Source: Streptococcus chenjunshii (lineage in GTDB: Bacteria; Bacillota; Bacilli; Lactobacillales; Streptococcaceae). From it: a DNA stretch of 64,000 nt. Under the pieces are notes generated by a model that saw only the letters and a list, made by a program, of their open reading frames with translations, did no database searches and was not told the DNA's origin. A program made the position numbers and the translations under genes. Each line of letters starts with the position of its first letter. The stretch's first letter is position 1. Positions 1 through 64,000 of the stretch are shown here, piece after piece. The stretch lies in assembly GCF_003086355.1 (NCBI RefSeq), contig NZ_CP031733.1, forward strand, positions 992,001-1,056,000. The letters are read 5' to 3'.

Positions 1-3000
1 ACTTTGTTGCTATCTGATATGTTAACTTATGAAGGAGCAACTCATGCACGATTTTCTGCAACAATGATAGAAAGGTATGAAGAACACCGTAAAGATTTGC
101 AGCGGTTAAAAGCTTTTTTCAGAAAAAACTTATCAAAGCAAGACTATCTTGATATGTTTGGGCAGAAAGTTGACGGCAAATTTGAATTTGATAAGAAAAT
201 TAAAAGCTATGCTAGCTATATTTCAAATCAAATGGAGTTATCTGATGAAGACAAAAAGAAGAATAAATCAAATCGACAACATTTCTATGATTATCTAGGA
301 AGTAAAATTTCTGATATAAAGGGGTCAGAATATTTCTTAGAAAAAATCGAAGCTGGGACTTTTCTTAGAAAATTGCGTACATCTGATAACGGTGCAATTC
401 CAAATCAAATTCATGAATATGAATTTAAAGCAATTATTGATAGACATGGAAAAGATTATCCATTTTTGTTAGAAAATAAAGAGAAGTTGATATCTATTTT
501 GACATTTAGAATCCCATATTTTGTTGGCCCATTATCAAAAGGTAATAGTAGCCGATTTGGTTGGGTTCAGCGAAAAGAACATCCAGAGATTTTAGACAAT
601 GATGACATTGATACAAAAAATGGAAATATTAGGCCATGGAATTATGATAGATTAATTGATATGGACGCAACTAGAGATGAGTTCATCAATAACCTTATTG
701 GAAATGATGTCGTTCTACTGAATGAAAAAGTTTTGCCTAAACGTAGTTTAGTATATGAAGAGGTAATGCTCCAAAATGAATTAACACGAGTCAAGTATAA
801 GGACAAAACAGGGAGATCTAATTACTTAGATGCTGAATCAAGGAAACAAATCATTGGCGATTTATTTAAGACTAATAGTAAGCGTATTAGTTCACAAGAT
901 TTACTTGATTATCTACAAAAGTACACTAATTTAAATGCTGTTGAGATTATTGCTGGTATTGAAAAAGGGAAATCTTTTAATGCTGTTTTGAAAACTTATA
1001 ATGACTTTAAAACGATTTTTTCAAGAGATTTTTTAGATAATGAGGAGCATCAAAAAGAATTGGAAGAAATCATTAAGGTTATCACGGTTTTTGATGATAA
1101 AAAATCCATCAAAGATTACCTTGAAAAATATTTTGGTAATCTAGATTTCTTAAATGAAGAGCAAATTAATCAGCTTTCCAAATTACGGTATACAGGATGG
1201 GGAAGGTACTCTGCGAAACTTCTATTAGAGATTCGTGATGATGACACAGGTTTTAACTTGTTACAATTTATCCGAAATGACGATAGAAATCGGAATTTAT
1301 TACAACTTATTTCTGATGGTGAGCTTTCTTTTGATCAAAAAATAAAACATATTCAATCTGAAAAATTAGCTGAAGATGATGTATTTGAAGAAATTAAGAA
1401 ACTAGCAGGTAGCCCGGCGCTAAAACGTGGTATATTAAATAGTATTAAAATTGTAGATGAGTTGGTTAAATTTATAGGTTATCCACCTCAAAATATTGTG
1501 ATTGAAATGGCTCGTGAAAACATGACAACTGAGGAAGGAAAAAGAAAATCAAAGTCACGTAAAGATAAATTAGAAGCAGTATTGAAAAAAACTGAAAATG
1601 ACTTATTGATAGGAAGTGGTAAAGATAAAAAGTTACCATTTTCAAATGAACAGCTACAATCTGATAAGTTATACTTGTTTTGTCTACAAAAAGCGAAAGA
1701 CATGTACTCTTTAGATGAATCAGGAAATCCTGAGCCCCTATATTTAAATCAATTAGATGAGTATGAAGTAGATCATATTATCCCTTATAGCTATTTACCG
1801 ATTGATTCCATTGATAATAAAGTTTTGACACGTCGTTCTAATAACCAATCTAAATTGGACAATATACCAGATAAAAAAACAGTTTTTGAAATGAAATCAT
1901 TTTGGGAACAACTTTACGAGGATAAACTGATTTCTCAAGTTAAATTTCAGCGTTTAACAACCAGTGAGCGAACCCCTGACGGTGTTTTGACTGAGGATAT
2001 GAAAGCAGGTTTTATTGAGCGCCAATTAGTTGAGACACGTCAGATTATTAAACATGTTGCTCGACTATTAAATGAACGATTTACAGAAAGTCAAATTGTT
2101 ACTTTGAAATCACAACTTGTTTCTAATTTTAGAAATATGTTTCACATTGTAAAATTACGTGATTTAAATGATTATCATCATGCACATGATGCTTATTTAA
2201 ACGTTGTTATAGGACAAACTCTGTTGAAAGCTTATCCTAAATTGGCACCAGAGTTGATATATGGACGTTATGGTAAGTTTAATCGTCATAAAGAAAATAA
2301 AGCAACATTAAAGAAGCATATTTATTCAAATGTGATGAAATTTTTCAACAATCCAGATTCTAAAATTAATAAAGATATTTGGTGTTGTGACAGAGACTTA
2401 CCAATAGTCAAGAATGTTATTTATAATACTCAGATTAATTTTGTGAAACGGACTATGATTAAAAAAGGCGGTTTTTATAATCAAAATCCTGTTGGGAAAA
2501 CAAGTAAAAGAATTGCAGCAGCAAATCGTTATCCACTCAAAACTAAAGGTGTAGTTTTAAATCCTGAAATCTATGGAGGATACGGTCCAGTAAATTCTGC
2601 GATGTCAGTTTTTGTAGTTGCAGAAAAATATAACAAAAAGAAATCGAAATTAGAAACTGTTAAAGAATTTCAGGATATTTATATCATTGATTATCCTAAA
2701 TTCAAAGAAAATCCAATGTTGTTTTTAAATGATTCTTCTGAACATGGATTTTTAACTAAAAATAATTTAAATCGTGTTTTATTTTTTAAGAAACTACCTA
2801 AATATTCATTAATGCAAAAGGTTGACGGAACAAAAGTGTTATTTGAAAGTAAAACAAACCTCCATAAAGCAACACAGTTTAAACTAACTGAAGTGCAGAG
2901 TGAGTTGTTTTTCCATATGAAACGTCTTTTAACCAAATCAAATTTGATGAATTTGAAATCAGAAGAAGCGGTTACTGAAAGTCAGAATTATGTAATTAAT

Positions 3001-3354
3001 CATGCTGAAGAGTTCGAAATTATTGTTCATCGTCTATTTTCCTATGCTGAAAAGCAATTAGGAAATAAGAACGTTTTTAAGAAAGCGATAGTCGCTTATA
3101 CTAAACGAAAATATCAAAAGATTGATTTAACTGAGGAAGTTATCAAATATTATTATGATAACTTTATGAAATTATTTTCTTTAGTTAAGAGTGGAAGTAG
3201 CAGCGGATATGTAAGACTATTTGAAAGCTCAAAAATACGAAATGCCAATTACAGTCCGACTAAAAAAGAAGTTAGTGCCACCCTCATCCACCAATCTATA
3301 ACTGGGCTTTATGAAACCCGTATTGATTTAAGTCAATTAGGAGAAGACAAATGA
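1..3354 (+). CDS. cas9: Cas9, type II-A CRISPR effector nuclease (5' truncated by the window edge)
   Basis: RNA-guided DNA endonuclease of the type II-A system. The frame is open from the first base, and the first visible residues align by eye with about residue 305 of SpCas9, so roughly 300 N-terminal residues (RuvC-I, bridge helix) lie outside. Counting from base 4, Ruv[11 protein letters not shown] has Glu at about 501, the HNH motif VDHIIP has His at about 591, Ruv[14 protein letters not shown] has Asp at about 729, and the conserved end [20 protein letters not shown] is present. The PAM-interacting end differs from SpCas9: the R1333/R1335 positions read as Asn at about 1080 and 1082. The stop overlaps the cas1 start (ATGA), so the cas genes form one operon. 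The gene is more AT-rich than the housekeeping genes. The TTG at base 4 is not a real start. The tracrRNA is not in the window. Confidence 0.97.
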
Positions 3355-4220
3355 GCGGTTGGCGTACAGTTGTTGTAAATACACATTCAAAGTTAGCATA
3401 TAAAAATAATCATTTGATTTTTAAAGAGGCTTCTCGGACAGAATTAATCCATCTGTCCGAGATAGATATTCTTTTGCTGGAGACGACAGATATTGTTTTG
3501 TCAACTATGCTGCTAAAGCGTTTAGTTGATGAAAATATTTTGGTTATTTTTTGTGATGACAAACGATTTCCGATTGCTAATTTGATGCCGCTGTCCGCCC
3601 GGCATGATTCCAGTTTGCAGTTAGCGAGGCAGGTGGCTTGGACCGAAGATGTTAAAGCTGATGTTTGGACTAATATTATTGCTCAGAAAATTTTGAATCA
3701 AAGTTTATACCTTAGTGAGTGCTCTTTCTTTGAGAAATCTCAGTCTATTATGGATTTATACCATGGTCTGGAGCTGTTTGATCCAAGCAATCGTGAAGGA
3801 CATTCTGCGAGGATATATTTCAATACCTTATTTGGCAATGATTTTTCACGGGAACAGGATAATGATATTAACGCGGGTCTTGATTATGGTTATACCTTAC
3901 TTTTGAGCATGTTTGCGCGTGAAGTTGTTGTTTCCGGTTGTATGACACAATTTGGTCTCAAGCATGCCAATCAGTTTAATCAATTTAACCTTGCCAGTGA
4001 TATTATGGAACTTTTTCGTCCTATTGTTGACCGTATTGTTTATGAGAATCGCAATAGCTCATTTATCAAAATAAAGCGGGAACTGTTCAGCATGTTTTCA
4101 GATACCTACCTTTACAACAGCAAAGCAATGTATTTATCTAACATTGTCAGCGATTATACCAAAAAGGTAGTAAAGGCTCTTAATAATAATGGGAAAGGAG
4201 TTCCTGAGTTTAGGATATGA
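3351..4220 (+). CDS. cas1: Cas1, spacer integrase
   Basis: Metal-dependent integrase that, with Cas2, inserts new spacers at the leader end of the array. At 289 aa it is the normal type II-A length. The catalytic triad is visible and falls at the S. pyogenes positions: Glu149 in [11 protein letters not shown], His205 in GLKHANQF and Glu220 in ASDIMELF. The start ATG overlaps the cas9 stop by four bases and the end overlaps the cas2 start by four bases, indicating translational coupling. No frameshift or missing catalytic residue is seen, so adaptation should be intact. Confidence 0.97.
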
Positions 4221-4561
4221 GTTATCGATATATGCGAATGCTTTTAATGTTTGATTTGCCAACCGATACGGCTGAGGAGCGGAGGGCTTATCGTAAGTTT
4301 CGAAAATTTTTACTGAGTGAAGGATTTATTATGCATCAGTTTTCAATTTACAGTAAGCTGTTGCTTAATAATTCTGCTAATAAGGCTATGATTGACCGTC
4401 TGCAGGAGAATAATCCTAAAAAAGGGAACATTACACTATTGACTGTTACAGAAAAACAGTTTGCTCGAATGATTTATCTGCATGGTGACAGAGATACAAG
4501 TATTGCTAATACAGACAGCCGCTTAGTTTTTCTTGGGGAGGCTTACGATGCTGAAGATTAA
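4217..4561 (+). CDS. cas2: Cas2, adaptation complex subunit
   Basis: Ferredoxin-fold dimer that bridges two Cas1 dimers in the spacer integration complex. It has 114 aa, typical of type II-A Cas2. The N-terminus [10 protein letters not shown] carries the conserved first strand with its Asp, followed by [14 protein letters not shown] and the family segment [12 protein letters not shown]. It overlaps cas1 by four bases (ATGA) and its 3' end overlaps csn2 by 14 bases, so the four cas genes are one transcription unit. Confidence 0.95.
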
Positions 4562-5213
4562 TTTCCCTATTTTAGATGAGCCGCTTGTATTACAAAAAGG
4601 AACAATCTTGGCGGTTGAAGATGTTATGGTTTATGCCAGGTTAGTAAAGCTGTTTTACCAGTATGATGAAGCCAGTGAGCTTAAATTATTTGATGAGAAA
4701 TTAAAATCATTAAAAGAATCAGAGATTATGCTTGTCACTGATATTTTAGGTTACAATATCAATTCATCTGCTATGCTTAAACTCATTCATGCTGACTTAG
4801 AGGAGCAATTCAATGAAAAACCGGAAGTCAAAGCCATGATTGAAAAGTTGGCAGCTACAATAACAGAGCTAATTGCTTACGAATGTTTAGAAAACGAATT
4901 AGATCTGGAATATGACGAAATTACAATTCTAGAACTTATTAAAGTTTTGGGGGTAAAAGTAGAAACAAGCAGTGATACTGTTTTTGAAAAGTGCTTGGAA
5001 ATTTTACAAATTTATAAGTATCTTAGTAAAAAACGTTTGTTAGTCTTTATCAATAGCGGCTCCTATTTAACAAGAAAAGAGGTTAAAGAGCTGCTTGATT
5101 ATATTAGCTTAACCAACCAAACAGTCCTTTTTCTTGAACCGCGTAAGCTCTATGATTTTTCTCAGTATATTTTAGATAGAGACTATTTTTTAATTGATGG
5201 AATAAAGCATTAG
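4548..5213 (+). CDS. csn2: Csn2, type II-A adaptation protein
   Basis: Ring-forming, calcium-dependent DNA-end-binding protein needed for spacer acquisition in type II-A systems. From the ATG at 4548 it is 221 aa, matching the usual length of about 220. A GGGGAG ribosome binding site at 4535-4540 decides this start; a longer in-frame TTG at 4533 lies inside the Shine-Dalgarno and is unlikely. The start [15 protein letters not shown] and the acidic alpha/beta body (DYDE-rich, [20 protein letters not shown]) fit the family. It is the last cas gene and is followed by the leader, which marks the system as subtype II-A rather than II-C. Confidence 0.93.
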
Positions 5214-5428
5214 GAAGGATTGCTGGAGCTAATACCGATAATGTAAAAGGAGTTTAGCTGCTTGTTTTGATGAAGATCAGAGCATCAATAGAAAATAGCG
5301 CTGAAACCTTGATTTTAAAGCATTTTTTAGATAAAATAGAAGTAATAAAATGGAACTGTTTGATACTGAAGTCTGGCTGGGACGAATAGTGCGATTACGA
5401 AATTTCGTAACAAAAAATGTTCTACGAG
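5214..5428 (+). promoter_or_regulatory. CRISPR leader with pre-crRNA promoter
   Basis: AT-rich leader between csn2 and the first repeat. A good promoter is visible, TTGATT (5309-5314), 17 bp, TAAAAT (5332-5337), which would start transcription about 85 bp before the first repeat. The leader ends in CTACGAG (5422-5428) directly against repeat 1; this is the leader-end motif described for one class of type II-A loci, where Cas1-Cas2 docks. Confidence 0.8.
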
Positions 5429-5596
5429 GTTTTAGAGCTGTGTTGTTTCGAATGGTTCCAAAACGTGTTTCTCGTCCTCAGCTTTTTAAAGTTTGTTTTA
5501 GAGCTGTGTTGTTTCGAATGGTTCCAAAACCTACACGGCCAATAGGAAAACCTACAGTAGGTTTTAGAGCTGTGTTATTTCGAATGGTTCCAAAGC
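5429..5596 (+). CRISPR. Type II-A CRISPR array, three repeats and two spacers
   Basis: Three 36-bp repeats at 5429-5464, 5495-5530 and 5561-5596 are separated by two 30-bp spacers (5465-5494, 5531-5560). Repeats 1 and 2 are identical (start GTTTTAGAGCTGTGTTG, end GGTTCCAAAAC). Repeat 3, the trailer end, has two changes: G to A at position 17 and AAAAC to AAAGC at the end. This is the usual decay pattern of the leader-distal repeat and fixes the polarity as leader to trailer on the plus strand. The repeat looks identical to the S. thermophilus CRISPR3 / S. mutans type as I remember it. The array is unusually short for a complete cas operon. Confidence 0.97.
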
Positions 5597-5641
5597 CAAG
5601 AGCACTGCAACTGCGTAAGTGCTAGTAGCCCCAGTCCGCTG

Positions 5642-5660
5642 GTTTTAGGATTTGTGTTCT
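5642..5660 (+). repeat. Possible decayed CRISPR repeat after the trailer
   Basis: GTTTTAGGATTTGTGTT at 5642-5658 resembles the first half of the repeat (GTTTTAGAGCTGTGTT) with a few changes, 45 bp after repeat 3. The second half is not recognisable. It may be the stump of a longer ancestral array, or chance. Confidence 0.3.
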
Positions 5661-5669
5661 CTTCTTTCC

Positions 5670-5698
5670 TTGCAATCTGCCTTAGTTAGCGGTACAAT
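5670..5698 (+). promoter_or_regulatory. Promoter of the small membrane protein gene
   Basis: TTGCAA (5670-5675), 17 bp, TACAAT (5693-5698). It lies 47 bp upstream of the ATG at 5745 and separates this gene from the CRISPR locus. Confidence 0.7.
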
Positions 5699-5744
5699 AG
5701 GGGTGAGGGAAGCGTGCTGCTTCTTCCTGAAAGGAGGTTGTCTT

Positions 5745-5915
5745 ATGCTTTACTTAACTGTTTTTTTGGTTTCTCTTGCTTTGCTGGTAGCAATCGGAAT
5801 TCCTTATGTGATTGATTTGTTTAAAGCAATGGAAGCCTTTAAAAAAGCCGATGGTGAATCTCTCCACAGTCAATTATGGGATATGTTCGGATTTCACCGT
5901 CATTTGCATGGATAG
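5745..5915 (+). CDS. Small single-span membrane protein, unknown function
   Basis: A 56-aa protein that I do not recognise. Residues 2-24 (LYLTVFLVSLALLVAIGIPYV) form one hydrophobic span, followed by a charged tail FKAMEAFKKADGESLHSQLW ending in HRHLHG. The start is chosen by an AGGAGG site at 5732-5737, eight bases from the ATG. It has its own consensus promoter and its own strong terminator (5940-5970), so it is a monocistronic gene and probably real despite its size. No functional call can be made. Confidence 0.7.
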   Translation: MLYLTVFLVSLALLVAIGIPYVIDLFKAMEAFKKADGESLHSQLWDMFGFHRHLHG

Positions 5916-5939
5916 GCAGGTTTGCCTGCTTTCAGATGA

Positions 5940-5970
5940 GAGACAGATTTTTTTGGGTCTGTCTCTTTTT
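5940..5970 (+). terminator. Rho-independent terminator
   Basis: Perfect 8-bp stem GAGACAGA (5940-5947) / TCTGTCTC (5958-5965), then TTTTT. It ends the small membrane protein transcript. Confidence 0.85.
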
Positions 5971-5981
5971 ATTAAGGGATA

Positions 5982-6143
5982 AAATTCGTTAAGAAGTCCC
6001 TGATTGCTCCTGCTATGATGAATAGAAGAGGGCAGCCGGCTGTTGAGTTGTTAAAACTTTCGTCCGTTACGGCACTTCGTCAGCAGAGCAGCAGAGTAAA
6101 GTCTCATTTTTTCACCAGAATTTTAGGATGTGTTTAGTTCAGA
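5982..6143 (-). repeat. Decayed copy of the GAACACGGCC intergenic element
   Basis: On the minus strand, GAACTAAACACATCCTAAAA (6142 down to 6123) matches the element left end with changes, and CTTCTTAACG near 5994-5985 resembles the right end. The interior is unlike other copies and the arms no longer pair. Unlike the other copies, it is not followed by a gene in the same direction. The plus-strand remainder of this 309-bp gap holds only the ndk promoter. Confidence 0.4.
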
Positions 6144-6172
6144 TGTTTTCTCGGTAATTGAAAGCGGATGCT

Positions 6173-6200
6173 TTGTCTGTAAGTGGTTTTATGGTAAAAT
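6173..6200 (+). promoter_or_regulatory. ndk promoter
   Basis: TTGTCT (6173-6178), 16 bp, TAAAAT (6195-6200), 24 bp before the GTG start of ndk. Confidence 0.6.
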
Positions 6201-6224
6201 GATAGAAATAATAAGAGGAAGTGA

Positions 6225-6647
6225 GTGGCTAGAGTGGAGAAAACATTTTTTATGATTAAGCCTGATGCTGTGCGCCGGGGACTTGTCGGTGAGGTGCTGA
6301 GCCGTATCGAAAAGAGAGGATTTACCATTGAAAGGCTAGAGCTGTGCCAAGCTAAAGAAGCCGTGCTGAGAGAACATTATGCAGCACTGACTGCAGAACC
6401 GTTTTTTTCTGACTTGATGGCTTATATGACAAGCGGTCCGCTGCTGATTGGTGTTCTTGCGGGGAATGATGTCATAGCCAGCTGGCGGTTGATGATGGGA
6501 GCAACGAAGCCGCAGGAAGCTCTTCCTGGGACGATCAGAGGCGACTTTGCACAAGCACCGAGCGCTGGTCAGTCTATTGAAAATATTGTGCATGGTTCGG
6601 ATTCAGATGGGTCAGCTGCACGTGAAATCAGTTTGTGGTTCAGCTAA
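6225..6647 (+). CDS. ndk: Nucleoside diphosphate kinase
   Basis: Transfers the gamma phosphate from ATP to nucleoside diphosphates through a phosphohistidine; cytosolic housekeeping enzyme of nucleotide metabolism. It has 140 aa, the normal size. The N-terminus carries [34 protein letters not shown] is the nucleotide-binding segment, and the active-site motif NIVHGSDS puts the phosphorylated His at residue 123. The GTG at 6225 is preferred because the AGAGGAAG site at 6214-6221 is close; a second in-frame GTG at 6234 (MEKTFF...) is the alternative. Single gene with its own promoter and terminator. Confidence 0.95.
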
Positions 6648-6695
6648 GTCTTTTTATCAGCTGCTCTCAGCAAAGCAGCTTTTATTTCATGCATC

Positions 6696-6731
6696 AAAAA
6701 AACCGCCGGCCTTATTGGTCTGCGGTTTTTT
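6696..6731. terminator. Bidirectional terminator between ndk and the xre gene
   Basis: AAAAACCGC / GCGGTTTTT hairpin with A and T tracts on both sides, about 50 bp after the ndk stop. It can serve both ndk and the convergent xre gene ending at 6844. Confidence 0.8.
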
Positions 6732-6843
6732 CTGAACCATTTAGCTGTAAACTAAGCGGCGGCTGCCGTACCGATGTTCAGAGCCCCCTATTTGAGGATA
6801 TGGCACCGGACTGCGGTACAGTTCTGCGGACAGAGACTTCAAT

Positions 6844-7248
6844 TTACTTGCTGTCTGTGTCAGAGTCTTTGCTGTCTGAAGCTGTGTCCTGCTGTTTTTT
6901 AATTTGCTGGTGGGCAAAATCAAGGACAAGCTCTTGCCTTTCTTCATCCAGCTGGCTGGCAGCTTTGTTGATATCCTCAAGCATAGCAGAAGCAGTATAG
7001 TTGTAATGCGAAAATCTTGGATCAACTTCTGATTTTTTCAAACCAAAATAATCTGCAAGTTTTTGAACATTGCCAGCTTTAGGCAAACTTCTGCCTTTAA
7101 CATATTCGTTTAAACTGCTCTTGGGAATATCGAGTGTTGTAGCTAAGTCCGCTTGTTTTATGCCGCTTTCTTTTAAAAGTCTTTGCAGATTAGCGGATAC
7201 GATTTTCATAGCTACTAAATCTTGTGGTGTTAATGTACCGCGTCCCAT
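6844..7248 (-). CDS. Xre-family helix-turn-helix regulator
   Basis: 134-aa DNA-binding protein. Residues 17-70 form a Cro/CI-type HTH (LQRLLKESGIKQADLATTLD, then KSSLNEYVKGRSLP, then KLADYFGL). The C-terminal half is a short charged helix (LEDINKAASQLDEERQELVL) and an acidic, Ser/Asp-rich tail. An AGGAGG site lies seven bases before the ATG. It is divergent from a second Xre gene at 7547 across a 298-bp region holding both promoters and two palindromes, so autoregulation or cross-regulation is likely. Target genes are unknown. Confidence 0.85.
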   Translation of the reverse strand: MGRGTLTPQDLVAMKIVSANLQRLLKESGIKQADLATTLDIPKSSLNEYVKGRSLPKAGNVQKLADYFGLKKSEVDPRFSHYNYTASAMLEDINKAASQLDEERQELVLDFAHQQIKKQQDTASDSKDSDTDSK

Positions 7249-7284
7249 GAGTCACCTCCTATAGGTTTTTTATCCTTTAATTAC

Positions 7285-7313
7285 ATGATATCGTTTTAAT
7301 TGACAATTGTAAA
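7285..7313 (-). promoter_or_regulatory. Promoter of the leftward xre gene with overlapping palindrome
   Basis: On the minus strand TTTACA (7313-7308), 17 bp, TATCAT (7290-7285). The palindrome AATTGACAATT (7298-7308) overlaps the -35 element and spacer and is a candidate operator. Confidence 0.55.
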
Positions 7314-7343
7314 TAAGAAAGAGAAATTTTTATGAAAAAAGTC

Positions 7344-7372
7344 TTGACTTGTGATTTAAATCGAATTATAAT
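7344..7372 (+). promoter_or_regulatory. Strong promoter of the rightward xre gene
   Basis: TTGACT (7344-7349), 17 bp, TATAAT (7367-7372), close to consensus. Transcription would start near 7379 and run through the palindrome at 7397-7420, leaving a leader of about 170 bases before 7547. Confidence 0.75.
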
Positions 7373-7396
7373 AGGATTACCTGACATTAAATTTGT

Positions 7397-7420
7397 TTAT
7401 AGGCAGATATCTGCTTATAA
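7397..7420 (+). promoter_or_regulatory. 24-bp palindrome in the xre leader
   Basis: Perfect GCAGATATCTGC (7403-7414), extended by TTATA/TATAA arms with a single mismatched pair. It sits about 20 bp after the predicted start site, which suits a repressor roadblock or an mRNA hairpin. No T-tract follows, so it is not a terminator. Confidence 0.6.
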
Positions 7421-7546
7421 GAATAAAGTGAAAAGTAAATTTTCAGGTACGTTTATCTATCTTGGGAGAAACAGTATAGGAGATGCCTAAGCCAAATACT
7501 GCAGGATAAATAGCTGGCAGGAAAATCAAGAAAGGAGAGACAGAAG

Positions 7547-7819
7547 GTGGTGAAGTTGACCTTGCGCGCCCTCAGGGTGAATTATGATTTAAGTCTTGAA
7601 GAAGTAGCGGAAAGTTTGGCTATCTCTTCACATGCATTATTCAAATATGAAGAGGACAGTACAGATATTCCGGTGGAGCTTGCCCGTGACTTAGCAGAAT
7701 ATTATGGTATCAGTCTGGACTCTCTTTTTTTAGGGGAAAAGTCTGCTTTAAAGCAGGAGTTTGAAGAGGCTAAGAGGAAGAAAAAATCCGGCCATTTGAA
7801 AATTTACCGGGGCAGTTGA
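7547..7819 (+). CDS. Small Xre-family regulator
   Basis: 90-aa helix-turn-helix protein: LRVNYDLSLEEVAESLAISS is helix 1-2 and HALFKYEEDSTDIPVELARD is the recognition region, followed by LAEYYGISLDSLF, the last helix of the Cro/CI fold, and a basic tail (KRKKKS). There is no separate effector domain. Two adjacent GTG codons (7547, 7550) can start it; an AAAGGAGAG site lies at 7531-7539. It probably shares a transcript with the small gene at 7949. The strong promoter and palindrome upstream suggest self-control. Confidence 0.8.
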   Translation: MVKLTLRALRVNYDLSLEEVAESLAISSHALFKYEEDSTDIPVELARDLAEYYGISLDSLFLGEKSALKQEFEEAKRKKKSGHLKIYRGS

Positions 7820-7948
7820 TCTTATTTTTAACATCGTGACAAAATATGGTTTGAAAAAGTGGCTGGCAGCGGGCAGTAAGTTTTGAAAAAGAATCTGAAG
7901 CCGTCTGACAGTTACTTTTTGAAAAAAGATATGCAGAGGTGAAATGTG

Positions 7949-8257
7949 ATGAAAAATGTTGTTAATCCTGAAGAGGAAATTTCTTCTGTATACGATCAGG
8001 ACAGGCTGTGCCGCTATCTCCTTAACCATTATGAGGGGGTCAGTAAAGTCGAATTTATCTTTTTCTCTGACAGTCATAGTGGCTGGCTGAGCAGGCTGCT
8101 TGTCAACGGCAGTTATGAGGTTCATGCTTTTGTCTGGAAATATAATGGTGCGATTAGCGTTTCTGTCCCCTTTTCACAGGGCAAAGGAGGTTCTCTGCCC
8201 AGAAAACAGATACCGTCTCAGGACTACAGTCTGTCAGATATTCATATTATTTATTAA
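7949..8257 (+). CDS. Hypothetical protein, 102 aa
   Basis: I do not recognise this protein. It begins MKNVVNPEEEISSVYDQDRL and has a mixed alpha/beta look (KVEFIFFSDSHSGWLSRLLV, AISVSVPFSQ), with no membrane span or known motif. The ATG at 7949 follows an AGAGGTGA site at 7935; a GTG three bases earlier is also possible. It lies 130 bp after the small Xre gene on the same strand with no terminator between, so it is likely co-transcribed with it. It may be a target or partner of that regulator, but this is only context. Confidence 0.6.
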   Translation: MKNVVNPEEEISSVYDQDRLCRYLLNHYEGVSKVEFIFFSDSHSGWLSRLLVNGSYEVHAFVWKYNGAISVSVPFSQGKGGSLPRKQIPSQDYSLSDIHIIY

Positions 8258-8411
8258 AAGAACAATACGGCAGGTTTGAACTGTGCTGAAACAGAGTGTA
8301 AATGGCCAACAGCAGCTGTCATTCACACTTTTTGCATGCTGTTTTCGTTTTCATACTTTCAAGCGGCTGATTAAGCAAGTCCTTTCTTTCCAAAATAAGT
8401 AAAGTTTTTTG

Positions 8412-8437
8412 GCAAGTGGTAAGGGACTTGCTTTTTT
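8412..8437 (+). terminator. Terminator upstream of lepA
   Basis: GCAAGT / ACTTGC stem with an eight-base loop, then TTTTTT. It isolates lepA from the upstream unit. The lepA -10 TATAAT follows at 8440-8445 with only a weak -35. Confidence 0.65.
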
Positions 8438-8477
8438 GTTATAATAGAGGGTAAGGATTAAAGGTATAAAGAAAACG

Positions 8478-10304
8478 ATGGATATTCAAGAATTACATAA
8501 ACGCCAAGAAAAAATTCGGAACTTTTCTATTATTGCACATATTGATCATGGCAAATCCACACTGGCCGACCGTATTTTGGAAGAAACGGAGACGGTTTCG
8601 AGCCGGGAAATGCAGGATCAGCTTTTGGACAGTATGGATTTAGAGCGAGAGCGTGGGATTACCATTAAACTGAATGCTATTGAACTGAATTACCGTGCAA
8701 AAAACGGCGAAACCTATATTTTTCATCTGATTGATACGCCAGGGCATGTGGATTTTACCTATGAGGTTTCCCGCTCTTTGGCCGCCTGTGAGGGAGCGCT
8801 TTTGGTGGTCGATGCGGCTCAGGGCATTGAAGCGCAGACCTTGGCTAATGTGTACCTGGCTTTGGATAATGACTTGGAGATTCTGCCGGTGATTAATAAG
8901 ATTGATTTGCCGGCGGCTGATCCGGAAACTGTCCGTCAGGAAATCGAAGATGTTATCGGTCTCGACGCTTCTGAAGCAGTTCTTGCTTCTGCTAAGGCGG
9001 GCATTGGTATCGAAGATATTTTGGAGCAGGTTGTTGAGAAGGTACCGGCTCCGACAGGGGATGTTGAAGCTCCGCTGCAGGCACTGATTTTTGATTCCGT
9101 TTACGATGCCTATCGCGGTGTTATCTTACAGATTCGGGTCATGGACGGTATCGTGAAACCCGGGGATAAGATCCAGCTGATGTCTAACGGCAAGACCTTT
9201 GATGTCACCGAGGTCGGGATTTTCACTCCCAAAGCAGTTGAGCGTGAGTTTTTAGCAACAGGAGATGTCGGTTATCTTGCGGCTTCGATCAAAACGGTTG
9301 CTGACACACGTGTTGGAGATACTATTACACTGGCGGACAATCCGGCTGCTGCTCCGCTGCACGGCTATAAACAGATGAATCCTATGGTCTTTGCCGGGAT
9401 TTACCCAATCGATTCCAATAAATACAATGATTTGCGTGAAGCATTGGAGAGGCTCCAGCTTAATGATGCCAGTCTGCAGTTTGAACCGGAAACATCGCAG
9501 GCTTTAGGCTTTGGTTTTCGCTGCGGTTTCTTAGGTCTTCTGCACATGGATGTGATTCAGGAGCGGCTGGAACGCGAATTTAATATTGATTTGATTATGA
9601 CAGCACCGTCTGTTATTTATCATGTCCATACAACTGATAAGACTGTCCTGGAAGTAGCCAATCCGTCTGAATTTCCTGAAGCAGCTAAGGTTGAGAAGAT
9701 TGAAGAACCTTATGTTAAAGCTCAGATTATGGTACCGCAGGAGTTTGTCGGAGCTGTTATGGAGTTAGCTCAGCGCAAGCGCGGTGATTTTGTAACCATG
9801 GATTATATTGATAACAACCGTGTCAATGTGATTTATCAGATTCCTTTGGCGGAAATCGTCTTTGACTTCTTTGATAAGCTCAAGTCCTCTACGCGAGGGT
9901 ATGCCAGCTTTGACTATGAGATTTCTCAGTACCGTCCGTCTCAGCTGGTGAAAATGGATATCCTGCTCAACGGCGATAAAGTTGATGCGCTCAGTTTTAT
10001 TGTTCATAAAGAATTTGCTTATGAACGCGGAAAGCAGATTGTTGATAAGCTGAAGAAAATTATTCCGCGTCAGCAGTTTGAAGTGCCGATTCAAGCAGCG
10101 ATCGGTCAAAAAATCGTAGCCCGAAGCGATATCAAAGCCCTGCGGAAAAATGTTCTGGCTAAGTGCTATGGTGGCGATGTGTCCCGCAAGCGTAAACTTC
10201 TTGAAAAACAAAAAGCCGGCAAGAAGCGAATGAAAGCTATTGGCTCAGTTGAAGTCCCGCAAGAGGCTTTCTTATCAGTCCTGAGTATGGATGACACACA
10301 GTAA
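8478..10304 (+). CDS. lepA: Elongation factor 4 (LepA), ribosome-associated GTPase
   Basis: Translational GTPase that acts on stalled or pre-translocated ribosomes and in 30S maturation. It has 608 aa, full length for the family. GTPase motifs are intact: G1 AHIDHGKST (20-28), G3 DTPGH (86-90), G4 NKID (140-143). The LepA-specific C-terminal region ends [27 protein letters not shown] at 8440-8445 sits 33 bp before the ATG and a strong terminator follows at 10363, so it is transcribed alone. Ordinary housekeeping gene. Confidence 0.97.
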
Positions 10305-10362
10305 AAGATTAATTTAAAATATAAGAACTGAAATAGCTGTAACCAAGATAACAACTTTACAG

Positions 10363-10399
10363 AGCCTCATTTCTGCTTCAAGCAGTGGTGAGGCTTTTT
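10363..10399 (+). terminator. lepA terminator
   Basis: AGCCTCA / TGAGGCT stem with an inner CTGCTT/AAGCAG stem, followed by TTTTTA. Confidence 0.85.
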
Positions 10400-10490
10400 A
10401 CCTGCAGGCGATTGCCCCAAATCAATTTAACTTGCTTAAAAAATACCTGCTCAGGATCTTCCTAGAGACCATATCTCTTGGTTTAGTTAG

Positions 10491-10513
10491 ACTGTTAAGC
10501 CGGTCTTAACAGT
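10491..10513 (+). promoter_or_regulatory. Perfect inverted repeat upstream of the OYE gene
   Basis: ACTGTTAAG (10491-10499), five-base centre CCGGT, CTTAACAGT (10505-10513). The geometry suits a dimeric repressor. It lies about 80 bp before the ATG of the flavin oxidoreductase. The cognate regulator is not identified; the next gene encodes a LysR protein. Confidence 0.55.
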
Positions 10514-10591
10514 TCATCTACTTTCTCGAAATTCCCAAAAGAATTGTGAAATGATACACTTAATTTATCAAATATATGGAGGCGTTTTCAA

Positions 10592-11776
10592 ATGAAGCAA
10601 CTAACAGATACTGTTACTTTCCGTCACGGTGCAACAATCAAAACGCGTACTGCCCAGTCTCCGATGCTGACTAACAGCGGCTTGGATGAAAAAGTCACTC
10701 AAGAGACGATTGACTACTATGCTGCGCGCTCACAATCTGCAGGCATGGTTATTGTCGAATATACCAGCGTCAGTCCGAACGGCGGGCCGTCGCGCTCATG
10801 GGCTCCAGATCGGGAACAATTGGCTGTTTACAATGATGATTTTAAACCGGGGCTGGCGAAAGTAGCAGAAGTTTTGAAAAAAGACGGCAACAAAGCCTTG
10901 CTCCAGCTGGTACACTCCGGCCGTGAAGCTGCTTACCGCTACGAACTGGGAGGACGGGTTGAAGTGCCGTCAAAACTTGATTTTCCATGGATTGATTATC
11001 CTCTTTATGAACTGACGGAAGAAGAGGTCTGGGGAATTGTCAGGGACTTTGGAGCGGCTGCCAAACGGGCAATTGATTGTGGCTTTGACGGTATTGAAAT
11101 CCACGGTGCCAACCATTACCTTCATCAGGAATTCTTTTCTGCCTTTTCAAATAAGCGCACCGATTTCTGGGGTGGCAGTTTCGAAAAACGTATGAATTTT
11201 GCTCTTGAAGTGGCGCGTGAAGTCTTCAGGGTCGTTAATGAATTTGCACCAAAGGATTTCATTGTTGGCTATCGCATCAGCCCTGAAGAAATTCATGGCG
11301 AAAACATCGGCTACACTTGGCGCGAAGCAAAAGAACTGATAAGAACGCTGTCGCAACAATTCGAGTTTGACTATATCCATCTCTCGACTAACGATTACAC
11401 AAAAACACCTTCTGACTCTGATAAGAACTATGCCCAGTTGTTGGGTGATGCAGTGCAGGCTCCAGCCTTACTGATGATTGCAGGCGGCATTCATACGGTC
11501 GAAAAAATGCAGAATGCTCTGAACTATGTTGATATTGTCAGCCTTGGACGTCCAACTTTGATCGATCCGCAGATTGCCTATAAGTTGGAAAACGGCCTTG
11601 AAGATCAAATCAGCCTGTCCTTCAATGAAGAATCCGTAGCAGCAGCTAAGCTTACACCGGGCTTGATGGCCCTCTTAGCAAATGCTGAATATTTTGCTAT
11701 GCCAGGTATGGACTATCTCCAATCCTTGGTAGATGAAAAACTTGATGATGTTGTCACACATGATGGCACACAGTAA
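10592..11776 (+). CDS. Old Yellow Enzyme family NAD(P)H-dependent flavin oxidoreductase
   Basis: FMN-dependent TIM-barrel reductase acting on activated alkenes or similar electrophiles; substrate unknown. It has 394 aa. The signature GIEIHGANHYLHQEF (168-182) gives the substrate-anchoring His171/Asn174 pair and the Tyr176 proton donor, and NKRTDFWGGS follows, as in the family. LLQLVHSGREA near 103-113 is the flavin-binding strand. An ATGGAGGCG ribosome binding site precedes the ATG. A 23-bp inverted repeat lies upstream and a LysR gene follows convergently. A second, divergent homologue is at 52761. Confidence 0.9.
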   Translation: MKQLTDTVTFRHGATIKTRTAQSPMLTNSGLDEKVTQETIDYYAARSQSAGMVIVEYTSVSPNGGPSRSWAPDREQLAVYNDDFKPGLAKVAEVLKKDGNKALLQLVHSGREAAYRYELGGRVEVPSKLDFPWIDYPLYELTEEEVWGIVRDFGAAAKRAIDCGFDGIEIHGANHYLHQEFFSAFSNKRTDFWGGSFEKRMNFALEVAREVFRVVNEFAPKDFIVGYRISPEEIHGENIGYTWREAKELIRTLSQQFEFDYIHLSTNDYTKTPSDSDKNYAQLLGDAVQAPALLMIAGGIHTVEKMQNALNYVDIVSLGRPTLIDPQIAYKLENGLEDQISLSFNEESVAAAKLTPGLMALLANAEYFAMPGMDYLQSLVDEKLDDVVTHDGTQ

Positions 11777-11951
11777 TAGTCAGTCCAACCGGCCGCAATG
11801 CGACAGACAGCTGGATGATATTAACGTCAGCACCAGTCTGGAAGGGTAGAACAATAAGGGAAGTTCATTTCTCCAAAGGGACTATTTTGGTCCCTCCCCG
11901 CAACCGTTATTCAGGCCCGATTTTGATTTAAAAAAAGTATCAAAGCAAATG

Positions 11952-11979
11952 AAAAGAGGTGCTGTCAAGCATCTCTTTT
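11952..11979 (-). terminator. Terminator of the LysR gene, with the stop codon in its loop
   Basis: On the minus strand AAAAGAGATGCT, loop TGAC, AGCACCTCTTTT. The loop contains the TGA stop (11967-11965) of the LysR gene, and the T-run is part of the stem. Compact arrangement. Confidence 0.65.
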
Positions 11980-12879
11980 AATAATCTCTGTAATAGTATC
12001 CATTAACTGTTCAGTCTGTGAAGAAAGCTTCTGGTTAGGATTAATCAGCCAACCGAGAGCAAACTGATCATCAATAAGATGGCCGATACTGATATGGCCA
12101 AGCCTTTTGATATCTTCATCAGTTGACAGTTTTTCTTGGACAATTCGTCCAAAACAGACCGTGTTTAACTTTAAAATAGCCTGGCTCATGGCCCAAGCAT
12201 CATCTGTCCGAAGCACTAAGGGCAAAGGGCCGCAGATGTTTTGCAGACTCGCATAGAGAGTATCGTGCAAACTGTCATTGAAAAGACTGAAACGTTGGCC
12301 TTTGATATCATCAATAGTGACAGGTTCTTTCTTAGCTAAGAGCGGATTTGCCGGAGAACAAAGCATGACTAATTTAGTGTGGCAGACCGGCCGAAATTCA
12401 AGTCCCTGAAGTTCTTTTTGATTCATATGATTTGTTGCAATAAAACCAGCATCTATTTCCTGCTGATGCAGGCGCTTGATGATAGACGGCAGTTCATGGC
12501 AGCTGATATCCAAGGTGGTATGCTCATACTCTTCTTTGTAGTGCTGTATAAAAGTGTCTATAAAAGGCCGAAGCATAACATTCATATAATGGATTGTTAT
12601 TTTTTGAAAATGCTCTGGGCTGGCAATATAATGTGCCTGCTTCTCGAGAGCATTTTTAGCCTGCAGGATATTTGATACAGAAGCCAGCAGCTTTTGACCT
12701 TCCGGTGTTACAGCTGTTCCTGAAGCAGTCCGTTCAAACAGCTTGATACCAAGTTCATCTTCTAACTGAGAAATAGCTAAACTAAGACCGGATTTGCTGA
12801 TATGCAGGACATCGGCAGCTTTTTGCAGCGACTGATAATGAGAGAGCATTTCGGCATAGAGGAGCTGTTCAAAATTCAT
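11965..12879 (-). CDS. LysR-family transcriptional regulator
   Basis: 304-aa regulator. The N-terminal winged HTH (residues 1-60) has the family pattern LQKAADVLHISKSGLSLAIS and QLEDELGIKLFERTASGTAVT, followed by a linker helix and a periplasmic-binding-like effector domain (KITIHYMNVMLRPFIDTF onward). The recognition helix has KSGLS instead of the common QPALS. It converges on the OYE gene at 10592. Upstream, TATCAAAATTGATA (12963-12976) is a small palindrome that may be its operator. The effector is unknown. Confidence 0.9.
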   Translation of the reverse strand: MNFEQLLYAEMLSHYQSLQKAADVLHISKSGLSLAISQLEDELGIKLFERTASGTAVTPEGQKLLASVSNILQAKNALEKQAHYIASPEHFQKITIHYMNVMLRPFIDTFIQHYKEEYEHTTLDISCHELPSIIKRLHQQEIDAGFIATNHMNQKELQGLEFRPVCHTKLVMLCSPANPLLAKKEPVTIDDIKGQRFSLFNDSLHDTLYASLQNICGPLPLVLRTDDAWAMSQAILKLNTVCFGRIVQEKLSTDEDIKRLGHISIGHLIDDQFALGWLINPNQKLSSQTEQLMDTITEIIKRDA

Positions 12880-13129
12880 AGTGTACGTCCTTTGTCATCT
12901 TTTCCAATGAAGCGAAAGAAATGATTGTGTAAGTCAGTGACAGAGTTCTTTTGTTTCGATCGTATCAAAATTGATAAAGGTTGTAAAAAGAAAGTCGGCT
13001 GCAGGCCGGCAGAGGAGAATGCAGTATAACAATACAGCTATTAAAAATAGTTTTTTATACAGGAACGCATCTTTGTCTATTGCGCCAATACAGCAAGCAG
13101 AGCATGACTTTGGTCAGTTTTCCTCTGTT

Positions 13130-13999
13130 TTAGTTAGAGATAACCGTCTGCAGAATGTCTAAAAATTTTTTGGCTGCAGCAGACTGACTGCTTTGTTTTT
13201 TCCAGATAATTTGCAGAGGATCAAAATTCTTCTGGCTGAAAGGGATGAATTGAAGCTCGCTGCCATCATAAGAGGTATCGATAATACCATCTAAACATAA
13301 AGCGATTCCTACGCCAGCCTTAACGAGCAGAGAAGCATTATAAAGAAGATTGTAGCTTGCCACAATTCGATAATCTCCAAGTCCTGCAAAAATAGTCGGT
13401 TCAATAGTTGACTGAGCAGATACAATCAGCGGGTATTTGATAACATCTTTGAGTTCTGGTCGTTCTATCTGTGTCAAAGGGTGACTTTTGGGGACCAAAA
13501 CTCCCCAGCGGTCACGGTTTTCAAGGCTGATGTGATGATACTTTTTATTGTCATAGCTGCCAATAACGGCGCCGAGATCGTAAACGCCATGATTGAGCTG
13601 CTCCAGAATATCATCGGCATTGCCGCTGCGGAGATGAACCTGAGTTTCAGGATAGGTATCCGTTAAGATTTTAATAGCTTGTGCGAGGATATCCAAGGAC
13701 TGACTTTCAGCCGCCCCTATATAAATTTCCCCTGAAATATCATCTGATTTACGCAGATTGCTTTGGGTTTTATCAACTAAAGCCAAGATTTCAACAGCAC
13801 GGTTATAAAGGTACTGCCCATCTTCTGTCAGCTGGATTTCCCGGCTGCCGCGGTGAAACAAAAGGGTTTCTAATTCCTCTTCCAAATCTTTGATTTGGCG
13901 GGAAAGAGTCGGCTGAGTGACATGCAGGACACCGGCTGCATTGGAAATGCTTTTTGTCTGTACAATAGTGACAAAATAATTTAAGACACGAATATCCAT
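13130..13999 (-). CDS. LysR-family transcriptional regulator
   Basis: 289-aa regulator with a classical LysR HTH (VLNYFVTIVQTKSISNAAGV, then LHVTQPTLSRQIKDLEEELE) and a C-terminal effector-binding domain (GEIYIGAAESQSLDILAQAI onward; GVGIALCLDGII late). The start is supported by AGGAGC just before the ATG. Its own promoter region carries ATAAGTATTTG (14039-14049), which recurs in the promoters of the genes at 19720 and 32717; autoregulation and control of those genes is an inference. It belongs to the type often found with aldo-keto reductase, cupin and hydrolase genes in lactic acid bacteria. Confidence 0.9.
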   Translation of the reverse strand: MDIRVLNYFVTIVQTKSISNAAGVLHVTQPTLSRQIKDLEEELETLLFHRGSREIQLTEDGQYLYNRAVEILALVDKTQSNLRKSDDISGEIYIGAAESQSLDILAQAIKILTDTYPETQVHLRSGNADDILEQLNHGVYDLGAVIGSYDNKKYHHISLENRDRWGVLVPKSHPLTQIERPELKDVIKYPLIVSAQSTIEPTIFAGLGDYRIVASYNLLYNASLLVKAGVGIALCLDGIIDTSYDGSELQFIPFSQKNFDPLQIIWKKQSSQSAAAKKFLDILQTVISN

Positions 14000-14038
14000 A
14001 GGCGCTCCTATAGTTTAAAGTAATAGTTTGTATTTGAT

Positions 14039-14065
14039 ATAAGTATTTGTTATATAGATTATAAC
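14039..14065. promoter_or_regulatory. LysR promoter region with shared motif and inverted repeat
   Basis: ATAAGTATTTG (14039-14049) overlaps GTTATA-TAGAT-TATAAC (14049-14065), a perfect 6-bp-arm inverted repeat. Probable autoregulatory site of the LysR gene ending at 13999. Confidence 0.45.
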
Positions 14066-14150
14066 ATGATAAGCTATAAAGGTAAAGAAGAGAAGGCAGA
14101 AATTTAAACAGATTTGGCCTGCTGCTGCAAAAAAATTCCTTCATTTTTTT

Positions 14151-14266
14151 GGAACTGAACACGGCCTAAACGCTGCGAGAAAAAGACCGTCCTTTCTTGA
14201 GTCTTTAGTGACTCAGCGGTCGGACGCCTATTTTTTCTTTGCGTTCTTAACGGCCTTTATATCTTG
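14151..14266 (+). repeat. GAACACGGCC intergenic element, copy A1
   Basis: It begins GGAACTGAACACGGCCTAAA and ends ACGGCCTTTATATCTTG. The inner arms AACGC (14169-14173) and GCGTT (14241-14245) are complementary, flanked by GGCC on both sides (14163-14166, 14252-14255). The interior hairpin is GAGTC-TTTAGT-GACTC, followed by the conserved CCTATTTT. No coding potential seen. Confidence 0.8.
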
Positions 14267-14269
14267 TTT

Positions 14270-14487
14270 GAACTGAACACGGCCTAAAATCCTAGTGAAA
14301 GAGAGGAAGTCCGTCTTGGTGCGGTGACAGTCCAGAATAGCTCTAGCCGTAGCTGACTGAAGGCCTTGCCGTCTTGACAGACGACCGCACCCTTCTAGTC
14401 ATCTTGGCAGGGGTGCGTCAACGAAATCATAGATTTCTGGCTTACCGCCATTTTCATACGGATTTCTTAACGGCCTTTATATCTTGT
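14270..14487 (+). repeat. GAACACGGCC intergenic element, copy A2
   Basis: It begins GAACTGAACACGGCCTAAAA and ends ACGGCCTTTATATCTTG. The arms are AATCC (14288-14292) and GGATT (14460-14464), different from A1 but again complementary. The interior carries one copy of a unit of about 105 bp that is triplicated in the copy at 33147. The element ends about six bases before the GAGGGAG ribosome binding site of the DUF3737 gene. Confidence 0.8.
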
Positions 14488-14506
14488 TTTCGAGGGAGTA
14501 TAAGCA

Positions 14507-15367
14507 ATGAAAATGATTGATCAAAAGCGATTAAGTGGTGAACGGGCTTGTTTTCAAGAAAAAAATGCAAAAATCAGCCGTTCTGTCTTTGAAGATGGAG
14601 AATCCCCTCTAAAGGAAAGCCGTAATATCCATTTGACAGATACCATTTTCCGCTGGAAATATCCTTTATGGTATTCACAGGCAATCAAAGCTGACCATAT
14701 CAGCCTGCTGGATACAGCGCGTTCAGGCATCTGGTATACTCATCATATCGAGATAAGCAACAGTTTGATTCAGGCTCCTAAAACATTCCGCCGCAGCTCA
14801 CATATCAGCTTAAAAGACGTTCATATGTCTGATGCACAGGAAAGCATGTGGAACTGCTCAGATATTAATTTAGAACATGTTGAAATTACCGGCGATTATT
14901 TCGCAATGAGCAGCCGTAATATTACAGCGGACCATTTAAAAATTGTCGGCAACTATGCTTTTGACGGGGCCGAAAATCTTGACATCAGCCATGCCACTTT
15001 GCTGACTAAGGATGCTTTTTGGAACTGCAAGAATGTTGTCATCCGTGATTCAACGATTATAGGGGAATACTTCGGCTGGAATTCTGAAAATATCACTTTG
15101 ATTAATTGTACTGTCGAAAGCAATCAGGGATTTTGCTATATGAAAAATCTGCATATGGAAAACTGTCAACTGCTTCATTCTGATTTGCTTTTTGAATATT
15201 CGACAGTAGAAGCGGATATAAAATCTGACATTATCAGTATTAAAAATCCGATTTCCGGCCATATTGCTGCAGACTGTATCCATGATATTATCTTCGATGA
15301 TCCTGATATTGACAGAAGCCGGACAGAAATCCGTTTAAGAAAGGAGCGTGTGACACATGCAGTATGA
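14507..15367 (+). CDS. DUF3737 family protein (beta-helix-like)
   Basis: 286-aa cytosolic protein with no signal peptide. The body is a run of short irregular repeats of the form NI-x-L-x-x-V/T-x-I (ISLKDVHMSD, INLEHVEITGDYF, ITADHLKIVGNYAF, VVIRDSTIIGEYF, ITLINCTVESNQGF), as expected for a right-handed parallel beta-helix. The conserved DUF3737 pattern of DGESPLKESR near the start and repeated WN/WY turns is visible. Function unknown. The GAGGGAG site supports the ATG at 14507. It overlaps the downstream PatB-like gene by 11 bp, so the two are co-translated. Confidence 0.85.
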   Translation: MKMIDQKRLSGERACFQEKNAKISRSVFEDGESPLKESRNIHLTDTIFRWKYPLWYSQAIKADHISLLDTARSGIWYTHHIEISNSLIQAPKTFRRSSHISLKDVHMSDAQESMWNCSDINLEHVEITGDYFAMSSRNITADHLKIVGNYAFDGAENLDISHATLLTKDAFWNCKNVVIRDSTIIGEYFGWNSENITLINCTVESNQGFCYMKNLHMENCQLLHSDLLFEYSTVEADIKSDIISIKNPISGHIAADCIHDIIFDDPDIDRSRTEIRLRKERVTHAV

Positions 15368-16532
15368 TTTTGATCAGGTAATCAGCCGCCGGCAAGTCAA
15401 TTCTTATAAATGGGATGTCAGTCAAGAGGAACTGCCTATGTGGGTAGCAGATATGGATTTCGCTACAGCTCCGGAGATTGCTGCAGCTGTTCAGAAACGC
15501 CTATCGCAGGGAGCCCTAGGCTACAATATTGTTCCTGACTCTTTTTTTGAGGCTTATGTGTCTTGGTGGCAGCGCAGACACAATTATAAGATCGAAAAAG
15601 ACTGGTTGCTCTTTTGTACTGGTGCAGTACCTGCAGTTTCTTCTATTGTCCGCAAAGTAACTGTCCCTGAAGATTATGTTCTTCTTTTGTCACCTGTTTA
15701 TAATATTTTTTACCATTCTATTATCAACAACAACCGTCAGGTGCTGGAAAGTCCGCTGGGCTACCACGAGGGAGAATACACTGTCGATTATGACGATTTG
15801 GAAGAAAAATTATCGCTTCCTCAAACGCGTCTGCTTATATTCTGCAATCCTCATAATCCAACCGGGAAGGTTTGGAGTCCGGAAGATTTACGAAAAATCG
15901 GGACACTGTGCCTGAAATATGGAGTATTGATTTTATCTGACGAGGTCCACTGTGATTTGACACATCCTGATTATACCTACACTCCGTTCGCTGCTGTTGC
16001 AGAAGATATCGCTCAAATAACTATGACCTGTCTTTCCCCGTCAAAGGCTTTTAATATTGCCGGTTTACAGACTTCAGCTATCATGGTTCCCAACCGTGAT
16101 TTGTATCAGCAGGTCAAGCGTGCCATCAATACAGATGAAGTTGCTGAGCCTAACAGTTTTGCCGTTCAGGCGACAGAAGCTGCTTTTAATGAAGGGGAGC
16201 ATTGGCTGAATCAGCTCAATCATTATTTGGCAGAGAACCGCCGCTATCTGTTGGAACAAATTCGGCTGCGTTTTCCTGAACTGCATTTTGTTTCTGCACA
16301 GGCCACTTATTTAGCCTGGCTAGACTGCTCGGCTGTCAGTCAGGACAGCAAAGCGCTTTGCGACTATATTCGCCGAAAGACAGGCCTGATATTATCAGAC
16401 GGTGAGATTTTCGGCGGCAACGGCCGGCAGTTTATTCGCTGGAATTACGCCTGTCCCAAAGCAGTGCTGCAGGACGGGGTAAGGCGTTTTGTTCAGGCCG
16501 TCCAACAGTACAAAGAAGAGGCTGATATCTAA
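15357..16532 (+). CDS. MalY/PatB-family PLP-dependent C-S lyase or aminotransferase
   Basis: Fold-type I PLP enzyme of 391 aa, likely a cystathionine beta-lyase or cysteine-S-conjugate lyase. Visible motifs: MWVADMDFAT (28-37, family hallmark), NPHNPTG (164-170), SDEVH (194-198) and SPSKAFNIAGL with the Schiff-base Lys at 230. The C-terminal FIRWNYACP motif supplies the carboxylate-binding Arg. It overlaps the DUF3737 gene by 11 bp. Whether it makes homocysteine, releases hydrogen sulfide or transaminates cannot be told from sequence. Confidence 0.9.
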   Translation: MQYDFDQVISRRQVNSYKWDVSQEELPMWVADMDFATAPEIAAAVQKRLSQGALGYNIVPDSFFEAYVSWWQRRHNYKIEKDWLLFCTGAVPAVSSIVRKVTVPEDYVLLLSPVYNIFYHSIINNNRQVLESPLGYHEGEYTVDYDDLEEKLSLPQTRLLIFCNPHNPTGKVWSPEDLRKIGTLCLKYGVLILSDEVHCDLTHPDYTYTPFAAVAEDIAQITMTCLSPSKAFNIAGLQTSAIMVPNRDLYQQVKRAINTDEVAEPNSFAVQATEAAFNEGEHWLNQLNHYLAENRRYLLEQIRLRFPELHFVSAQATYLAWLDCSAVSQDSKALCDYIRRKTGLILSDGEIFGGNGRQFIRWNYACPKAVLQDGVRRFVQAVQQYKEEADI

Positions 16533-16607
16533 ACACTGTTTTCAGCTCAAAGCCGATGACAATGCAGAAAAAATAAAAGACGTTTGAAAAATCAGCAGGA
16601 GAACAAA

Positions 16608-16961
16608 ATGATACAAGCTATTATCAATAATCAAACCTTTGAGGTTGAATTAAATAACAGTCAAGCAGCACAGGAATTTGTGGCTTTGCTGCCGCTGACG
16701 GTAATAATGGAAGATGTCAACGGCAATGAGAAATATAAGCATTTAGAGACACATTTCACTGTAGATAACCAGCCCGCTGAACAGATTCGGGCAGGTGATT
16801 TAAAATTGTGGTCGGGAAACGGTCTTGCTCTTTTTTATAAAGATTTTTTCTCTTCCTATACCTACACAGATTTAGGCAGGATTCTTGATACAGAAAGGCT
16901 AACGAGCACCCTCGGTACCGGCAGTCTCTCTGTTACTTTTACCGGATTGGATGAACTATGA
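16608..16961 (+). CDS. Cyclophilin-like fold protein
   Basis: 117 aa from the ATG at 16608, which follows an AGGAGAAC site; the longer frame from a TTG at 16584 is less likely. It matches the cyclophilin-like family of small bacterial proteins: opening QAIINNQTFEVELNNSQAAQ, then FVALLPLTVIMEDVNGNEKY, then GDLKLWSGNGLALFYKDF. The role is unknown; proteins of this family often sit beside reductases. The stop overlaps the start of a paralogue (ATGA). Confidence 0.8.
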   Translation: MIQAIINNQTFEVELNNSQAAQEFVALLPLTVIMEDVNGNEKYKHLETHFTVDNQPAEQIRAGDLKLWSGNGLALFYKDFFSSYTYTDLGRILDTERLTSTLGTGSLSVTFTGLDEL

Positions 16962-17311
16962 AAATAACGATTACAGTTAACCGGCAGCCCTTTCAGATGG
17001 ATTTAGCAGACAATAAAACAGCAGCTGCTTTTGCTGGCTTGCTGCCGCTTGAACTTGATATGCAGGATGTCAATGGCAATGAGAAATTTTATCTTTTGAC
17101 GGACAGCTTACCTCAGGATCCGAGGCCCTGCCGCCAAATCACAGCCGGCAGTCTGCTGCTTTATCAGACAAACGAGCTGACCTTTTTCTATGACGAAACG
17201 GCCTCGTCTTTTAAATTTAGTGAAATTGGCAGTGTTAACGATATCAAAGGTTTTAGCCAAGCCATGTCCGGCCGGGCTGTCACAGTAAGTTTTGAAGAAA
17301 ATGACAAATAA
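16958..17311 (+). CDS. Cyclophilin-like fold protein, paralogue of the preceding gene
   Basis: 117 aa, same length and layout as its upstream neighbour: FAGLLPLELDMQDVNGNEKF matches FVALLPLTVIMEDVNGNEKY, and GSLLLYQTNELTFFYDE matches GDLKLWSGNGLALFYKD. The pair overlaps by four bases, so it looks like a tandem duplication with translational coupling. A 54-bp gap leads to the MFS gene, probably the same transcript. Specific function unknown. Confidence 0.8.
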   Translation: MKITITVNRQPFQMDLADNKTAAAFAGLLPLELDMQDVNGNEKFYLLTDSLPQDPRPCRQITAGSLLLYQTNELTFFYDETASSFKFSEIGSVNDIKGFSQAMSGRAVTVSFEENDK

Positions 17312-17365
17312 CATCACATTATGCCCTGCCGCAGATGAATACAGCAGGCAAACAGGAAGGAAGTT

Positions 17366-18550
17366 ATGACTAAAAAGAACCGTTTATTGGTACCGCTTTT
17401 AACACTTGGTGTGTTCAGCATTTTAAATACTGAGATGGGGATTACCGGTATTGTGCCTCATATTGCCCGTTATTATAATGTCCCTTTGACAAGGGCGGGG
17501 CTGCTGGTATCAGCCTTTGCTTTGGTAGTTGCTTTTGCCGGCCCGACTATGCCTCTGCTGTTTTCAAGAATTAATCGCAAGACTGTTATGTTGCTGGCAA
17601 CAGGTGCTTTTGCTTTCAGTACTCTGGCTGCTGTTTTTGCGCCTAATTTTACTTTTCTCCTGCTGATAAGGATATTGCCGGCTGTTTTTCATCCTGTCTA
17701 TGTTTCGTTGGCCATGACAGTAGCGGCTACCTCGGTACCGATTGAGGAATCACAAAAGGCTATAGCACGGGTTTTTATGGGAGTATCAGCTGGCTCATTG
17801 CTGGGAGTTCCTGTTTCTAATTTTCTGGCTAACCATTTGTCCCTGCAGGCAGCTATGACCTTTTTTGCAGCCATTAACATCATCGTTTTTCTGGCAACTA
17901 TTTTTTTGGTACCATCGCTCCCTGCTGAAAAAGGCCTCTCTTACGGAGAACAGCTCCGCCTGTTGACACGTAAAACCATTTGGATATCTATAATCAGTGT
18001 GCTTCTGCTCAATGGAGCTGTTTTCGGTTTTAATGCTTACCTGTCTGATTTTCTGGATACGGTTTCGCATTTGCATGTTAATCTAATCAGTCTCTTATTA
18101 TTAGGGATTGGTGCAGCTAATATTGTCGGTAATGGTCTGGCAGGCCAGTTATTAGCTAAAATACCCAAGCGTTTGCTGATTAGCCTGCCGCTGGTACTGA
18201 TTGCAGACTATATCCTGCTCTTCCTTTTTGGAGGGGCTGCTCTGCCGGCAATAATCTTACTGCTGATCTTCGGAGTGTTAGCAGGGATAGAGGGCAATGT
18301 CAACCAATACTTAATCTACAATGTTGGCGGAGATGCGCCCGATTTTGCCAACGGTCTCTTCCTAGCGGCCGCCAATCTGGGGGTGACTCTGGGCACTTCC
18401 TTCTGCGGTTTCTTTATCAGATCAGGAAAAGGAACAGCGTTTGCTCTTCTTGGCAGTATCATTATGTTCGCACTCGGCTTTCTTGCTATTCTTATTCGCC
18501 AAGCATGGGTCAGTAAGCAAAAAGAAAAGGCAGGTGCAGAAACTGAATAG
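17366..18550 (+). CDS. MFS transporter (DHA1 drug or purine efflux type)
   Basis: 394-aa integral membrane protein with about 12 predicted spans. It has the DHA1 layout: first span LLTLGVFSILNTEMGITGIVP, the motif ARYYNVPLTRAGLLVSAFAL, the loop RINRKTVM after span 2 and GVSAGSLLGVPVSNFLA in the motif-C region. This suggests export of small drugs, nucleosides or sugars; the substrate is not predictable. AAGGAAG precedes the ATG. It follows the cyclophilin-like pair in the same direction. Confidence 0.85.
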   Translation: MTKKNRLLVPLLTLGVFSILNTEMGITGIVPHIARYYNVPLTRAGLLVSAFALVVAFAGPTMPLLFSRINRKTVMLLATGAFAFSTLAAVFAPNFTFLLLIRILPAVFHPVYVSLAMTVAATSVPIEESQKAIARVFMGVSAGSLLGVPVSNFLANHLSLQAAMTFFAAINIIVFLATIFLVPSLPAEKGLSYGEQLRLLTRKTIWISIISVLLLNGAVFGFNAYLSDFLDTVSHLHVNLISLLLLGIGAANIVGNGLAGQLLAKIPKRLLISLPLVLIADYILLFLFGGAALPAIILLLIFGVLAGIEGNVNQYLIYNVGGDAPDFANGLFLAAANLGVTLGTSFCGFFIRSGKGTAFALLGSIIMFALGFLAILIRQAWVSKQKEKAGAETE

Positions 18551-18633
18551 GACTCTGGATATTTTGACAGCTTGAAAAAGATTAATGACTCACTCTGCTG
18601 ATTTAACAATATTTTAGGAGGAGGGCAGAAAAA

Positions 18634-19587
18634 ATGAAAAAAAGTTATTTATTCTACGGTTTAGCAGTTCTTTTTACCCTCGGTCTCTTGATTTTTATAT
18701 TCTGGAATAATGAAACCTCAGAAGAAAAAAACAAAACTAGTGATGTTTTGAAAGGCAAAACTATTATCCAGCCGGTATTTAACACAGATAACCAAACCGT
18801 TACCTTAAATGATGGCAATACTATGCCGATTTATGGTCTGGGAACCTACAGTTTGAGCGGTGATACAGTTAAAGAAGCTGTTAAAAGCGCTCTTAATCAA
18901 GGCTACCGCTTGATTGACACAGCTTATATGTACAGTAATGAAGCTGAGATCGGTCAAGCGATTGAAGAATCAGGCATCCCCCGTGAAGATATTTTTATTA
19001 CGACAAAAATTTACCCCAGTCAGTTTGACCATCCGGAAGAAGCGATTGACCAAGCCCTGGAAAGATTAGGAACAGACTATATTGATTTAATGCTGCTTCA
19101 TCACCCTGGGGATAATGATGTTAAGGCCTATCAGGCTCTGGAACAGTATCAGCGTGACGGCAAGATTACATCCATCGGTTTATCCAATTATTATGTTGAA
19201 GAACTAGAAGCTTTTCTTCCTCGGGTTGAAGTCATGCCTGCTTTAGTCCAAAATGAAATTCACCCTTACTATCAAGACCAGGAAGTTACAGACTATATTC
19301 AGAGTCTAGGCATCGTAGTGGAAGCTTGGTACCCTTTGGGTGGACGCGGCTATCAGGAAGAGCTGCTGAATGATAGTACTTTGGAGCAGATTGCCCAAAA
19401 ATATCATAAATCAGTCGCCCAGATTATTCTCCGATGGGAACAGCAAAGGCATATTGTGACTATTCCCGGCTCCAGCAATCCGGATCATCAAAAGGAAAAT
19501 CAAGATATTTTTGATTTTGAATTAACGGAAGCAGAAATGGCAGCTATTGCTGAGCTGGAGCGTGAGGAAAAACACGACTGGTATTAA
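18634..19587 (+). CDS. Aldo-keto reductase with an N-terminal membrane anchor
   Basis: 317 aa. Residues 4-24 (SYLFYGLAVLFTLGLLIFIFW) form a signal anchor or uncleaved signal, then a charged linker, then a complete AKR barrel from about residue 55. The catalytic tetrad is present: Asp95, Tyr100, Lys125 (TTKIY) and His156 (LMLLHH), and IPGSSNPDHQKEN is the NADPH-phosphate site. The usual family members are cytosolic and lack the first 50 residues; here an AGGAGG site fixes the long start. The catalytic domain may therefore sit on the membrane, possibly outside. Three cytosolic homologues are at 34421, 36469 and 37385. Confidence 0.9.
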   Translation: MKKSYLFYGLAVLFTLGLLIFIFWNNETSEEKNKTSDVLKGKTIIQPVFNTDNQTVTLNDGNTMPIYGLGTYSLSGDTVKEAVKSALNQGYRLIDTAYMYSNEAEIGQAIEESGIPREDIFITTKIYPSQFDHPEEAIDQALERLGTDYIDLMLLHHPGDNDVKAYQALEQYQRDGKITSIGLSNYYVEELEAFLPRVEVMPALVQNEIHPYYQDQEVTDYIQSLGIVVEAWYPLGGRGYQEELLNDSTLEQIAQKYHKSVAQIILRWEQQRHIVTIPGSSNPDHQKENQDIFDFELTEAEMAAIAELEREEKHDWY

Positions 19588-19651
19588 GCAGATGAGTAAG
19601 ATGTATTTCAGGCGATAAATACCATGCTTTTCAAGCATAATATCTATATAA

Positions 19652-19689
19652 AATAAGTATTTGCCTATGGTTTCAAAATCTTTTATAAT
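19652..19689 (+). promoter_or_regulatory. Promoter of the alpha/beta hydrolase gene with the AATAAGTATTTGCC box
   Basis: TTGCCT (19661-19666), 17 bp, TATAAT (19684-19689). The box AATAAGTATTTGCC (19652-19665) overlaps the -35 and is identical, with the same placement, in the cupin promoter at 32652-32665. Confidence 0.65.
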
Positions 19690-19719
19690 AAAATAAATCA
19701 ATAGAAAGAGAGAAAATTC

Positions 19720-20694
19720 ATGACAGAAGAAGTTTTACATTTAACTCAAGAATGGGATAAGGTATTTCCTAAAAGCGATAAAGTCAATCATCAAAAAGTA
19801 ACCTTTCATAACCATTTCGGAATTACTTTAGTGGCTGATATGTACACGCCTAAAGATTCTCAAGGGAAATTACCGGCTTTGGCAGTTTCGGGTCCATTTG
19901 GTGCGGTTAAGGAGCAGTCATCTGGCCTGTATGCACAGGAGATGGCAGAACGCGGTTATCTGACTATCGCTTTTGATCCTTCCTATACAGGTGAATCAGG
20001 CGGTTTTCCGCGCTATATGCAGTCACCGGATATCAATACAGAAGATTTTCAGGCAGCTGTTGATTTTCTGTCTACACTGACTGAAGTGGACGCTGAAAGA
20101 ATCGGAATTATCGGAGTCTGTGGCTGGGGCGGCATTGCCTTAAATGCAGCAGCTATTGATCCTCGTATCAAGGTAACCGTTGTTTCTACTATGTATGATA
20201 TGTCACGTGTTGCTGGCAATGGATACAATGATGCGGCGGATAATGAGGCAGCTCGCTATGAGCAGCGCTTGTCTCTTAGCAGTCAAAGGACAGAAGATTA
20301 TAAGAATGGTACCTATAAACTGGCAGGCGGTGTGGTTGATCCGCTGCCCGAAGATGCACCGCAGTTTGTTAAGGACTATTATGCTTACTACAAACAGCCT
20401 CGCGGCTACCACAGCCGCAGTCTAAATTCCAATGATGGCTGGGCAGTTCAGTCAAACACCAGCTTTGCTAATACACGCTTCCTTTATTATACGGATGAAA
20501 TTCGCAATGCTGTGCTTCTTGTTCACGGCGATGCAGCTCATTCCTACTATATGGGTAAAGACGCTTTCGCCAAACTCAAAGGTGATAATAAGCAAATGCT
20601 GACTGTTCCAGGTGCCAGCCACTGTGATCTATATGACCAGAAGGATAAAATTCCATTTGCTGACATTGAGGCATTTGTTAAAAGGTATATCTAA
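19720..20694 (+). CDS. Alpha/beta hydrolase with Cys at the nucleophile position
   Basis: 324-aa cytosolic protein of the alpha/beta hydrolase fold (dienelactone hydrolase or YcjY-like group). The nucleophile elbow reads IIGVCGWGG, with Cys134 where most relatives have Ser. VHGDAAHSYYMG is the late acid region and PGASHCDLYD supplies the catalytic His. RBS AAAGAGAGA and a consensus promoter lie upstream, a hairpin terminator downstream (20710). The substrate is unknown; a Cys elbow is known from dienelactone hydrolases. It is probably controlled by the same factor as the cupin gene at 32717. Confidence 0.85.
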   Translation: MTEEVLHLTQEWDKVFPKSDKVNHQKVTFHNHFGITLVADMYTPKDSQGKLPALAVSGPFGAVKEQSSGLYAQEMAERGYLTIAFDPSYTGESGGFPRYMQSPDINTEDFQAAVDFLSTLTEVDAERIGIIGVCGWGGIALNAAAIDPRIKVTVVSTMYDMSRVAGNGYNDAADNEAARYEQRLSLSSQRTEDYKNGTYKLAGGVVDPLPEDAPQFVKDYYAYYKQPRGYHSRSLNSNDGWAVQSNTSFANTRFLYYTDEIRNAVLLVHGDAAHSYYMGKDAFAKLKGDNKQMLTVPGASHCDLYDQKDKIPFADIEAFVKRYI

Positions 20695-20709
20695 GTTTTT
20701 GAAGGGTCT

Positions 20710-20748
20710 GGGAGAGATTATTCGGTTAATCTGTCCCATTCTTTTTTT
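20710..20748 (+). terminator. Terminator of the alpha/beta hydrolase gene
   Basis: GGGAGAGATTA / TAATCTGTCCC stem with a TTCGGT loop, followed by a run of seven T. Confidence 0.85.
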
Positions 20749-20872
20749 GAATATGAAAGGCGCTGGTTTACTATTTTCTGTCCGGAAAAAAATTTAAATC
20801 AGCGCTATGGTTGTAACCTATTTAAAGAGAACAGCAGACCTTTATGATACAAACTGCAGGAGAATTCTAAAA

Positions 20873-21766
20873 ATGACAAAAACGAAGTATCTTATTATCA
20901 TACTGATTGCAGCAGCTGTTTTTTTATCTGTTTTTTATTGGCTAAGTTATTATGGCAAGCGGACTGGAACAAATAACGGTGTAACTGATGAAGCAATATC
21001 AGAGCAATACCAGTTTACCAGTCGGGACATTTCTTTTGAAAGTGACGGTCATACTATTTATGGACGGGCCTTAATTCCCCAGACAAATAAGCCTGCTGTG
21101 ACGGTCGTCTTCAGCCATGGTTTTGGCGGCAATCATGAACAGGAGCTGACTTTGCAGGAATATTTAGCCTCAAGCGGTATCGCTGTTTATGCTTTTGATT
21201 TTGCGGGCGGTTCAGGTTACTCTCCCGGCCAGAGTGAGGGAGAAATGACTGATATGTCTGTTTTGACAGAAGTACAAAATCTTGAAGACGCTCTGGCTGT
21301 TATTCGTAATCAGGAGTTTGCTGACAGCGATAATATTTTCTTGTTAGGAGCCAGTCAAGGAGGTGTTGTTTCCAGTATTACCGCAGCAGAAAATCCAAAA
21401 ATGGTTAAAGGGTTATTTCTGCTTTATCCCGCTTTTTCACTCTTTGATGATGCTCATGACCGTTTTGAGTCCGCAGAAGCTATTCCTGAGACCTACAACT
21501 TAATGGGCTTGACAGTTGGAAGCCGCTATTTTACTGATATTTGGGACTATGATATCTATGACAAAATAGGTCAGTATGGTGGAGACGTTGGCATCTTCCA
21601 CGGAACTGACGATGATTTAGTCCCTATGTCTTATGCAGAAAGAGCTGGCGATACTTTTCCTCATGCTGTTTTAACACAGCTTAAAGGAGAAGGACATGGT
21701 TTTTCAGATTCAGCACAAGAAAAAATAGCTGCAGATATAATAAATGCCGTCAATAATAATCAGTGA
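20873..21766 (+). CDS. Membrane-anchored alpha/beta hydrolase
   Basis: 297 aa from the ATG at 20873, which has an AGGAGAA site eight bases upstream; the frame extends 22 codons further but without a good start. The N-terminal span LIIILIAAAVFLSVFYWLSY anchors it. The hydrolase domain shows the oxyanion region VFSHGFGG, the nucleophile elbow GASQGG (Ser161), an acid in GTDDDLVP and His in GEGHGF. This is the layout of serine esterases or lipases of the Abhydrolase/lysophospholipase type. Substrate unknown. Confidence 0.85.
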   Translation: MTKTKYLIIILIAAAVFLSVFYWLSYYGKRTGTNNGVTDEAISEQYQFTSRDISFESDGHTIYGRALIPQTNKPAVTVVFSHGFGGNHEQELTLQEYLASSGIAVYAFDFAGGSGYSPGQSEGEMTDMSVLTEVQNLEDALAVIRNQEFADSDNIFLLGASQGGVVSSITAAENPKMVKGLFLLYPAFSLFDDAHDRFESAEAIPETYNLMGLTVGSRYFTDIWDYDIYDKIGQYGGDVGIFHGTDDDLVPMSYAERAGDTFPHAVLTQLKGEGHGFSDSAQEKIAADIINAVNNNQ

Positions 21767-22330
21767 ACGATAGAAAAAAGCTTATAAAGACAAAGATTAG
21801 CTGATATTTTCGCTTAAGTCCAGCCGGCTGGCTCTCTATTGCAGTCAGTTTTGCTTTTAAGAAAGCAATCTTTTAAAGAGAGTGTGTTAAAACTTCAGAC
21901 GATACCATTTCCTCCACTATCCCTCAATTCCTAGCTTCAGGCTGATATTATCAGTTGGATATGATTTCTTCCAACTCTGTACAGTTGGTCAGGATGGCTG
22001 ATTAGTATTTGCGCAGAAATTAAATACTTCAATAGACTGTGTAAGACGAACATCTGAAATTACGGCCTGCTCAGATAAGGATTTCAGACTGTCGCTGCAT
22101 CAAAAATTTATTTCTATAAAATGAGCTAAACTGGGGCACTTCTTGTCCTAAATTTACAAAAGCGTAAAACCCGTCTGCAACGGTCTTATCAAAGCTGTTT
22201 TGTCTGGTATTTATGCTGCTTAAAGTCAGCTCTTTTTTGCAATCTCTTTTCTTTTGTGTAAAAAGACTGTTCTTATTGTCAATAATTGTGTACAATAGAA
22301 AGAAATAAAATAATGAGGAGAAGTGACATT
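21767..22330. other. Non-coding stretch
   Basis: 564 bp without a convincing gene on either strand. Possible frames here have no ribosome binding site and no protein-like composition. A TACAAT at 22291-22296 may be the -10 of the downstream gene, but its -35 is weak. No repeat element was recognised. Confidence 0.5.
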
Positions 22331-22915
22331 ATGGCACGCCATCGTAAAAAATCAGATAACAGCAATACTTTGAGGATACTATTTATTCTGGGAGTGGTTC
22401 TGCTTGCCTTAGGGCTTATCATTTTTGCTGTTTCAGCTTATATTAATAATAGAGAAACTAGCAATACCGCCTCCAGTTCAACTGAACAGACACTGGTCAG
22501 TTCATCGGAAACAAACGAAGATACGGCTCCATCTCAAACGGATTTAGCTTTAGATTTGGAAGCTTTGGCTAATGGGGATTATAACAGTGCTGTTGGTACT
22601 TGGCTGAGCAGCAACGGCAACAGTTTAACCTTTAATGCTGAAGGGCTGGAAAGCAGTGACATTCAGGGGACATCGGATTTCACAGTCACTCCTTATCAGC
22701 AGCTGGATGACAATACCTATTTAGCTACTCTGACTTCGGCAGACGGCAGTCTTGTCTATGATCTTTATTTTATCAAAGCAGGATCTGAACTGCCGGCAGA
22801 CTATTTTGCTGAAGGGTATACGGATACCTCAGATCGGGACAAAGACCGCCTTTATATCACCAGTGATTTGGTCGGCGGTGAGGACTATGCAGACAATGTC
22901 CTTTATCGGCAGTAA
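22331..22915 (+). CDS. DUF6287-domain membrane-anchored protein
   Basis: 194 aa from the ATG at 22331, selected by a GAGGAGAAG site at 22315. A basic N-terminus (MARHRKKS) is followed by a span ILFILGVVLLALGLIIFAVS, then a Ser/Thr/Glu-rich linker (TSNTASSSTEQTLVSSSETN). The DUF6287-like domain begins LDLEALANGDYNSAVGTW. This is a streptococcal surface or membrane protein of unknown function; the linker suggests the domain is outside the membrane. No lipobox or LPXTG is seen. Confidence 0.75.
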   Translation: MARHRKKSDNSNTLRILFILGVVLLALGLIIFAVSAYINNRETSNTASSSTEQTLVSSSETNEDTAPSQTDLALDLEALANGDYNSAVGTWLSSNGNSLTFNAEGLESSDIQGTSDFTVTPYQQLDDNTYLATLTSADGSLVYDLYFIKAGSELPADYFAEGYTDTSDRDKDRLYITSDLVGGEDYADNVLYRQ

Positions 22916-22932
22916 ATAGTTAACCATGACAT

Positions 22933-22961
22933 AAAAAAAGAGGCATAGTAGCCTCTTTTTT
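22933..22961. terminator. Bidirectional terminator
   Basis: AAAAAAAGAGGC / GCCTCTTTTTT with an ATAGTA loop, between the convergent DUF6287 and CPBP genes. Confidence 0.88.
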
Positions 22962-22969
22962 ATAGGTTT

Positions 22970-23761
22970 TCAGCTGTTTGAGAGAGATTGCAGAGCTTCC
23001 CAGCTAGTCAGCCTGTTTCTGTAGCGATAAAGGAGAAAAACAGCGATTAACAGCATGAGCAGTCCGTTGACAAGACCAAATATACTGGGAGTCAGAGGCA
23101 GTCCTAACATAGATAAAATTTCTCTGGTCATGTGCAGTCCGCCGTGAACAGCCACAGCAGCCCAAGTGGTATGAAAAAGGAATTTCAGCAGACAGGCCAG
23201 CATACCAAAGCAAAAAGCATAAAAGATATTAAACAATCCTTCGATGCTGCCGCCCAAAAAGGGAATGATATGGACAATATGCATTAAGGCAAAAAGACTG
23301 CTCGATATCAGCAAAGTTGGCAGCGGCTTCCGCTCCAAGGTCTGAACCATATAACCACGGTAGACGATTTCTTCTGGGAACCCCTGAAGCAGAAAAGAAA
23401 GAGCGAAACTCTGCCAAAGATTAGGAAGGGTCAATGTATTGCTGAAAAAGTAATCGTGAAAAATCAGAACGGACACCCCTGCACCGAGAATAACCAAAAA
23501 AGCTGTCAGCAGGAGCGATAGCATAAATCCCTGTAGAGCATTTTTATCAAGCTTTAATTCTAAGACAGACCAAGGGCGGCGGTCAATAATCCGAGTGAAA
23601 AACCAGGTATAAGCCAAATAAATCAGGCAAAGCAGGGTAAAAGGAACAGCTGGGCTAAATTGAGGAAACAATTTCTGGCTCTGGTAGGGAAGCAGAACCA
23701 GATAATTTGGGACTAAATATAAAATAGTGGCTCCCAAACTTCTGATAAGCGGAGAGAACAA
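22970..23761 (-). CDS. CPBP intramembrane metalloprotease, N-terminus interrupted by TGA
   Basis: Multi-span CAAX-protease/bacteriocin-processing (Abi/CPBP) protein. Motifs are intact: GFPEEIVYRGYM (paired Glu and Arg), FALMHIVHI, HTTWAAVAVHGGLH. The listed frame starts at a TTG (23761) with no ribosome binding site. Directly upstream in the same frame are GGAGGT, ATG (23791), ATG and a short peptide MMTVITKKK, then TGA (23764-23762). This peptide aligns with the start of the neighbouring paralogue (MTQTPFQNR), the TGA falling at the Arg. The gene is therefore probably broken, or expressed only by re-initiation at TTG or read-through. Last gene of the padR operon. Confidence 0.75.
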   Translation of the reverse strand: MFSPLIRSLGATILYLVPNYLVLLPYQSQKLFPQFSPAVPFTLLCLIYLAYTWFFTRIIDRRPWSVLELKLDKNALQGFMLSLLLTAFLVILGAGVSVLIFHDYFFSNTLTLPNLWQSFALSFLLQGFPEEIVYRGYMVQTLERKPLPTLLISSSLFALMHIVHIIPFLGGSIEGLFNIFYAFCFGMLACLLKFLFHTTWAAVAVHGGLHMTREILSMLGLPLTPSIFGLVNGLLMLLIAVFLLYRYRNRLTSWEALQSLSNS

Positions 23762-23805
23762 TCATTTTTTCTTTGTAATTACTGTCATCATACTACCTCC
23801 TTCAT

Positions 23806-23850
23806 CAGGATTTTAGACCGTGTTCAATTCCATCACGATACAAAAGCTCT
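23806..23850 (-). repeat. Remnant of the GAACACGGCC intergenic element
   Basis: On the minus strand the junction of two elements is preserved: TTTTGTATC, then GGAATTGAACACGG, then CTAAAATCC. It leads straight into the GGAGGT ribosome binding site of the damaged CPBP gene. Interior and right end are lost. Confidence 0.7.
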
Positions 23851-23878
23851 GTCCATTATTTTTGGTTGTTTCTAAGGA

Positions 23879-24718
23879 TCAGTTATCAAGCGATAGTTGT
23901 TTTGGCTGGAGTTTTTCCCATGATACTAATCTTTGACGCTGGTAATAGATTATAAAGGCTGATACGACTAGCATTAAACAAGCAGTAAGGAGCATCATGG
24001 TTTTTGTTTCATAAAAGCCAGGGATAACTGCTGTCAGGAGTTGCAAAGTCATATGCATACCGCCATGAACAGCTACAGCAGCCCAAGTGGTATGAAAAAG
24101 GAATTTCATTAGGAAGGCTAAAATTCCGAGACAAAAAGCATAAAAAATAGTGAGATAGCCTTCACTGTCGTAGGGATTGCCGCCAAAGAAAGGAATAATA
24201 TGAACAATATGGTCTAATGCAAAGAGGGTGCTTGATATGAATAAGGTTGGCATTGGCTTTTTTTGCAAAGTCTGAACCAGATAGCCGCGCCAAACCATTT
24301 CTTCCGGGAATCCCTGCAGCAAAAAGGACAGTGCAAAGCTATGCCAGAGTTCAGGCAGACCAAAGCGGGCTGTACCGGAAAAGCGGTCGTGGAAGAAGAT
24401 AATAGACAGCCAGCTTCCTAAAAGGACAATCACAATTGTTAATAATAAAGCGGCCAAAAACCCCTTTAAGGCATTTTTATCAAGCTTCAATTCCAAAACT
24501 GACCAAGGGCGTCGGTCAATTATTCGTGTAAAAAACCAGGTATAAGCTATATAGGCTAAACAAACTAAGATTTCATAAAGGCTATAAAGGATTGGAGGAA
24601 GATTGTTTAGGAAAAGAGGCAGGGCGACTGCACAAATAGGCAGCAAAGCTGTGAGGGTCACTAGACAAGCTCTGATGAGAGGTGTCAGCAACCTGTTTTG
24701 AAATGGTGTCTGTGTCAT
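23879..24718 (-). CDS. CPBP intramembrane metalloprotease
   Basis: 279 aa from the ATG at 24718, which has AGGAGG eight bases upstream; a longer frame to 24754 lacks a good site. Several hydrophobic spans. CPBP motifs: FPEEMVWRGYLVQTL (EE...R), FALDHIVHIIPF and HTTWAAVAVHGGMH. It is closely related to the gene at 22970 over the whole length (for example AYTWFFTRIIDRRPWSVLEL in both), so this is a tandem duplication. Possible roles are prenyl-protein or peptide processing, or self-immunity; the context (PadR, DUF1700, DUF4097) points to an envelope response. Confidence 0.88.
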   Translation of the reverse strand: MTQTPFQNRLLTPLIRACLVTLTALLPICAVALPLFLNNLPPILYSLYEILVCLAYIAYTWFFTRIIDRRPWSVLELKLDKNALKGFLAALLLTIVIVLLGSWLSIIFFHDRFSGTARFGLPELWHSFALSFLLQGFPEEMVWRGYLVQTLQKKPMPTLFISSTLFALDHIVHIIPFFGGNPYDSEGYLTIFYAFCLGILAFLMKFLFHTTWAAVAVHGGMHMTLQLLTAVIPGFYETKTMMLLTACLMLVVSAFIIYYQRQRLVSWEKLQPKQLSLDN

Positions 24719-24772
24719 AATAAAGCCTCCTGAAAATTGATAGAAGTCTTTCATGTATGGGATCGGCTGAAT

Positions 24773-25555
24773 TTAAGCTTTCTTTTTGTCTGACGTTCTA
24801 AACAGATAAATTATCAAAAGGGCTAACACATAAGCGAGGACAGCAACCGGAGAAATGTCAATGCCGTATCGGCCGCCAAATAAGAAAGAAGAATTGCTGA
24901 AAGTGAAAAGCAGGGTAAAGAAATTCCAAAAGGCATGAATCAGGACGCTGTCAGTAATCGAATTGGTCTCGTAAACACTATAAGAAAGGAGTGCACTGAA
25001 GGAAAGGCCTGCAATGATCAGCTGCCCGGTCATTAAAAAATCAAGCGAACCGTTCAAGAGGTGAAGCAGGGCAAAAATCAACGAGGGAACTAAAACAGCT
25101 ATGGTTCTGGAATATTTGATTTCAAAGAGTGTCATCAAAAATCCTCTGAAAAAAATTTCCTCAACAATAGGAGCTGCCAGACTGCCCATAGCGAGAGTGC
25201 CCCAAGACAGACTGTTTAAGCTGAGTTTGCCGCCCAGTAAATACAGACTGCCGAGGACGAATACAGGCAGAAGGAAGCCGATAATCAGCCACCTGATTTT
25301 AGGAACTGTTAAACGGATCCGAAAATCGTTAAGAGTTGAACGGAAGCAGTAATGAGCCAGCAATTTGGCAAAAATGAGGGAAAAACTGAGGTAAAAGAGA
25401 GCTGACAAGCCCGCAGCCAGACTGTCATTTTCTTTAATAAAAGGCAAAAGATAAGCAGCTCCAGCTAATAGGCCTGCAGTCAGCATGCTAAGGATAATGA
25501 AAAATGTGCTGACAATGATATGCTTGCTGAAAAAAGACTGTTCTTTTGCTGCCAT
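24773..25555 (-). CDS. CPBP intramembrane metalloprotease
   Basis: 260 aa with about seven spans. Motifs: APIVEEIFFRGFLMTLFE (EE...R), IFALLHLLNGSL and ILIHAFWNFF. It is more distant from the two following CPBP genes than they are from each other. GAGGTGAG before the ATG lies within the end of the DUF4097 gene, eight bases away, so the two are translated together. A basic tail (RTSDKKKA) ends it on the cytoplasmic side. Confidence 0.88.
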   Translation of the reverse strand: MAAKEQSFFSKHIIVSTFFIILSMLTAGLLAGAAYLLPFIKENDSLAAGLSALFYLSFSLIFAKLLAHYCFRSTLNDFRIRLTVPKIRWLIIGFLLPVFVLGSLYLLGGKLSLNSLSWGTLAMGSLAAPIVEEIFFRGFLMTLFEIKYSRTIAVLVPSLIFALLHLLNGSLDFLMTGQLIIAGLSFSALLSYSVYETNSITDSVLIHAFWNFFTLLFTFSNSSFLFGGRYGIDISPVAVLAYVLALLIIYLFRTSDKKKA

Positions 25556-25563
25556 GGCTTAAC

Positions 25564-26544
25564 TCACCTCACTTTAATATCGCCGTTGATGTTGGATAGT
25601 GTCAGACGGTTATCGCTTTTGTAATGAGTTAGCGCCTTCCCGCTGACTGTAGAGTCTCCATTTTGCGACTGAGCGGTTACGAATAAATTGTAAGAAGCCA
25701 GCTCAATTTTACTATCACCATTTTGATTACTGATAGTATTAATTCCTTTAAAGCTGATTTTTTTTGCTTTAATATCGCCTTCTTTTAAGCTGAATTGGCT
25801 GTCTGTTACGGTGGCTTCCTCTATTTTAATATCACCATTTGTACTTTCAAATGCACAGCTGTCCATAGAGACAGTACTCAGTTTGCTGTCGCCATTAGAA
25901 ATCAGAACAGTTCCGTTTTGGAATTGGCTGTGAGCGGTTTTAAAGTCTCCGTTGCGGATTGTCATTTTTCCATTTTTAAAAGTGCTCCCTGATATTGAAA
26001 CATCACCGTTTTTGGCTTCCAGACTAAGAGTTTTTACCGATAGTCTTGCCAGTTTGGTATCCCCGCTATTCATTTTCAGTGAAGCCTTATCCAGTTTGCT
26101 TCCTCTAGGTAGGTAGAGAATGACTTGATAGGGGTCATTTGGCTGATCTGTTAGCTTTTGCTGCAGCCAGAAGATGAGATCTCTAATGGATACCAGACGG
26201 AATCTGTTTTTGTAAGGAGAGGTCACTTTTCTGTTTTCTGTCAAGCGGAGCCGGCCATCACGGTTACTGATCTTCAGGGGAGAGTGATCTTTAATATTAT
26301 AGTAGCTGAGATAAGCCTGTTTAGTATCGCTTTCTTTGATGCTGATATCCAGTGTATCGAAGTCAGCTTCCAGCTCTGTGAAAGAGTGCAGTTCTTTCTC
26401 TTGCAAAGCAAACCGTTCTTCTTTGGTGTTATTCTCAATTAATGACTGAAAACCGCCAGCTTTATAACCGATTTGGACGAATATTAGACCTGAAAAAGAT
26501 AGGCAGAGTCCTACAATCAGGATAACTTTTTTCCATCTTTTCAT
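25564..26544 (-). CDS. DUF4097-family membrane-anchored beta-repeat protein
   Basis: 326 aa from the ATG at 26544 (site AAGGAG). It has an N-terminal anchor VILIVGLCLSFSGLIFVQIG, then a long repeated beta structure with NGD/EGD turns every 20 or so residues (EAKNGDVSISGSTF, TIRNGDFKTAHSQF, ISNGDSKLSTVSM, STNGDIKIEEATV). This is the hallmark of DUF4097, a putative surface adhesin or stress sensor. The start overlaps the stop of the DUF1700 gene by four bases (ATGA). PadR-DUF1700-DUF4097 is a recurring Firmicute gene set linked to the envelope; the exact role is unknown. Confidence 0.85.
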   Translation of the reverse strand: MKRWKKVILIVGLCLSFSGLIFVQIGYKAGGFQSLIENNTKEERFALQEKELHSFTELEADFDTLDISIKESDTKQAYLSYYNIKDHSPLKISNRDGRLRLTENRKVTSPYKNRFRLVSIRDLIFWLQQKLTDQPNDPYQVILYLPRGSKLDKASLKMNSGDTKLARLSVKTLSLEAKNGDVSISGSTFKNGKMTIRNGDFKTAHSQFQNGTVLISNGDSKLSTVSMDSCAFESTNGDIKIEEATVTDSQFSLKEGDIKAKKISFKGINTISNQNGDSKIELASYNLFVTAQSQNGDSTVSGKALTHYKSDNRLTLSNINGDIKVR

Positions 26545-27131
26545 GATTTTCTCCTTCCTTTGGCAGCCACTTTTCGGACTGAAGACACTATCAACTGGCT
26601 GCACCATTTGCTAATTTGCAGTATCAGCAGAAATAACAGAAGCGGCAGTCCCAGAAAAAGTCCGCCTAATCCTAATTCTACCAACGCACCGGCAAAATCG
26701 GATGCGATACTGCTCATAAAAGCCTCAATGACTAAATCTATACCGGCGATAAAAAAGGCAACAGCAACACTCACTCCTGCCAGGAGCAGACTAAAAATCA
26801 GAATAACCGCTGTAAAAATCAAGACAATGAAAGTGATGAGTAAAGGAAAAGCTATAGGACTTGCCAAAATGGCTAAGACAGCAATCCAGATAAGATTAGT
26901 GCGATGTTTCATGTTTCGAGAATCTTGATTTATTTTCTCATCCAAAAGCCGATAAAGCAGCTCATTGGCCGCTTCTTTAGGACTGCCTAGTTCTGAAATG
27001 ACCTGTGCCTCGTTTTCGGGTCCAGCCTCGTCAAAATATTCGGTGAAATATTCCATAGCTTCTGCAAAATCCTGCTGGGGCAGTTTGCTCAGATACTTTT
27101 CCAGTTGTTCCAAATAGTCCTTACGTGTCAT
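26541..27131 (-). CDS. DUF1700 family membrane protein
   Basis: 196 aa. A soluble N-terminal helical part (YLEQLEKYLSKLPQQDFAEA, then EYFDEAGPENEAQVISELGS) is typical of DUF1700/HAAS-type domains. It is followed by four or five hydrophobic spans (IWIAVLAILASPIAFPLLIT, VSVAVAFFIAGIDLVIEAFM and others) and a basic tail. Start and stop overlap the padR and DUF4097 genes by four bases each, so all three are coupled. It may link the PadR-controlled signal to the membrane; this is inference from context. Confidence 0.88.
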   Translation of the reverse strand: MTRKDYLEQLEKYLSKLPQQDFAEAMEYFTEYFDEAGPENEAQVISELGSPKEAANELLYRLLDEKINQDSRNMKHRTNLIWIAVLAILASPIAFPLLITFIVLIFTAVILIFSLLLAGVSVAVAFFIAGIDLVIEAFMSSIASDFAGALVELGLGGLFLGLPLLLFLLILQISKWCSQLIVSSVRKVAAKGRRKS

Positions 27132-27445
27132 TTCCTAATCCTCCCTTCAATAATACCGTCCAGTACAGCCTTATATTCCTGCCATTCCTGCTTAAGATAA
27201 GCCGTTTGTGCCTTCCCTTTTGCGGTAATCGCATAATACTTTCGGTTGCGACCCTGATATCGCTGAGAATAGGTGGTTAAGAATCCCGCCTTTTCTAATT
27301 TCTTTAAAATAGGATAAAGAGTAGATTCCTTGATATTCGCAGCAATTTTGATTGTCTGACTGATTTCATAGCCGTAGGAATCCTGCTTTTCAATAATAGA
27401 AAGCACCAAGTACTCAATTAAAATAGATGATATGGGAAAATACAT
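27128..27445 (-). CDS. PadR-family transcriptional regulator
   Basis: 105-aa winged-helix repressor. It shows the PadR core: LIEYLVLSIIEKQDSYGYEI, then ESTLYPILKKLEKAGFLTTY, then GRNRKYYAITAKGK. It is the first gene of a leftward operon with DUF1700, DUF4097 and three CPBP genes, overlapping DUF1700 by four bases. Two identical TTTATATATAAA palindromes lie just downstream of its -10 element, so it most likely represses its own operon until an inducer or envelope stress relieves it. Confidence 0.92.
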   Translation of the reverse strand: MYFPISSILIEYLVLSIIEKQDSYGYEISQTIKIAANIKESTLYPILKKLEKAGFLTTYSQRYQGRNRKYYAITAKGKAQTAYLKQEWQEYKAVLDGIIEGRIRK

Positions 27446-27474
27446 AGAAACACACTCACATAATGTATAAGATT

Positions 27475-27529
27475 TTTATATATAAATATTTTATATATAA
27501 ATTTTATACCTATTACAGGTAGATGTCAA
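27475..27529 (-). promoter_or_regulatory. padR operon promoter with twin palindromic operators
   Basis: On the minus strand TTGACA (27529-27524), 17 bp, TAAAAT (27506-27501). Two perfect 12-bp palindromes TTTATATATAAA at 27490-27501 and 27475-27486, spaced 15 bp start to start, cover the transcription start. Classic repressor placement. Confidence 0.75.
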
Positions 27530-27740
27530 TAGCAAACAGTCAAATTACATAAAATAATTTAAAAAGCCTAAAAAATCATCCGAGCTGTTTTTTCGGAGCT
27601 ATAAAGTTAAAGGGAAGCCGCTTCTTAAGGTGCCATCAGTGCAGCAGAAGCCCGTCTTGTGCTATAATAAATAAAGGAAGAATACAGCATTTTTCATTCA
27701 GTGCTGGATCTTGAATAAAAAGTGAGGGATAGATAATAAA

Positions 27741-28205
27741 ATGACAATCAGACGTGCACAGAAAACAGATATTCCTGCTCTCGAAAAGCTTTTACTGCAA
27801 ATTCTTTTAGTTCATCATCAGGCCAGACCGGATTTATTTACGGCTAAAGGCGGAAAATACAGCAGGGATGAGCTGGAGGGATTGATAGCTGATGAGAAGC
27901 GGCCTGTTTTTGTTTATGAGGATAAAGAAGGACATGTTTTGGGCCATCTGTTTACAGTCATACAGGAAGCAAAAGCACCGGCAGTGCCTCATAAAACACT
28001 TTTTATTGATGATTTGTGTGTGGATGAAAAGGCGCGCGGCCAGAAAATTGGTTCCGAGCTTTATCAGTTTGCTCTGAAATACGCTCGAGAAATAGGCTGT
28101 TATAATTTGACTCTCAATGTTTGGAATGACAATCTCGGTGCTTTGCGCTTTTACGAGCACCAAGGTTTAAGGGCGCAGGAAACGCGTCTGGAGCAGATTC
28201 TTTAG
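27741..28205 (+). CDS. GNAT-family N-acetyltransferase
   Basis: 154-aa acetyl-CoA-dependent transferase. Motif A is IDDLCVDEKARGQKIGSELY (about 92-111) with the R/Q-x-x-G-x-G/A acetyl-CoA loop, followed by NLTLNVWNDNLGALRFYEHQ, the motif B region. It opens TIRRAQKTDIPALEKLL as in many RimI-like enzymes. The substrate is unknown. The ribosome binding site is weak (GAGGGA ahead of the ATG). It stands alone and divergent from the padR operon. Confidence 0.85.
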   Translation: MTIRRAQKTDIPALEKLLLQILLVHHQARPDLFTAKGGKYSRDELEGLIADEKRPVFVYEDKEGHVLGHLFTVIQEAKAPAVPHKTLFIDDLCVDEKARGQKIGSELYQFALKYAREIGCYNLTLNVWNDNLGALRFYEHQGLRAQETRLEQIL

Positions 28206-28388
28206 CTGAGAAAATGTGGATTTACCTGCATTCTCGATGGTATACAACTGCCAAAATTGTATTATTCTCAGCTGATTCAATAAAGCAAGACAAGAGATTT
28301 AGTCTGTATGCAACTGATTTGTTGGTAAATTGTAAGAAAAATGATAAGTTTATCCTGAAGGACTGTTCCTAAGCGGATTTAGGAACTT

Positions 28389-28421
28389 AACGTTTCTCGG
28401 TTAATGCGGGGAACGTTTTTT
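28389..28421 (+). terminator. Terminator after the GNAT gene
   Basis: AACGTT...AACGTT stem with CTC/GGG inner pairs and a TTTTTTCTTTTT tail. The rest of the 476-bp gap (28206-28681) holds no gene and ends in a fragment of the intergenic element. Confidence 0.65.
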
Positions 28422-28648
28422 CTTTTTGTGTTTAAATAGCTTGATTTTAGGTGTTTTAAAGGAAACAGTCAGGAAGTTTCGCAAGCGTTTGCTAATCAAT
28501 TGTAAAATGCTATACTGAGAGTATTATCGGGGACGCTTATTGTATTTTACCGCTCAATACCGGATAAATCAGGCGTTTTGCTGATAACATACCTGCAGTT
28601 CCCCTAATTAAGGCGAACTGCAGCAGCACTGGCTATCACAGATTTTTT

Positions 28649-28666
28649 ATACGGCCTTTGTATTTT
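28649..28666 (+). repeat. Right-end fragment of the GAACACGGCC element
   Basis: TATACGGCCTTTGTATTTT matches the conserved right end (ACGGCCTTTGTATCTT). AAGGAGGAG, the ribosome binding site of the esterase gene, follows at once. The left end is not recognisable. Confidence 0.6.
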
Positions 28667-28681
28667 AAGGAGGAGATTAAG

Positions 28682-30085
28682 ATGAAAAAGATTTTACAGG
28701 TAATGGGGATTTTGGTACTGGGAGTGCTTGTTTTTTGGGCCGGCAGTCAGGTTCAGGCTCGGGGCAGGTCTGACCGGGCAGGAAAGAACAGTATTACGGT
28801 TGTGCAGACAAAAATTGTTTTGGACAGTTATGAGTTTGGACCGGGTGTTTCTAAGATTGTACTGGAAACCGATAAGCCTTTAAGTGAAGCTGTACTGAAT
28901 TCGGAAACTGCAGTAGCCACAGCAGGAATTGCCAGACAAATCAATGACGCTTATTTATCGGATGCTCAAGGCAACCGTTTAGACAGATATACTAAAAGCA
29001 GCCATGTTGCTTTAGAATTAGCGGTTGATTATAATACGGAAGACCCAGCTCAAAGTGCTTCTCCCTTCATTTTTGATTTATCAACTTACCGCAATTATTG
29101 GGTAGACAGCTATGTGGTGAAAGTCAACGGACTCGGACTGAAAAGAAGCGGCTCTGGGAAGCTTCAATTGGTTAACTCTGAACAGGAAGCAATTGAAAAC
29201 CGTCTAACTCCCTCAGCCGATCGTTTTTCAGATAGAGGAACCAGCAGTCTGCCGTATGCAGCCTATCAGCCTGAATCTGCTGCAGCCGGTGAGAAAAAAC
29301 CGTTGATTGTCTGGCTGCACGGTATTGGTGAAGCAGGAACCGATTTAAACTTTCCTCTTTTGTCAAATAAGGTGGCTGCTTTGACACAAGAGGAGATTCA
29401 AAGTCAGTTCACTTCCAGCGGAAGCGGGGAACAAACAGGTGCTTATGTTTTAGTCCCTCAGGCACCAACAGCTTGGAATGAGCAATACGGTGAAGCTCTG
29501 ATTGAGACAATTGATGCTTATCTGGCAAATAATCCAGATATAGACAGCGACCGCATCTATTTGGCTGGTGCTTCCAATGGCGGAGCGATGACCTTAGAAA
29601 TGGGGATACATTATCCGGATTATTTCGCTGCTTTGGTACCAATTGCTGCCCCCTATTCCTATCAGACAGCTCCTGATAATGATGACAGCCCTTACAGTTT
29701 GGATGAAGAAACGCTATCAGCTTTGAAAGACCAGCCAATGTGGCTGATTCATTCCCAGGCAGATACTACCATTCCGGCATCTGAAAGTGCTCTGCCTTTT
29801 TATAAAGCTATGATTGATGCTGGATTTGAGAATAAATGGATCTCTTATTATGAAAGTGCTATAGGTACCGACCTGCCCGGACAAGTTTACAATGGACACT
29901 GGGCTTGGATTTATTTCTTTAACAATCAAGTAACAGGTGTGCAAAGCCGGGAAAATGTCGCTTCTATGTCTGGTCTAACCGGTCTCGTTGCGACTGATCC
30001 TACCAGAGGAGGCGCCAGCAAAGCAACTGTCAGCGGTATTGAGTACAACAATATCTTTACTTGGCTGAATGCTCAGGAGAAATAA
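28682..30085 (+). CDS. Secreted esterase or peptidase of the alpha/beta hydrolase fold
   Basis: 467 aa from the ATG at 28682 (site AAGGAGGAG). Signal peptide MKKILQVMGILVLGVLVFWA with likely cleavage after QVQA. Residues of about 40-170 look like an Ig-like beta domain, followed by a catalytic domain: LIVWLHGIGEAG (oxyanion region), nucleophile elbow LAGASNGGAM with Ser298, LIHSQADTTIPASES for the acid and NGHWAW for the His. This matches the secreted feruloyl/PHB-depolymerase-like or prolyl-oligopeptidase-like esterases with an N-terminal Ig domain. No cell-wall anchor, so it is probably released. Substrate unknown. Confidence 0.85.
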   Translation: MKKILQVMGILVLGVLVFWAGSQVQARGRSDRAGKNSITVVQTKIVLDSYEFGPGVSKIVLETDKPLSEAVLNSETAVATAGIARQINDAYLSDAQGNRLDRYTKSSHVALELAVDYNTEDPAQSASPFIFDLSTYRNYWVDSYVVKVNGLGLKRSGSGKLQLVNSEQEAIENRLTPSADRFSDRGTSSLPYAAYQPESAAAGEKKPLIVWLHGIGEAGTDLNFPLLSNKVAALTQEEIQSQFTSSGSGEQTGAYVLVPQAPTAWNEQYGEALIETIDAYLANNPDIDSDRIYLAGASNGGAMTLEMGIHYPDYFAALVPIAAPYSYQTAPDNDDSPYSLDEETLSALKDQPMWLIHSQADTTIPASESALPFYKAMIDAGFENKWISYYESAIGTDLPGQVYNGHWAWIYFFNNQVTGVQSRENVASMSGLTGLVATDPTRGGASKATVSGIEYNNIFTWLNAQEK

Positions 30086-30239
30086 TAGATAAAAGCTATA
30101 AGCTGCTAGTGTTTTCGTTACAGATTAAATCCTTAATTTGTTTTGTTATATATTTAGCGATATAAAAGTCTTCTGCCCCATTATCCAGCTCATTTGATTC
30201 TAGTTGTACAGATTGCTGCTCCCCTATTTATAAACACTG

Positions 30240-30287
30240 AAAAATCCCTTATAAGGCAGTTAAAACTGAGCCTTATGAGGGATTTTT
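30240..30287. terminator. Bidirectional terminator
   Basis: AAAAATCCCTTATAAGGC / GCCTTATGAGGGATTTTT, a long stem with A and T tracts, between the convergent esterase and Pr6Pr genes. Confidence 0.9.
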
Positions 30288-30352
30288 GATGGTGATTTTG
30301 CTGCAAGAACTAAAAAGCAGCGTTATTGTTTCGCATATTTGCCTTGTCTCTT

Positions 30353-30988
30353 TTAACCTTTATTTGTAACAGTTTTTCCTATTCCTTTTTTGAGCAGAAC
30401 TAAAATATAGCAGCAGAAAATATAAGCCATTGCGATAAACAAGGTATTTCTTGCGACAGTTTCCCAGCCGTACTGCCTAATGTTGATAAAGAAATAAGGG
30501 AAAGGACTGTCTTTGCTTCCTGGAACGGGCAGCTGCAGTACCAAACCATTAAAAATAGCAAAAGCAAAGTATAGGAGCGGAATGACGGTCCAATAAAAAG
30601 GGTCCTGCCATTTATAGCTATTTTTGCGGTCGAAAAAAAGCGTATCAAAAATCAAACAGAAAGGAGCGATATAATGAACCAGAAAATTACGGATATTCCA
30701 GTAATCCTCAGGACTGACACGAGGAGCTAAGAGAAAATGATAGATCATAAACGTTATAGCTATGGCCATAGTTACTCCGCCTTTAAAGCGCAGCAGAGCA
30801 GGATTGCGGTTGACGGGTCCCTGCTTAGCCTCATAGTAAACAAGATAGAGCATAAAAGAAAAAGTAAGGATATTTGAAAGCACTGTATAGTAAAGGAGCA
30901 TGCCGGATCCACCCTGGTGAAGCTGAATGCTGACTCCCCAAATGCCGCAGCCGGCAGCAAGAAAACGAAAAAATTGTGTTTTTGACAT
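30353..30988 (-). CDS. Pr6Pr family membrane protein
   Basis: 211 aa with six predicted spans, matching the Pr6Pr (FAR-17a/AIG1-like) family: MLLYYTVLSNILTFSFMLYL near the start, YHFLLAPRVSPEDYWNIRNF, LVHYIAPFCLIFDTLFFDRK and WTVIPLLYFAFAIFNG. In eukaryotic relatives this fold hydrolyses fatty-acid esters of hydroxy fatty acids; the bacterial role is not known. It ends in a basic cytoplasmic tail. Confidence 0.8.
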   Translation of the reverse strand: MSKTQFFRFLAAGCGIWGVSIQLHQGGSGMLLYYTVLSNILTFSFMLYLVYYEAKQGPVNRNPALLRFKGGVTMAIAITFMIYHFLLAPRVSPEDYWNIRNFLVHYIAPFCLIFDTLFFDRKNSYKWQDPFYWTVIPLLYFAFAIFNGLVLQLPVPGSKDSPFPYFFINIRQYGWETVARNTLFIAMAYIFCCYILVLLKKGIGKTVTNKG

Positions 30989-31168
30989 AGCAGTAAATCC
31001 TTAGATATATTAGTTTTCCGCTCAGTTTAAGGAAATGGCAGCAGATGAAACTGCAAAGATAATATAAAAGTCTAAAACAAATTTGCTGTTCAGACAGAAG
31101 AAACATTATTTTTGAACCTGTTTTTGATCAACAGACGGGAAACTGTTTCTATCTTATCATATTTTTCC

Positions 31169-31197
31169 TTGACTGATAAGCAAAATAACCGTAAAAT
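31169..31197 (+). promoter_or_regulatory. Promoter of the DUF2974 gene
   Basis: TTGACT (31169-31174), 17 bp, TAAAAT (31192-31197), giving a leader of about 110 bases. The rest of the 328-bp gap from 30989 shows only a small palindrome GAAACTGTTTC near 31138. Confidence 0.65.
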
Positions 31198-31316
31198 GTT
31201 GGCAAAAGCAGAAGTCAAAAAACGGCTATACTGGCTGCGGAATTTGTAGCTTTATAAAAAACAATTTTGCCTTTCAGCCAGCTGCTTTTGCTAATACTGA
31301 TAAGAACAGGAACGTA

Positions 31317-32492
31317 ATGGCAACTATTTTAACTTATTTGCAGCAAAATAAAGACACCTCTTTTACAGATTTGCCTTTAAATGAGCTGGACATTCTTATT
31401 ATAAATGAAATTGGCTATTTAGATTTTAGCAAATTCTTGACAGACAGATTTGATTTAAAGGGAGAAATAAAACTTTATCATTTGTGGGAAGACTATCAGA
31501 AGAGGCAGAAAAATCAGGCCGTTTCTTATGACTTTCTTTTAACCAAGGAACGGATTGAACTGTTTAGGCTGATGCTTTCCGGTAAACGCTTTGTTGATTT
31601 ATGCCTTGAGTTCTATGTCAATGATATCAGCGCTGAATTTGAAAAACAGTTTTCTGCCATGGTTTTTAAATTGCCGCAAATGGATTACAAACAGCTGGTT
31701 TTTCGCGGGACCGATGACAGCATGATTGGCTGGAAAGAAGACTTTAAATTAACCTATATGCGGGAAATACCGGCTCATCGCTCCGCCATTGTCTATTTGA
31801 CAGAAATTTTAAATGAACTAAGCGGTCCGGTTATCATATCGGGCCATTCTAAAGGCGGCAATTTGGCTGTTTATGCCAGCACTTATGTCAAAGCAGAGCT
31901 GCAGAAGAAGATTGCAGCAGTCTATATGTTTGATGCTCCCGGACTGCAGGCCAGCGTTTTACAGTCTCAAGGGTATCAGGCGATTCGTGAGAAAGTCCAT
32001 GTTTTGCGTCCGCAAGAAGCCATTGTCGGTGTGATGCTGGACATTGATGCTGAGGTGAAAATCATTGCCTCGTCTTCTTTTGGTATTGGGCAGCATAAGA
32101 CCACTAACTGGCAGGCTGATTTGGCAAGAGACTGTTTACTTCCGGCAAAAGAGGGGCCGACAGACCTGAGCGTGAATTTGGAGAAGACCTTTAAAAAATG
32201 GACAGGAGAGCTAAGCAGTCAAGAATTAAAACGTTTATTTGATACCCTTTTTGATACCATTATCACCAGCGGGATCAGCAGTTTAAATGACTTGAGTCTT
32301 GATACAGCTTCCGGCCGGAAGCTGGCTAATGCTGTTGCGTCTTTTCGTTCTATTGACAGCAGCAAAAAGGTTCTTTTATTAAAATCTGCCCGCCTCTTTT
32401 TCTTGGCTTTTGTCGGCCATACACGTTTGGCAGCTTGGGAAAAACCGCGTTTGCCTCTGCCTGATTTTTTACAGCATACCGAAAAAGATTAG
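31317..32492 (+). CDS. DUF2974 (Mbeg1-like) alpha/beta hydrolase
   Basis: 391-aa cytosolic lipase-like protein. It opens ATILTYLQQNKDTSFTDLPL NELD, the family start, has VFRGTDDSMIGWKEDF around 128-143 and the nucleophile elbow ISGHSKGGNLAVYA with Ser178. AVYMFDAPGLQ follows, as in the family. No signal peptide. The ribosome binding site is poor (AGGAAC), so expression may be low. Probable esterase/lipase; substrate unknown. Confidence 0.85.
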   Translation: MATILTYLQQNKDTSFTDLPLNELDILIINEIGYLDFSKFLTDRFDLKGEIKLYHLWEDYQKRQKNQAVSYDFLLTKERIELFRLMLSGKRFVDLCLEFYVNDISAEFEKQFSAMVFKLPQMDYKQLVFRGTDDSMIGWKEDFKLTYMREIPAHRSAIVYLTEILNELSGPVIISGHSKGGNLAVYASTYVKAELQKKIAAVYMFDAPGLQASVLQSQGYQAIREKVHVLRPQEAIVGVMLDIDAEVKIIASSSFGIGQHKTTNWQADLARDCLLPAKEGPTDLSVNLEKTFKKWTGELSSQELKRLFDTLFDTIITSGISSLNDLSLDTASGRKLANAVASFRSIDSSKKVLLLKSARLFFLAFVGHTRLAAWEKPRLPLPDFLQHTEKD

Positions 32493-32651
32493 ATCTATTT
32501 TGAGAAGACTGACCGAATAATATATGACTTTTCGTTTAAAAATGGGGTACGGCGAGCCATTTCAAAGCAGCGTTAAGCTTTTGGTTTTAAAATGTTTCAA
32601 AGGCGGGTAAAGCTGACTTGCTATGCCTTTTGTCTATAAAGCTTTATTCAT

Positions 32652-32688
32652 AATAAGTATTTGCCATATTGATGAAAAGCGTTATAAT
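32652..32688 (+). promoter_or_regulatory. Cupin promoter with the AATAAGTATTTGCC box
   Basis: TTGCCA (32661-32666), 16 bp, TATAAT (32683-32688). The 14-bp box AATAAGTATTTGCC (32652-32665) is identical to that of the 19720 promoter. Confidence 0.65.
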
Positions 32689-32716
32689 AAAAGCAATAGC
32701 AAAGGAGTGTGATACA

Positions 32717-33142
32717 ATGGCAAAATTTGAAGAGATTAAAGATGGTCTTATTTTTCCGGTTGGAGATAAAAACACTGCTTATTCAGATGTTTTTACAGGC
32801 CAGTCTTATCTGCAGATGCTGACACAGGCCCCAGACGATCATTTTGGTGTTGGCAATGTCACCTTTGAGCCTGGCTGCCGCAATAATTGGCATGCTCATA
32901 TAAACGGCTACCAAATTCTTTTAGTGACAGGCGGTGAAGGGCTATATCAGGAAGAAGGACAGCCTGCAAGACTTTTGAAAGCAGGGGATGTTGTTTTGAC
33001 TCAAGACGGTGTCAAACACTGGCATGGAGCCACAAAAGACGCTTGGTTTACCCATGTAGCCATCACTGCAGGTCAGGCAGAATGGTTTGAAGCAGTAAAT
33101 GATCAGCAATACGAAGAAGCTAATCAAACAGCGAAATCATAA
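32717..33142 (+). CDS. Cupin-domain protein
   Basis: 141 aa from the ATG at 32717 (site AAAGGAG); the frame extends 16 codons further upstream, overlapping the promoter, and is rejected. Cupin motif 1 is NWHAHINGYQILLVTGGEG (two His plus Glu/Gln metal ligands) and motif 2 is GDVVLTQDGVKHWHGAT. The metal enzyme or binding role is unknown. Relatives of this short cupin often form an operon with carboxymuconolactone decarboxylase-like proteins; here that partner (33995) lies beyond 850 bp of repeat elements. Confidence 0.88.
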   Translation: MAKFEEIKDGLIFPVGDKNTAYSDVFTGQSYLQMLTQAPDDHFGVGNVTFEPGCRNNWHAHINGYQILLVTGGEGLYQEEGQPARLLKAGDVVLTQDGVKHWHGATKDAWFTHVAITAGQAEWFEAVNDQQYEEANQTAKS

Positions 33143-33146
33143 AAAT

Positions 33147-33569
33147 GGAACACGGCCTAAAATCCTAATGAAAAAGACGGAATTCGTCGCGATGTAGGGA
33201 TATTACAGAGCACCCCTAGCCGTAGACGTCTGAAGGCTTTGCCGTCTTAACAGCCGCCCGCACCCTTCTAGTCGTCCTGGCAGAGGTGCGTCTGCGAAAT
33301 CACAGATTTCGGACTTACCGTCAGCCGTAGACGTCTGAAGGCTTTGCCGTCTTAACAGCCGCCCGCACCCCTCTAGTCGTCTTGACAGAGGTGCGTCTGC
33401 GAAATCACAGATTTCGGACTTACCGTCAGCCGTAGACGTCTGAAGGCTTTGCCGTCTTAACAGCCGCCCGCACCCTTCTAGTCGTCTTGACAGAGGTGCG
33501 TCTGCGAAATCACAGATTTCGGACTTACCGTCATTTTCCTACGGATTTCTTAACGGCCTTTGTATCTTA
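33147..33569 (+). repeat. GAACACGGCC intergenic element, copy E1 (expanded)
   Basis: It begins GGAACACGGCCTAAAATCC five bases after the cupin stop and ends ACGGCCTTTGTATCTTA. The arms AATCC (33161-33165) and GGATT (33543-33547) pair, with flanking GGCC (33154-33157, 33555-33558). It is longer than the other copies because of an internal 105-bp triplication. Confidence 0.82.
33221..33533 (+). repeat. Three tandem 105-bp units inside element E1
   Basis: Units start CGTAGACGTCTGAAGGC at 33221, 33326 and 33431, with only a few substitutions between copies. Each contains the hairpin CGAAATC-ACA-GATTTCG and a GCACC/GGTGC stem. One diverged copy is present in element A2 (about 14347-14449). Confidence 0.92.
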
Positions 33570-33571
33570 TT

Positions 33572-33684
33572 GAACTGAACACGGCCTAAAATCCTAATGA
33601 AAAAGATGCCTGCCATCGTGATGCAAGAGCATCACTTGTCAGTCCCTATTTTCCTACGGATTTCTTAACGGCCTTTGTATCTTG
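33572..33684 (+). repeat. GAACACGGCC intergenic element, copy E2
   Basis: Starts GAACTGAACACGGCCTAAAA, ends ACGGCCTTTGTATCTTG. The arms AATCC (33590-33594) and GGATT (33658-33662) pair. The internal hairpin is GTGATGC-AAGA-GCATCAC (33618-33635), followed by GTCAG and CCTATTTT. Confidence 0.82.
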
Positions 33685-33686
33685 AT

Positions 33687-33863
33687 GAATTGAACACGGC
33701 CTAAACGCTTAAACGCTGTGAGAAAAAGAGACGCAGTCGTAGGAAGCGCAAGCTGACGTACGAATGTGGCTGCTCTGTGAGTATAGCCCTCCCTTGAGTC
33801 TTTAGTGACTCGGCGGTCAGGCTCCTATTTTCTCTTTGCGTTTTTAACGGCCTTTGTATCTTG
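33687..33863 (+). repeat. GAACACGGCC intergenic element, copy E3
   Basis: Starts GAATTGAACACGGCCTAAAC, ends ACGGCCTTTGTATCTTG. The arms AACGC (33704-33708, repeated once) and GCGTT (33838-33842) pair. The interior shares AGTCGTAGGAAGC and TGCTCTGTGAGTATA with the minus-strand copy near 57.5 kb and has the hairpin GAGTC-TTTAGT-GACTC. Confidence 0.82.
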
Positions 33864-33865
33864 TT

Positions 33866-33980
33866 GGAATTGAACACGGCCTAAGCTCTTTGCAAAAAAG
33901 ACAAAACTTCCTAGAAACTGAGGTTTCTTCGTCAGTTTTCCTATTTTTGCTGTGAGCTTTTCACGGCCTTTGTATCTTAT
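33866..33980 (+). repeat. GAACACGGCC intergenic element, copy E4
   Basis: Starts GGAATTGAACACGGCCTAAG, ends ACGGCCTTTGTATCTTA. The arms AAGCTC-TTT-GCAAAAA (33883-33898) and TTTTTGC-TGT-GAGCTT (33944-33959) pair over two blocks. The internal hairpin is GAAAC-TGA-GGTTTC. GAGGAGG, the ribosome binding site of the next gene, follows within a few bases. Confidence 0.82.
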
Positions 33981-33994
33981 GTGAGGAGGTTTTT

Positions 33995-34315
33995 ATGGCA
34001 GAGAAACAAACAGCAGGTCATGATCTTTTGGGAGCTTTTGCTCCTAAATTTGCAGAACTTAATGATGAGGTGCTTTTTGGGGAAGTTTGGTCCCGTGAAG
34101 AGGAACTGTCCCCTAAACTGCGGTCTATTGTAACCGTATCAGCTTTGGTCAGCGGCGGTAATCTGGAGCAGCTGGAGCATCACCTTCAGAGAGCTAAGGC
34201 TAATGGTGTTACAAAGGATGAAATAGCAGAAATTCTTACTCATCTGGCTTTTTATACCGGCTGGCCTAAAGCTTGGTCTGCTTTTAATCGTGCTAAAGAA
34301 ATTTGGACAGATTAG
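33995..34315 (+). CDS. Carboxymuconolactone decarboxylase family protein
   Basis: 106-aa helical AhpD-like-fold protein. Family pattern: FGEVWSREEELSPKLRSIVT, then LVSGGNLEQLEHHLQRAKAN, then EIAEILTHLAFYTGWPKAWS. The Glu and His of the EQLEHHL segment are the conserved polar residues; no CXXC peroxidatic pair is present, so it is not a classical AhpD. GAGGAGG precedes the ATG and itself follows directly on element E4. A terminator follows at 34347. Probably functionally tied to the cupin at 32717; substrate unknown. Confidence 0.9.
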   Translation: MAEKQTAGHDLLGAFAPKFAELNDEVLFGEVWSREEELSPKLRSIVTVSALVSGGNLEQLEHHLQRAKANGVTKDEIAEILTHLAFYTGWPKAWSAFNRAKEIWTD

Positions 34316-34346
34316 GGGAGAAGAGCTGAGCAGATAGCCATTAATG

Positions 34347-34391
34347 AAAAAAGCAAGGCTCCTGACAGCTTATCCAGACGGCCTTGCTTTT
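34347..34391 (+). terminator. Terminator after the decarboxylase-like gene
   Basis: AAAAAAGCAAGGC / GCCTTGCTTTT, 11 bp, with a T-rich tail. Confidence 0.85.
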
Positions 34392-34420
34392 AGTTTTTAC
34401 AGAAAGAAAAAGGGGGATTT

Positions 34421-35236
34421 ATGGAATATCTCACTTTAAATAATAAAATGCAGATACCTATTTTAGGTTTTGGCACCTATTCGGTTAACCCCAGACAGAC
34501 TAGAAAATATGTCAGCCATGCCATTGCAGCGGGGTATCGGCTGATTGATACGGCTCAGTATTATCATAACGAAAGAGAAGTAGGGCAGGCTCTGGCTGAA
34601 TCGGGACTTAGGCGCAGTGAATTTTTTATTACAACTAAAACGCAGACTGACGGTTACAAAGCTACTGTCAGAGGTTTGGACAAATCTTTGCAGCTGCTTG
34701 GTGGCGATTACTGTGATTTAGTGCTTATTCATTGGCCAACTGCTGACAGTCTGGGAACCTATAAAGCTTTAGAAGAGTTTTATTATGCCGGAAAAATCAA
34801 AGCAATCGGTCTATCAAATTTTAATCATTTAGAGGTTGAAGAAATCATCAAAGAAACTGAAGTTAAACCTGTTGTCAATCAGATTGAAACGCATCCTTTC
34901 TTCCAACAAAAGAAAATGCACCGTTATTTAAATCAGCGGGGTCTGGTTCATGAAGCTTGGTCGCCTTTAGGTGAGGGACTGTCGGGATTAATGACGGCAC
35001 CTGCATTTAAAGGTCTTGCAGAAAAATATAAAAAATCACCGGTACAGATTATTTTACGCTTTCTGACTCAGGAAGGCATTGTTGTGATTCCTAAATCAAC
35101 CAATCCCCAACATATCAAAGATAATATCAATATCTTTGATTTCCGGCTGACAGAGGACGAAATCAGCAGTCTGAGACAGTTAGATAAAAGCCAGTCTATT
35201 ACCGGCTGGCCTAGAAGCATGGCGATTGAGAAATAA
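34421..35236 (+). CDS. Aldo-keto reductase
   Basis: 271-aa NADPH-dependent carbonyl reductase of the 2,5-diketo-gluconate reductase type. Tetrad: Asp43 (LIDTAQYYHNE), Tyr48, Lys73 (TTKTQ) and His104 (VLIHWP). IPKSTNPQHIKDN is the NADPH phosphate-binding segment. AGGGGGA precedes the ATG. The physiological substrate is unknown; such enzymes commonly reduce methylglyoxal and other reactive carbonyls. Preceded by a terminator and followed by one (35273), so monocistronic. Confidence 0.92.
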   Translation: MEYLTLNNKMQIPILGFGTYSVNPRQTRKYVSHAIAAGYRLIDTAQYYHNEREVGQALAESGLRRSEFFITTKTQTDGYKATVRGLDKSLQLLGGDYCDLVLIHWPTADSLGTYKALEEFYYAGKIKAIGLSNFNHLEVEEIIKETEVKPVVNQIETHPFFQQKKMHRYLNQRGLVHEAWSPLGEGLSGLMTAPAFKGLAEKYKKSPVQIILRFLTQEGIVVIPKSTNPQHIKDNINIFDFRLTEDEISSLRQLDKSQSITGWPRSMAIEK

Positions 35237-35272
35237 GTGATAAGGCATTTTTGACTTATAAATAAAGAAGGA

Positions 35273-35312
35273 CTAAGCTGGGACAGAGATAAAAGTATCC
35301 CCAGCTTAGTTT
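35273..35312 (+). terminator. Terminator after the aldo-keto reductase gene
   Basis: CTAAGCTGGG / CCCAGCTTAG 10-bp stem followed by TTTGCTTTG. Confidence 0.65.
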
Positions 35313-35510
35313 GCTTTGTAAGGATAGATTTTTATGGGTATAGGTCTTTTACTGGATGTGTCTTGCTATTCTTAACCCAACTGTGCAGAGATGGGGCTGC
35401 TTCCTGACAGCTCGATCCTAAAACTTAGAGAGTAAAGGAACTTTGCATTCTGGGGCTTTGTTCCGACTAAACTCTATGCCCCTGTTCTTTTTGATTAGCA
35501 GCTTGTTTTT

Positions 35511-36365
35511 CTATTTCCGTTCTGAAGCCGACCGGCAGCGTTCAATCAATTTATCCCATTTGAGACGGTTTTCTTTTTTGAATACAAAGTAAAAAGTCAC
35601 TTTAGCTTTATCCTCGCGAATAGGAATAATTTTCTTATGCTCAGCTGCCCGGCCTAAATCGGTAATGTCTGTGACAAAATGAGGAAATTCTCCCGCTGAG
35701 GCAACCTCTGTAAAGGCCTGGTTATCCTCCATATAAAGAAAATTAGCGCTGGGGATTTCTGTCTTAACCAAGTCCATCCAAAAACCAATATCCATAAGAA
35801 TAAGAATATTTTGTCCGGCTAAGTCCGCAAACGAAATCGTATCATATTTTGCAAGAGAGTGTTCAAGCGGAACTTGTATATAGAGGGTTTCATCGAAGAA
35901 AGGCACAGCAGCAAGCAGCCTGTTATCAGGAATACGGCTTGCAATAGCCAAGTCATACTTATCATTAAGCAGGTCCGCTATCATCTGTTTTTCATCTGCC
36001 AGCAGCTTGCTTACCGCTTCCAATCGGAAGGCTGCCGCTTGTTCCAAAACGGCATCGCGCGGTGCTGGTGCGATGGAAGCAAAGTGCAGTTTTGAAGAAT
36101 AGTTTGCCTGACGGCGTACAGCATCTATCATCTCTTTCTGCAGGTCTGTTACCTTTTGTGCATAGTCAACGAGAAGCAGCCCGTTTTCGTTAAAGCTTGT
36201 TTTGTTTTGGGAGCGGTTGAATAATGGGGCACCTATCATTGATTCTATTTTTTTCATAGATTGGCTGAGGGCAGGCTGTGAGATGTGCAGTTCTTCTGCT
36301 GCAGCAGATAAAGTTCCTGTCCGATAAAAAGCTAGAAGCTGTTCCAGTAAATAGCTGTCAATCAT
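35511..36365 (-). CDS. LysR-family transcriptional regulator
   Basis: 284 aa. HTH: LLAFYRTGTLSAAAEELHIS, then QPALSQSMKKIESMIGAPLF, then NRSQNKTSFNENG. The effector domain follows from about residue 92. It is divergent from two aldo-keto reductase genes (36469, 37385) with a 103-bp shared regulatory region, the standard LysR arrangement, so it most likely controls them and itself. A palindrome AAAAGTA-TTG-TACTTTT sits in that region. Confidence 0.9.
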   Translation of the reverse strand: MIDSYLLEQLLAFYRTGTLSAAAEELHISQPALSQSMKKIESMIGAPLFNRSQNKTSFNENGLLLVDYAQKVTDLQKEMIDAVRRQANYSSKLHFASIAPAPRDAVLEQAAAFRLEAVSKLLADEKQMIADLLNDKYDLAIASRIPDNRLLAAVPFFDETLYIQVPLEHSLAKYDTISFADLAGQNILILMDIGFWMDLVKTEIPSANFLYMEDNQAFTEVASAGEFPHFVTDITDLGRAAEHKKIIPIREDKAKVTFYFVFKKENRLKWDKLIERCRSASERK

Positions 36366-36408
36366 ATTTTTCCTCCTGCTATTACTTTTAATTATACCAT
36401 AATAAGAA

Positions 36409-36425
36409 AAAAGTATTGTACTTTT
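36409..36425. promoter_or_regulatory. Candidate LysR operator between divergent genes
   Basis: AAAAGTA (36409-36415), TTG, TACTTTT (36419-36425): perfect 7-bp arms, in the 103-bp gap between the LysR gene and the aldo-keto reductase gene. Confidence 0.5.
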
Positions 36426-36468
36426 CAGAGGAAAAGGAGTAAGGTAAAAGAAAAAGGAGGTAGAGAGT

Positions 36469-37320
36469 ATGACAGCAGTAACCTTAAATAACGGCCTTAC
36501 TATTCCGCAAATTGGTTTTGGGGTTTTTCAAGTGCCGGATCTCAGCCAATGTGAGGAGGCTGTGGCAACCGCTCTTGCAGCAGGCTATCGCCATATTGAT
36601 ACAGCTGCAGCTTATATGAATGAGTCAGCAGTCGGGAAAGCCGTCCGCGAATCAGGTATCCCCCGAGAAGACATTTTTGTGACCAGCAAACTATGGGTTC
36701 AGGATTTTGGCTATGAAAATGCCAAAAAAGCGATTCAGACGTCTTTAAATCATCTTGGGCTTGATTATATTGATATGTATTTACTTCACCAGGCTGTCGG
36801 CGATTATCCTGGGGCTTGGCGGGCTTTGGAAGAAGCTTATCGGGAAGGAAAGATTAAGGCAATTGGTGTTTCTAATTTTTATCCGGAACGTCTGGCGGAT
36901 TTCTGTGAAACAGTTGATATTCTGCCAGCTGTTAATCAAATTGAAATTCACCCTTTCTTTCAGCGCAGTAAAGACTTAGCTGTTGCTAAAGAATACGGTG
37001 TTGCTCTTGAAGCATGGGGACCTTTTGCTGAAGGGAAATTCGATATCTTTAATCACCCTGTTTTGACCGCAGTCGGAGAAAAATACGGGAAAACAGCTGC
37101 TCAGGTGGCTCTGCGCTGGAATTTAGACCGCGGAGTAATTGTTCTGCCAAAATCCGTCCATAAAGACCGTATCGAGGCTAATATCGATGTGTTCGATTTC
37201 ACCCTTTCGGAAGAAGACCATGCCAAAATTGCAGCGCTTGATATGGGACACAGTGAGATTATTAATTACTATGATCCTGCAGTTATTAAGATGCTGCACG
37301 GCATCAAAATCCATGATTAA
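36469..37320 (+). CDS. Aldo-keto reductase
   Basis: 283 aa. Tetrad Asp44 (HIDTAAAYMNE), Tyr49, Lys74 (TSKLW), His107 (YLLHQ). Note His-Gln after LL rather than His-Trp, as in one AKR5 branch. VLPKSVHKDRIEAN is the cofactor phosphate site. AAAGGAGG lies before the ATG. Followed 64 bp later by a paralogue with about the same length; the two form an operon under the divergent LysR regulator. Substrate unknown. Confidence 0.92.
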   Translation: MTAVTLNNGLTIPQIGFGVFQVPDLSQCEEAVATALAAGYRHIDTAAAYMNESAVGKAVRESGIPREDIFVTSKLWVQDFGYENAKKAIQTSLNHLGLDYIDMYLLHQAVGDYPGAWRALEEAYREGKIKAIGVSNFYPERLADFCETVDILPAVNQIEIHPFFQRSKDLAVAKEYGVALEAWGPFAEGKFDIFNHPVLTAVGEKYGKTAAQVALRWNLDRGVIVLPKSVHKDRIEANIDVFDFTLSEEDHAKIAALDMGHSEIINYYDPAVIKMLHGIKIHD

Positions 37321-37384
37321 TATGAAATGTGCAGTTTTTAATTGACAGTTATTTGTATTTCTAGACAGGAAAAGAAGGTAAAAA

Positions 37385-38242
37385 ATGAGAACTATTGCAT
37401 TAAATGATGGGCACACTATCCCAGCTGTCGGTTTTGGGGTTTTCCTGATTCCCGCTGACGGTTCAACCTATACGGCTGTAAAGGAAGCTTTAGCTGCGGG
37501 CTACCGGCATATTGATACAGCTCAGGCCTATTTTAATGAGGCAGAGGTTGGCCGAGCTATCGCAGACAGCGGTATTCCAAGAGAAGAGATCTATGTGACA
37601 ACCAAGCTGTGGCTGCAGGATTATGCTTATGATTTAGCGGTTAAAGGCATTAACAGTTCATTGGAAAGACTGGGACTGGATTATATTGACTTATTATTGC
37701 TGCATCAGCCTTACGGAGAAGTTGAGCAGGCTTGGAAAGCTCTGGAAGAAGCACAGACAGCAGGTAAAATCAAATCCATCGGAGTTTCTAATATGACGCC
37801 TACACTCTGGCAGCGCTATGTACCGCATTTCAATACAGTGCCTGCAGTCAATCAGGTTGAACTTCACCCTTATTCCCAGCAAAAAGAACTGCGTGCTCTT
37901 CTGGCTAAAGATAAGGTTATTGTCGAAGCTTGGGGTCCGCTTGGGCAAGGCAATAAGGAACTGCTGTCAGATCCGGCAGTTGTAAAGCTGGCTAAAAAAT
38001 ACGGCAAAGATGTCGGTCAGATTATCCTGCGTTTTGAAAATCAAGAGGGAATCGTTGTGCTGCCTAAATCGACCAAACCGGAGCGCATCAAATCCAACCT
38101 TAATATTTTCGATTTTGAGCTGACGCCGTCTGAATTAGAAGAACTGCGTGCTTTAGACACTGGTAAAGGCGCACACGATCCGGATGCCCCGGGCGTGGGA
38201 GAGTACCTCTTGTCTAACTATGATATCCATGCGGATGATTAA
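37385..38242 (+). CDS. Aldo-keto reductase, tandem paralogue
   Basis: 285 aa. Tetrad Asp44 (HIDTAQAYFNE), Tyr49, Lys74 (TTKLW), His107 (LLLHQ). VLPKSTKPERIKSN binds the NADPH phosphate. It closely resembles the gene at 36469 (shared YRHIDTA, SGIPRE, LERLGLDYID-type blocks), so a tandem duplication followed by divergence is likely. AGGAAAAGAAGG precedes the ATG. A terminator-like hairpin follows at 38255. Confidence 0.92.
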   Translation: MRTIALNDGHTIPAVGFGVFLIPADGSTYTAVKEALAAGYRHIDTAQAYFNEAEVGRAIADSGIPREEIYVTTKLWLQDYAYDLAVKGINSSLERLGLDYIDLLLLHQPYGEVEQAWKALEEAQTAGKIKSIGVSNMTPTLWQRYVPHFNTVPAVNQVELHPYSQQKELRALLAKDKVIVEAWGPLGQGNKELLSDPAVVKLAKKYGKDVGQIILRFENQEGIVVLPKSTKPERIKSNLNIFDFELTPSELEELRALDTGKGAHDPDAPGVGEYLLSNYDIHADD

Positions 38243-38254
38243 AAACAAAGTCAT

Positions 38255-38320
38255 GGCAATGGACAGGTGTCTTTTAGATTAACGATCTGTTTCTCTTAAA
38301 AGAAGACGTCCGTTTTTGCC
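38255..38320 (+). terminator. Terminator-like hairpin, copy 1 of a pair flanking mazEF
   Basis: GGCAATGGACAGGTGTC ... GACGTCCGTTTTTGCC: GGAC/GTCC and TCTTTTA/TAAAAGA stems, then TTTTT. It is homologous to the sequence at 39248-39312. Confidence 0.65.
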
Positions 38321-38397
38321 TTATAATGAGGTATTTTAACTGAGCTTATCACAACTGATACTATTTATCAGCCGATATAAATCAAGTACACAGAGTA

Positions 38398-38426
38398 TAT
38401 ACAAAATGATACATCTATGATATAAT
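38398..38426 (+). promoter_or_regulatory. mazEF promoter
   Basis: TATACA (38398-38403), 17 bp, extended -10 TGATATAAT (TATAAT 38421-38426). Weak -35 offset by the TG extension. Confidence 0.6.
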
Positions 38427-38453
38427 GAAGGTGAGAAGATAGGAGGTGGAGTG

Positions 38454-38699
38454 ATGCAACTGACAGTTAATAAATGGGGAAATAGTTCTGCTATCAGGCT
38501 TCCCAAGCAGCTTGTTCAGCAATTGCAGCTGCAGGTAAATGATGTGCTTGATTATAAAGTTTCTGGCAATAAAATTATTTTAGAAAAGGTGGCAACGGTA
38601 CCTGAACTGACCGTTGAAGAACTCTTTAAAGATTATCAAGGAGAACCTGTAGATGTGACTCCCGTCTTGTTTGAAAGAAGGGGCAATGAACAATGGTAA
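38454..38699 (+). CDS. MazE-like antitoxin (AbrB/SpoVT fold)
   Basis: 81 aa from the ATG at 38454, after AGGAGGTGGA; a GTG three bases upstream is possible. It has the MazE swapped-hairpin N-terminus LTVNKWGNSSAIRLPKQLVQ and VNDVLDYKVSGNKIILEKV, which binds DNA, and an acidic C-terminal tail (ELTVEELFKDYQGEPVDVTP) of the kind that occupies the toxin active site. Overlaps the toxin start by seven bases. It should repress its own promoter together with the toxin. Confidence 0.92.
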   Translation: MQLTVNKWGNSSAIRLPKQLVQQLQLQVNDVLDYKVSGNKIILEKVATVPELTVEELFKDYQGEPVDVTPVLFERRGNEQW

Positions 38700-39025
38700 G
38701 TATTAAACAGGGCTCCATTATTAAAATTAGCCTTGACCCCAAGCAGGGGCATGAGCAAAAGGGATATCGTCCTTACATTTGTTTAAGTCATAGTGTTGTC
38801 ACCAAATATTCAAATATTGCCATCTTTGCCCCAATCAGTAATACCAAACGTGACTATCCCTTTTATGTTCCGTTAAAAGGGACGAAAACAACTGGAAAAG
38901 TCCTGCTGGACCAATTGGTGACCATTGACTTTAATGCCAGAGATTACCGCTATGTAGAGGATGTTACAGAGGGATTATTAGATAATCTGCTAGCCCGTGT
39001 AAAAGTATTATTTGAAAAAGGCTGA
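38693..39025 (+). CDS. MazF/PemK-family toxin endoribonuclease
   Basis: 110-aa sequence-specific mRNA interferase. Family motifs: KQGSIIKISLDPKQGHEQKG and YRPYICLSHS, containing the conserved Arg of the GxRP-type loop, FAPISNTKRDYPFYVPL, and GKVLLDQLVTIDFNAR with the late polar residues. Coupled to the antitoxin (ATG overlaps the antitoxin end by seven bases). No truncation, so the module looks functional. Chromosomal, flanked on both sides by similar terminator-like hairpins. Confidence 0.92.
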   Translation: MVSIKQGSIIKISLDPKQGHEQKGYRPYICLSHSVVTKYSNIAIFAPISNTKRDYPFYVPLKGTKTTGKVLLDQLVTIDFNARDYRYVEDVTEGLLDNLLARVKVLFEKG

Positions 39026-39247
39026 CTTCATTTAACAATACCAGAGGAAGAGCAGAGCGAAATAAGCTCAATCAGCAAGGAACACTGCGATTTTAGCGGC
39101 AATCCGACAGTATTTTGTGATCTTTACCGCCTTGAAAACGGGGAATAATAGGGCCTTGGGATGTGATTGAGCAGTATAAAGACTAAGCTTTAAGCCTGTA
39201 AAGCTTCTTAGTCCATCCTCAAGTCGCTTATCATAAATGAAAGCTCC

Positions 39248-39312
39248 GGCAACGGACAGGTTTCTTTTCGGTTAATTTTTGATGACCTTTACAGGAAACC
39301 GTCCGTTTTTGC
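39248..39312 (+). terminator. Terminator-like hairpin, copy 2 of a pair flanking mazEF
   Basis: GGCAACGGACAGGTTTC ... GAAACCGTCCGTTTTTGC: CGGAC-A-GGTTTC / GAAACC-GTCCG, then TTTTT. It sits about 220 bp after mazF in a 437-bp gap (39026-39462) that holds no gene. Confidence 0.7.
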
Positions 39313-39462
39313 TATACTAGAAACCATATCAAAATATATAAAACTATAAAACGGCTTTTTTCAAGCAGTAAATTTTTGACGTTTACAGCATAAACTTCCT
39401 ACTTAAGTATCAATGAACTGACGTTTATAAAACAAAACTGAAGAGGAGTTCGGGAGGGATTT

Positions 39463-40254
39463 ATGAAAACGAATTATAAGAACTGGGTGCCTAAAAATAT
39501 GATTGGCGCTTTTCTGGCAGGATTTGCTGCAGGATTGATTGTGCTGCTGATTTTAACCTGCAGTCCGCTTTTAGCTGCCGGGACTTTAAAAACGGTATTA
39601 GTTCTGTTCTTTTTAGTTCTGACTCTTATTCTTGGGCTTATCGGTCTATGGCTTTTTAGGATGTATCGGGCTTTTTCTTATTATGGCCAACGGCAGCTGG
39701 CGCGGCAGATTGTTGAGAATATAGCAGCTTATGTAGACCTGCCGGAAGGAGGGCTAGGTCTTGATGTTGGCTGCGGCAGCGGTGTGCTGACTATTGCCTG
39801 CGCTAAACGCAATCCTCGGGCACGTATGATCGGTATTGACCCTTGGGATGGAGAGTATAAGTCTTACAGTAAGGAACTTTGTAAAAACAATGCCAAAGCA
39901 GAAGGGGCAGCTAATGTATCTTTTGCTAAAGGCTGTGCGACGAAATTGAACTTTGCTGACGAAACCTTCGATGGTGTGACCAGCAATTATGTTTATCACA
40001 ATATTTTTAGTAAAGACCGCCAGGCTTTTTTGCTTGAAACGCTTAGAACCTTAAAAAAGGGTGGTATTTTTGTTATTCATGATTTGATTACCAAGAAACG
40101 TTACGGTGATATGCAGGCCTTTATGAGAAAATTAAAAGCCATGGGCTATGAAGAGGTCCAGCTTCTGGATACGACGGATGGCAGCTTTATGTCGTTAAAA
40201 GAAGCTTTTTGGCTGGGACTGTCCGGCTCCGCTCTTTTAGCCGGTAAAAAGTAA
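39463..40254 (+). CDS. Membrane-associated class I SAM-dependent methyltransferase
   Basis: 263 aa. Two hydrophobic spans at the N-terminus (MIGAFLAGFAAGLIVLLILT and TVLVLFFLVLTLILGLIGLW, about 14-65) anchor a cytosolic Rossmann methyltransferase. Motif I is GLDVGCGSGVLTIACAKRNP, an acid for the SAM ribose lies in MIGIDPWDG, and SNYVYHNIF plus LRTLKKGGIFVIHD are the later motifs. GAGGAG and GGGAGG sites lie before the ATG. The substrate is unknown; the membrane anchor suggests a lipid or quinone-like acceptor, which is only a guess. Confidence 0.85.
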   Translation: MKTNYKNWVPKNMIGAFLAGFAAGLIVLLILTCSPLLAAGTLKTVLVLFFLVLTLILGLIGLWLFRMYRAFSYYGQRQLARQIVENIAAYVDLPEGGLGLDVGCGSGVLTIACAKRNPRARMIGIDPWDGEYKSYSKELCKNNAKAEGAANVSFAKGCATKLNFADETFDGVTSNYVYHNIFSKDRQAFLLETLRTLKKGGIFVIHDLITKKRYGDMQAFMRKLKAMGYEEVQLLDTTDGSFMSLKEAFWLGLSGSALLAGKK

Positions 40255-40342
40255 CAATCACTTGCTTCCGGATTTGAAGACAGTGATGTTTTCTGCGAAT
40301 GCTGCACAGTATAGCGTTTAGCAATTGTGCTGTGATATAAAG

Positions 40343-40370
40343 GCGTCTTCGAAACCGGAAACGCTTTTTT
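40343..40370 (+). terminator. Terminator after the methyltransferase gene
   Basis: GCGT...TTC / GGAA..ACGC stem followed by six T. Confidence 0.6.
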
Positions 40371-40450
40371 AGCTGAAGGGAAGCGGAAAAATTGAAAAGG
40401 CTTCCATTTTTGCTGGCAACATCAGCTTAAAAGTGATATGATAGGCTTAG

Positions 40451-41947
<1,497 letters not shown>

Positions 41948-41963
41948 TAAGCCTAAAAATGAC

Positions 41964-42003
41964 ACCCCTATTTCCTGTTCGTAGGAAATAGGGGTATTGT
42001 TTT
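41964..42003 (+). terminator. Terminator of the GH1 gene
   Basis: ACCCCTATTTCCT / AGGAAATAGGGGT, a perfect 13-bp stem with loop GTTCGT, then ATTGTTTTG. Confidence 0.88.
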
Positions 42004-42131
42004 GTGCTTAAGACCGCAAGGTAAAAATAAATAAGCAATACGATACAAAGATCTGCGGTAAGACGGTCGTAATCATTCAGTACTTTGAATTTTTAAAAAC
42101 CTCTTAATTAACAGCAGAGAGAAAACGGGAT

Positions 42132-42330
42132 TTAAACAAAGTAATTGATAAATAGAACAAGAACGATCAGACTTAAAGACAGCACCGCTGTCAGCTTTAA
42201 GTGCTCTTTGCCCCAGCCAATAAAGTTAATTGCAGCCCAAATCAACCTTACTTGGGTGATGATAGGGCTGCCAACCGCTATAAGATACCCTAAAAGGCGT
42301 TTAAACAGATCAAGACATTCAACAGTTAAA
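42132..42330 (-). pseudogene. Possible remnant of a small membrane protein gene
   Basis: An open minus-strand frame with no ATG reads LFKRLLGYLIAVGSPIITQV near its start and LKLTAVLSLSLIVLVLFINY near its end, stopping at 42134-42132. The two hydrophobic spans and clean composition look protein-like, but no start codon or ribosome binding site is visible and an in-frame stop lies just upstream. Either a decayed gene or a gene starting at a non-standard codon. Confidence 0.3.
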
Positions 42331-42833
42331 TAAAATCAAAAAATACCAAAAGAAACTGGGACATAACTAAGGATATAGATTAGAAAAGCAGCTATTTTAT
42401 TTTGTCGGCATTGGGGAAACTTACCACAAAAACAACTTAAGAAATAAGAATCCTGCGCACTTATCCTTACTTTCAGATGGGAAAGCCAGATATTTTAAGC
42501 TATTATATCCTATTTTAGCTGCTTTGAACAGCTTATTACATAAATAATATCGTTTTGAAGCGTCTGTGCAAATTTTCTTTATTATTACATTTTGTTAAAA
42601 ATCAACAGGATGTCTAATCAAGGGAACTTTACTGAGTTATTTCAGGGCAGCTCTTGTTTTGATAAGGCGAACAGCTATGCCGTTTGAAAAGGGAACAGTC
42701 AAACGGCAGCCTTATAACTGACTGCCTTGCTTTTACATATTTAAGTCATAAGTCGTTTGACTGGCTTTTTCTTACAGCTATGATAGAATAGAGTACTCCT
42801 TTAAGCAAGGCGCTTAATAGAACAGAGGTTTTT
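42331..42833. other. Non-coding stretch
   Basis: AT-rich and without a convincing gene. A TTGACT at about 42758 and TAGAAT at about 42785 precede the DUF4649 gene but are spaced too far apart to call a promoter with confidence. Confidence 0.45.
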
Positions 42834-43043
42834 ATGATTGAGATTATATATTTGGATGCAGCAGAACAGGAAAAGACAGTGAGTTTTGCCTCATACAGCG
42901 ACTTTAAACGGTCGCAGCAGGAAAATTCAACTGAGATTGCAGATTATTATGAGGTTGTAAAACTGACATATAAAGGTCAGAATTTAAACTATTCAGGCAC
43001 TTATGGTGATATCTTCTTTTATTTACAGCAGAATGATGTTTAA
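42834..43043 (+). CDS. DUF4649 family small protein
   Basis: 69 aa, streptococcal small family of unknown function. Start MIEIIYLDAAEQEKTVSFAS, then SDFKRSQQ, ending LNYSGTYGDIFFYLQQ. AGAGG precedes the ATG. It shares the frame MIxIxYLDxx ... VxKxxYxxQxxxYxGxxGxxxxxL with the gene at 52524, so the window holds two paralogues. No membrane span or signal. Soluble beta-rich protein by composition. Confidence 0.75.
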   Translation: MIEIIYLDAAEQEKTVSFASYSDFKRSQQENSTEIADYYEVVKLTYKGQNLNYSGTYGDIFFYLQQNDV

Positions 43044-43252
43044 ATAACTTTGTGGGAGAATCAGCTGATTGTTTTCTGAAAAGTTGGATCAAAAGCAATA
43101 AGGTCTTCAGAACAAAGTTTCTAAGGGCTTTTGTTTTTTTTATTGGTCTCATTCTTTGCTGATCTGTTTTTATCTCTGCAAGACTATGCTAGTCGGAAGA
43201 TTTTCGTTTTTTATGGTACAATATAAAAAAGCTGAAAAAGGAGAATCATTCA

Positions 43253-43861
43253 ATGAAACCATTCGACAGTAGCAATTTGATCTGGACGCGTCAGCCTGAA
43301 GCGTTTTCAGTTTCGGATGACCGCATTTCTATTACGACCATGCCTTATACAGATTTATGGCAGAAGACCTACTATCATTTTGTGAATGACAATGCCCCCG
43401 TTTTGCAGATGGAAATCAGTGAGCCCTTTTTTTCGTTTACAGTAAAAACAGATTTTTCCGGCAGCCATACCCGTTTTGATCAGTGCGGAATCGTGCTTTA
43501 TCTGGATGCAGAGAATTGGCTGAAAGGATCAGTGGAATATGAGAATGCTGATTTTCAGCATCTGGGAAGCGTTGTGACCAATTTGGGTTACTCTGATTGG
43601 GCCAGTACTGAAATAGATAGTTCTGTTAAATCAATGTGGTACAGGCTGAGCCGCAGAGAGAGCGATTATTGCATTGAGTGTTCGGATGACAGCCGCGTTT
43701 TCCGGCAGATGAGAATCTGTCACCTGCATAAAGGAGAAGGAACTATCCGATTTGGACTCTACGCCTGTTCCCCAGAAAATTCCTCCTTTACAGCCCATTT
43801 TACAAACATGGAGCTGACTGACTGCAAATGGCAGGCACATGACGGCCAGCAGCCGGACTAA
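43253..43861 (+). CDS. DUF1349 family protein
   Basis: 202-aa soluble protein with a concanavalin-like beta-sandwich family signature: TRQPEAFSVSDDRISITTMP, then TDFSGSHTRFDQCGIVLYLD, then WLKGSVEYENADFQHLGSVV, then IRFGLYACSPE. The family resembles carbohydrate-binding or regulatory proteins of unknown function (YeaC/YesU-type). AAGGAGAA precedes the ATG and a terminator follows. It lies next to the beta-glucoside PTS gene, which converges on it; a link to sugar use is plausible but unproven. Confidence 0.85.
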   Translation: MKPFDSSNLIWTRQPEAFSVSDDRISITTMPYTDLWQKTYYHFVNDNAPVLQMEISEPFFSFTVKTDFSGSHTRFDQCGIVLYLDAENWLKGSVEYENADFQHLGSVVTNLGYSDWASTEIDSSVKSMWYRLSRRESDYCIECSDDSRVFRQMRICHLHKGEGTIRFGLYACSPENSSFTAHFTNMELTDCKWQAHDGQQPD

Positions 43862-43895
43862 GTGTTGTTAGCTCTCACCCTTAAGCTTATAATTG

Positions 43896-43931
43896 AAAAT
43901 CCCGGATAACCTCATGCTATCTGGGATTTTT
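43896..43931. terminator. Bidirectional terminator
   Basis: AAAATCCCGGATA / TATCTGGGATTTTT between the convergent DUF1349 and PTS genes. Confidence 0.88.
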
Positions 43932-43947
43932 GTATATAGCGGACAGA

Positions 43948-45807
43948 TTATTTATCCAGCTTTAAAATAAGATCGCCTGCTTGGCTGAACTGATTATTTT
44001 CAGTGTGAATTTTGTTATAGTCTGTGCTGTTAGTGACAATAACCATTGTTTGGCTTGAAAAACCGGCATTTTCAATCGTTTGCTTATCAAAGGCCAGTAA
44101 TTTTTGGCCTTTTCTGACCTTATCGCCTTGTTTAACAAACGCTTCGAAACCTTTTCCGGCAAGATCAACTGTATTGATTCCGATATGAATAAGAATTTCT
44201 GCCCCCTGATCTGAGATAAGACCGATTGCGTGATTTGTCGGAAACAGCGTAGCTACAGTACCGTCGAACGGTGCGACTATTTCCGAGCTTTCCGGTAAAA
44301 TAAGAACCCCTTCTCCCATAGCTTTTGAGGCAAAGACTTCATCTTCAGATTTTTCAATAGGCAGTACTTCGCCTGAAAGAGGAGCAGCTATATCCTGACC
44401 GGTTAAAACCAAGGTTTTATCTTTTACTGGTGCTGCTTTATCAGCAGTATCTTTTTCAAAATATTTGGCTAATATAAAAGTAATCAGGGCCGTTGAGACA
44501 ATAGTAATCACGATAGCGATGATAATGTTATAGAAATACGTCATGGTATCATCGCCGATATAAAGAAGGACAGCTGGAAGTCCGGATGAACCCGTTGCGA
44601 AACGGTGGGTGTGGGTGATTCCGGCATAAAGACCGCCCAGACCTCCGCCGATAAGCGCAGCAATCAAAGGATAACGTTTTGGCAGATTAACCCTGTACAG
44701 CAGCGGTTCAGTAATCCCCATATAAGCAGTGATGGATCCGGGAACTGCAGTTTCTCTGACCTTTTTATCTTTGGTAACAAAAGCGACAATCGTACCAGCA
44801 GTAGCTTGAGCCATATTGGAGCACAGCATTCCGGGACCAAAAATGGAATCGTAGCCCAGCTGTGACATTTGCATGATCCCAAGCGGAGCAATACCATTAT
44901 GAATACCGAACATAACCATGATGGGAGCCAAACCGCCGATGATAAGTGCAGGAGCCCAGCTGGCATTGTCAGCAAGGAAAGTAAAGAAGACTGCCAGATA
45001 ATTGCCGATAATGGATCCGATAGGGCCGAGAACTGAGAAAGCTAAGGTTCCCATTATTAGAAAAGTCAGCATCGGTACAAAAACAAGGTTAATTGATTTT
45101 GGAATATACTGATTCAGGAATTTTTCCACATAGGACTGTACAAAGATAATTAAAATAATAGGAATGACACTGGAGGAATAGGTTGCCAGCGTGAAAGGAA
45201 TCAGTTCGAAAAAGCGGACAGGCTCACCTGCTGTGACCAGATCCGACCAATTGGGATGGAGCAGCATAGCAGCTACACCAGCAGCCAGAATGGGATTGCA
45301 TTTTAGCTTCTGTGCTTCGGTAAAAGCAAGAAGAATAGGCAAGAAGAAAAACACACCATCTGCAAAAAGATTGAGCATGTAGTAGGTCTGCGAGTCAGCT
45401 GTAATCATATTAAAAACAACGAGAAGAGCCAAAACGGCTTTGACCATTCCGGCACCAGACAGGGCAGGGATGATGGACTGGAAAGTACCAGCCACAAAGT
45501 CAATAATTGTATTAAAAATACCTTTTTTCTCTTGGCTTTCGGCTCTCTCTTGAACAATATCAACGCGTTTTTCAATTTCTTCGAAGACTTCGGCAACATG
45601 GGTACCGATAACCACCTGATACTGTCCTGCATTAATAATAACTTTGGTCACCCCTTCAATAGCTTCGACCTCTTCGGTATTGGCTTTTAGATTGTCTATC
45701 AGGGTAAAGCGCAGACGGGTTTGGCAATGATAAACATTGGAAATATTATCTTTGCCGCCGACTTTTGCCACAATTTCTGCGGCGAGTGTTTGATATTCCT
45801 TGGTCAT
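43948..45807 (-). CDS. bglP: PTS beta-glucoside-specific EIIBCA component
   Basis: 619-aa sugar permease that imports and phosphorylates beta-glucosides. Domain order: EIIB (1-90) with the phosphorylated Cys28 in NVYHCQTRLRF; EIIC (about 105-450) with ten or so spans and the family segment TAYMGITEPLLYRVNLPKRY; EIIA (about 470-619) with the His in ILIHIGINTVDLAGKGF. Single-chain BCA order is typical of BglP. AAGGAGC precedes the ATG. A 14-bp inverted repeat lies immediately upstream (45822-45864). It works with the GH1 enzymes at 40472 and 46988. Aryl-beta-glucoside or cellobiose specificity cannot be separated from sequence alone. Confidence 0.93.
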   Translation of the reverse strand: MTKEYQTLAAEIVAKVGGKDNISNVYHCQTRLRFTLIDNLKANTEEVEAIEGVTKVIINAGQYQVVIGTHVAEVFEEIEKRVDIVQERAESQEKKGIFNTIIDFVAGTFQSIIPALSGAGMVKAVLALLVVFNMITADSQTYYMLNLFADGVFFFLPILLAFTEAQKLKCNPILAAGVAAMLLHPNWSDLVTAGEPVRFFELIPFTLATYSSSVIPIILIIFVQSYVEKFLNQYIPKSINLVFVPMLTFLIMGTLAFSVLGPIGSIIGNYLAVFFTFLADNASWAPALIIGGLAPIMVMFGIHNGIAPLGIMQMSQLGYDSIFGPGMLCSNMAQATAGTIVAFVTKDKKVRETAVPGSITAYMGITEPLLYRVNLPKRYPLIAALIGGGLGGLYAGITHTHRFATGSSGLPAVLLYIGDDTMTYFYNIIIAIVITIVSTALITFILAKYFEKDTADKAAPVKDKTLVLTGQDIAAPLSGEVLPIEKSEDEVFASKAMGEGVLILPESSEIVAPFDGTVATLFPTNHAIGLISDQGAEILIHIGINTVDLAGKGFEAFVKQGDKVRKGQKLLAFDKQTIENAGFSSQTMVIVTNSTDYNKIHTENNQFSQAGDLILKLDK

Positions 45808-45821
45808 GGAAAAGCTCCTTC

Positions 45822-45864
45822 ATCTTAATTTATCAATGCATCGATAGGTTTGATAAATTAAGAT
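45822..45864 (-). promoter_or_regulatory. Long inverted repeat upstream of the PTS gene
   Basis: ATCTTAATTTATCA (45822-45835) and TGATAAATTAAGAT (45851-45864): perfect 14-bp arms around a 15-base centre holding ATGCAT and ATCGAT. It ends about five bases before the ribosome binding site. Either an operator or an mRNA hairpin; no RAT antiterminator sequence is recognised. Confidence 0.7.
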
Positions 45865-45873
45865 TAGCACAGC

Positions 45874-45895
45874 AAAAAAGCCCTTTCAAGGGCTT
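45874..45895 (-). terminator. Terminator of the RpiR regulator gene
   Basis: On the minus strand AAGCCCTT-GA-AAGGGCTT followed by TTTT; it lies between the regulator and the PTS gene, so the two are probably transcribed separately. Confidence 0.75.
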
Positions 45896-45969
45896 AAAGA
45901 GAGCTTGGAAAAAGGTTTCAGTTTTTGCTGCGGCTGATGCTGAAAACTGGTATTTTATTTCAAAACAGC

Positions 45970-46827
45970 TTATAGCCGTCCTTTTTCGAGCAGCTCTGCC
46001 ATTCTTTGCTTATAGTCCATATTTGTCTTATAATCTAATGAAAAATAAACTGCATAAAGGACATTAAGGATAAAAAGAATAGACTCTTCAGAGGCAAAGC
46101 TGGAAATTTTGCCGACCACTTGTTCGCGTGCTGAGAGAGTTAACAGTAAATCACAGGCCTCTGCTAAGGGAGAATGTTTTTGGCTGGTGATAGCAAGGCG
46201 GGTTACTTGATTTTCAGATAAATAAGTCATTAACTGCGCAGGAAACTGGGTTAAATGGCCGGAATAGGAGATAAATACAGCTAAGTCGCTGTCTTTTAAG
46301 GATAGTGCTGTCAGTCCCATTTCATCTTGTTGGGGAACCTCAACGGTTTTGCCAATTGCAGACAGACGGCGTCTGAAGATAGTAGCTAAAAGGTTGTTGG
46401 GACTGATGCCAAAAACGACAATACGATTGGCTTTTTTTAAAGAATAAGCAGCGCGTGTCAAAATATCTTCATCCAGCAGGGCAAGACTGTCTTCGATACT
46501 GGCTGTCTGAACTTGTGCAATTTTTGCGGCAATTGTTAAATTAGAATCAAGGGGGGTAAAGGGGATATCGGGGTCAATATAAGAAAAGGTTTGACTTTCT
46601 TTATGAATTTCTTCCACCAGAGGAACAAGAAAGGCTTTCCATCCCGAAAATCCTAATGCTTTGGCAAAGCGGACTAAGGAAGACTTAGAAATATAAGCTT
46701 GTTCCTGAATATCGTCTAAGGTTAAATGCGCCAATTCTGTTTTATGACTTAAAATAAAATCAGCGATATCTTTTTTAGAATCTTTTTTGGTATCAGCTAG
46801 ATATTGGATATCTTGAAGAAGAGTCAT
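45970..46827 (-). CDS. RpiR/MurR-family regulator with SIS domain
   Basis: 285 aa. N-terminal HTH_6 domain (residues 1-75: KKDIADFILSHKTELAHLTL, then EQAYISKSSLVRFAKALGFS GWKAF) and C-terminal SIS phosphosugar-binding domain (ANRIVVFGISPNNLLATIFR, then DLAVFISYSGHLTQFPAQLM). It senses a phosphosugar and controls sugar genes. Located between the PTS gene and a divergent GH1 gene, both likely targets. TGAA-N7-TTCA (46887-46901) and GAAAT-TTT-ATTTC (46846-46858) in the divergent region are candidate sites. Confidence 0.9.
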   Translation of the reverse strand: MTLLQDIQYLADTKKDSKKDIADFILSHKTELAHLTLDDIQEQAYISKSSLVRFAKALGFSGWKAFLVPLVEEIHKESQTFSYIDPDIPFTPLDSNLTIAAKIAQVQTASIEDSLALLDEDILTRAAYSLKKANRIVVFGISPNNLLATIFRRRLSAIGKTVEVPQQDEMGLTALSLKDSDLAVFISYSGHLTQFPAQLMTYLSENQVTRLAITSQKHSPLAEACDLLLTLSAREQVVGKISSFASEESILFILNVLYAVYFSLDYKTNMDYKQRMAELLEKGRL

Positions 46828-46845
46828 ACTGTTTCCCTTTCCGGC

Positions 46846-46901
46846 GAAATTTTATTTCAGACTGATATGATTTAACAGCTAAGAAATGAAACCTTTTTTC
46901 A
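46846..46901. promoter_or_regulatory. Candidate RpiR operators between the regulator and GH1 genes
   Basis: GAAAT-TTT-ATTTC (46846-46858) and TGAA-ACCTTTT-TTCA (46887-46901). The second resembles the TGAA...TTCA sites reported for RpiR-type regulators. Assignment is by position and symmetry only. Confidence 0.35.
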
Positions 46902-46972
46902 AATTATTTCAAGCCTCTTGAAGTCTTTTAACTGACATGTTACAGTAAGGTCAAGAATATTATAGCACATAG

Positions 46973-48409
<1,437 letters not shown>

Positions 48410-48434
48410 AATAAAAAGAGCAGAAAGGAAAACA

Positions 48435-49622
48435 ATGGCACATCTTCATAAAGCATGGAAAGTTCTATTTGTTCTTTGCGGTTTAGCCGCCGCAGCCATA
48501 GGTATTTCTGTGAATACATCAGGTGTTTTTTATTCAGTTGTTGCAGAAGAATTAGGTCTGTTGCGAGGTTCCTTTGCCTTTCATATGACGATTTTTTCTC
48601 TGGTGACTGCGGTCAGTGCTCTTTTCGTTCCGAAACTGATGAAAAAAATACCTTTCAAAATCTTGCTGGCTGTTTCTATTATCATAGCTGTAATCGGAAC
48701 AGGCCTGATGGCAGCCTCAACTGAACTCTGGCAGTTTTATTTACTTGGAGCCATTCGCGGTTTCAGTACCGGACTTTTTTCTGTCCTGACAATTACAATG
48801 GTTATTAATCATTGGTTTATGGCTAAGAATGGTTTAGCTACTAGTATTGCCTTGGGTTTTTCAGGGATTATGGGCGCTGTTTTCTCGCCAGTATTTTCAG
48901 CCATTATTACTGCCTTTGGCTGGCAGCTGGCCTATGTGGCTGAAGCGGGACTGATTTTACTGCTGTGTCTGCCGTCTCTCTGTTATCCTTTCACTCTTGA
49001 ACCGAAAAATGAAGGCTTAACTGCATACGGCAGTTTGGAGCAGCTAGAGCAGCCGCCTTTAGCTGTCCCTTATCGGTCGCTGTCGCTGACTTTGCTGGCT
49101 ATGCTTGTTTTTAGCATTATCGTTAGTTTTATTTCAAGCATGACACAGCATTTACCTGGCTATGCCGAAACGGCCGGCTTATCAACAACTGTAGGAGCAG
49201 GTCTCCTATCGATGGGAATGATTGGCAATATCGTTTCGAAATTAATTGTCGGTGCTTTGAGTGACAAAATTGGATCCGTCAGAGCCAGTTTCGTTTTATT
49301 AGCAGCCAACACTGCTGGGACTCTGTTGCTTTTATTAGGAAAACCAGCGAGCCTCATGCTGCTGGCAGCCTTTCTGTTTGGTTCCTGCTATGGTCTGGGA
49401 GCTGTATCAGTGCCTTTAGTCACACGCACAGTTTTTGGAAATCATAATTATGCCAAGAGATTCCCGATTATTTCCTTTGCAGGAAATACCGGTGCAGCCT
49501 TAGCCTTTTCGGCAATCGGCTATATTTATGATTTCACAGGCAGCTACACAGCCGCCTTTATATTGATTATTGTTTTACTTGTATTGAGCTTCTTGGCCCT
49601 GCTTGCGGCTAATCGCTCTTAA
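48435..49622 (+). CDS. MFS transporter
   Basis: 395 aa from the ATG at 48435 (site AAAGGAAAA); the frame runs further back into the GH1 gene but without a start signal. About 12 spans: FVLCGLAAAAIGISVNTSGV at the start, KLMKKIPFKILLAVSIIIAV between spans 2 and 3, and LSDKIGSVRASFVLLAANTA after span 8. It resembles the oxalate/formate-antiporter-like or monocarboxylate group of MFS. Position after a GH1 gene suggests movement of a beta-glucoside, an aglycone or a breakdown product; this is inference. Confidence 0.85.
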   Translation: MAHLHKAWKVLFVLCGLAAAAIGISVNTSGVFYSVVAEELGLLRGSFAFHMTIFSLVTAVSALFVPKLMKKIPFKILLAVSIIIAVIGTGLMAASTELWQFYLLGAIRGFSTGLFSVLTITMVINHWFMAKNGLATSIALGFSGIMGAVFSPVFSAIITAFGWQLAYVAEAGLILLLCLPSLCYPFTLEPKNEGLTAYGSLEQLEQPPLAVPYRSLSLTLLAMLVFSIIVSFISSMTQHLPGYAETAGLSTTVGAGLLSMGMIGNIVSKLIVGALSDKIGSVRASFVLLAANTAGTLLLLLGKPASLMLLAAFLFGSCYGLGAVSVPLVTRTVFGNHNYAKRFPIISFAGNTGAALAFSAIGYIYDFTGSYTAAFILIIVLLVLSFLALLAANRS

Positions 49623-49651
49623 GTCTCAAAAAGAAGGAGAGGAATATATCT

Positions 49652-50470
49652 ATGAAAATCCGTTTTAGTAAAGATGGGCAGGCAATGCCTGACAAAACTG
49701 TTGAGATTCCTATGTCAGCTTTTGATAAAATTGAAGGAACAGAAGTGTATTGGCTGGGGAATGCCAGTATTCTCATTAACAGCCGCGGAACCATTATCTT
49801 AATCGATCCGATTTTAGATAGTTTTGATATGCCGCTGCTCATCGATATGCCGATTGATTCTAAAACCATTCCCCGTGTCGACGCTCTGCTTATCTCCCAT
49901 ATTGACAATGACCACTTGAGTTTTGAAACTCTGAACAATATCAAGGCGGTAACTGCCAGTTTCCACGCGCCGGCTCATGTCGCTGATGTGATGAATGAAG
50001 AAGGTTTTGATACGCAAGAACATGCAGTCGGGGCAACTTTTTCAGTAAATGATGTGACCATTACAACAACTCCTACACGTCATAATTGGCAAAATCAAAT
50101 GCCTAAGTATCAGTATCGTGAATGGAAAGAAGAAGAGTATGTCGGTTATTGGCTGGAAACACCAGACGGCAGTATTTGGCTCCCAAGTGACAGTCAGTTG
50201 CTGCCGGAGCATTTGGAAATGCCGCAGCCGGATATGATTCTCTTTGATTTCAGTGATAACGACTGGCATATTACCTATGACGGAGCCGTTAAAGAAGCTG
50301 ATACCTATCCCAATGCTGATCTTATCTGTATTCATTGGGGTTCAATTGATGCAGCAACTTGGAATACCTTTAACGGCAATCCGGAAGATTTGGTGAAAGA
50401 CGTTGTTAACCCCGAAAGGGTGCATGCTCTCAACGTGGGAGGAAAGCTGAGTTTAAAAGCAAAATCCTAG
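49652..50470 (+). CDS. UlaG-like metallo-beta-lactamase-fold hydrolase
   Basis: 272 aa. Metal-binding motif SHIDNDHLSFE (HxDxDH form) near residue 85, WLGNASILINSRGTIILIDP as the opening beta strand, TRHNWQNQ and WLPSDSQLLPEH later, matching the UlaG/Beta-lactamase_2 group (L-ascorbate-6-phosphate lactonase and relatives). The ascorbate PTS is not nearby, so the substrate is not ascorbate by context. It follows the MFS gene by 29 bp on the same strand; AAGGAGAGG lies before the ATG. Likely third gene of the GH1 operon, perhaps acting on a sugar-phosphate lactone. Confidence 0.87.
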   Translation: MKIRFSKDGQAMPDKTVEIPMSAFDKIEGTEVYWLGNASILINSRGTIILIDPILDSFDMPLLIDMPIDSKTIPRVDALLISHIDNDHLSFETLNNIKAVTASFHAPAHVADVMNEEGFDTQEHAVGATFSVNDVTITTTPTRHNWQNQMPKYQYREWKEEEYVGYWLETPDGSIWLPSDSQLLPEHLEMPQPDMILFDFSDNDWHITYDGAVKEADTYPNADLICIHWGSIDAATWNTFNGNPEDLVKDVVNPERVHALNVGGKLSLKAKS

Positions 50471-50627
50471 CTGCAGAAACTAAACTCAGACATCGCTATC
50501 TAAAAGCAGCAGCTGTGACAGATTCGAACAGCCGCTGCTTTTTGATAGATATTTGGAGATGATAACCCAAATCTGCCAAATGACAGACTTTTTGATATAA
50601 TAAAGTATCACTTATTCGGAGGCAGTT

Positions 50628-51269
50628 ATGGTTCTTTTATCTAAGAAAAAGGCACGCCATGTGATTGAAGAAATTATTGCTCTTTTTCCAGATGCTAAGC
50701 CTAGTCTGGATTTTCGCAGTCATTATGAACTTTTGATTGCGGTGATGCTGTCTGCTCAGACAACAGACGCAGCCGTTAATAAGGCGACTCCAGCACTGTT
50801 TAAACGTTTCCCAAGTCCCAAAGAAGCAGCAGAGGCACGCCCTGCTGATATTGAACCATATATTTCTAAGCTAGGACTTTACCGCAATAAGGCCAGATTT
50901 ATGCATGAACTATCCATTCAGCTTTTAGAGCGCTTCGACGGACAGGTTCCTAAGACTAGATCGGATCTGGAAAGTTTGCCTGGTATTGGTCGGAAAACTG
51001 CCAATGTTGTCCTATCAGTAGGTTTTGGTATCCCGGCTTTTGCAGTAGATACGCATGTTTCCAGAATCTGCAAGCACCATAAGATTGTTAAACAGTCTGC
51101 CACGCCTTTGGAGATTGAAAAGCGCGTGACAGATGTTCTGCCGCCTGAACTTTGGCTGCCTGCCCATCAGGCTATGATTATTTTCGGCCGCACCATCTGT
51201 CATCCAAAGAATCCTACATGTGACCAGTATCCGCAACTCTATCAGTTTGACTCATTGAATAAAAAATAG
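50628..51269 (+). CDS. nth: Endonuclease III, base-excision repair glycosylase
   Basis: 213-aa DNA glycosylase/AP lyase for oxidised pyrimidines. The helix-hairpin-helix LPGIGRKTANVVLS carries the catalytic Lys, and AVDTHVSRICKHH carries the catalytic Asp. The iron-sulphur motif C-x6-C-x2-C-x5-C is incomplete: CHPKNPTC supplies two Cys but the last two are absent (DQYPQLYQFDSLNKK). As far as I recall other streptococcal Nth proteins share this ending, so the cluster is probably lost in the lineage. TATAAT about 30 bp before the ATG; GGAGG site. Confidence 0.93.
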   Translation: MVLLSKKKARHVIEEIIALFPDAKPSLDFRSHYELLIAVMLSAQTTDAAVNKATPALFKRFPSPKEAAEARPADIEPYISKLGLYRNKARFMHELSIQLLERFDGQVPKTRSDLESLPGIGRKTANVVLSVGFGIPAFAVDTHVSRICKHHKIVKQSATPLEIEKRVTDVLPPELWLPAHQAMIIFGRTICHPKNPTCDQYPQLYQFDSLNKK

Positions 51270-51302
51270 TTTATTTAGAAATGATGGAGTGACGGGAAAT
51301 GA

Positions 51303-51527
51303 AGCGGCTGGGCCAAAGCTGATTTAGATGATATGGCTGCTGTTATACAGCCCGTCCTCATTGTTAATGGTGACAAAGACATGATGGTTCCTACAGAAAA
51401 TTCTTATATGATGCATGAGACAATTAAAAACAGTCAGCTGCTGAACTATCCCAATGCCGGCCATGGCTCACTTTTTCAGTATGCTGAACGATTTGCAAGT
51501 GACGTATTTAGTTTTCTGGGAGAGTGA
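51303..51527 (+). pseudogene. C-terminal fragment of an alpha/beta hydrolase gene
   Basis: The frame reads SGWAKADLDDMAAVIQPVLI, then VNGDKDMMVPTENSYMMHET, then YPNAGHGSLFQYAERFASDV. This is the last third of a typical hydrolase, with the acid (GDKD) and the His (GHGSLFQY), but no oxyanion region or nucleophile elbow. A stop lies just upstream and no ribosome binding site is present. The 5' part is deleted. Confidence 0.65.
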
Positions 51528-51956
51528 CTGCAGCAAAAACAGTTTTAATAATTGCTGCAGCAGATTGTACAGAAAAACTTTAGGAAAAATACTGGTTCTT
51601 GGCTGACACTCTTAATTTGTTGCCTGTGTTTTGTTTATTGACGCGCACAGCTCCCCTGCATTTCTTGATGATACAGTTCTTCGCAAGTTTAAGACCGGAT
51701 AAGTTTTAGACTGAGCTTAAGCTCTTTAAATTTCCCATGCCCTTGTTTTTGAACAGTTCTGTACTGGTCACAAGTGAAATCTTGTTTATAGCTTTCGGGC
51801 ATGCGCAGGCTCTTGGTTCTATATCATTAGTTTAGGCTCTCTTTTTCTGCCCTTGCCATTTTTTTGATCTGTTTCTGATATGATATAATAGCATTATAGC
51901 AAAGCCTGATGCTGTTTAGACAGTGAAATAAAGGCAGTCAAAAATGGAGGAGATTG
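51528..51956. other. Non-coding stretch with the promoter of the ACT gene
   Basis: No gene seen. An extended -10, TGATATAAT (TATAAT 51884-51889), lies 68 bp before the ACT-domain gene with a weak -35. Confidence 0.5.
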
Positions 51957-52322
51957 ATGCAGCTTAAGTTTTTTTCAGAACCTTTTTCGGTTTGCAAAGT
52001 AGAAGATTACAGCCAGGTTAATTGGGAACAACCCTATATTTTTACCGGTCAGACAGACGAAGAAAAATCTTTGGTCTGTCCGACTCGGTGCGTCCCGGTC
52101 AATACGACAGCGCGTGAGGACGGCTGGTCTGCTTTTCGTATTGAGGGAGAGCTGGATTTTTCGCTGATTGGGATTTTGGCGAAAATTTCTGGCCTGCTGG
52201 CAGATCAGGGTATCAGTATTTTTGCACTATCGACTTTTAACACTGACTACATCCTTATAAAAACCAATCAAGCGGCTGCAGCCAAAGAACTATTAAAAAA
52301 AGCCGGCTATGGTGTGGTGTAA
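51957..52322 (+). CDS. ACT domain protein
   Basis: 121 aa from the ATG at 51957, after GGAGGAG; an adjacent TTG could also serve. The N-terminal half (LKFFSEPFSVCKVEDYSQVN, then SLVCPTRCVPVNTTAREDGW) and C-terminal ACT half (FRIEGELDFSLIGILAKISG, LLADQGISIFALSTFNTDYI) match the small amino-acid-binding ACT_7-type proteins found alone in many bacteria. It probably senses an amino acid; no partner enzyme is adjacent. Confidence 0.85.
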   Translation: MQLKFFSEPFSVCKVEDYSQVNWEQPYIFTGQTDEEKSLVCPTRCVPVNTTAREDGWSAFRIEGELDFSLIGILAKISGLLADQGISIFALSTFNTDYILIKTNQAAAAKELLKKAGYGVV

Positions 52323-52523
52323 AGTCTATTCATTAAGAAATGCTTTTTTCGTATTTGCTTTTTTAAACTGATTTGAAAAATGCTGCTGTCTTCAGTTTTT
52401 TTGATATATCGGCAGAGTACTGTTTAGAATTTTGAAAAACATTGAGCTTAGCTACAATGTTTTTTTGAGTTTATAATGAAAAAATGATCCCTTAATTATT
52501 AAAAAATTATTCTTAAAATAGTT

Positions 52524-52748
52524 TTAGTTTTGTTTACCATTTTTAATAAGCGGCAGCATAAAATAATACAAATTGCCTAACTGCCCTTGATAATGGATCT
52601 CTTGATTTTGATAAAGAACTTTGGTTACTTTGAAATGGTCTTGAAAAGGCGGCCACATAGCAACCATCCCTTGTACAAATAAATCGTGACTGTCATAGTG
52701 CAGCTGGTGTTCAGAGTTATAATCATCTAAATAATAAATATCAATCAT
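52524..52748 (-). CDS. DUF4649 family small protein
   Basis: 74 aa: MIDIYYLDDYNSEHQLHYDS start, VTKVLYQNQEIHYQGQLGNL end. Paralogue of the gene at 42834. It lies 12 bp after the flavin oxidoreductase gene on the same strand, with AGAGGGTAAT before its ATG, so it is the second gene of that operon. Function unknown; the pairing with an OYE enzyme could mean a small accessory role. Confidence 0.7.
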   Translation of the reverse strand: MIDIYYLDDYNSEHQLHYDSHDLFVQGMVAMWPPFQDHFKVTKVLYQNQEIHYQGQLGNLYYFMLPLIKNGKQN

Positions 52749-52760
52749 AATTACCCTCTT

Positions 52761-53942
52761 TTACTGTTTTTTATAGCCTTCCATGGGAGCCATTTGCTGA
52801 CCGAATTCCTGTTTAACAGTATTAGTGGTAAAATCAATGGCGTCTTTATAAGTCGTTAGAAGGTAATCCTGCATTCCGGCAGGGATAGCTAAATCGTCCA
52901 TATCTACAGGGTTTAATTGATAACGGATTGATTTTTCACTATTTGTTTCAACTTTTTGCACCCATTTGGGTTCATTGATTAAAGAACGGCCTAGTGCAAT
53001 AAAATCTGCTCCTAATGCCATGGCGGCTTGAGCATCTGCAGGGGATTTGATCGTTCCGACAGTAATGAGAGGAACAGACGGATTAAGTACCTTTTTAAAA
53101 TGGCTAACTAATGGTACTGTATCGTTCTTATTATTTAAACTTGTCCGATTATAGCTTCCGATAGAGAGATGAAGATAATCAATATCGTTTTGAATTTCTT
53201 CAACAAAATCAAGACTGTCCTCCAGACGAATCCCTGGAGTTTCCAGTTCTTCTGGAGACAAACGGTAGCCAAGAATAAAATCTGTTTTTGCATATTCTGA
53301 AATAACAGTTTTAACCGCCTTTAATATTTCTTTAGCAAAACGCATCCGCTCTCTGCGGCGGCCACCCCAGCTGTCTGTCCGGCGATTGGAGTGCGGTGAA
53401 AAGAATTGCTGGATAAGATAAGTATTGGCACCATGGATCTCCACACCATCAAAACCAGCTTGAATAGCTCGTCTTGTTGCCTTAGCAAAATCCTGAATAA
53501 TTTCGTCAATTTCATTTTCAGATAGGGCTCGGGGTTCTTCAGAATTTGGTGGCCATTCAGCGGCAACAGCAGAAGCAGAAACAGGCTGTTCCCCTCTTAA
53601 GATGGCTGTAGTAGATTTTCGTCCGGCATGAAAGAGCTGTATAATGGCTTTAGTGTCATTGATTTTAATCACATTGGCTAGGCGCTGTAACTGACAAAGG
53701 TATGCATCATTCCAAACTGCCGGACCGCCTTCAAACCCCTTTCCTAACGGATGAACACTGAAGGCTCCCGTAATCAGCATGCCGACCCCGCCGCTGCGCA
53801 TGCTATAATAGCGGATTTCATCGTTAGTGAGTGCACCGTTATAATAACTGGACTTTGTTGTCATAGGTGCCATAGCTACACGGTTTTTGAGGGTTGCTCC
53901 GTTTTTTAAAGTATAGGTCTGTAAAAAATCATATTGAGGCAT
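52761..53942 (-). CDS. Old Yellow Enzyme family NADH:flavin oxidoreductase
   Basis: 393 aa. Family hallmarks: NRVAMAPMTTKSSYYNGALT, IIQLFHAGRKS, FDGVEIHGANTYLIQQFFSP with the active-site His/Asn/Tyr, NRRTDSWGGRRRERMRFAKE, and IALGRSLINEPKW near the end. It is divergent from an HxlR regulator; the shared region has a strong minus-strand promoter overlapped by an 11-bp inverted repeat. Induction by electrophiles or quinones through HxlR is a reasonable inference. A more distant homologue is at 10592. Confidence 0.92.
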   Translation of the reverse strand: MPQYDFLQTYTLKNGATLKNRVAMAPMTTKSSYYNGALTNDEIRYYSMRSGGVGMLITGAFSVHPLGKGFEGGPAVWNDAYLCQLQRLANVIKINDTKAIIQLFHAGRKSTTAILRGEQPVSASAVAAEWPPNSEEPRALSENEIDEIIQDFAKATRRAIQAGFDGVEIHGANTYLIQQFFSPHSNRRTDSWGGRRRERMRFAKEILKAVKTVISEYAKTDFILGYRLSPEELETPGIRLEDSLDFVEEIQNDIDYLHLSIGSYNRTSLNNKNDTVPLVSHFKKVLNPSVPLITVGTIKSPADAQAAMALGADFIALGRSLINEPKWVQKVETNSEKSIRYQLNPVDMDDLAIPAGMQDYLLTTYKDAIDFTTNTVKQEFGQQMAPMEGYKKQ

Positions 53943-53972
53943 TTGCTTTCTCCTTCTATTTTTGATATCTTA

Positions 53973-54028
53973 ATTTTAAAACATGCCTATCTTTTTGACA
54001 AGAACGCACAAAAAAGATAGGTACTATC
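53973..54028. promoter_or_regulatory. Divergent OYE/hxlR promoter region with palindromic operators
   Basis: Minus-strand promoter TTGTCA (54001-53996), 17 bp, TAAAAT (53978-53973). CCTATCTTTTT (53986-53996) and AAAAAGATAGG (54011-54021) are perfect 11-bp arms; GATAG-GTA-CTATC (54016-54028) is a second palindrome overlapping the right arm. Confidence 0.75.
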
Positions 54029-54043
54029 ATAAAGGAGAGTATT

Positions 54044-54400
54044 GTGTTGAAAAACAATGAAGCTATTGAAGAAAATATCAATATGGAACCATTTAATCGT
54101 GCTTTATCACTTATCAGCGGCAGATGGAAAATGCATATTCTTTTTTGGTTATCAGAATATGGCATTATGCGCTATGGAGAGATAAAAAAAGCCCTTGGCA
54201 ATATCACCCATAAGATGCTTTCCAGTCGGCTGAAAGAATTAGAAAAAGACGGATTGATTATCCGTCAAGAGTATGCTCAGGTTCCCCCAAAAGTCGAATA
54301 CAGTCTGTCGGATGTAGGAGAAGAACTCATCCCCTTACTTCGCCAAATTTGTCAATGGGGCCGTACTTATACCGATTGGGAAGAAAAAGCGGCTAAATAG
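54044..54400 (+). CDS. HxlR-family transcriptional regulator
   Basis: 118-aa winged-helix regulator from a GTG start after AAAGGAGAG. HxlR pattern: ALSLISGRWKMHILFWLSEY, GIMRYGEIKKALGNITHKML, SSRLKELEKDGLIIRQEYAQ, VPPKVEYSLSDVGEELIPLL. No Cys residue in the N-terminal region, so it is not an obvious Cys-based redox sensor of the HypR/YodB kind. Divergent from the OYE gene, which it very likely controls. Its 3' end overlaps the convergent TetR gene by 34 bp. Confidence 0.92.
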   Translation: MLKNNEAIEENINMEPFNRALSLISGRWKMHILFWLSEYGIMRYGEIKKALGNITHKMLSSRLKELEKDGLIIRQEYAQVPPKVEYSLSDVGEELIPLLRQICQWGRTYTDWEEKAAK

Positions 54401-54978
54401 TTTTGCAGTAAACGTTTAGCTGTGGGAATGATCTTATCTTTATAATCTGACAAGCACCAGTCGAAAACGCTGCCTTTGATTAAAATACAGATGTCTGCAC
54501 TTAACTTGTAGCTATCTGTTGTTTCGCTCAGCATTCCTTTTTGGATTGCTTTTTTTATGAGCTCTTGAGAATCAAACATGACTGTCCCTTTTAAGAACTG
54601 CCCTTCAGCTTCTCCCATATAACGCGCCAGTGAACTGTTGTTTCCTGTATAAAACTGACGCATAAACGGTTTGCCTAAATCCTGATATTGTTGCAGTAAT
54701 GGCAAATAAACGGCAAAAATTTGTTCACTTAGAGAGTATTCATTACAGCATTCGATTGGACTATTGGCAAGGGACTGGGTCAGGCAGTAGCCCAATAAAT
54801 CATCTTTATCCCGAAAGTAGTAGTAGAAAGTTCCCGTTGATAAACCGGAACGGCTACAGATAGCACGAACATTAAGAGATTCTCCATTTTTAATTAGTTC
54901 TAAAGCGGTCGTTATTAGATGTGAACGGCTATCCTTATTTTTCTTGCTTGTTTGCTTTGAAGGTCGTCCGGCAGGCAT
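54367..54978 (-). CDS. TetR-family transcriptional regulator
   Basis: 203 aa from the ATG at 54978 (AAGGAGAAAATA site; MPAGRPSKQ start). TetR HTH: HLITTALELIKNGESLNVRA, then ICSRSGLSTGTFYYYFRDKD, DLLGYC. The ligand domain is helical with several Cys. Divergent from the DsbA-like gene; two ATAGAAC-type palindromes in the shared promoter fit a TetR dimer. It probably represses the dsbA-like/MBL operon. The tail overlaps the end of hxlR on the other strand. Confidence 0.92.
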   Translation of the reverse strand: MPAGRPSKQTSKKNKDSRSHLITTALELIKNGESLNVRAICSRSGLSTGTFYYYFRDKDDLLGYCLTQSLANSPIECCNEYSLSEQIFAVYLPLLQQYQDLGKPFMRQFYTGNNSSLARYMGEAEGQFLKGTVMFDSQELIKKAIQKGMLSETTDSYKLSADICILIKGSVFDWCLSDYKDKIIPTAKRLLQNYLAAFSSQSV

Positions 54979-55001
54979 TATTTTCTCCTTGATATTTTTT
55001 A

Positions 55002-55060
55002 TTGACATTATATCGAACATGTTCTATAATAGCAAGAAAAAGAAATAGAACACGTTCTAT
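55002..55060 (+). promoter_or_regulatory. Consensus promoter with two TetR operator palindromes
   Basis: TTGACA (55002-55007), 17 bp, TATAAT (55025-55030). GAACATGTTC (55015-55024) fills the spacer and ATAGAAC-AC-GTTCTAT (55045-55060) lies after the start site. Both share the core GAACA(T/C)GTTC. Confidence 0.82.
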
Positions 55061-55080
55061 TACTAGGAGGATTGATTCTT

Positions 55081-55782
55081 ATGAAAGTTACTTATTGGTC
55101 TGATTTTGCTTGTCCATATTGCTATATTGGCGAAACACGTTTAAAAAAAGCAATTCATAAGTTAAAGCTGGAGAACATTGTAAACTTTGAAATGAAAGCA
55201 TTTCAGCTGGATCCTTATGCACCTGTGCAATCAGTTGGGCCTACTCAGAAGCGTTTTGCTAAAAAATATGGTATTTCCTACGAGCAAGCAGGTCAGCGAA
55301 TCGAGCAAATTTCTGCCTTAGGCAGACAGGAAGGTTTAACTTTTAATTATCTCTCTACTTTATTTACAAACACGATGGATGCTCACCGTTTAACAAAGCT
55401 TGTTCAGGAAACTGGCAGCGAAGAACAGATAGGGGAACTGAAGTCAGCACTTTTCCAAGCCTATTTTGCTGATAATAAGGAATTAGCTGATCACGAAGTT
55501 CTTTTAGCAGCTGCTGTGCAAGTTGGTCTCGATCAGGAAACTGTACAGACATTTTTAGAAGGGGAGCGTTTTAAGGAACAAGTTCTTGCTGATCAAGAGG
55601 AGGCGAGACAATTGGGAATTTCGGGAGTACCCTATTTTGTCATTGATGATCGTTATGCTGTTGCCGGAGCACAATCGCAGCAAGGTTTCGAAACAGCTAT
55701 ACGTCAAGCTTATCTCGAACAGTTTTCAGAATCCGAATCTGATGACAACTTATCATGCGGACCAGAAGGCTGCCGAATTTAG
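55081..55782 (+). CDS. DsbA-family (FrnE-like) thiol oxidoreductase
   Basis: 233 aa from the ATG at 55081 (AGGAGG ten bases upstream). Thioredoxin-fold protein with the active site CPYC (Cys11-Cys14) in WSDFACPYCYIGETRL, an inserted helical domain, and the cis-Pro loop GISGVPYFVI. No signal peptide, so cytosolic, as in FrnE/YjbH-like DsbA relatives involved in redox stress. The C-terminal CGPEGC adds a second Cys pair. First gene of a two-gene unit with the MBL gene; repressed, by inference, by the divergent TetR. Confidence 0.92.
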   Translation: MKVTYWSDFACPYCYIGETRLKKAIHKLKLENIVNFEMKAFQLDPYAPVQSVGPTQKRFAKKYGISYEQAGQRIEQISALGRQEGLTFNYLSTLFTNTMDAHRLTKLVQETGSEEQIGELKSALFQAYFADNKELADHEVLLAAAVQVGLDQETVQTFLEGERFKEQVLADQEEARQLGISGVPYFVIDDRYAVAGAQSQQGFETAIRQAYLEQFSESESDDNLSCGPEGCRI

Positions 55783-55804
55783 TACTTAAAAGAGAGTTAG
55801 TCTT

Positions 55805-56434
55805 ATGATTCAAAAAATTTCCGTCTCTGATTTTTTCGCCGTCAATACTTATTTTGTTATTGACGAAATCAGTCAGTCTGGTTTTATCATTGATCCGGGA
55901 GCACAAGGCGAACTGCTTCTGCAGGTTATTGAGCAACAGCGGTGGCAGATTGAAAAGATACTGCTGACACATGGACACTTTGATCATACTGGAGCTGTAG
56001 ATTTTTTAAGAGAGAAACTAGGGATTAATGCCTATGCGCATCCAAAAGCACAGAGCTACCTTCTCGACCCTTATTTTAATCTATCTCGTCAATGTGTTGG
56101 AGGCAGAGTCGTTCAAAACGTCCTTCCTTTTGGTTCTGACCGTATACTATTAAGAAACAATCCGCAGTTTTATCTCGATATTAAACATACACCTGGACAT
56201 TCACCAGATTCAGTCAGTTTTTATGCTGCTAAGGATAAAGCACTAATTGCAGGTGATACCATTTATCAGGGAGGATTAGGGTTGACGCATTTTCCAGGAG
56301 GTCAGTTATCAGAATTAAAGAAGAGTATCCAGAAAGTTATTTTCTCTTATGATGGTTCTGTTCACATCTATTCAGGCCATTCTCAACCACTGACAGTCGC
56401 TGATTTGAAGGAAAAAATAGTTTTTAATAACTAA
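55805..56434 (+). CDS. MBL-fold hydrolase (glyoxalase II-like)
   Basis: 209 aa. Binuclear metal motif THGHFDHTGA (His56, His58, Asp60, His61), GHSPDSVSFY with the next His, and AGDTIY with the bridging Asp; YSGHSQP supplies the last His. This is the glyoxalase II/persulfide-dioxygenase-like small type. It starts 22 bp after the DsbA gene stop. The pairing with a thiol oxidoreductase suggests a role in thioester or thiol detoxification. A terminator follows at 56497. Confidence 0.9.
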   Translation: MIQKISVSDFFAVNTYFVIDEISQSGFIIDPGAQGELLLQVIEQQRWQIEKILLTHGHFDHTGAVDFLREKLGINAYAHPKAQSYLLDPYFNLSRQCVGGRVVQNVLPFGSDRILLRNNPQFYLDIKHTPGHSPDSVSFYAAKDKALIAGDTIYQGGLGLTHFPGGQLSELKKSIQKVIFSYDGSVHIYSGHSQPLTVADLKEKIVFNN

Positions 56435-56496
56435 TTTCTACTTTATAATAGTTCTGGCAGAACTGTACAGCAGCAAATCCCATTATCGTAAAACAT

Positions 56497-56530
56497 AAAA
56501 GATCTCTTTGAAAATAAGAGACCTTTTATT
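56497..56530 (+). terminator. Terminator after the MBL gene
   Basis: AAAAGATCTCTT / AAGAGACCTTTT (one mismatch), then TATTTTAT. The remainder of the gap to 56820 holds no gene. Confidence 0.75.
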
Positions 56531-56820
56531 TTATCCCAAACTCTGCTTAAGCCAATATCTATCGCTCTGTTATCGACTGCAGTGTTTTATACAGGAAAGC
56601 TACCAAAATAGTTCAGCCAAAATAGTAATGAGACCGCAGCATTTATAATGAGCGAGTCGATCTCTGGCTGTACAGACGCTGAAACTGATAACTATATTCC
56701 CTGAAGCGCAAGCTTTATTTCTAAAGGGAATGCAGTTGGAGTGCTTTGAAGTTTAAAAACAGTCAGTCGCTATAGTGTTTAAAACAGAGAATATACTGTT
56801 TTCTTCACCAGCAAAGTCTC

Positions 56821-57399
56821 TTATTTTTGCTCGAGCAAAGCAGTGACACCGCTGTTTGTCAGGAGAATAGCAGTATTGATAACGTCTTCTAGGGGAGTTG
56901 TTTTACCTTCCTCCACCCATTGGCGGTATAGAGCTAAGCCAGTATTCTGGACAAAATTCAGGAGACTGACCCGCTGAAAGTCATTGAGCCGGTCAATTTT
57001 TGGACTTTTTGACCATGTTGCCGCCATAACCATATCAACCATATCCTGACGGATATCGGAATAGGAAGAATGGCTGATGGTGATTTTGTCATAAGCCTGA
57101 CCTTGCTGAGCTGAGAATTCGAAGAAAGCCCGCTGCATCTTGGATAGGTCTTCCGGCAGCCTATAATCTTTGATGCGTTCAATATAGGCTTCGGCGTATG
57201 TTTCCTGCATTTCAGCCAGTAAATCATCCAATGTGGGATAGTAGCGGTAGAATGTTTTTTTATTGATCATAGCCCTTTTGGCCAGCTCAGTTACCCTTAT
57301 TTTTTCATAATCTATTTCACAAATCAGACTTTCAAAGGCTGCGTAAATATTTGAAATAGTACGCTGAACGCGCAGATCTTCATAACCGGTTAATCTCAT
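56821..57399 (-). CDS. TetR-family transcriptional regulator
   Basis: 192 aa. HTH: AAFESLICEIDYEKIRVTEL, then AKRAMINKKTFYRYYPTLDD LLAEM. The long helical ligand domain lacks features that name a ligand. Its AAAGGAGA ribosome binding site follows immediately on the end of a minus-strand intergenic element (57418-57582), so that element forms its mRNA leader if transcription starts upstream. Divergent from the LysR gene at 57790. Confidence 0.9.
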   Translation of the reverse strand: MRLTGYEDLRVQRTISNIYAAFESLICEIDYEKIRVTELAKRAMINKKTFYRYYPTLDDLLAEMQETYAEAYIERIKDYRLPEDLSKMQRAFFEFSAQQGQAYDKITISHSSYSDIRQDMVDMVMAATWSKSPKIDRLNDFQRVSLLNFVQNTGLALYRQWVEEGKTTPLEDVINTAILLTNSGVTALLEQK

Positions 57400-57417
57400 G
57401 ACAATCTCCTTTAATTA

Positions 57418-57582
57418 AGATACAAAAGCCGTAAAAAGAGCAAAGCAAAAATAGGAAAATGGGTGAAGAGCCGCTAAGACTCAAGGAAATTTTATACTCA
57501 CAGAGCAGCTACACTCGTAAGTCGCTTAAGCTTCCTACGATTGTGGCTCTTTTTGACACAGCGTTTAGGATGTGTTCAATTG
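57418..57582 (-). repeat. GAACACGGCC intergenic element, minus-strand copy
   Basis: On the minus strand it starts CAATTGAACACATCCTAAAC and ends ACGGCTTTTGTATCTT. The interior shares TCGTAGGAAGC and GCTGCTCTGTGAGTATA with copy E3, plus CTTGAGTC. The arms (AAACGC on the left, GCTTTGCTC on the right) no longer pair well and GGCC is mutated at both ends, so this copy appears older or degraded. It ends just before the TetR ribosome binding site. Confidence 0.75.
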
Positions 57583-57789
57583 TAATGTTTGTTCGCTGTT
57601 ATTATAACATAGGATAAATAAAACAGTAAAAGCAGAGGAAATGGTATTTATAACATTTTGTTGAGCACAGTGTTATGCACTGTTTATCAGCTATCAGCTT
57701 GCCTTTACAAGTATTTTAGAATTTGGCTTATTGATCAATTCAGGTATAATGATAATAAGCCAACTGCTTGCGAAAGGGGGACCGAGACT

Positions 57790-58686
57790 GTGCATATTGA
57801 AAAAATCAAATATTTTATTGACCTCTATGACTGCCGGAGCTTTACGGAGACTGCCAGAAAAAATTATATCTCTCAAGCTTCTGTCAGCCAGTATATCACC
57901 AGCCTTGAAAAGGAATTTGCGGCCCAGTTTTTTGATAGGAATGTGGCACCGATTCGGCCAACACATGCCGGAAAATTATTTTACAATAATGCTAAATTGT
58001 TACTGAGACAATATGAGGAGAGCAAAAAGCAAATACAGAATCTGTCTGAAAGAAGTGTTCCCAGAATAGCTTTAGCCTACACATCTTTGAGTGATTTAAA
58101 GCTATTGCTACCCCTTATTGTTACTCTTAAACACAAACAGACTGCTATCGATATTGAACTTGAAAAAGTTGACTGCAAAGCTATTCAGTCATACCTGATT
58201 AAGGGGATAAGCGATGCGGCTCTTTCATTCTCAGAAGAATTTACTGATCCATCCTTACATCATATCCTGTTAAAATCAGGAAAATATAGTGCTTTAGTTC
58301 CACAGGGCCACCCGCTTTTTGACAAAAGAGCCATTTCAGTTCAGGAACTTTATACCTATCCTTTATTAATGCTGAGTGAAGAAAGTATGGGGGAAACTTT
58401 CTTAACTATGAAAGAAAGATCTTTGGAAGATGGCTATTTTCCTAATATTGCCAGGACAGTCAATGATTTTGAGGAAGCTTTCTTCTATATTTTGTCAGAA
58501 CAGCTGATTGGTTTTGGAACTGAAGACTATAATCTTGACCATTTAGATGGTCTGATACGCAATATTCCCATTCAAGGCAGTAGACATAGCTACAAGATCA
58601 TTTTAGCTTATAAAAAAGATGAGCAAAATAAAGATCTGTCAGTCTTTTTAGAATTACTAAAGGGCTGTAATTATAAAATAAAATAG
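57790..58686 (+). CDS. LysR-family transcriptional regulator
   Basis: 298 aa from the GTG at 57790 (AAAGGGGGA upstream; TATAAT at 57745-57750). The frame is open for 44 more codons upstream but without a start signal. HTH: IDLYDCRSFTETARKNYISQ, then ASVSQYITSLEKEFAAQFFD. Effector domain from about residue 95. It precedes the two NmrA-like genes on the same strand by 80 bp and may regulate them, although those have their own promoter. Confidence 0.88.
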   Translation: MHIEKIKYFIDLYDCRSFTETARKNYISQASVSQYITSLEKEFAAQFFDRNVAPIRPTHAGKLFYNNAKLLLRQYEESKKQIQNLSERSVPRIALAYTSLSDLKLLLPLIVTLKHKQTAIDIELEKVDCKAIQSYLIKGISDAALSFSEEFTDPSLHHILLKSGKYSALVPQGHPLFDKRAISVQELYTYPLLMLSEESMGETFLTMKERSLEDGYFPNIARTVNDFEEAFFYILSEQLIGFGTEDYNLDHLDGLIRNIPIQGSRHSYKIILAYKKDEQNKDLSVFLELLKGCNYKIK

Positions 58687-58712
58687 GTCATAAGAAAAAC
58701 CAATGAACTTTT

Positions 58713-58733
58713 CGACAGCGTTTACATTATAAT
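58713..58733 (+). promoter_or_regulatory. cre-like site and -10 of the NmrA operon
   Basis: The reverse complement of 58713-58726 reads TGTAAACGCTGTCG, one mismatch from the CcpA cre consensus TGWAANCGNTNNCA. TATAAT follows at 58728-58733. The position over the promoter suggests catabolite repression. Confidence 0.55.
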
Positions 58734-58766
58734 AGACTTATCAAATATAAAAGCGAGGAAGATGAG

Positions 58767-59708
58767 ATGGCAAAACTTTTATTAACCGGTGTTGATGGCA
58801 ATTTAGGCGGACTTGCTGCTGCTTATCTTTTAGAATTAACCGATAAAGATAATCTTATTTTCGGCGGCTACAGTCAGGAAGCGCTGGACAAATACGGTCA
58901 AGCAGGTGTGGAAACGCGCCGGATGAATTTTAATCACGCTGAAGGGCTGGCAGAGCAATTTGCGGGTGCGGACACTCTCGCTCTGATTTCGATGCCTTTT
59001 GTTGGTAAAAAACGTCAGGCGGCTCATAAAAATGTTGTTGATGCTGCGAAAGCAGCCGGGGTCAAGAAAATCATTTACACTTCTTTGGTTAATGCTGCTG
59101 ACCCGGAAAATCCCAGTGTTGAGAAAATTGACCATGCCTATACTGAAAACTATATCGAAGAATCTGGTTTAGATTATATTTTTCTGCGCAACTCACAGTA
59201 TGCAGAGGCAATGATTACCAATTACTTCACCTTTGTACACGCCAATGCGCCGCTGGCAAACAGTCTGGGAGATGGGAAAATGGCCTATATTTCCCGTAAA
59301 GACTGTGCTAAGGCGGTGGCCCATGCCCTTTTAGCAAAAAATCTGCATCATTCTATTCAAAATATTAATGGTCCAGAATTGCTGACTATGGCAGAATTCG
59401 TAGAGATTGGCAATGAAGTCACAGGGAACAGTATTTCTTATCAGGCGATTAGCGATGAAGAAAATTATGCTGTTTTTGATGCTATGGGAGTGCCGAGGAC
59501 AACAGACGGAGAATTCAAGGACGACTCCGAAGCTCCCTTTTCTTCAGAAGGGATGGTGACTTTTGCCCAAGCTATTCGTGAAGGGAAGATGGACGTCTTT
59601 ACAGATGATTTTGAGCAGCTGACTGGAGCAAAGCCCTTGACGGTTCGTTATATGTTTGAACATGAAGCTGATTTTCAAGTCGGTCAGCGCCATTCGGAAG
59701 ATCATTAG
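58767..59708 (+). CDS. NmrA-like atypical SDR, NAD(P)-binding protein
   Basis: 313 aa. The Rossmann start LLLTGVDGNLGGLAAAYLLE resembles the GxxGxxG cofactor loop (here GVDGNLGG), followed by YTSLVNAADPENPSVEKIDH and EESGLDYIFLRNSQYAEAMI, which match the NmrA/SDR_a5 quinone-reductase-like group (QOR2/YtfG type). AGGAAG precedes the ATG. Twelve bases separate it from a paralogue. Likely reduces quinones or acts as a redox sensor; not decided by sequence. Confidence 0.87.
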   Translation: MAKLLLTGVDGNLGGLAAAYLLELTDKDNLIFGGYSQEALDKYGQAGVETRRMNFNHAEGLAEQFAGADTLALISMPFVGKKRQAAHKNVVDAAKAAGVKKIIYTSLVNAADPENPSVEKIDHAYTENYIEESGLDYIFLRNSQYAEAMITNYFTFVHANAPLANSLGDGKMAYISRKDCAKAVAHALLAKNLHHSIQNINGPELLTMAEFVEIGNEVTGNSISYQAISDEENYAVFDAMGVPRTTDGEFKDDSEAPFSSEGMVTFAQAIREGKMDVFTDDFEQLTGAKPLTVRYMFEHEADFQVGQRHSEDH

Positions 59709-59720
59709 GAGGAGAGACAT

Positions 59721-60671
59721 ATGACAAAAATTATTGTTAACGGTGTTGATGGTAATTTTGGCTCACAGGTGGCTAAATTTATTCAAAACTTACTGCCAAA
59801 AGAGGCTCTGCTTTTTACAGCTCCGCAGAAAGAAGCATTGAAACCCTATCAAGACCTTGGGATTGCTACTGCTGTAGCTAATTTTAATAGTCAGGAAAAT
59901 CTGATTAACGTATTTGCTAACGCCGATAAAGTTCTGCTGATTTCGATGCCTTTTGTCGGTGAGAAACGCAGGCGGGCGCATCAAAATGCGGTGGAAGTCT
60001 GTGTTAAAGCCAATGTTCGGCAAATTGTTTATACATCTGTGCTTTCCGCCAGCCACCCCTTAAATCCCAGTGTCGAAAATACTGACCACAGTTTTACTGA
60101 AGCAATCATCCAAAATACACCGCTCGACTATATCTTTCTGCGCAACTCCCTGTTTGCTGAAGCTTTTATCAGTGACTATTTGAGAGCAGCAGAAGCTAAG
60201 GAAGAGACGATTTCAAAGAATATGGGTGATGGCCGTGTTTGGTTCATTTCTCGCCGTGATGCAGCCTTTGCTGCCAGCTGTGCTTTAGCCAACGACTTAC
60301 TGCATAGGGAAGTGCTGAATATTAACGGTCTTGAGCCGCTGTCCTATCAAAACTTTCTCGATACTGCCAATGCGGCTACCGGAAATCGTATTACCTATAC
60401 CAAGCTGTCTGATGATGAACTGTATGCGTATTTTGATTCTATTGGGGTACCCAGAAATACAGACGGCGACTTTAGTAAGAGTCCGATTCAAGCGACTTCA
60501 GAAGGTATGGTAAGCTTTGGTACAACTGTTACAGAAGGTTTTCTCGATGTCCCAGTCAGTGATTTTGTTAAACTGACCGGGCGGCAGCCCTTATCGCTGG
60601 CAACCATGTTTGAAAAACAAGATGATTATCTCTTAGGAGAACGGCATACAGTGGAAGATGATGATAAGTGA
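59721..60671 (+). CDS. NmrA-like atypical SDR, tandem paralogue
   Basis: 316 aa. IIVNGVDGNFGSQVAKFIQN at the start, VLLISMPFVGEKRRRAHQNA, YTSVLSASHPLNPSVENTDH and TPLDYIFLRNSLFAEAFISD align along the whole length with the preceding gene (for example ISMPFVGKKRQAAHKNV). AGGAGGAGAG before the ATG. A tandem duplication that has diverged considerably; the two may form a heterodimer. No terminator is evident; a 12-bp palindrome TGAATCGATTCA follows at 60714. Confidence 0.87.
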   Translation: MTKIIVNGVDGNFGSQVAKFIQNLLPKEALLFTAPQKEALKPYQDLGIATAVANFNSQENLINVFANADKVLLISMPFVGEKRRRAHQNAVEVCVKANVRQIVYTSVLSASHPLNPSVENTDHSFTEAIIQNTPLDYIFLRNSLFAEAFISDYLRAAEAKEETISKNMGDGRVWFISRRDAAFAASCALANDLLHREVLNINGLEPLSYQNFLDTANAATGNRITYTKLSDDELYAYFDSIGVPRNTDGDFSKSPIQATSEGMVSFGTTVTEGFLDVPVSDFVKLTGRQPLSLATMFEKQDDYLLGERHTVEDDDK

Positions 60672-60932
60672 AGTGAAGCATAGAAATGTTTCCTGAAACC
60701 CTAAGTTTTTTAAGTGAATCGATTCATTCCTATAGTTCTTCAGTTCGTCCATATCAAGTGTTTTCAGCATTTTAAAATAAAGATTGTCACCTACTTCTTT
60801 GTTTCTCAACTCAAGATATTATAGAGTCATGACGATTATCTAAGCAGAATCTTAGGTAAGCAGACTTTTAAGGTATAGTGGCATATTTCTCGGAAAAACG
60901 AGCTAGGGAAATGACTGGCATTATTTTTCTTT

Positions 60933-60960
60933 TTGAAATCGATTTCAAAAGTGGTATAAT
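60933..60960 (+). promoter_or_regulatory. Promoter of the aldehyde dehydrogenase gene with a perfect cre site
   Basis: TTGAAA (60933-60938), 16 bp, TATAAT (60955-60960). TGAAATCGATTTCA (60934-60947) is palindromic, fits the CcpA cre consensus fully and overlaps the -35. The rest of the gap 60672-61127 contains no gene; the leader is about 160 bases. Confidence 0.75.
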
Positions 60961-61127
60961 AAGGTTATGTAACCATAATTACTGTGTGGGAGGTATTGCC
61001 TGCCTATTTACCTTGTCTGTGCTGGAATCTGTTAGGAACTGGTCTTTTAGAAGCGGTTCAGAGAAGGCAGAACAGAGCAGATTTTAGAAGACTCTCATGC
61101 AGTTCACATTAATAAAAGGAGGAAATT

Positions 61128-62504
61128 ATGGCCTATAAAACAACTTATCCCTATACAAATGAAGTTCTTAAAGAATTTCCGAATGCTTCAGATGCTGACT
61201 TAGAAAAAGCTCTGGCTGAAGGCCATGCTCTGTACAAAAAATGGCGCAGTGAAGGGGGCTTGGCAGAGCGCCGGGAGCAGCTTCATAATGTGGCAGCTAT
61301 TTTACGCCGTGATACAGACAAATATGCTGAAGTGATGACTAAGGATATGGGCAAGCTTTTTGCAGAAGCTAAAGGAGAAGTCGAATTATGTGCGGATATA
61401 GCAGATTATTTTGCTGATAAGGCTGAAGCCTTTTTAGAACCGCAGCCCTTGGAAGACACGCACGGTGATGCTTATTATCTCAAGCAAGCTGTCGGGGTGC
61501 TGTTTATGGTTGAACCATGGAATTTCCCTTTCTATCAAATTATGCGGGTCTTTGCTCCTAACTTTATGATTGGAAATCCGACGGTTCTAAAACATGCTTC
61601 TATTTGCCCTGGATCAGCCCAAGCATTTGAAGACTTGGTTCTGGAAGCCGGTGCACCTGTAGGTTCTTTTAAAAATCTTTTCTTATCTTATGGCCAAGTA
61701 AGCAAGGCTATTGCTGATCCGCGTGTACAGGGAGTTGCTCTGACCGGATCCGAACGAGGCGGTGCTTCAATTGCTGCTGAAGCCGGCAGCAATCTGAAAA
61801 AATCAGCACTGGAACTGGGCGGCAATGACGCTTTCCTTATTTTAGAAGATGCAGATTTTGATTTGCTGAAAGACACGATTTTCTTTGCACGTCTCTATAA
61901 TGCAGGTCAAGTTTGTACCTCGTCCAAACGCTTTATTGTAGTGGGGGATGACAACTATGAAAAATTTGTTGATATGGTTGTAGAAACCTTTAAAACGGCT
62001 AAGTGGGGCGATCCAATGGATCCGCAGACAACATTGGCTCCGCTGTCATCTGCAGAAGCTAAAGCAGAAGTGCTGGAACAAATTAAACTGGCTGTAGATA
62101 ATGGTGCTAATGTTGCTTACGGCAATGAAGTTATTGATCATCCAGGCAATTTTGTGATGCCAACAGTGCTGACAGATATTACTGAAGAAAACCCTATTTA
62201 TAATCAAGAAATCTTTGGACCGGTTGCTTCTATTTACAAAGTAGCTTCTGAAGAAGAAGCGATTGCATTGGCAAACGATTCCAGCTACGGACTTGGCGGA
62301 ACAGTCTTCAGTAAGGATATTGATCATGCCAGAGAAGTGGCAGCAAAAATTGAAACTGGTATGAGCTTTATCAATTCCGGCTGGACAACCCATCCTGAAG
62401 TACCGTTTGGCGGTATTAAAAATTCCGGTTACGGCCGCGAATTGAGTCATCTTGGTTTTGATGCTTTTGTCAACGAACACTTGGTTTTTGTACCCAAAAA
62501 CTAA
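61128..62504 (+). CDS. gabD: NAD(P)-dependent succinate-semialdehyde dehydrogenase family protein
   Basis: 458-aa aldehyde dehydrogenase oxidising succinate semialdehyde or a similar aldehyde to the acid. Catalytic Cys263 in YNAGQVCTSSKRF, general base Glu229 in KKSALELGGNDAF, Asn in VEPWNFPFYQ, and PFGGIKNSGYGRELSHLG near the end. The length and the MAYKTTYPYTNEV start fit the SSADH group rather than GapN (about 475 aa). AGGAGG lies before the ATG. The perfect cre at 60934 predicts repression by CcpA when sugar is plentiful. Confidence 0.87.
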   Translation: MAYKTTYPYTNEVLKEFPNASDADLEKALAEGHALYKKWRSEGGLAERREQLHNVAAILRRDTDKYAEVMTKDMGKLFAEAKGEVELCADIADYFADKAEAFLEPQPLEDTHGDAYYLKQAVGVLFMVEPWNFPFYQIMRVFAPNFMIGNPTVLKHASICPGSAQAFEDLVLEAGAPVGSFKNLFLSYGQVSKAIADPRVQGVALTGSERGGASIAAEAGSNLKKSALELGGNDAFLILEDADFDLLKDTIFFARLYNAGQVCTSSKRFIVVGDDNYEKFVDMVVETFKTAKWGDPMDPQTTLAPLSSAEAKAEVLEQIKLAVDNGANVAYGNEVIDHPGNFVMPTVLTDITEENPIYNQEIFGPVASIYKVASEEEAIALANDSSYGLGGTVFSKDIDHAREVAAKIETGMSFINSGWTTHPEVPFGGIKNSGYGRELSHLGFDAFVNEHLVFVPKN

Positions 62505-62534
62505 CTGACAGATAAGCCGGCATATAACTAATTA

Positions 62535-62587
62535 AACTGGGAAATGCAGCGACTGCAAATAAGCCTTCTGCATTCTCAGTTTTTTTA
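62535..62587 (+). terminator. Terminator of the dehydrogenase gene
   Basis: AACTGGGAAATGCAG / CTGCATTCTCAGTT, long stem with one or two mismatches, then TTTTTT. Confidence 0.85.
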
Positions 62588-62669
62588 ATTTTTGAACAGT
62601 TGAAATCGAATGAAGAACATCACTCTCGCCTTCTGATTTTTAAACTCGGAAAAGCGGCGGTCTTTTTGC

Positions 62670-62675
62670 TATAAT
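62670..62675 (+). promoter_or_regulatory. uvrC -10 element directly before the start codon
   Basis: TATAAT at 62670-62675, six bases before the ATG at 62682. No good -35 and no ribosome binding site are visible, which suggests a leaderless mRNA. Confidence 0.6.
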
Positions 62676-62681
62676 AGCATT

Positions 62682-64000
62682 ATGAACGATCTGATTAAAC
62701 ATAAACTGGAGCTCCTGCCAGACAGTCCTGGCTGTTATATCCATAAAGATAAAGACGGGACCATTATTTATGTGGGCAAGGCGAAAAATCTGAAAAACCG
62801 TGTACGCAGCTATTTTCATGGCAGCCACAATACTAAAACGGAGCTGCTGATATCCGAAATTGCTGATTTCGAGTATATTGTGACAGGCTCTAATACGGAA
62901 GCCCTTCTGCTTGAAATTAATCTGATTCAGAAAAATCTGCCTAAATATAATATCAGGCTTAAGGACGATAAATCTTACCCTTTTATCAAAATTACGGTAA
63001 ATGAAACGTATCCGCGCCTGATGATTACCCGGCAGGTGAAAAAAGACGGAGGCCTCTATTTCGGGCCCTATCCCGATTCAGGTGCGGCAACAGAAATTAA
63101 GCGGCTGCTGGATAGGATTTTTCCTTTTAAGAAATGTAAGAATCCGCCTGGAAAAGTCTGCTTTTACTATCATTTAGGGCAATGTCAGGCACATACGGTC
63201 TGTCATACAGATCATCAGTATTTTGTTGATATGGCTCAGGATGTCCGGAGTTTTCTTAATGGCCGTAACAACCGGATTATTGATGATTTAAAAGACAAGA
63301 TGCAAAAGGCAGCGGAGCTCATGGAATTTGAACGGGCTGCTGAGTACCGTGACTTGCTTCAGGCCATTGCGACCCTGCGGACAAAACAGCGTGTCATGAG
63401 TCAGGATATGATGGATCGCGATATTTTCGGCTATGCTGTTGATAAGGGCTGGATGTGTGTCCAGGTTTTCTTTGTCCGTCAGGGGAAACTCATCCAGCGC
63501 GATGTCAATATGTTTCCTTATTATAACGAAGCTGAGGAAGATTTTTTAACCTATATTGGGCAGTTCTATCAAGATAAGAAGCATTTCGTTCCCAGAGAAA
63601 TCTTTATTCCGTCAGATATTGATTCAGATTTAGTTAAGGCAGTTGTTGACAGTAAGATTATCAAACCGCAGCGCGGGGAGAAGAAGCAACTGGTCAGTCT
63701 GACTGTCAAAAATGCCCGTGTCAGTCTGCAGCAAAAGTTTGATTTACTGGAAAAAGATCTCAAAAAAACAGACGGAGCTGTTGAGAATATCGGCACCCTT
63801 CTCAATATTCCAAAACCAGTCCGCATTGAGGCTTTTGATAATTCCAATATTCAGGGGACCAGTCCGGTGGCAGCTATGGTTGTTTTTGTTAATGGGAAAC
63901 CCAGCAAAAAAGATTACCGAAAATTTAAAATCAAGATTGTCATCGGCCCGGATGATTATGCCAGTATGCGTGAAGTTATCTATCGCAGGTACAGCCGTGT
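62682..64000 (+). CDS. uvrC: UvrABC excinuclease subunit C (3' truncated by the window edge)
   Basis: Makes both incisions around DNA lesions in nucleotide-excision repair. About 440 residues are visible and the frame is open to the window end. It starts [26 protein letters not shown] domain: [20 protein letters not shown] (about 27-46) with the catalytic Tyr/Arg, then the Cys-rich stretch [20 protein letters not shown], the UVR domain [20 protein letters not shown] near 210, and the start of the RNase H-like endonuclease domain ([20 protein letters not shown]) with its first catalytic Asp. The remaining 150 or so residues (HhH) lie outside. Its TATAAT is only six bases from the ATG. Confidence 0.96.

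Follow-up and report, generated by a model that had tools for sequence, protein, structure and literature searches.

Hairpin-forming repeats of Streptococcus: a very large genus-wide family frequently placed beside Shine–Dalgarno sequences

Four intergenic elements stand head to tail between two genes in the 64,000-nt stretch of streptococcal DNA analysed here, hereafter called the window. Their ends are shared and their inner arms differ between copies, which raises the question of what such elements are, at which level their fold is maintained and how they come to stand where they do. An initial annotation of this DNA had read the paired changes in the arms as the signature of selection on a folded RNA or single-stranded DNA, and knew no named family with these ends. 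We find that the array belongs to a very large, genus-wide family of hairpin-forming repeats of about 110 bases.

The array and its family

The array spans positions 33148–33978 of the + strand, with a cupin gene on its 5′ side and a carboxymuconolactone decarboxylase gene on its 3′ side (Table 1). Its organisation proved to be as first described, i.e., an intergenic array of four elements with shared ends, inner arms that each pair with their own partner, and inner hairpins. E1 is 421 nt long because three 105-nt tandem repeats lie inside it, and its left flank is without the GAAYT part present in the other elements. Folding z-scores are −2.46 for E4 and −2.80 for E2. The 13-nt left end occurs at eight places in the window (up to 2 mismatches), compared with 0.95 expected, and 0 of 100 shuffles reach eight; lone end-like pieces lie at 23813 (−) and 28651 (+). 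Two CRISPR direct repeats (Rfam CRISPR-DR22) are also present in the window, at 5429–5530 (−), near long + strand open reading frames at 4–5213 whose sequences resemble type II Cas9, Cas1, Cas2 and Csn2.

Table 1. Positions, in window coordinates, of the array elements, their neighbours and the further copies.
Feature	Positions	Strand	Length (nt)	Covariance-model score (bits)	Remarks
Upstream gene, cupin domain protein	32717–33142	+			PF07883
E1	33148–33568	+	421		Core GAACACGG..TTTGTATCTT, long interior
Three tandem modules within E1	33218–33533	+	105 each		97–98% identical; BOX-like interior expansion
E2	33577–33683	+	107	85.6	Stems GGCC/GGCC and AAATCC/GGATTT, plus inner hairpin
E3	33692–33862	+	171	62.9	Interior enlarged
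E4	33872–33978	+	107	119.7	Canonical; last of the array
Shine–Dalgarno (SD) sequence, AGGAGG region	33984–33990	+			Directly 3′ of the last right end
Downstream gene, carboxymuconolactone decarboxylase family	33995–34315	+			PF02627
Further copy	14157–14265	+	109		Head-to-tail with the copy at 14275
Further copy	14275–14485	+	211		Interior enlarged
Further copy	57417–57577	−	161		Followed on its own strand by AATTAAAGGAG and ATG

Beyond the window, the 16-nt right end is found at 477 places in the same 2.44-Mb genome (247 on the + strand and 230 on the − strand, up to 2 mismatches), compared with one place for a reversed control. With at most 1 mismatch, it is present in 215 of 284 Streptococcus genomes, at more than 400 places in two of them. 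From an alignment (A1) of 24 copies taken from the window and other genomes we built a covariance model, R1, and the search of streptococcal genomes that the initial annotation had proposed gave matches in 277 of the 284 at E<=1e-6, with 13 candidates per genome scored under strict filters. The seven genomes in which the 13 scored candidates gave no R1 match at this threshold are G029, G030, G082, G137, G235, G238 and G282. When 150 candidates were scored in each of 14 chosen genomes, the matches numbered 23 to 150 per genome. Among the matches listed, the carriers include S. mitis, S. oralis, S. pneumoniae, S. suis, S. sanguinis, S. gallolyticus, S. ratti and S. uberis.

Across the order, 52 of 198 genomes match R1 at E<=1e-3, comprising 27 Streptococcus genomes and 25 from other genera, many of the latter with one or few weak matches. 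Tandem arrays of distant relatives appear in other families of the order, at G292 C1:3175–4143 and 52155–52748 and at G347 C8:741820–742170; these are model matches only, with a spacing of about 120 nt and E values of about 5e-9 to 3e-5. Element lengths in the stretches examined from genomes G000 and G138 peak in the bins 100–124, 150–174 and 200–224 nt. A search for possible autonomous copies gave 22 longer spans from a left end to a right end, of 338–5117 nt.

Fold, covariation and kinds of mismatch

The element folds as a single long hairpin, in which basal pairs ACA/TGT are followed by a 4-bp stem, three inner stems and a terminal hairpin. The 4-bp stem occurs as GGCC/GGCC, GGGC/GCCC, GCCC/GGGC or GACC/GGTC, and the stems are separated by conserved unpaired motifs, e.g., AGAYA opposite CCTA. 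Two-sided changes are seen at 21 of 28 pairs, with a covariation score of 0.512 compared with 0.166 in shuffles (0/500) and at most 0.119 in slid structures. An alignment of 121 distinct named-species copies, fitted to the model, shows covariation at 26 of the 28 pairs and has 93.6% of its cells paired. The compensatory change of the arms, whose absence from a wider alignment the initial annotation had named as grounds for giving up its reading, thus holds on wide alignments.

One transition turns a Watson–Crick pair into G·U and the other turns it into A·C, and selection at the level of RNA tolerates the first and not the second. Comparison of the two counts is a simple test that separates DNA-level from RNA-level covariation. 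In RNase P RNA from Streptococcus (20 rows, RNAalifold structure) we counted 253 G·U and 3 A·C in 2049 cells, or 173:3 at variable pairs. Streptococcus SRP RNA (28 distinct rows), which is more conserved than the element, gave 105 G·U and 0 A·C in 644 cells, with 83 of the 105 in three nearly invariant pairs and 22 in variable pairs.

The element behaves differently from these controls. The 1360 cells of the dnaJ-site copies (49 distinct rows) comprise 1297 Watson–Crick pairs, 17 G·U, 14 A·C and 32 others. Copies from named species have 65 G·U vs. 72 A·C in 3272 cells, and the 53 distinct rows among the best 60 of them have 9 vs. 14 in 1477. The counts are 53 vs. 33 in 2584 cells (1.6-fold) in a mixed set and 136 vs. 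57 in 3781 (2.4-fold) in the G000/G138 set, where a single pair contributes 46 of the 136 G·U. The ratio of G·U to A·C across the element sets therefore ranges from 0.6 to 2.4, the counts resting on model-guided alignments in which the unit is the sequence and not the substitution event. By Fisher's test, again with sequences and not events counted, the dnaJ copies differ from the variable pairs of RNase P RNA (173:3) at 7e-11 and from those of SRP RNA (22:0) at 1e-4. An excess of G·U far above A·C at paired columns, as expected from RNA-level selection, is thus not seen in the element. Of the original proposal of a folded RNA or single-stranded DNA, the compensatory change stands, and a fold at the DNA level is favoured over RNA because the ratio lies far below that of the Streptococcus RNA controls (0.6–2.4 vs. 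at least 84-fold). On these alignments, the better reading of the low ratio is that it points to folded DNA more than to RNA.

Placement, insertion and split start sites

Measured from the final right end, an SD-like motif first appears after 3–6 nt in 122 of the 199 cases from stretches of G000 and in 35 of the 62 from G138, compared with about 3.6% at random points; no SD motif occurs within 30 nt in 60 of the 199 and 14 of the 62, respectively. The array in the window follows the SD-adjacent placement, and elements are often co-oriented with the gene. The 338 distinct flanks of the mixed set comprise 137 taken to lead into a next element, 90 with an SD after the element, 12 with an ATG nearby and 99 with neither, so that, where sought, SD and ATG are both missing from 99 of the 201 flanks without a next element; these classes omit most dnaJ copies, since ATGAACAATAC of dnaJ was counted as a next element. 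SD adjacency is frequent, not universal. In 17 of the best 27 loci, e.g., L189 at 1501–1607, a near-identical copy lies antisense directly after a stop codon assigned to rpsO, the family assignment having been checked at one locus.

Two sites allow an insertion to be read exactly. (i) At a phage site, of 27 listed records, 11 cover a 1201-base query completely and the other 16 align to 91% of it as two pieces, and alignment of three filled with five empty records places a 112-nt insertion immediately 5′ of the tape-measure gene's SD tract, where no more than GG is duplicated. Eleven IMG/VR contigs carry the element at this same tape-measure site, one of them being truncated at its end. (ii) At a chromosomal site, G000 carries an array directly 5′ of the SD and G138 is empty, its aatcagt running directly into aaaaggag, with 0–1 nt ambiguous. 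At these two sites, the only clean empty ones, insertion is strand-oriented and without a clear target duplication (0–2 nt ambiguous); seven other apparent empty sites were too diverged for exact reading. Among 92 singletons, 400 combinations of k-mer length and offset gave weak excesses only as regards target duplication (at best 4 vs. 0.5 and 19 vs. 9.0). Two element queries returned no further phage sites, and one query of plasmids gave one partial match.

Within arrays, the junctions measure 6–10 nt in 156 of the 158 element pairs that lie less than 40 nt apart. In G098, the array before dapB (L391, 62–622) alternates two unit types over five scored units, with a further unit upstream; in G130, the same place before dapB holds two scored units and a remnant. 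Arrays thus change by tandem duplication or loss as well.

At dnaJ the element lies between the two halves of the translation start, in the order SD, element, ATG. Its right-end motif GTATCTT precedes the ATG of dnaJ by 2–9 nt in 208 of the 284 genomes, a count of the right end only, with the full element checked in a subset of loci. Of 55 dnaJ-site copies chosen by an ATG within 10 nt, 51 have AAAGG at 4–22 nt on the 5′ side of the element. Throughout the genus, the dnaJ copy appears to have been retained or renewed time and again. This arrangement recurs at deoD, era and parC, and the mixed set has six SD–element–ATG rows, one of which (L286) is not a gene start.

The distance from AAAGG to ATG is 107–133 nt in 48 distinct dnaJ leaders. 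In only 3 of these 48 does the predicted minimum-energy fold keep both SD and ATG accessible, separated by 8 unpaired nt, which weakens the idea that the hairpin bridges the two. In 34 leaders the SD is predicted to be base-paired or enclosed; its mean unpaired probability is 0.59 and exceeds 0.5 in 29. Of three start-site copies folded separately, one resembles a bridge. From these predictions, the dnaJ fold may bridge SD and AUG or may hide the SD as a means of control. In dnaJ leaders (e.g., L173) and at era (L341), the left-end GAACAC can also pair with a GTGTTC lying upstream, in competition with the basal pairs, and this might provide a switch between alternative folds. The fold predicted for dnaJ leader L449 pairs the SD's AAGG with UCUU at the right end, and the conserved right end may thereby influence access to the SD.

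Mechanism, rival readings and known systems

With a little more than even confidence, we propose that the elements form a genus-wide family of short non-coding repeats whose likely mode of spread is as a folded DNA hairpin, with a preference for insertion next to SD sequences in the orientation of the gene. An enzyme would recognise the folded DNA, either as a single strand or as a cruciform with the conserved internal loops, and would join it to a purine-rich SD tract, and arrays would grow through further rounds of joining or through tandem duplication. In most cases the host would tolerate an element upstream of the SD as additional 5′ leader, and where a copy separates the SD from the start codon (dnaJ, deoD, era and parC) translation would come to depend on the fold of that copy in the mRNA. 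Two modes could operate at such split sites: SD and AUG would be brought together, or the SD would be hidden and released. A bolder version, which we hold tentatively and at clearly less than even confidence, sees a class of mobile DNA hairpin not described before that homes to the SD throughout the genus (and, as the distant tandem relatives suggest, in other families of the order too), that by virtue of its own fold can even come between ribosome-binding site and start codon without shutting the gene off, and that became a genus-wide leader element of dnaJ.

As a mover we considered the Y1 transposase (PF01797), which is found in 168 of 284 genomes at E<=1e-8; none was detected in G001, which has 148 element matches. 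This candidate was rejected, since the distribution of PF01797 does not track the abundance of the element.

If the proposal is true, the translation start itself is the favoured target of a non-coding repeat that is very common in a well-studied genus. The movement of BOX-like streptococcal repeats would also become open to testing, now that arrays, clean empty sites and genomes in which no copy was detected have been catalogued. The layout at dnaJ permits a direct reporter test of the ribosome against a mobile hairpin between SD and AUG.

Other explanations account for parts of the evidence. The elements could be structured regulatory RNAs, i.e., leaders, possibly SD-hiding thermosensors, or processing sites, that were duplicated over time and whose covariation is driven by selection on RNA. 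Frequent co-orientation with genes, adjacency to the SD, retention of the dnaJ right end in 208 of 284 genomes, the SD paired or enclosed in 34 of 48 predicted leader folds and the 1.6- and 2.4-fold excess of G·U over A·C in two sets are all consistent with such RNAs. We nevertheless consider them an unlikely explanation, since G·U and A·C are about equal at dnaJ and in named species as against 84:1 in RNase P RNA, since some genomes hold hundreds of copies, and since copies occur in phage and antisense at rpsO. The near equality of the two mismatches is, in turn, what would be predicted if DNA polymerase template switching (quasi-palindrome correction), and not selection, kept the arms of a parasitic BOX-like repeat complementary, a process that yields Watson–Crick pairs without a preference for G·U and that, in the accessible text of PMC8604942, is described as homogenising inverted-repeat arms. 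However, the internal loops AGAYA/CCTA are mostly unpaired and yet conserved within the same arms, and dnaJ copies show single-pair changes alone as well as several kinds of mismatch, which leaves template switching a doubtful, though serious, contender. Gene orientation, clean insertion, covarying structure and the SD–element–ATG layout would also suit an intron-like, spliced RNA whose removal from the mRNA restores the SD–AUG spacing at dnaJ. We regard this as very improbable, given that Rfam offers no match and that the 116 arrays from the stretches of G000 and G138 include no clear case within a coding sequence; 16 sense entries among these arrays have reading frames open on both sides, which we read as probably neighbouring genes.

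It is also conceivable, though we rather doubt it, that the elements represent a diverged lineage within the BOX superfamily of streptococci, for instance of the S. suis boxE/boxF type, and hence known in kind; a putative kinship with boxE, boxF or RepSU1 of S. suis was judged by description. The modular tandem-repeat interior between fixed ends, the extensive hairpin and the intergenic position that the accessible part of PMC3049150 describes for BOX would all fit. On the other side, R1 has no match over three pneumococcal BOX copies, the ends differ, and the same text portrays BOX as almost absent beyond S. pneumoniae and S. mitis, S. suis having related elements, as against an element found in 277 of 284 genomes (PMC3049150).

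Comparison with Rfam and with pneumococcal BOX copies agrees with the initial annotation, which knew no named family with these ends. Rfam 15 gave no match over an element in the window or in seven further loci. With its filters off, R1 gave no match over copies in L245, L248 and L249 that we took to be pneumococcal BOX, its best matches there scoring at most 18 bits and lying elsewhere in the loci; identity with BOX, as judged by the model, was therefore rejected. A search of the literature by titles and abstract openings, and by end-sequence strings among the matches listed, found no description of the element, with subscription papers thinly covered.

Like MITEs, the elements are non-coding, dispersed, folded and likely moved in trans; unlike them, their ends are not an ordinary terminal inverted repeat and the duplication at the phage site is at most 2 nt. 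Elements of the IS200/IS605 and REP/RAYT groups insert without target duplication and in a specific orientation, their hairpins being recognised as single-stranded DNA. The present element shares with them, at the two sites read, the insertion without clear target duplication and the orientation, and AAAG on its bottom strand, directly at the foot of the hairpin, could pair with the SD complement. It differs in that one long hairpin spans the whole element and that PF01797 does not track it. Integron attC sites are recombination sites of folded DNA with conserved ends, freely covarying stems and tandem arrays. The element has such ends, stems and arrays as well, but no cassettes were seen at it and its junctions have no fixed R-box motif. 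For the split start sites, the nearest likeness is in phage T4, whose genes 38 and 25 are described, in the accessible part of PMC3014915, as using structure to bridge a split ribosome-binding site. There, too, structured sequence lies between SD and AUG; however, the T4 spacing is 22 or 27 nt, whereas the element is a dispersed repeat of about 107 nt whose predicted folds free SD and AUG in 3 of 48 cases.

Among intergenic repeats, the accessible texts name BOX, RUP and Stre-1 in S. pneumoniae and the family Efa-1 in E. faecalis (PMC2267715), and BOX and RUP in S. mitis B6 (PMC2828477). BOX of S. pneumoniae, boxA-(boxB)n-boxC, and the BOX-type elements of S. suis are likewise short, intergenic and present in many copies as long hairpins; as far as the available text of Croucher 2011 goes, BOX is almost absent outside S. 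pneumoniae and S. mitis, with related elements in S. suis (PMC3049150). The present family resembles BOX in having fixed ends with optional tandem modules inside. It is set apart by head-to-tail arrays of whole elements, frequent SD adjacency, genus-wide spread, different ends and the duplication of at most 2 nt at the phage site. The element shares the modular plan of BOX, with R1 giving no match over the pneumococcal copies.
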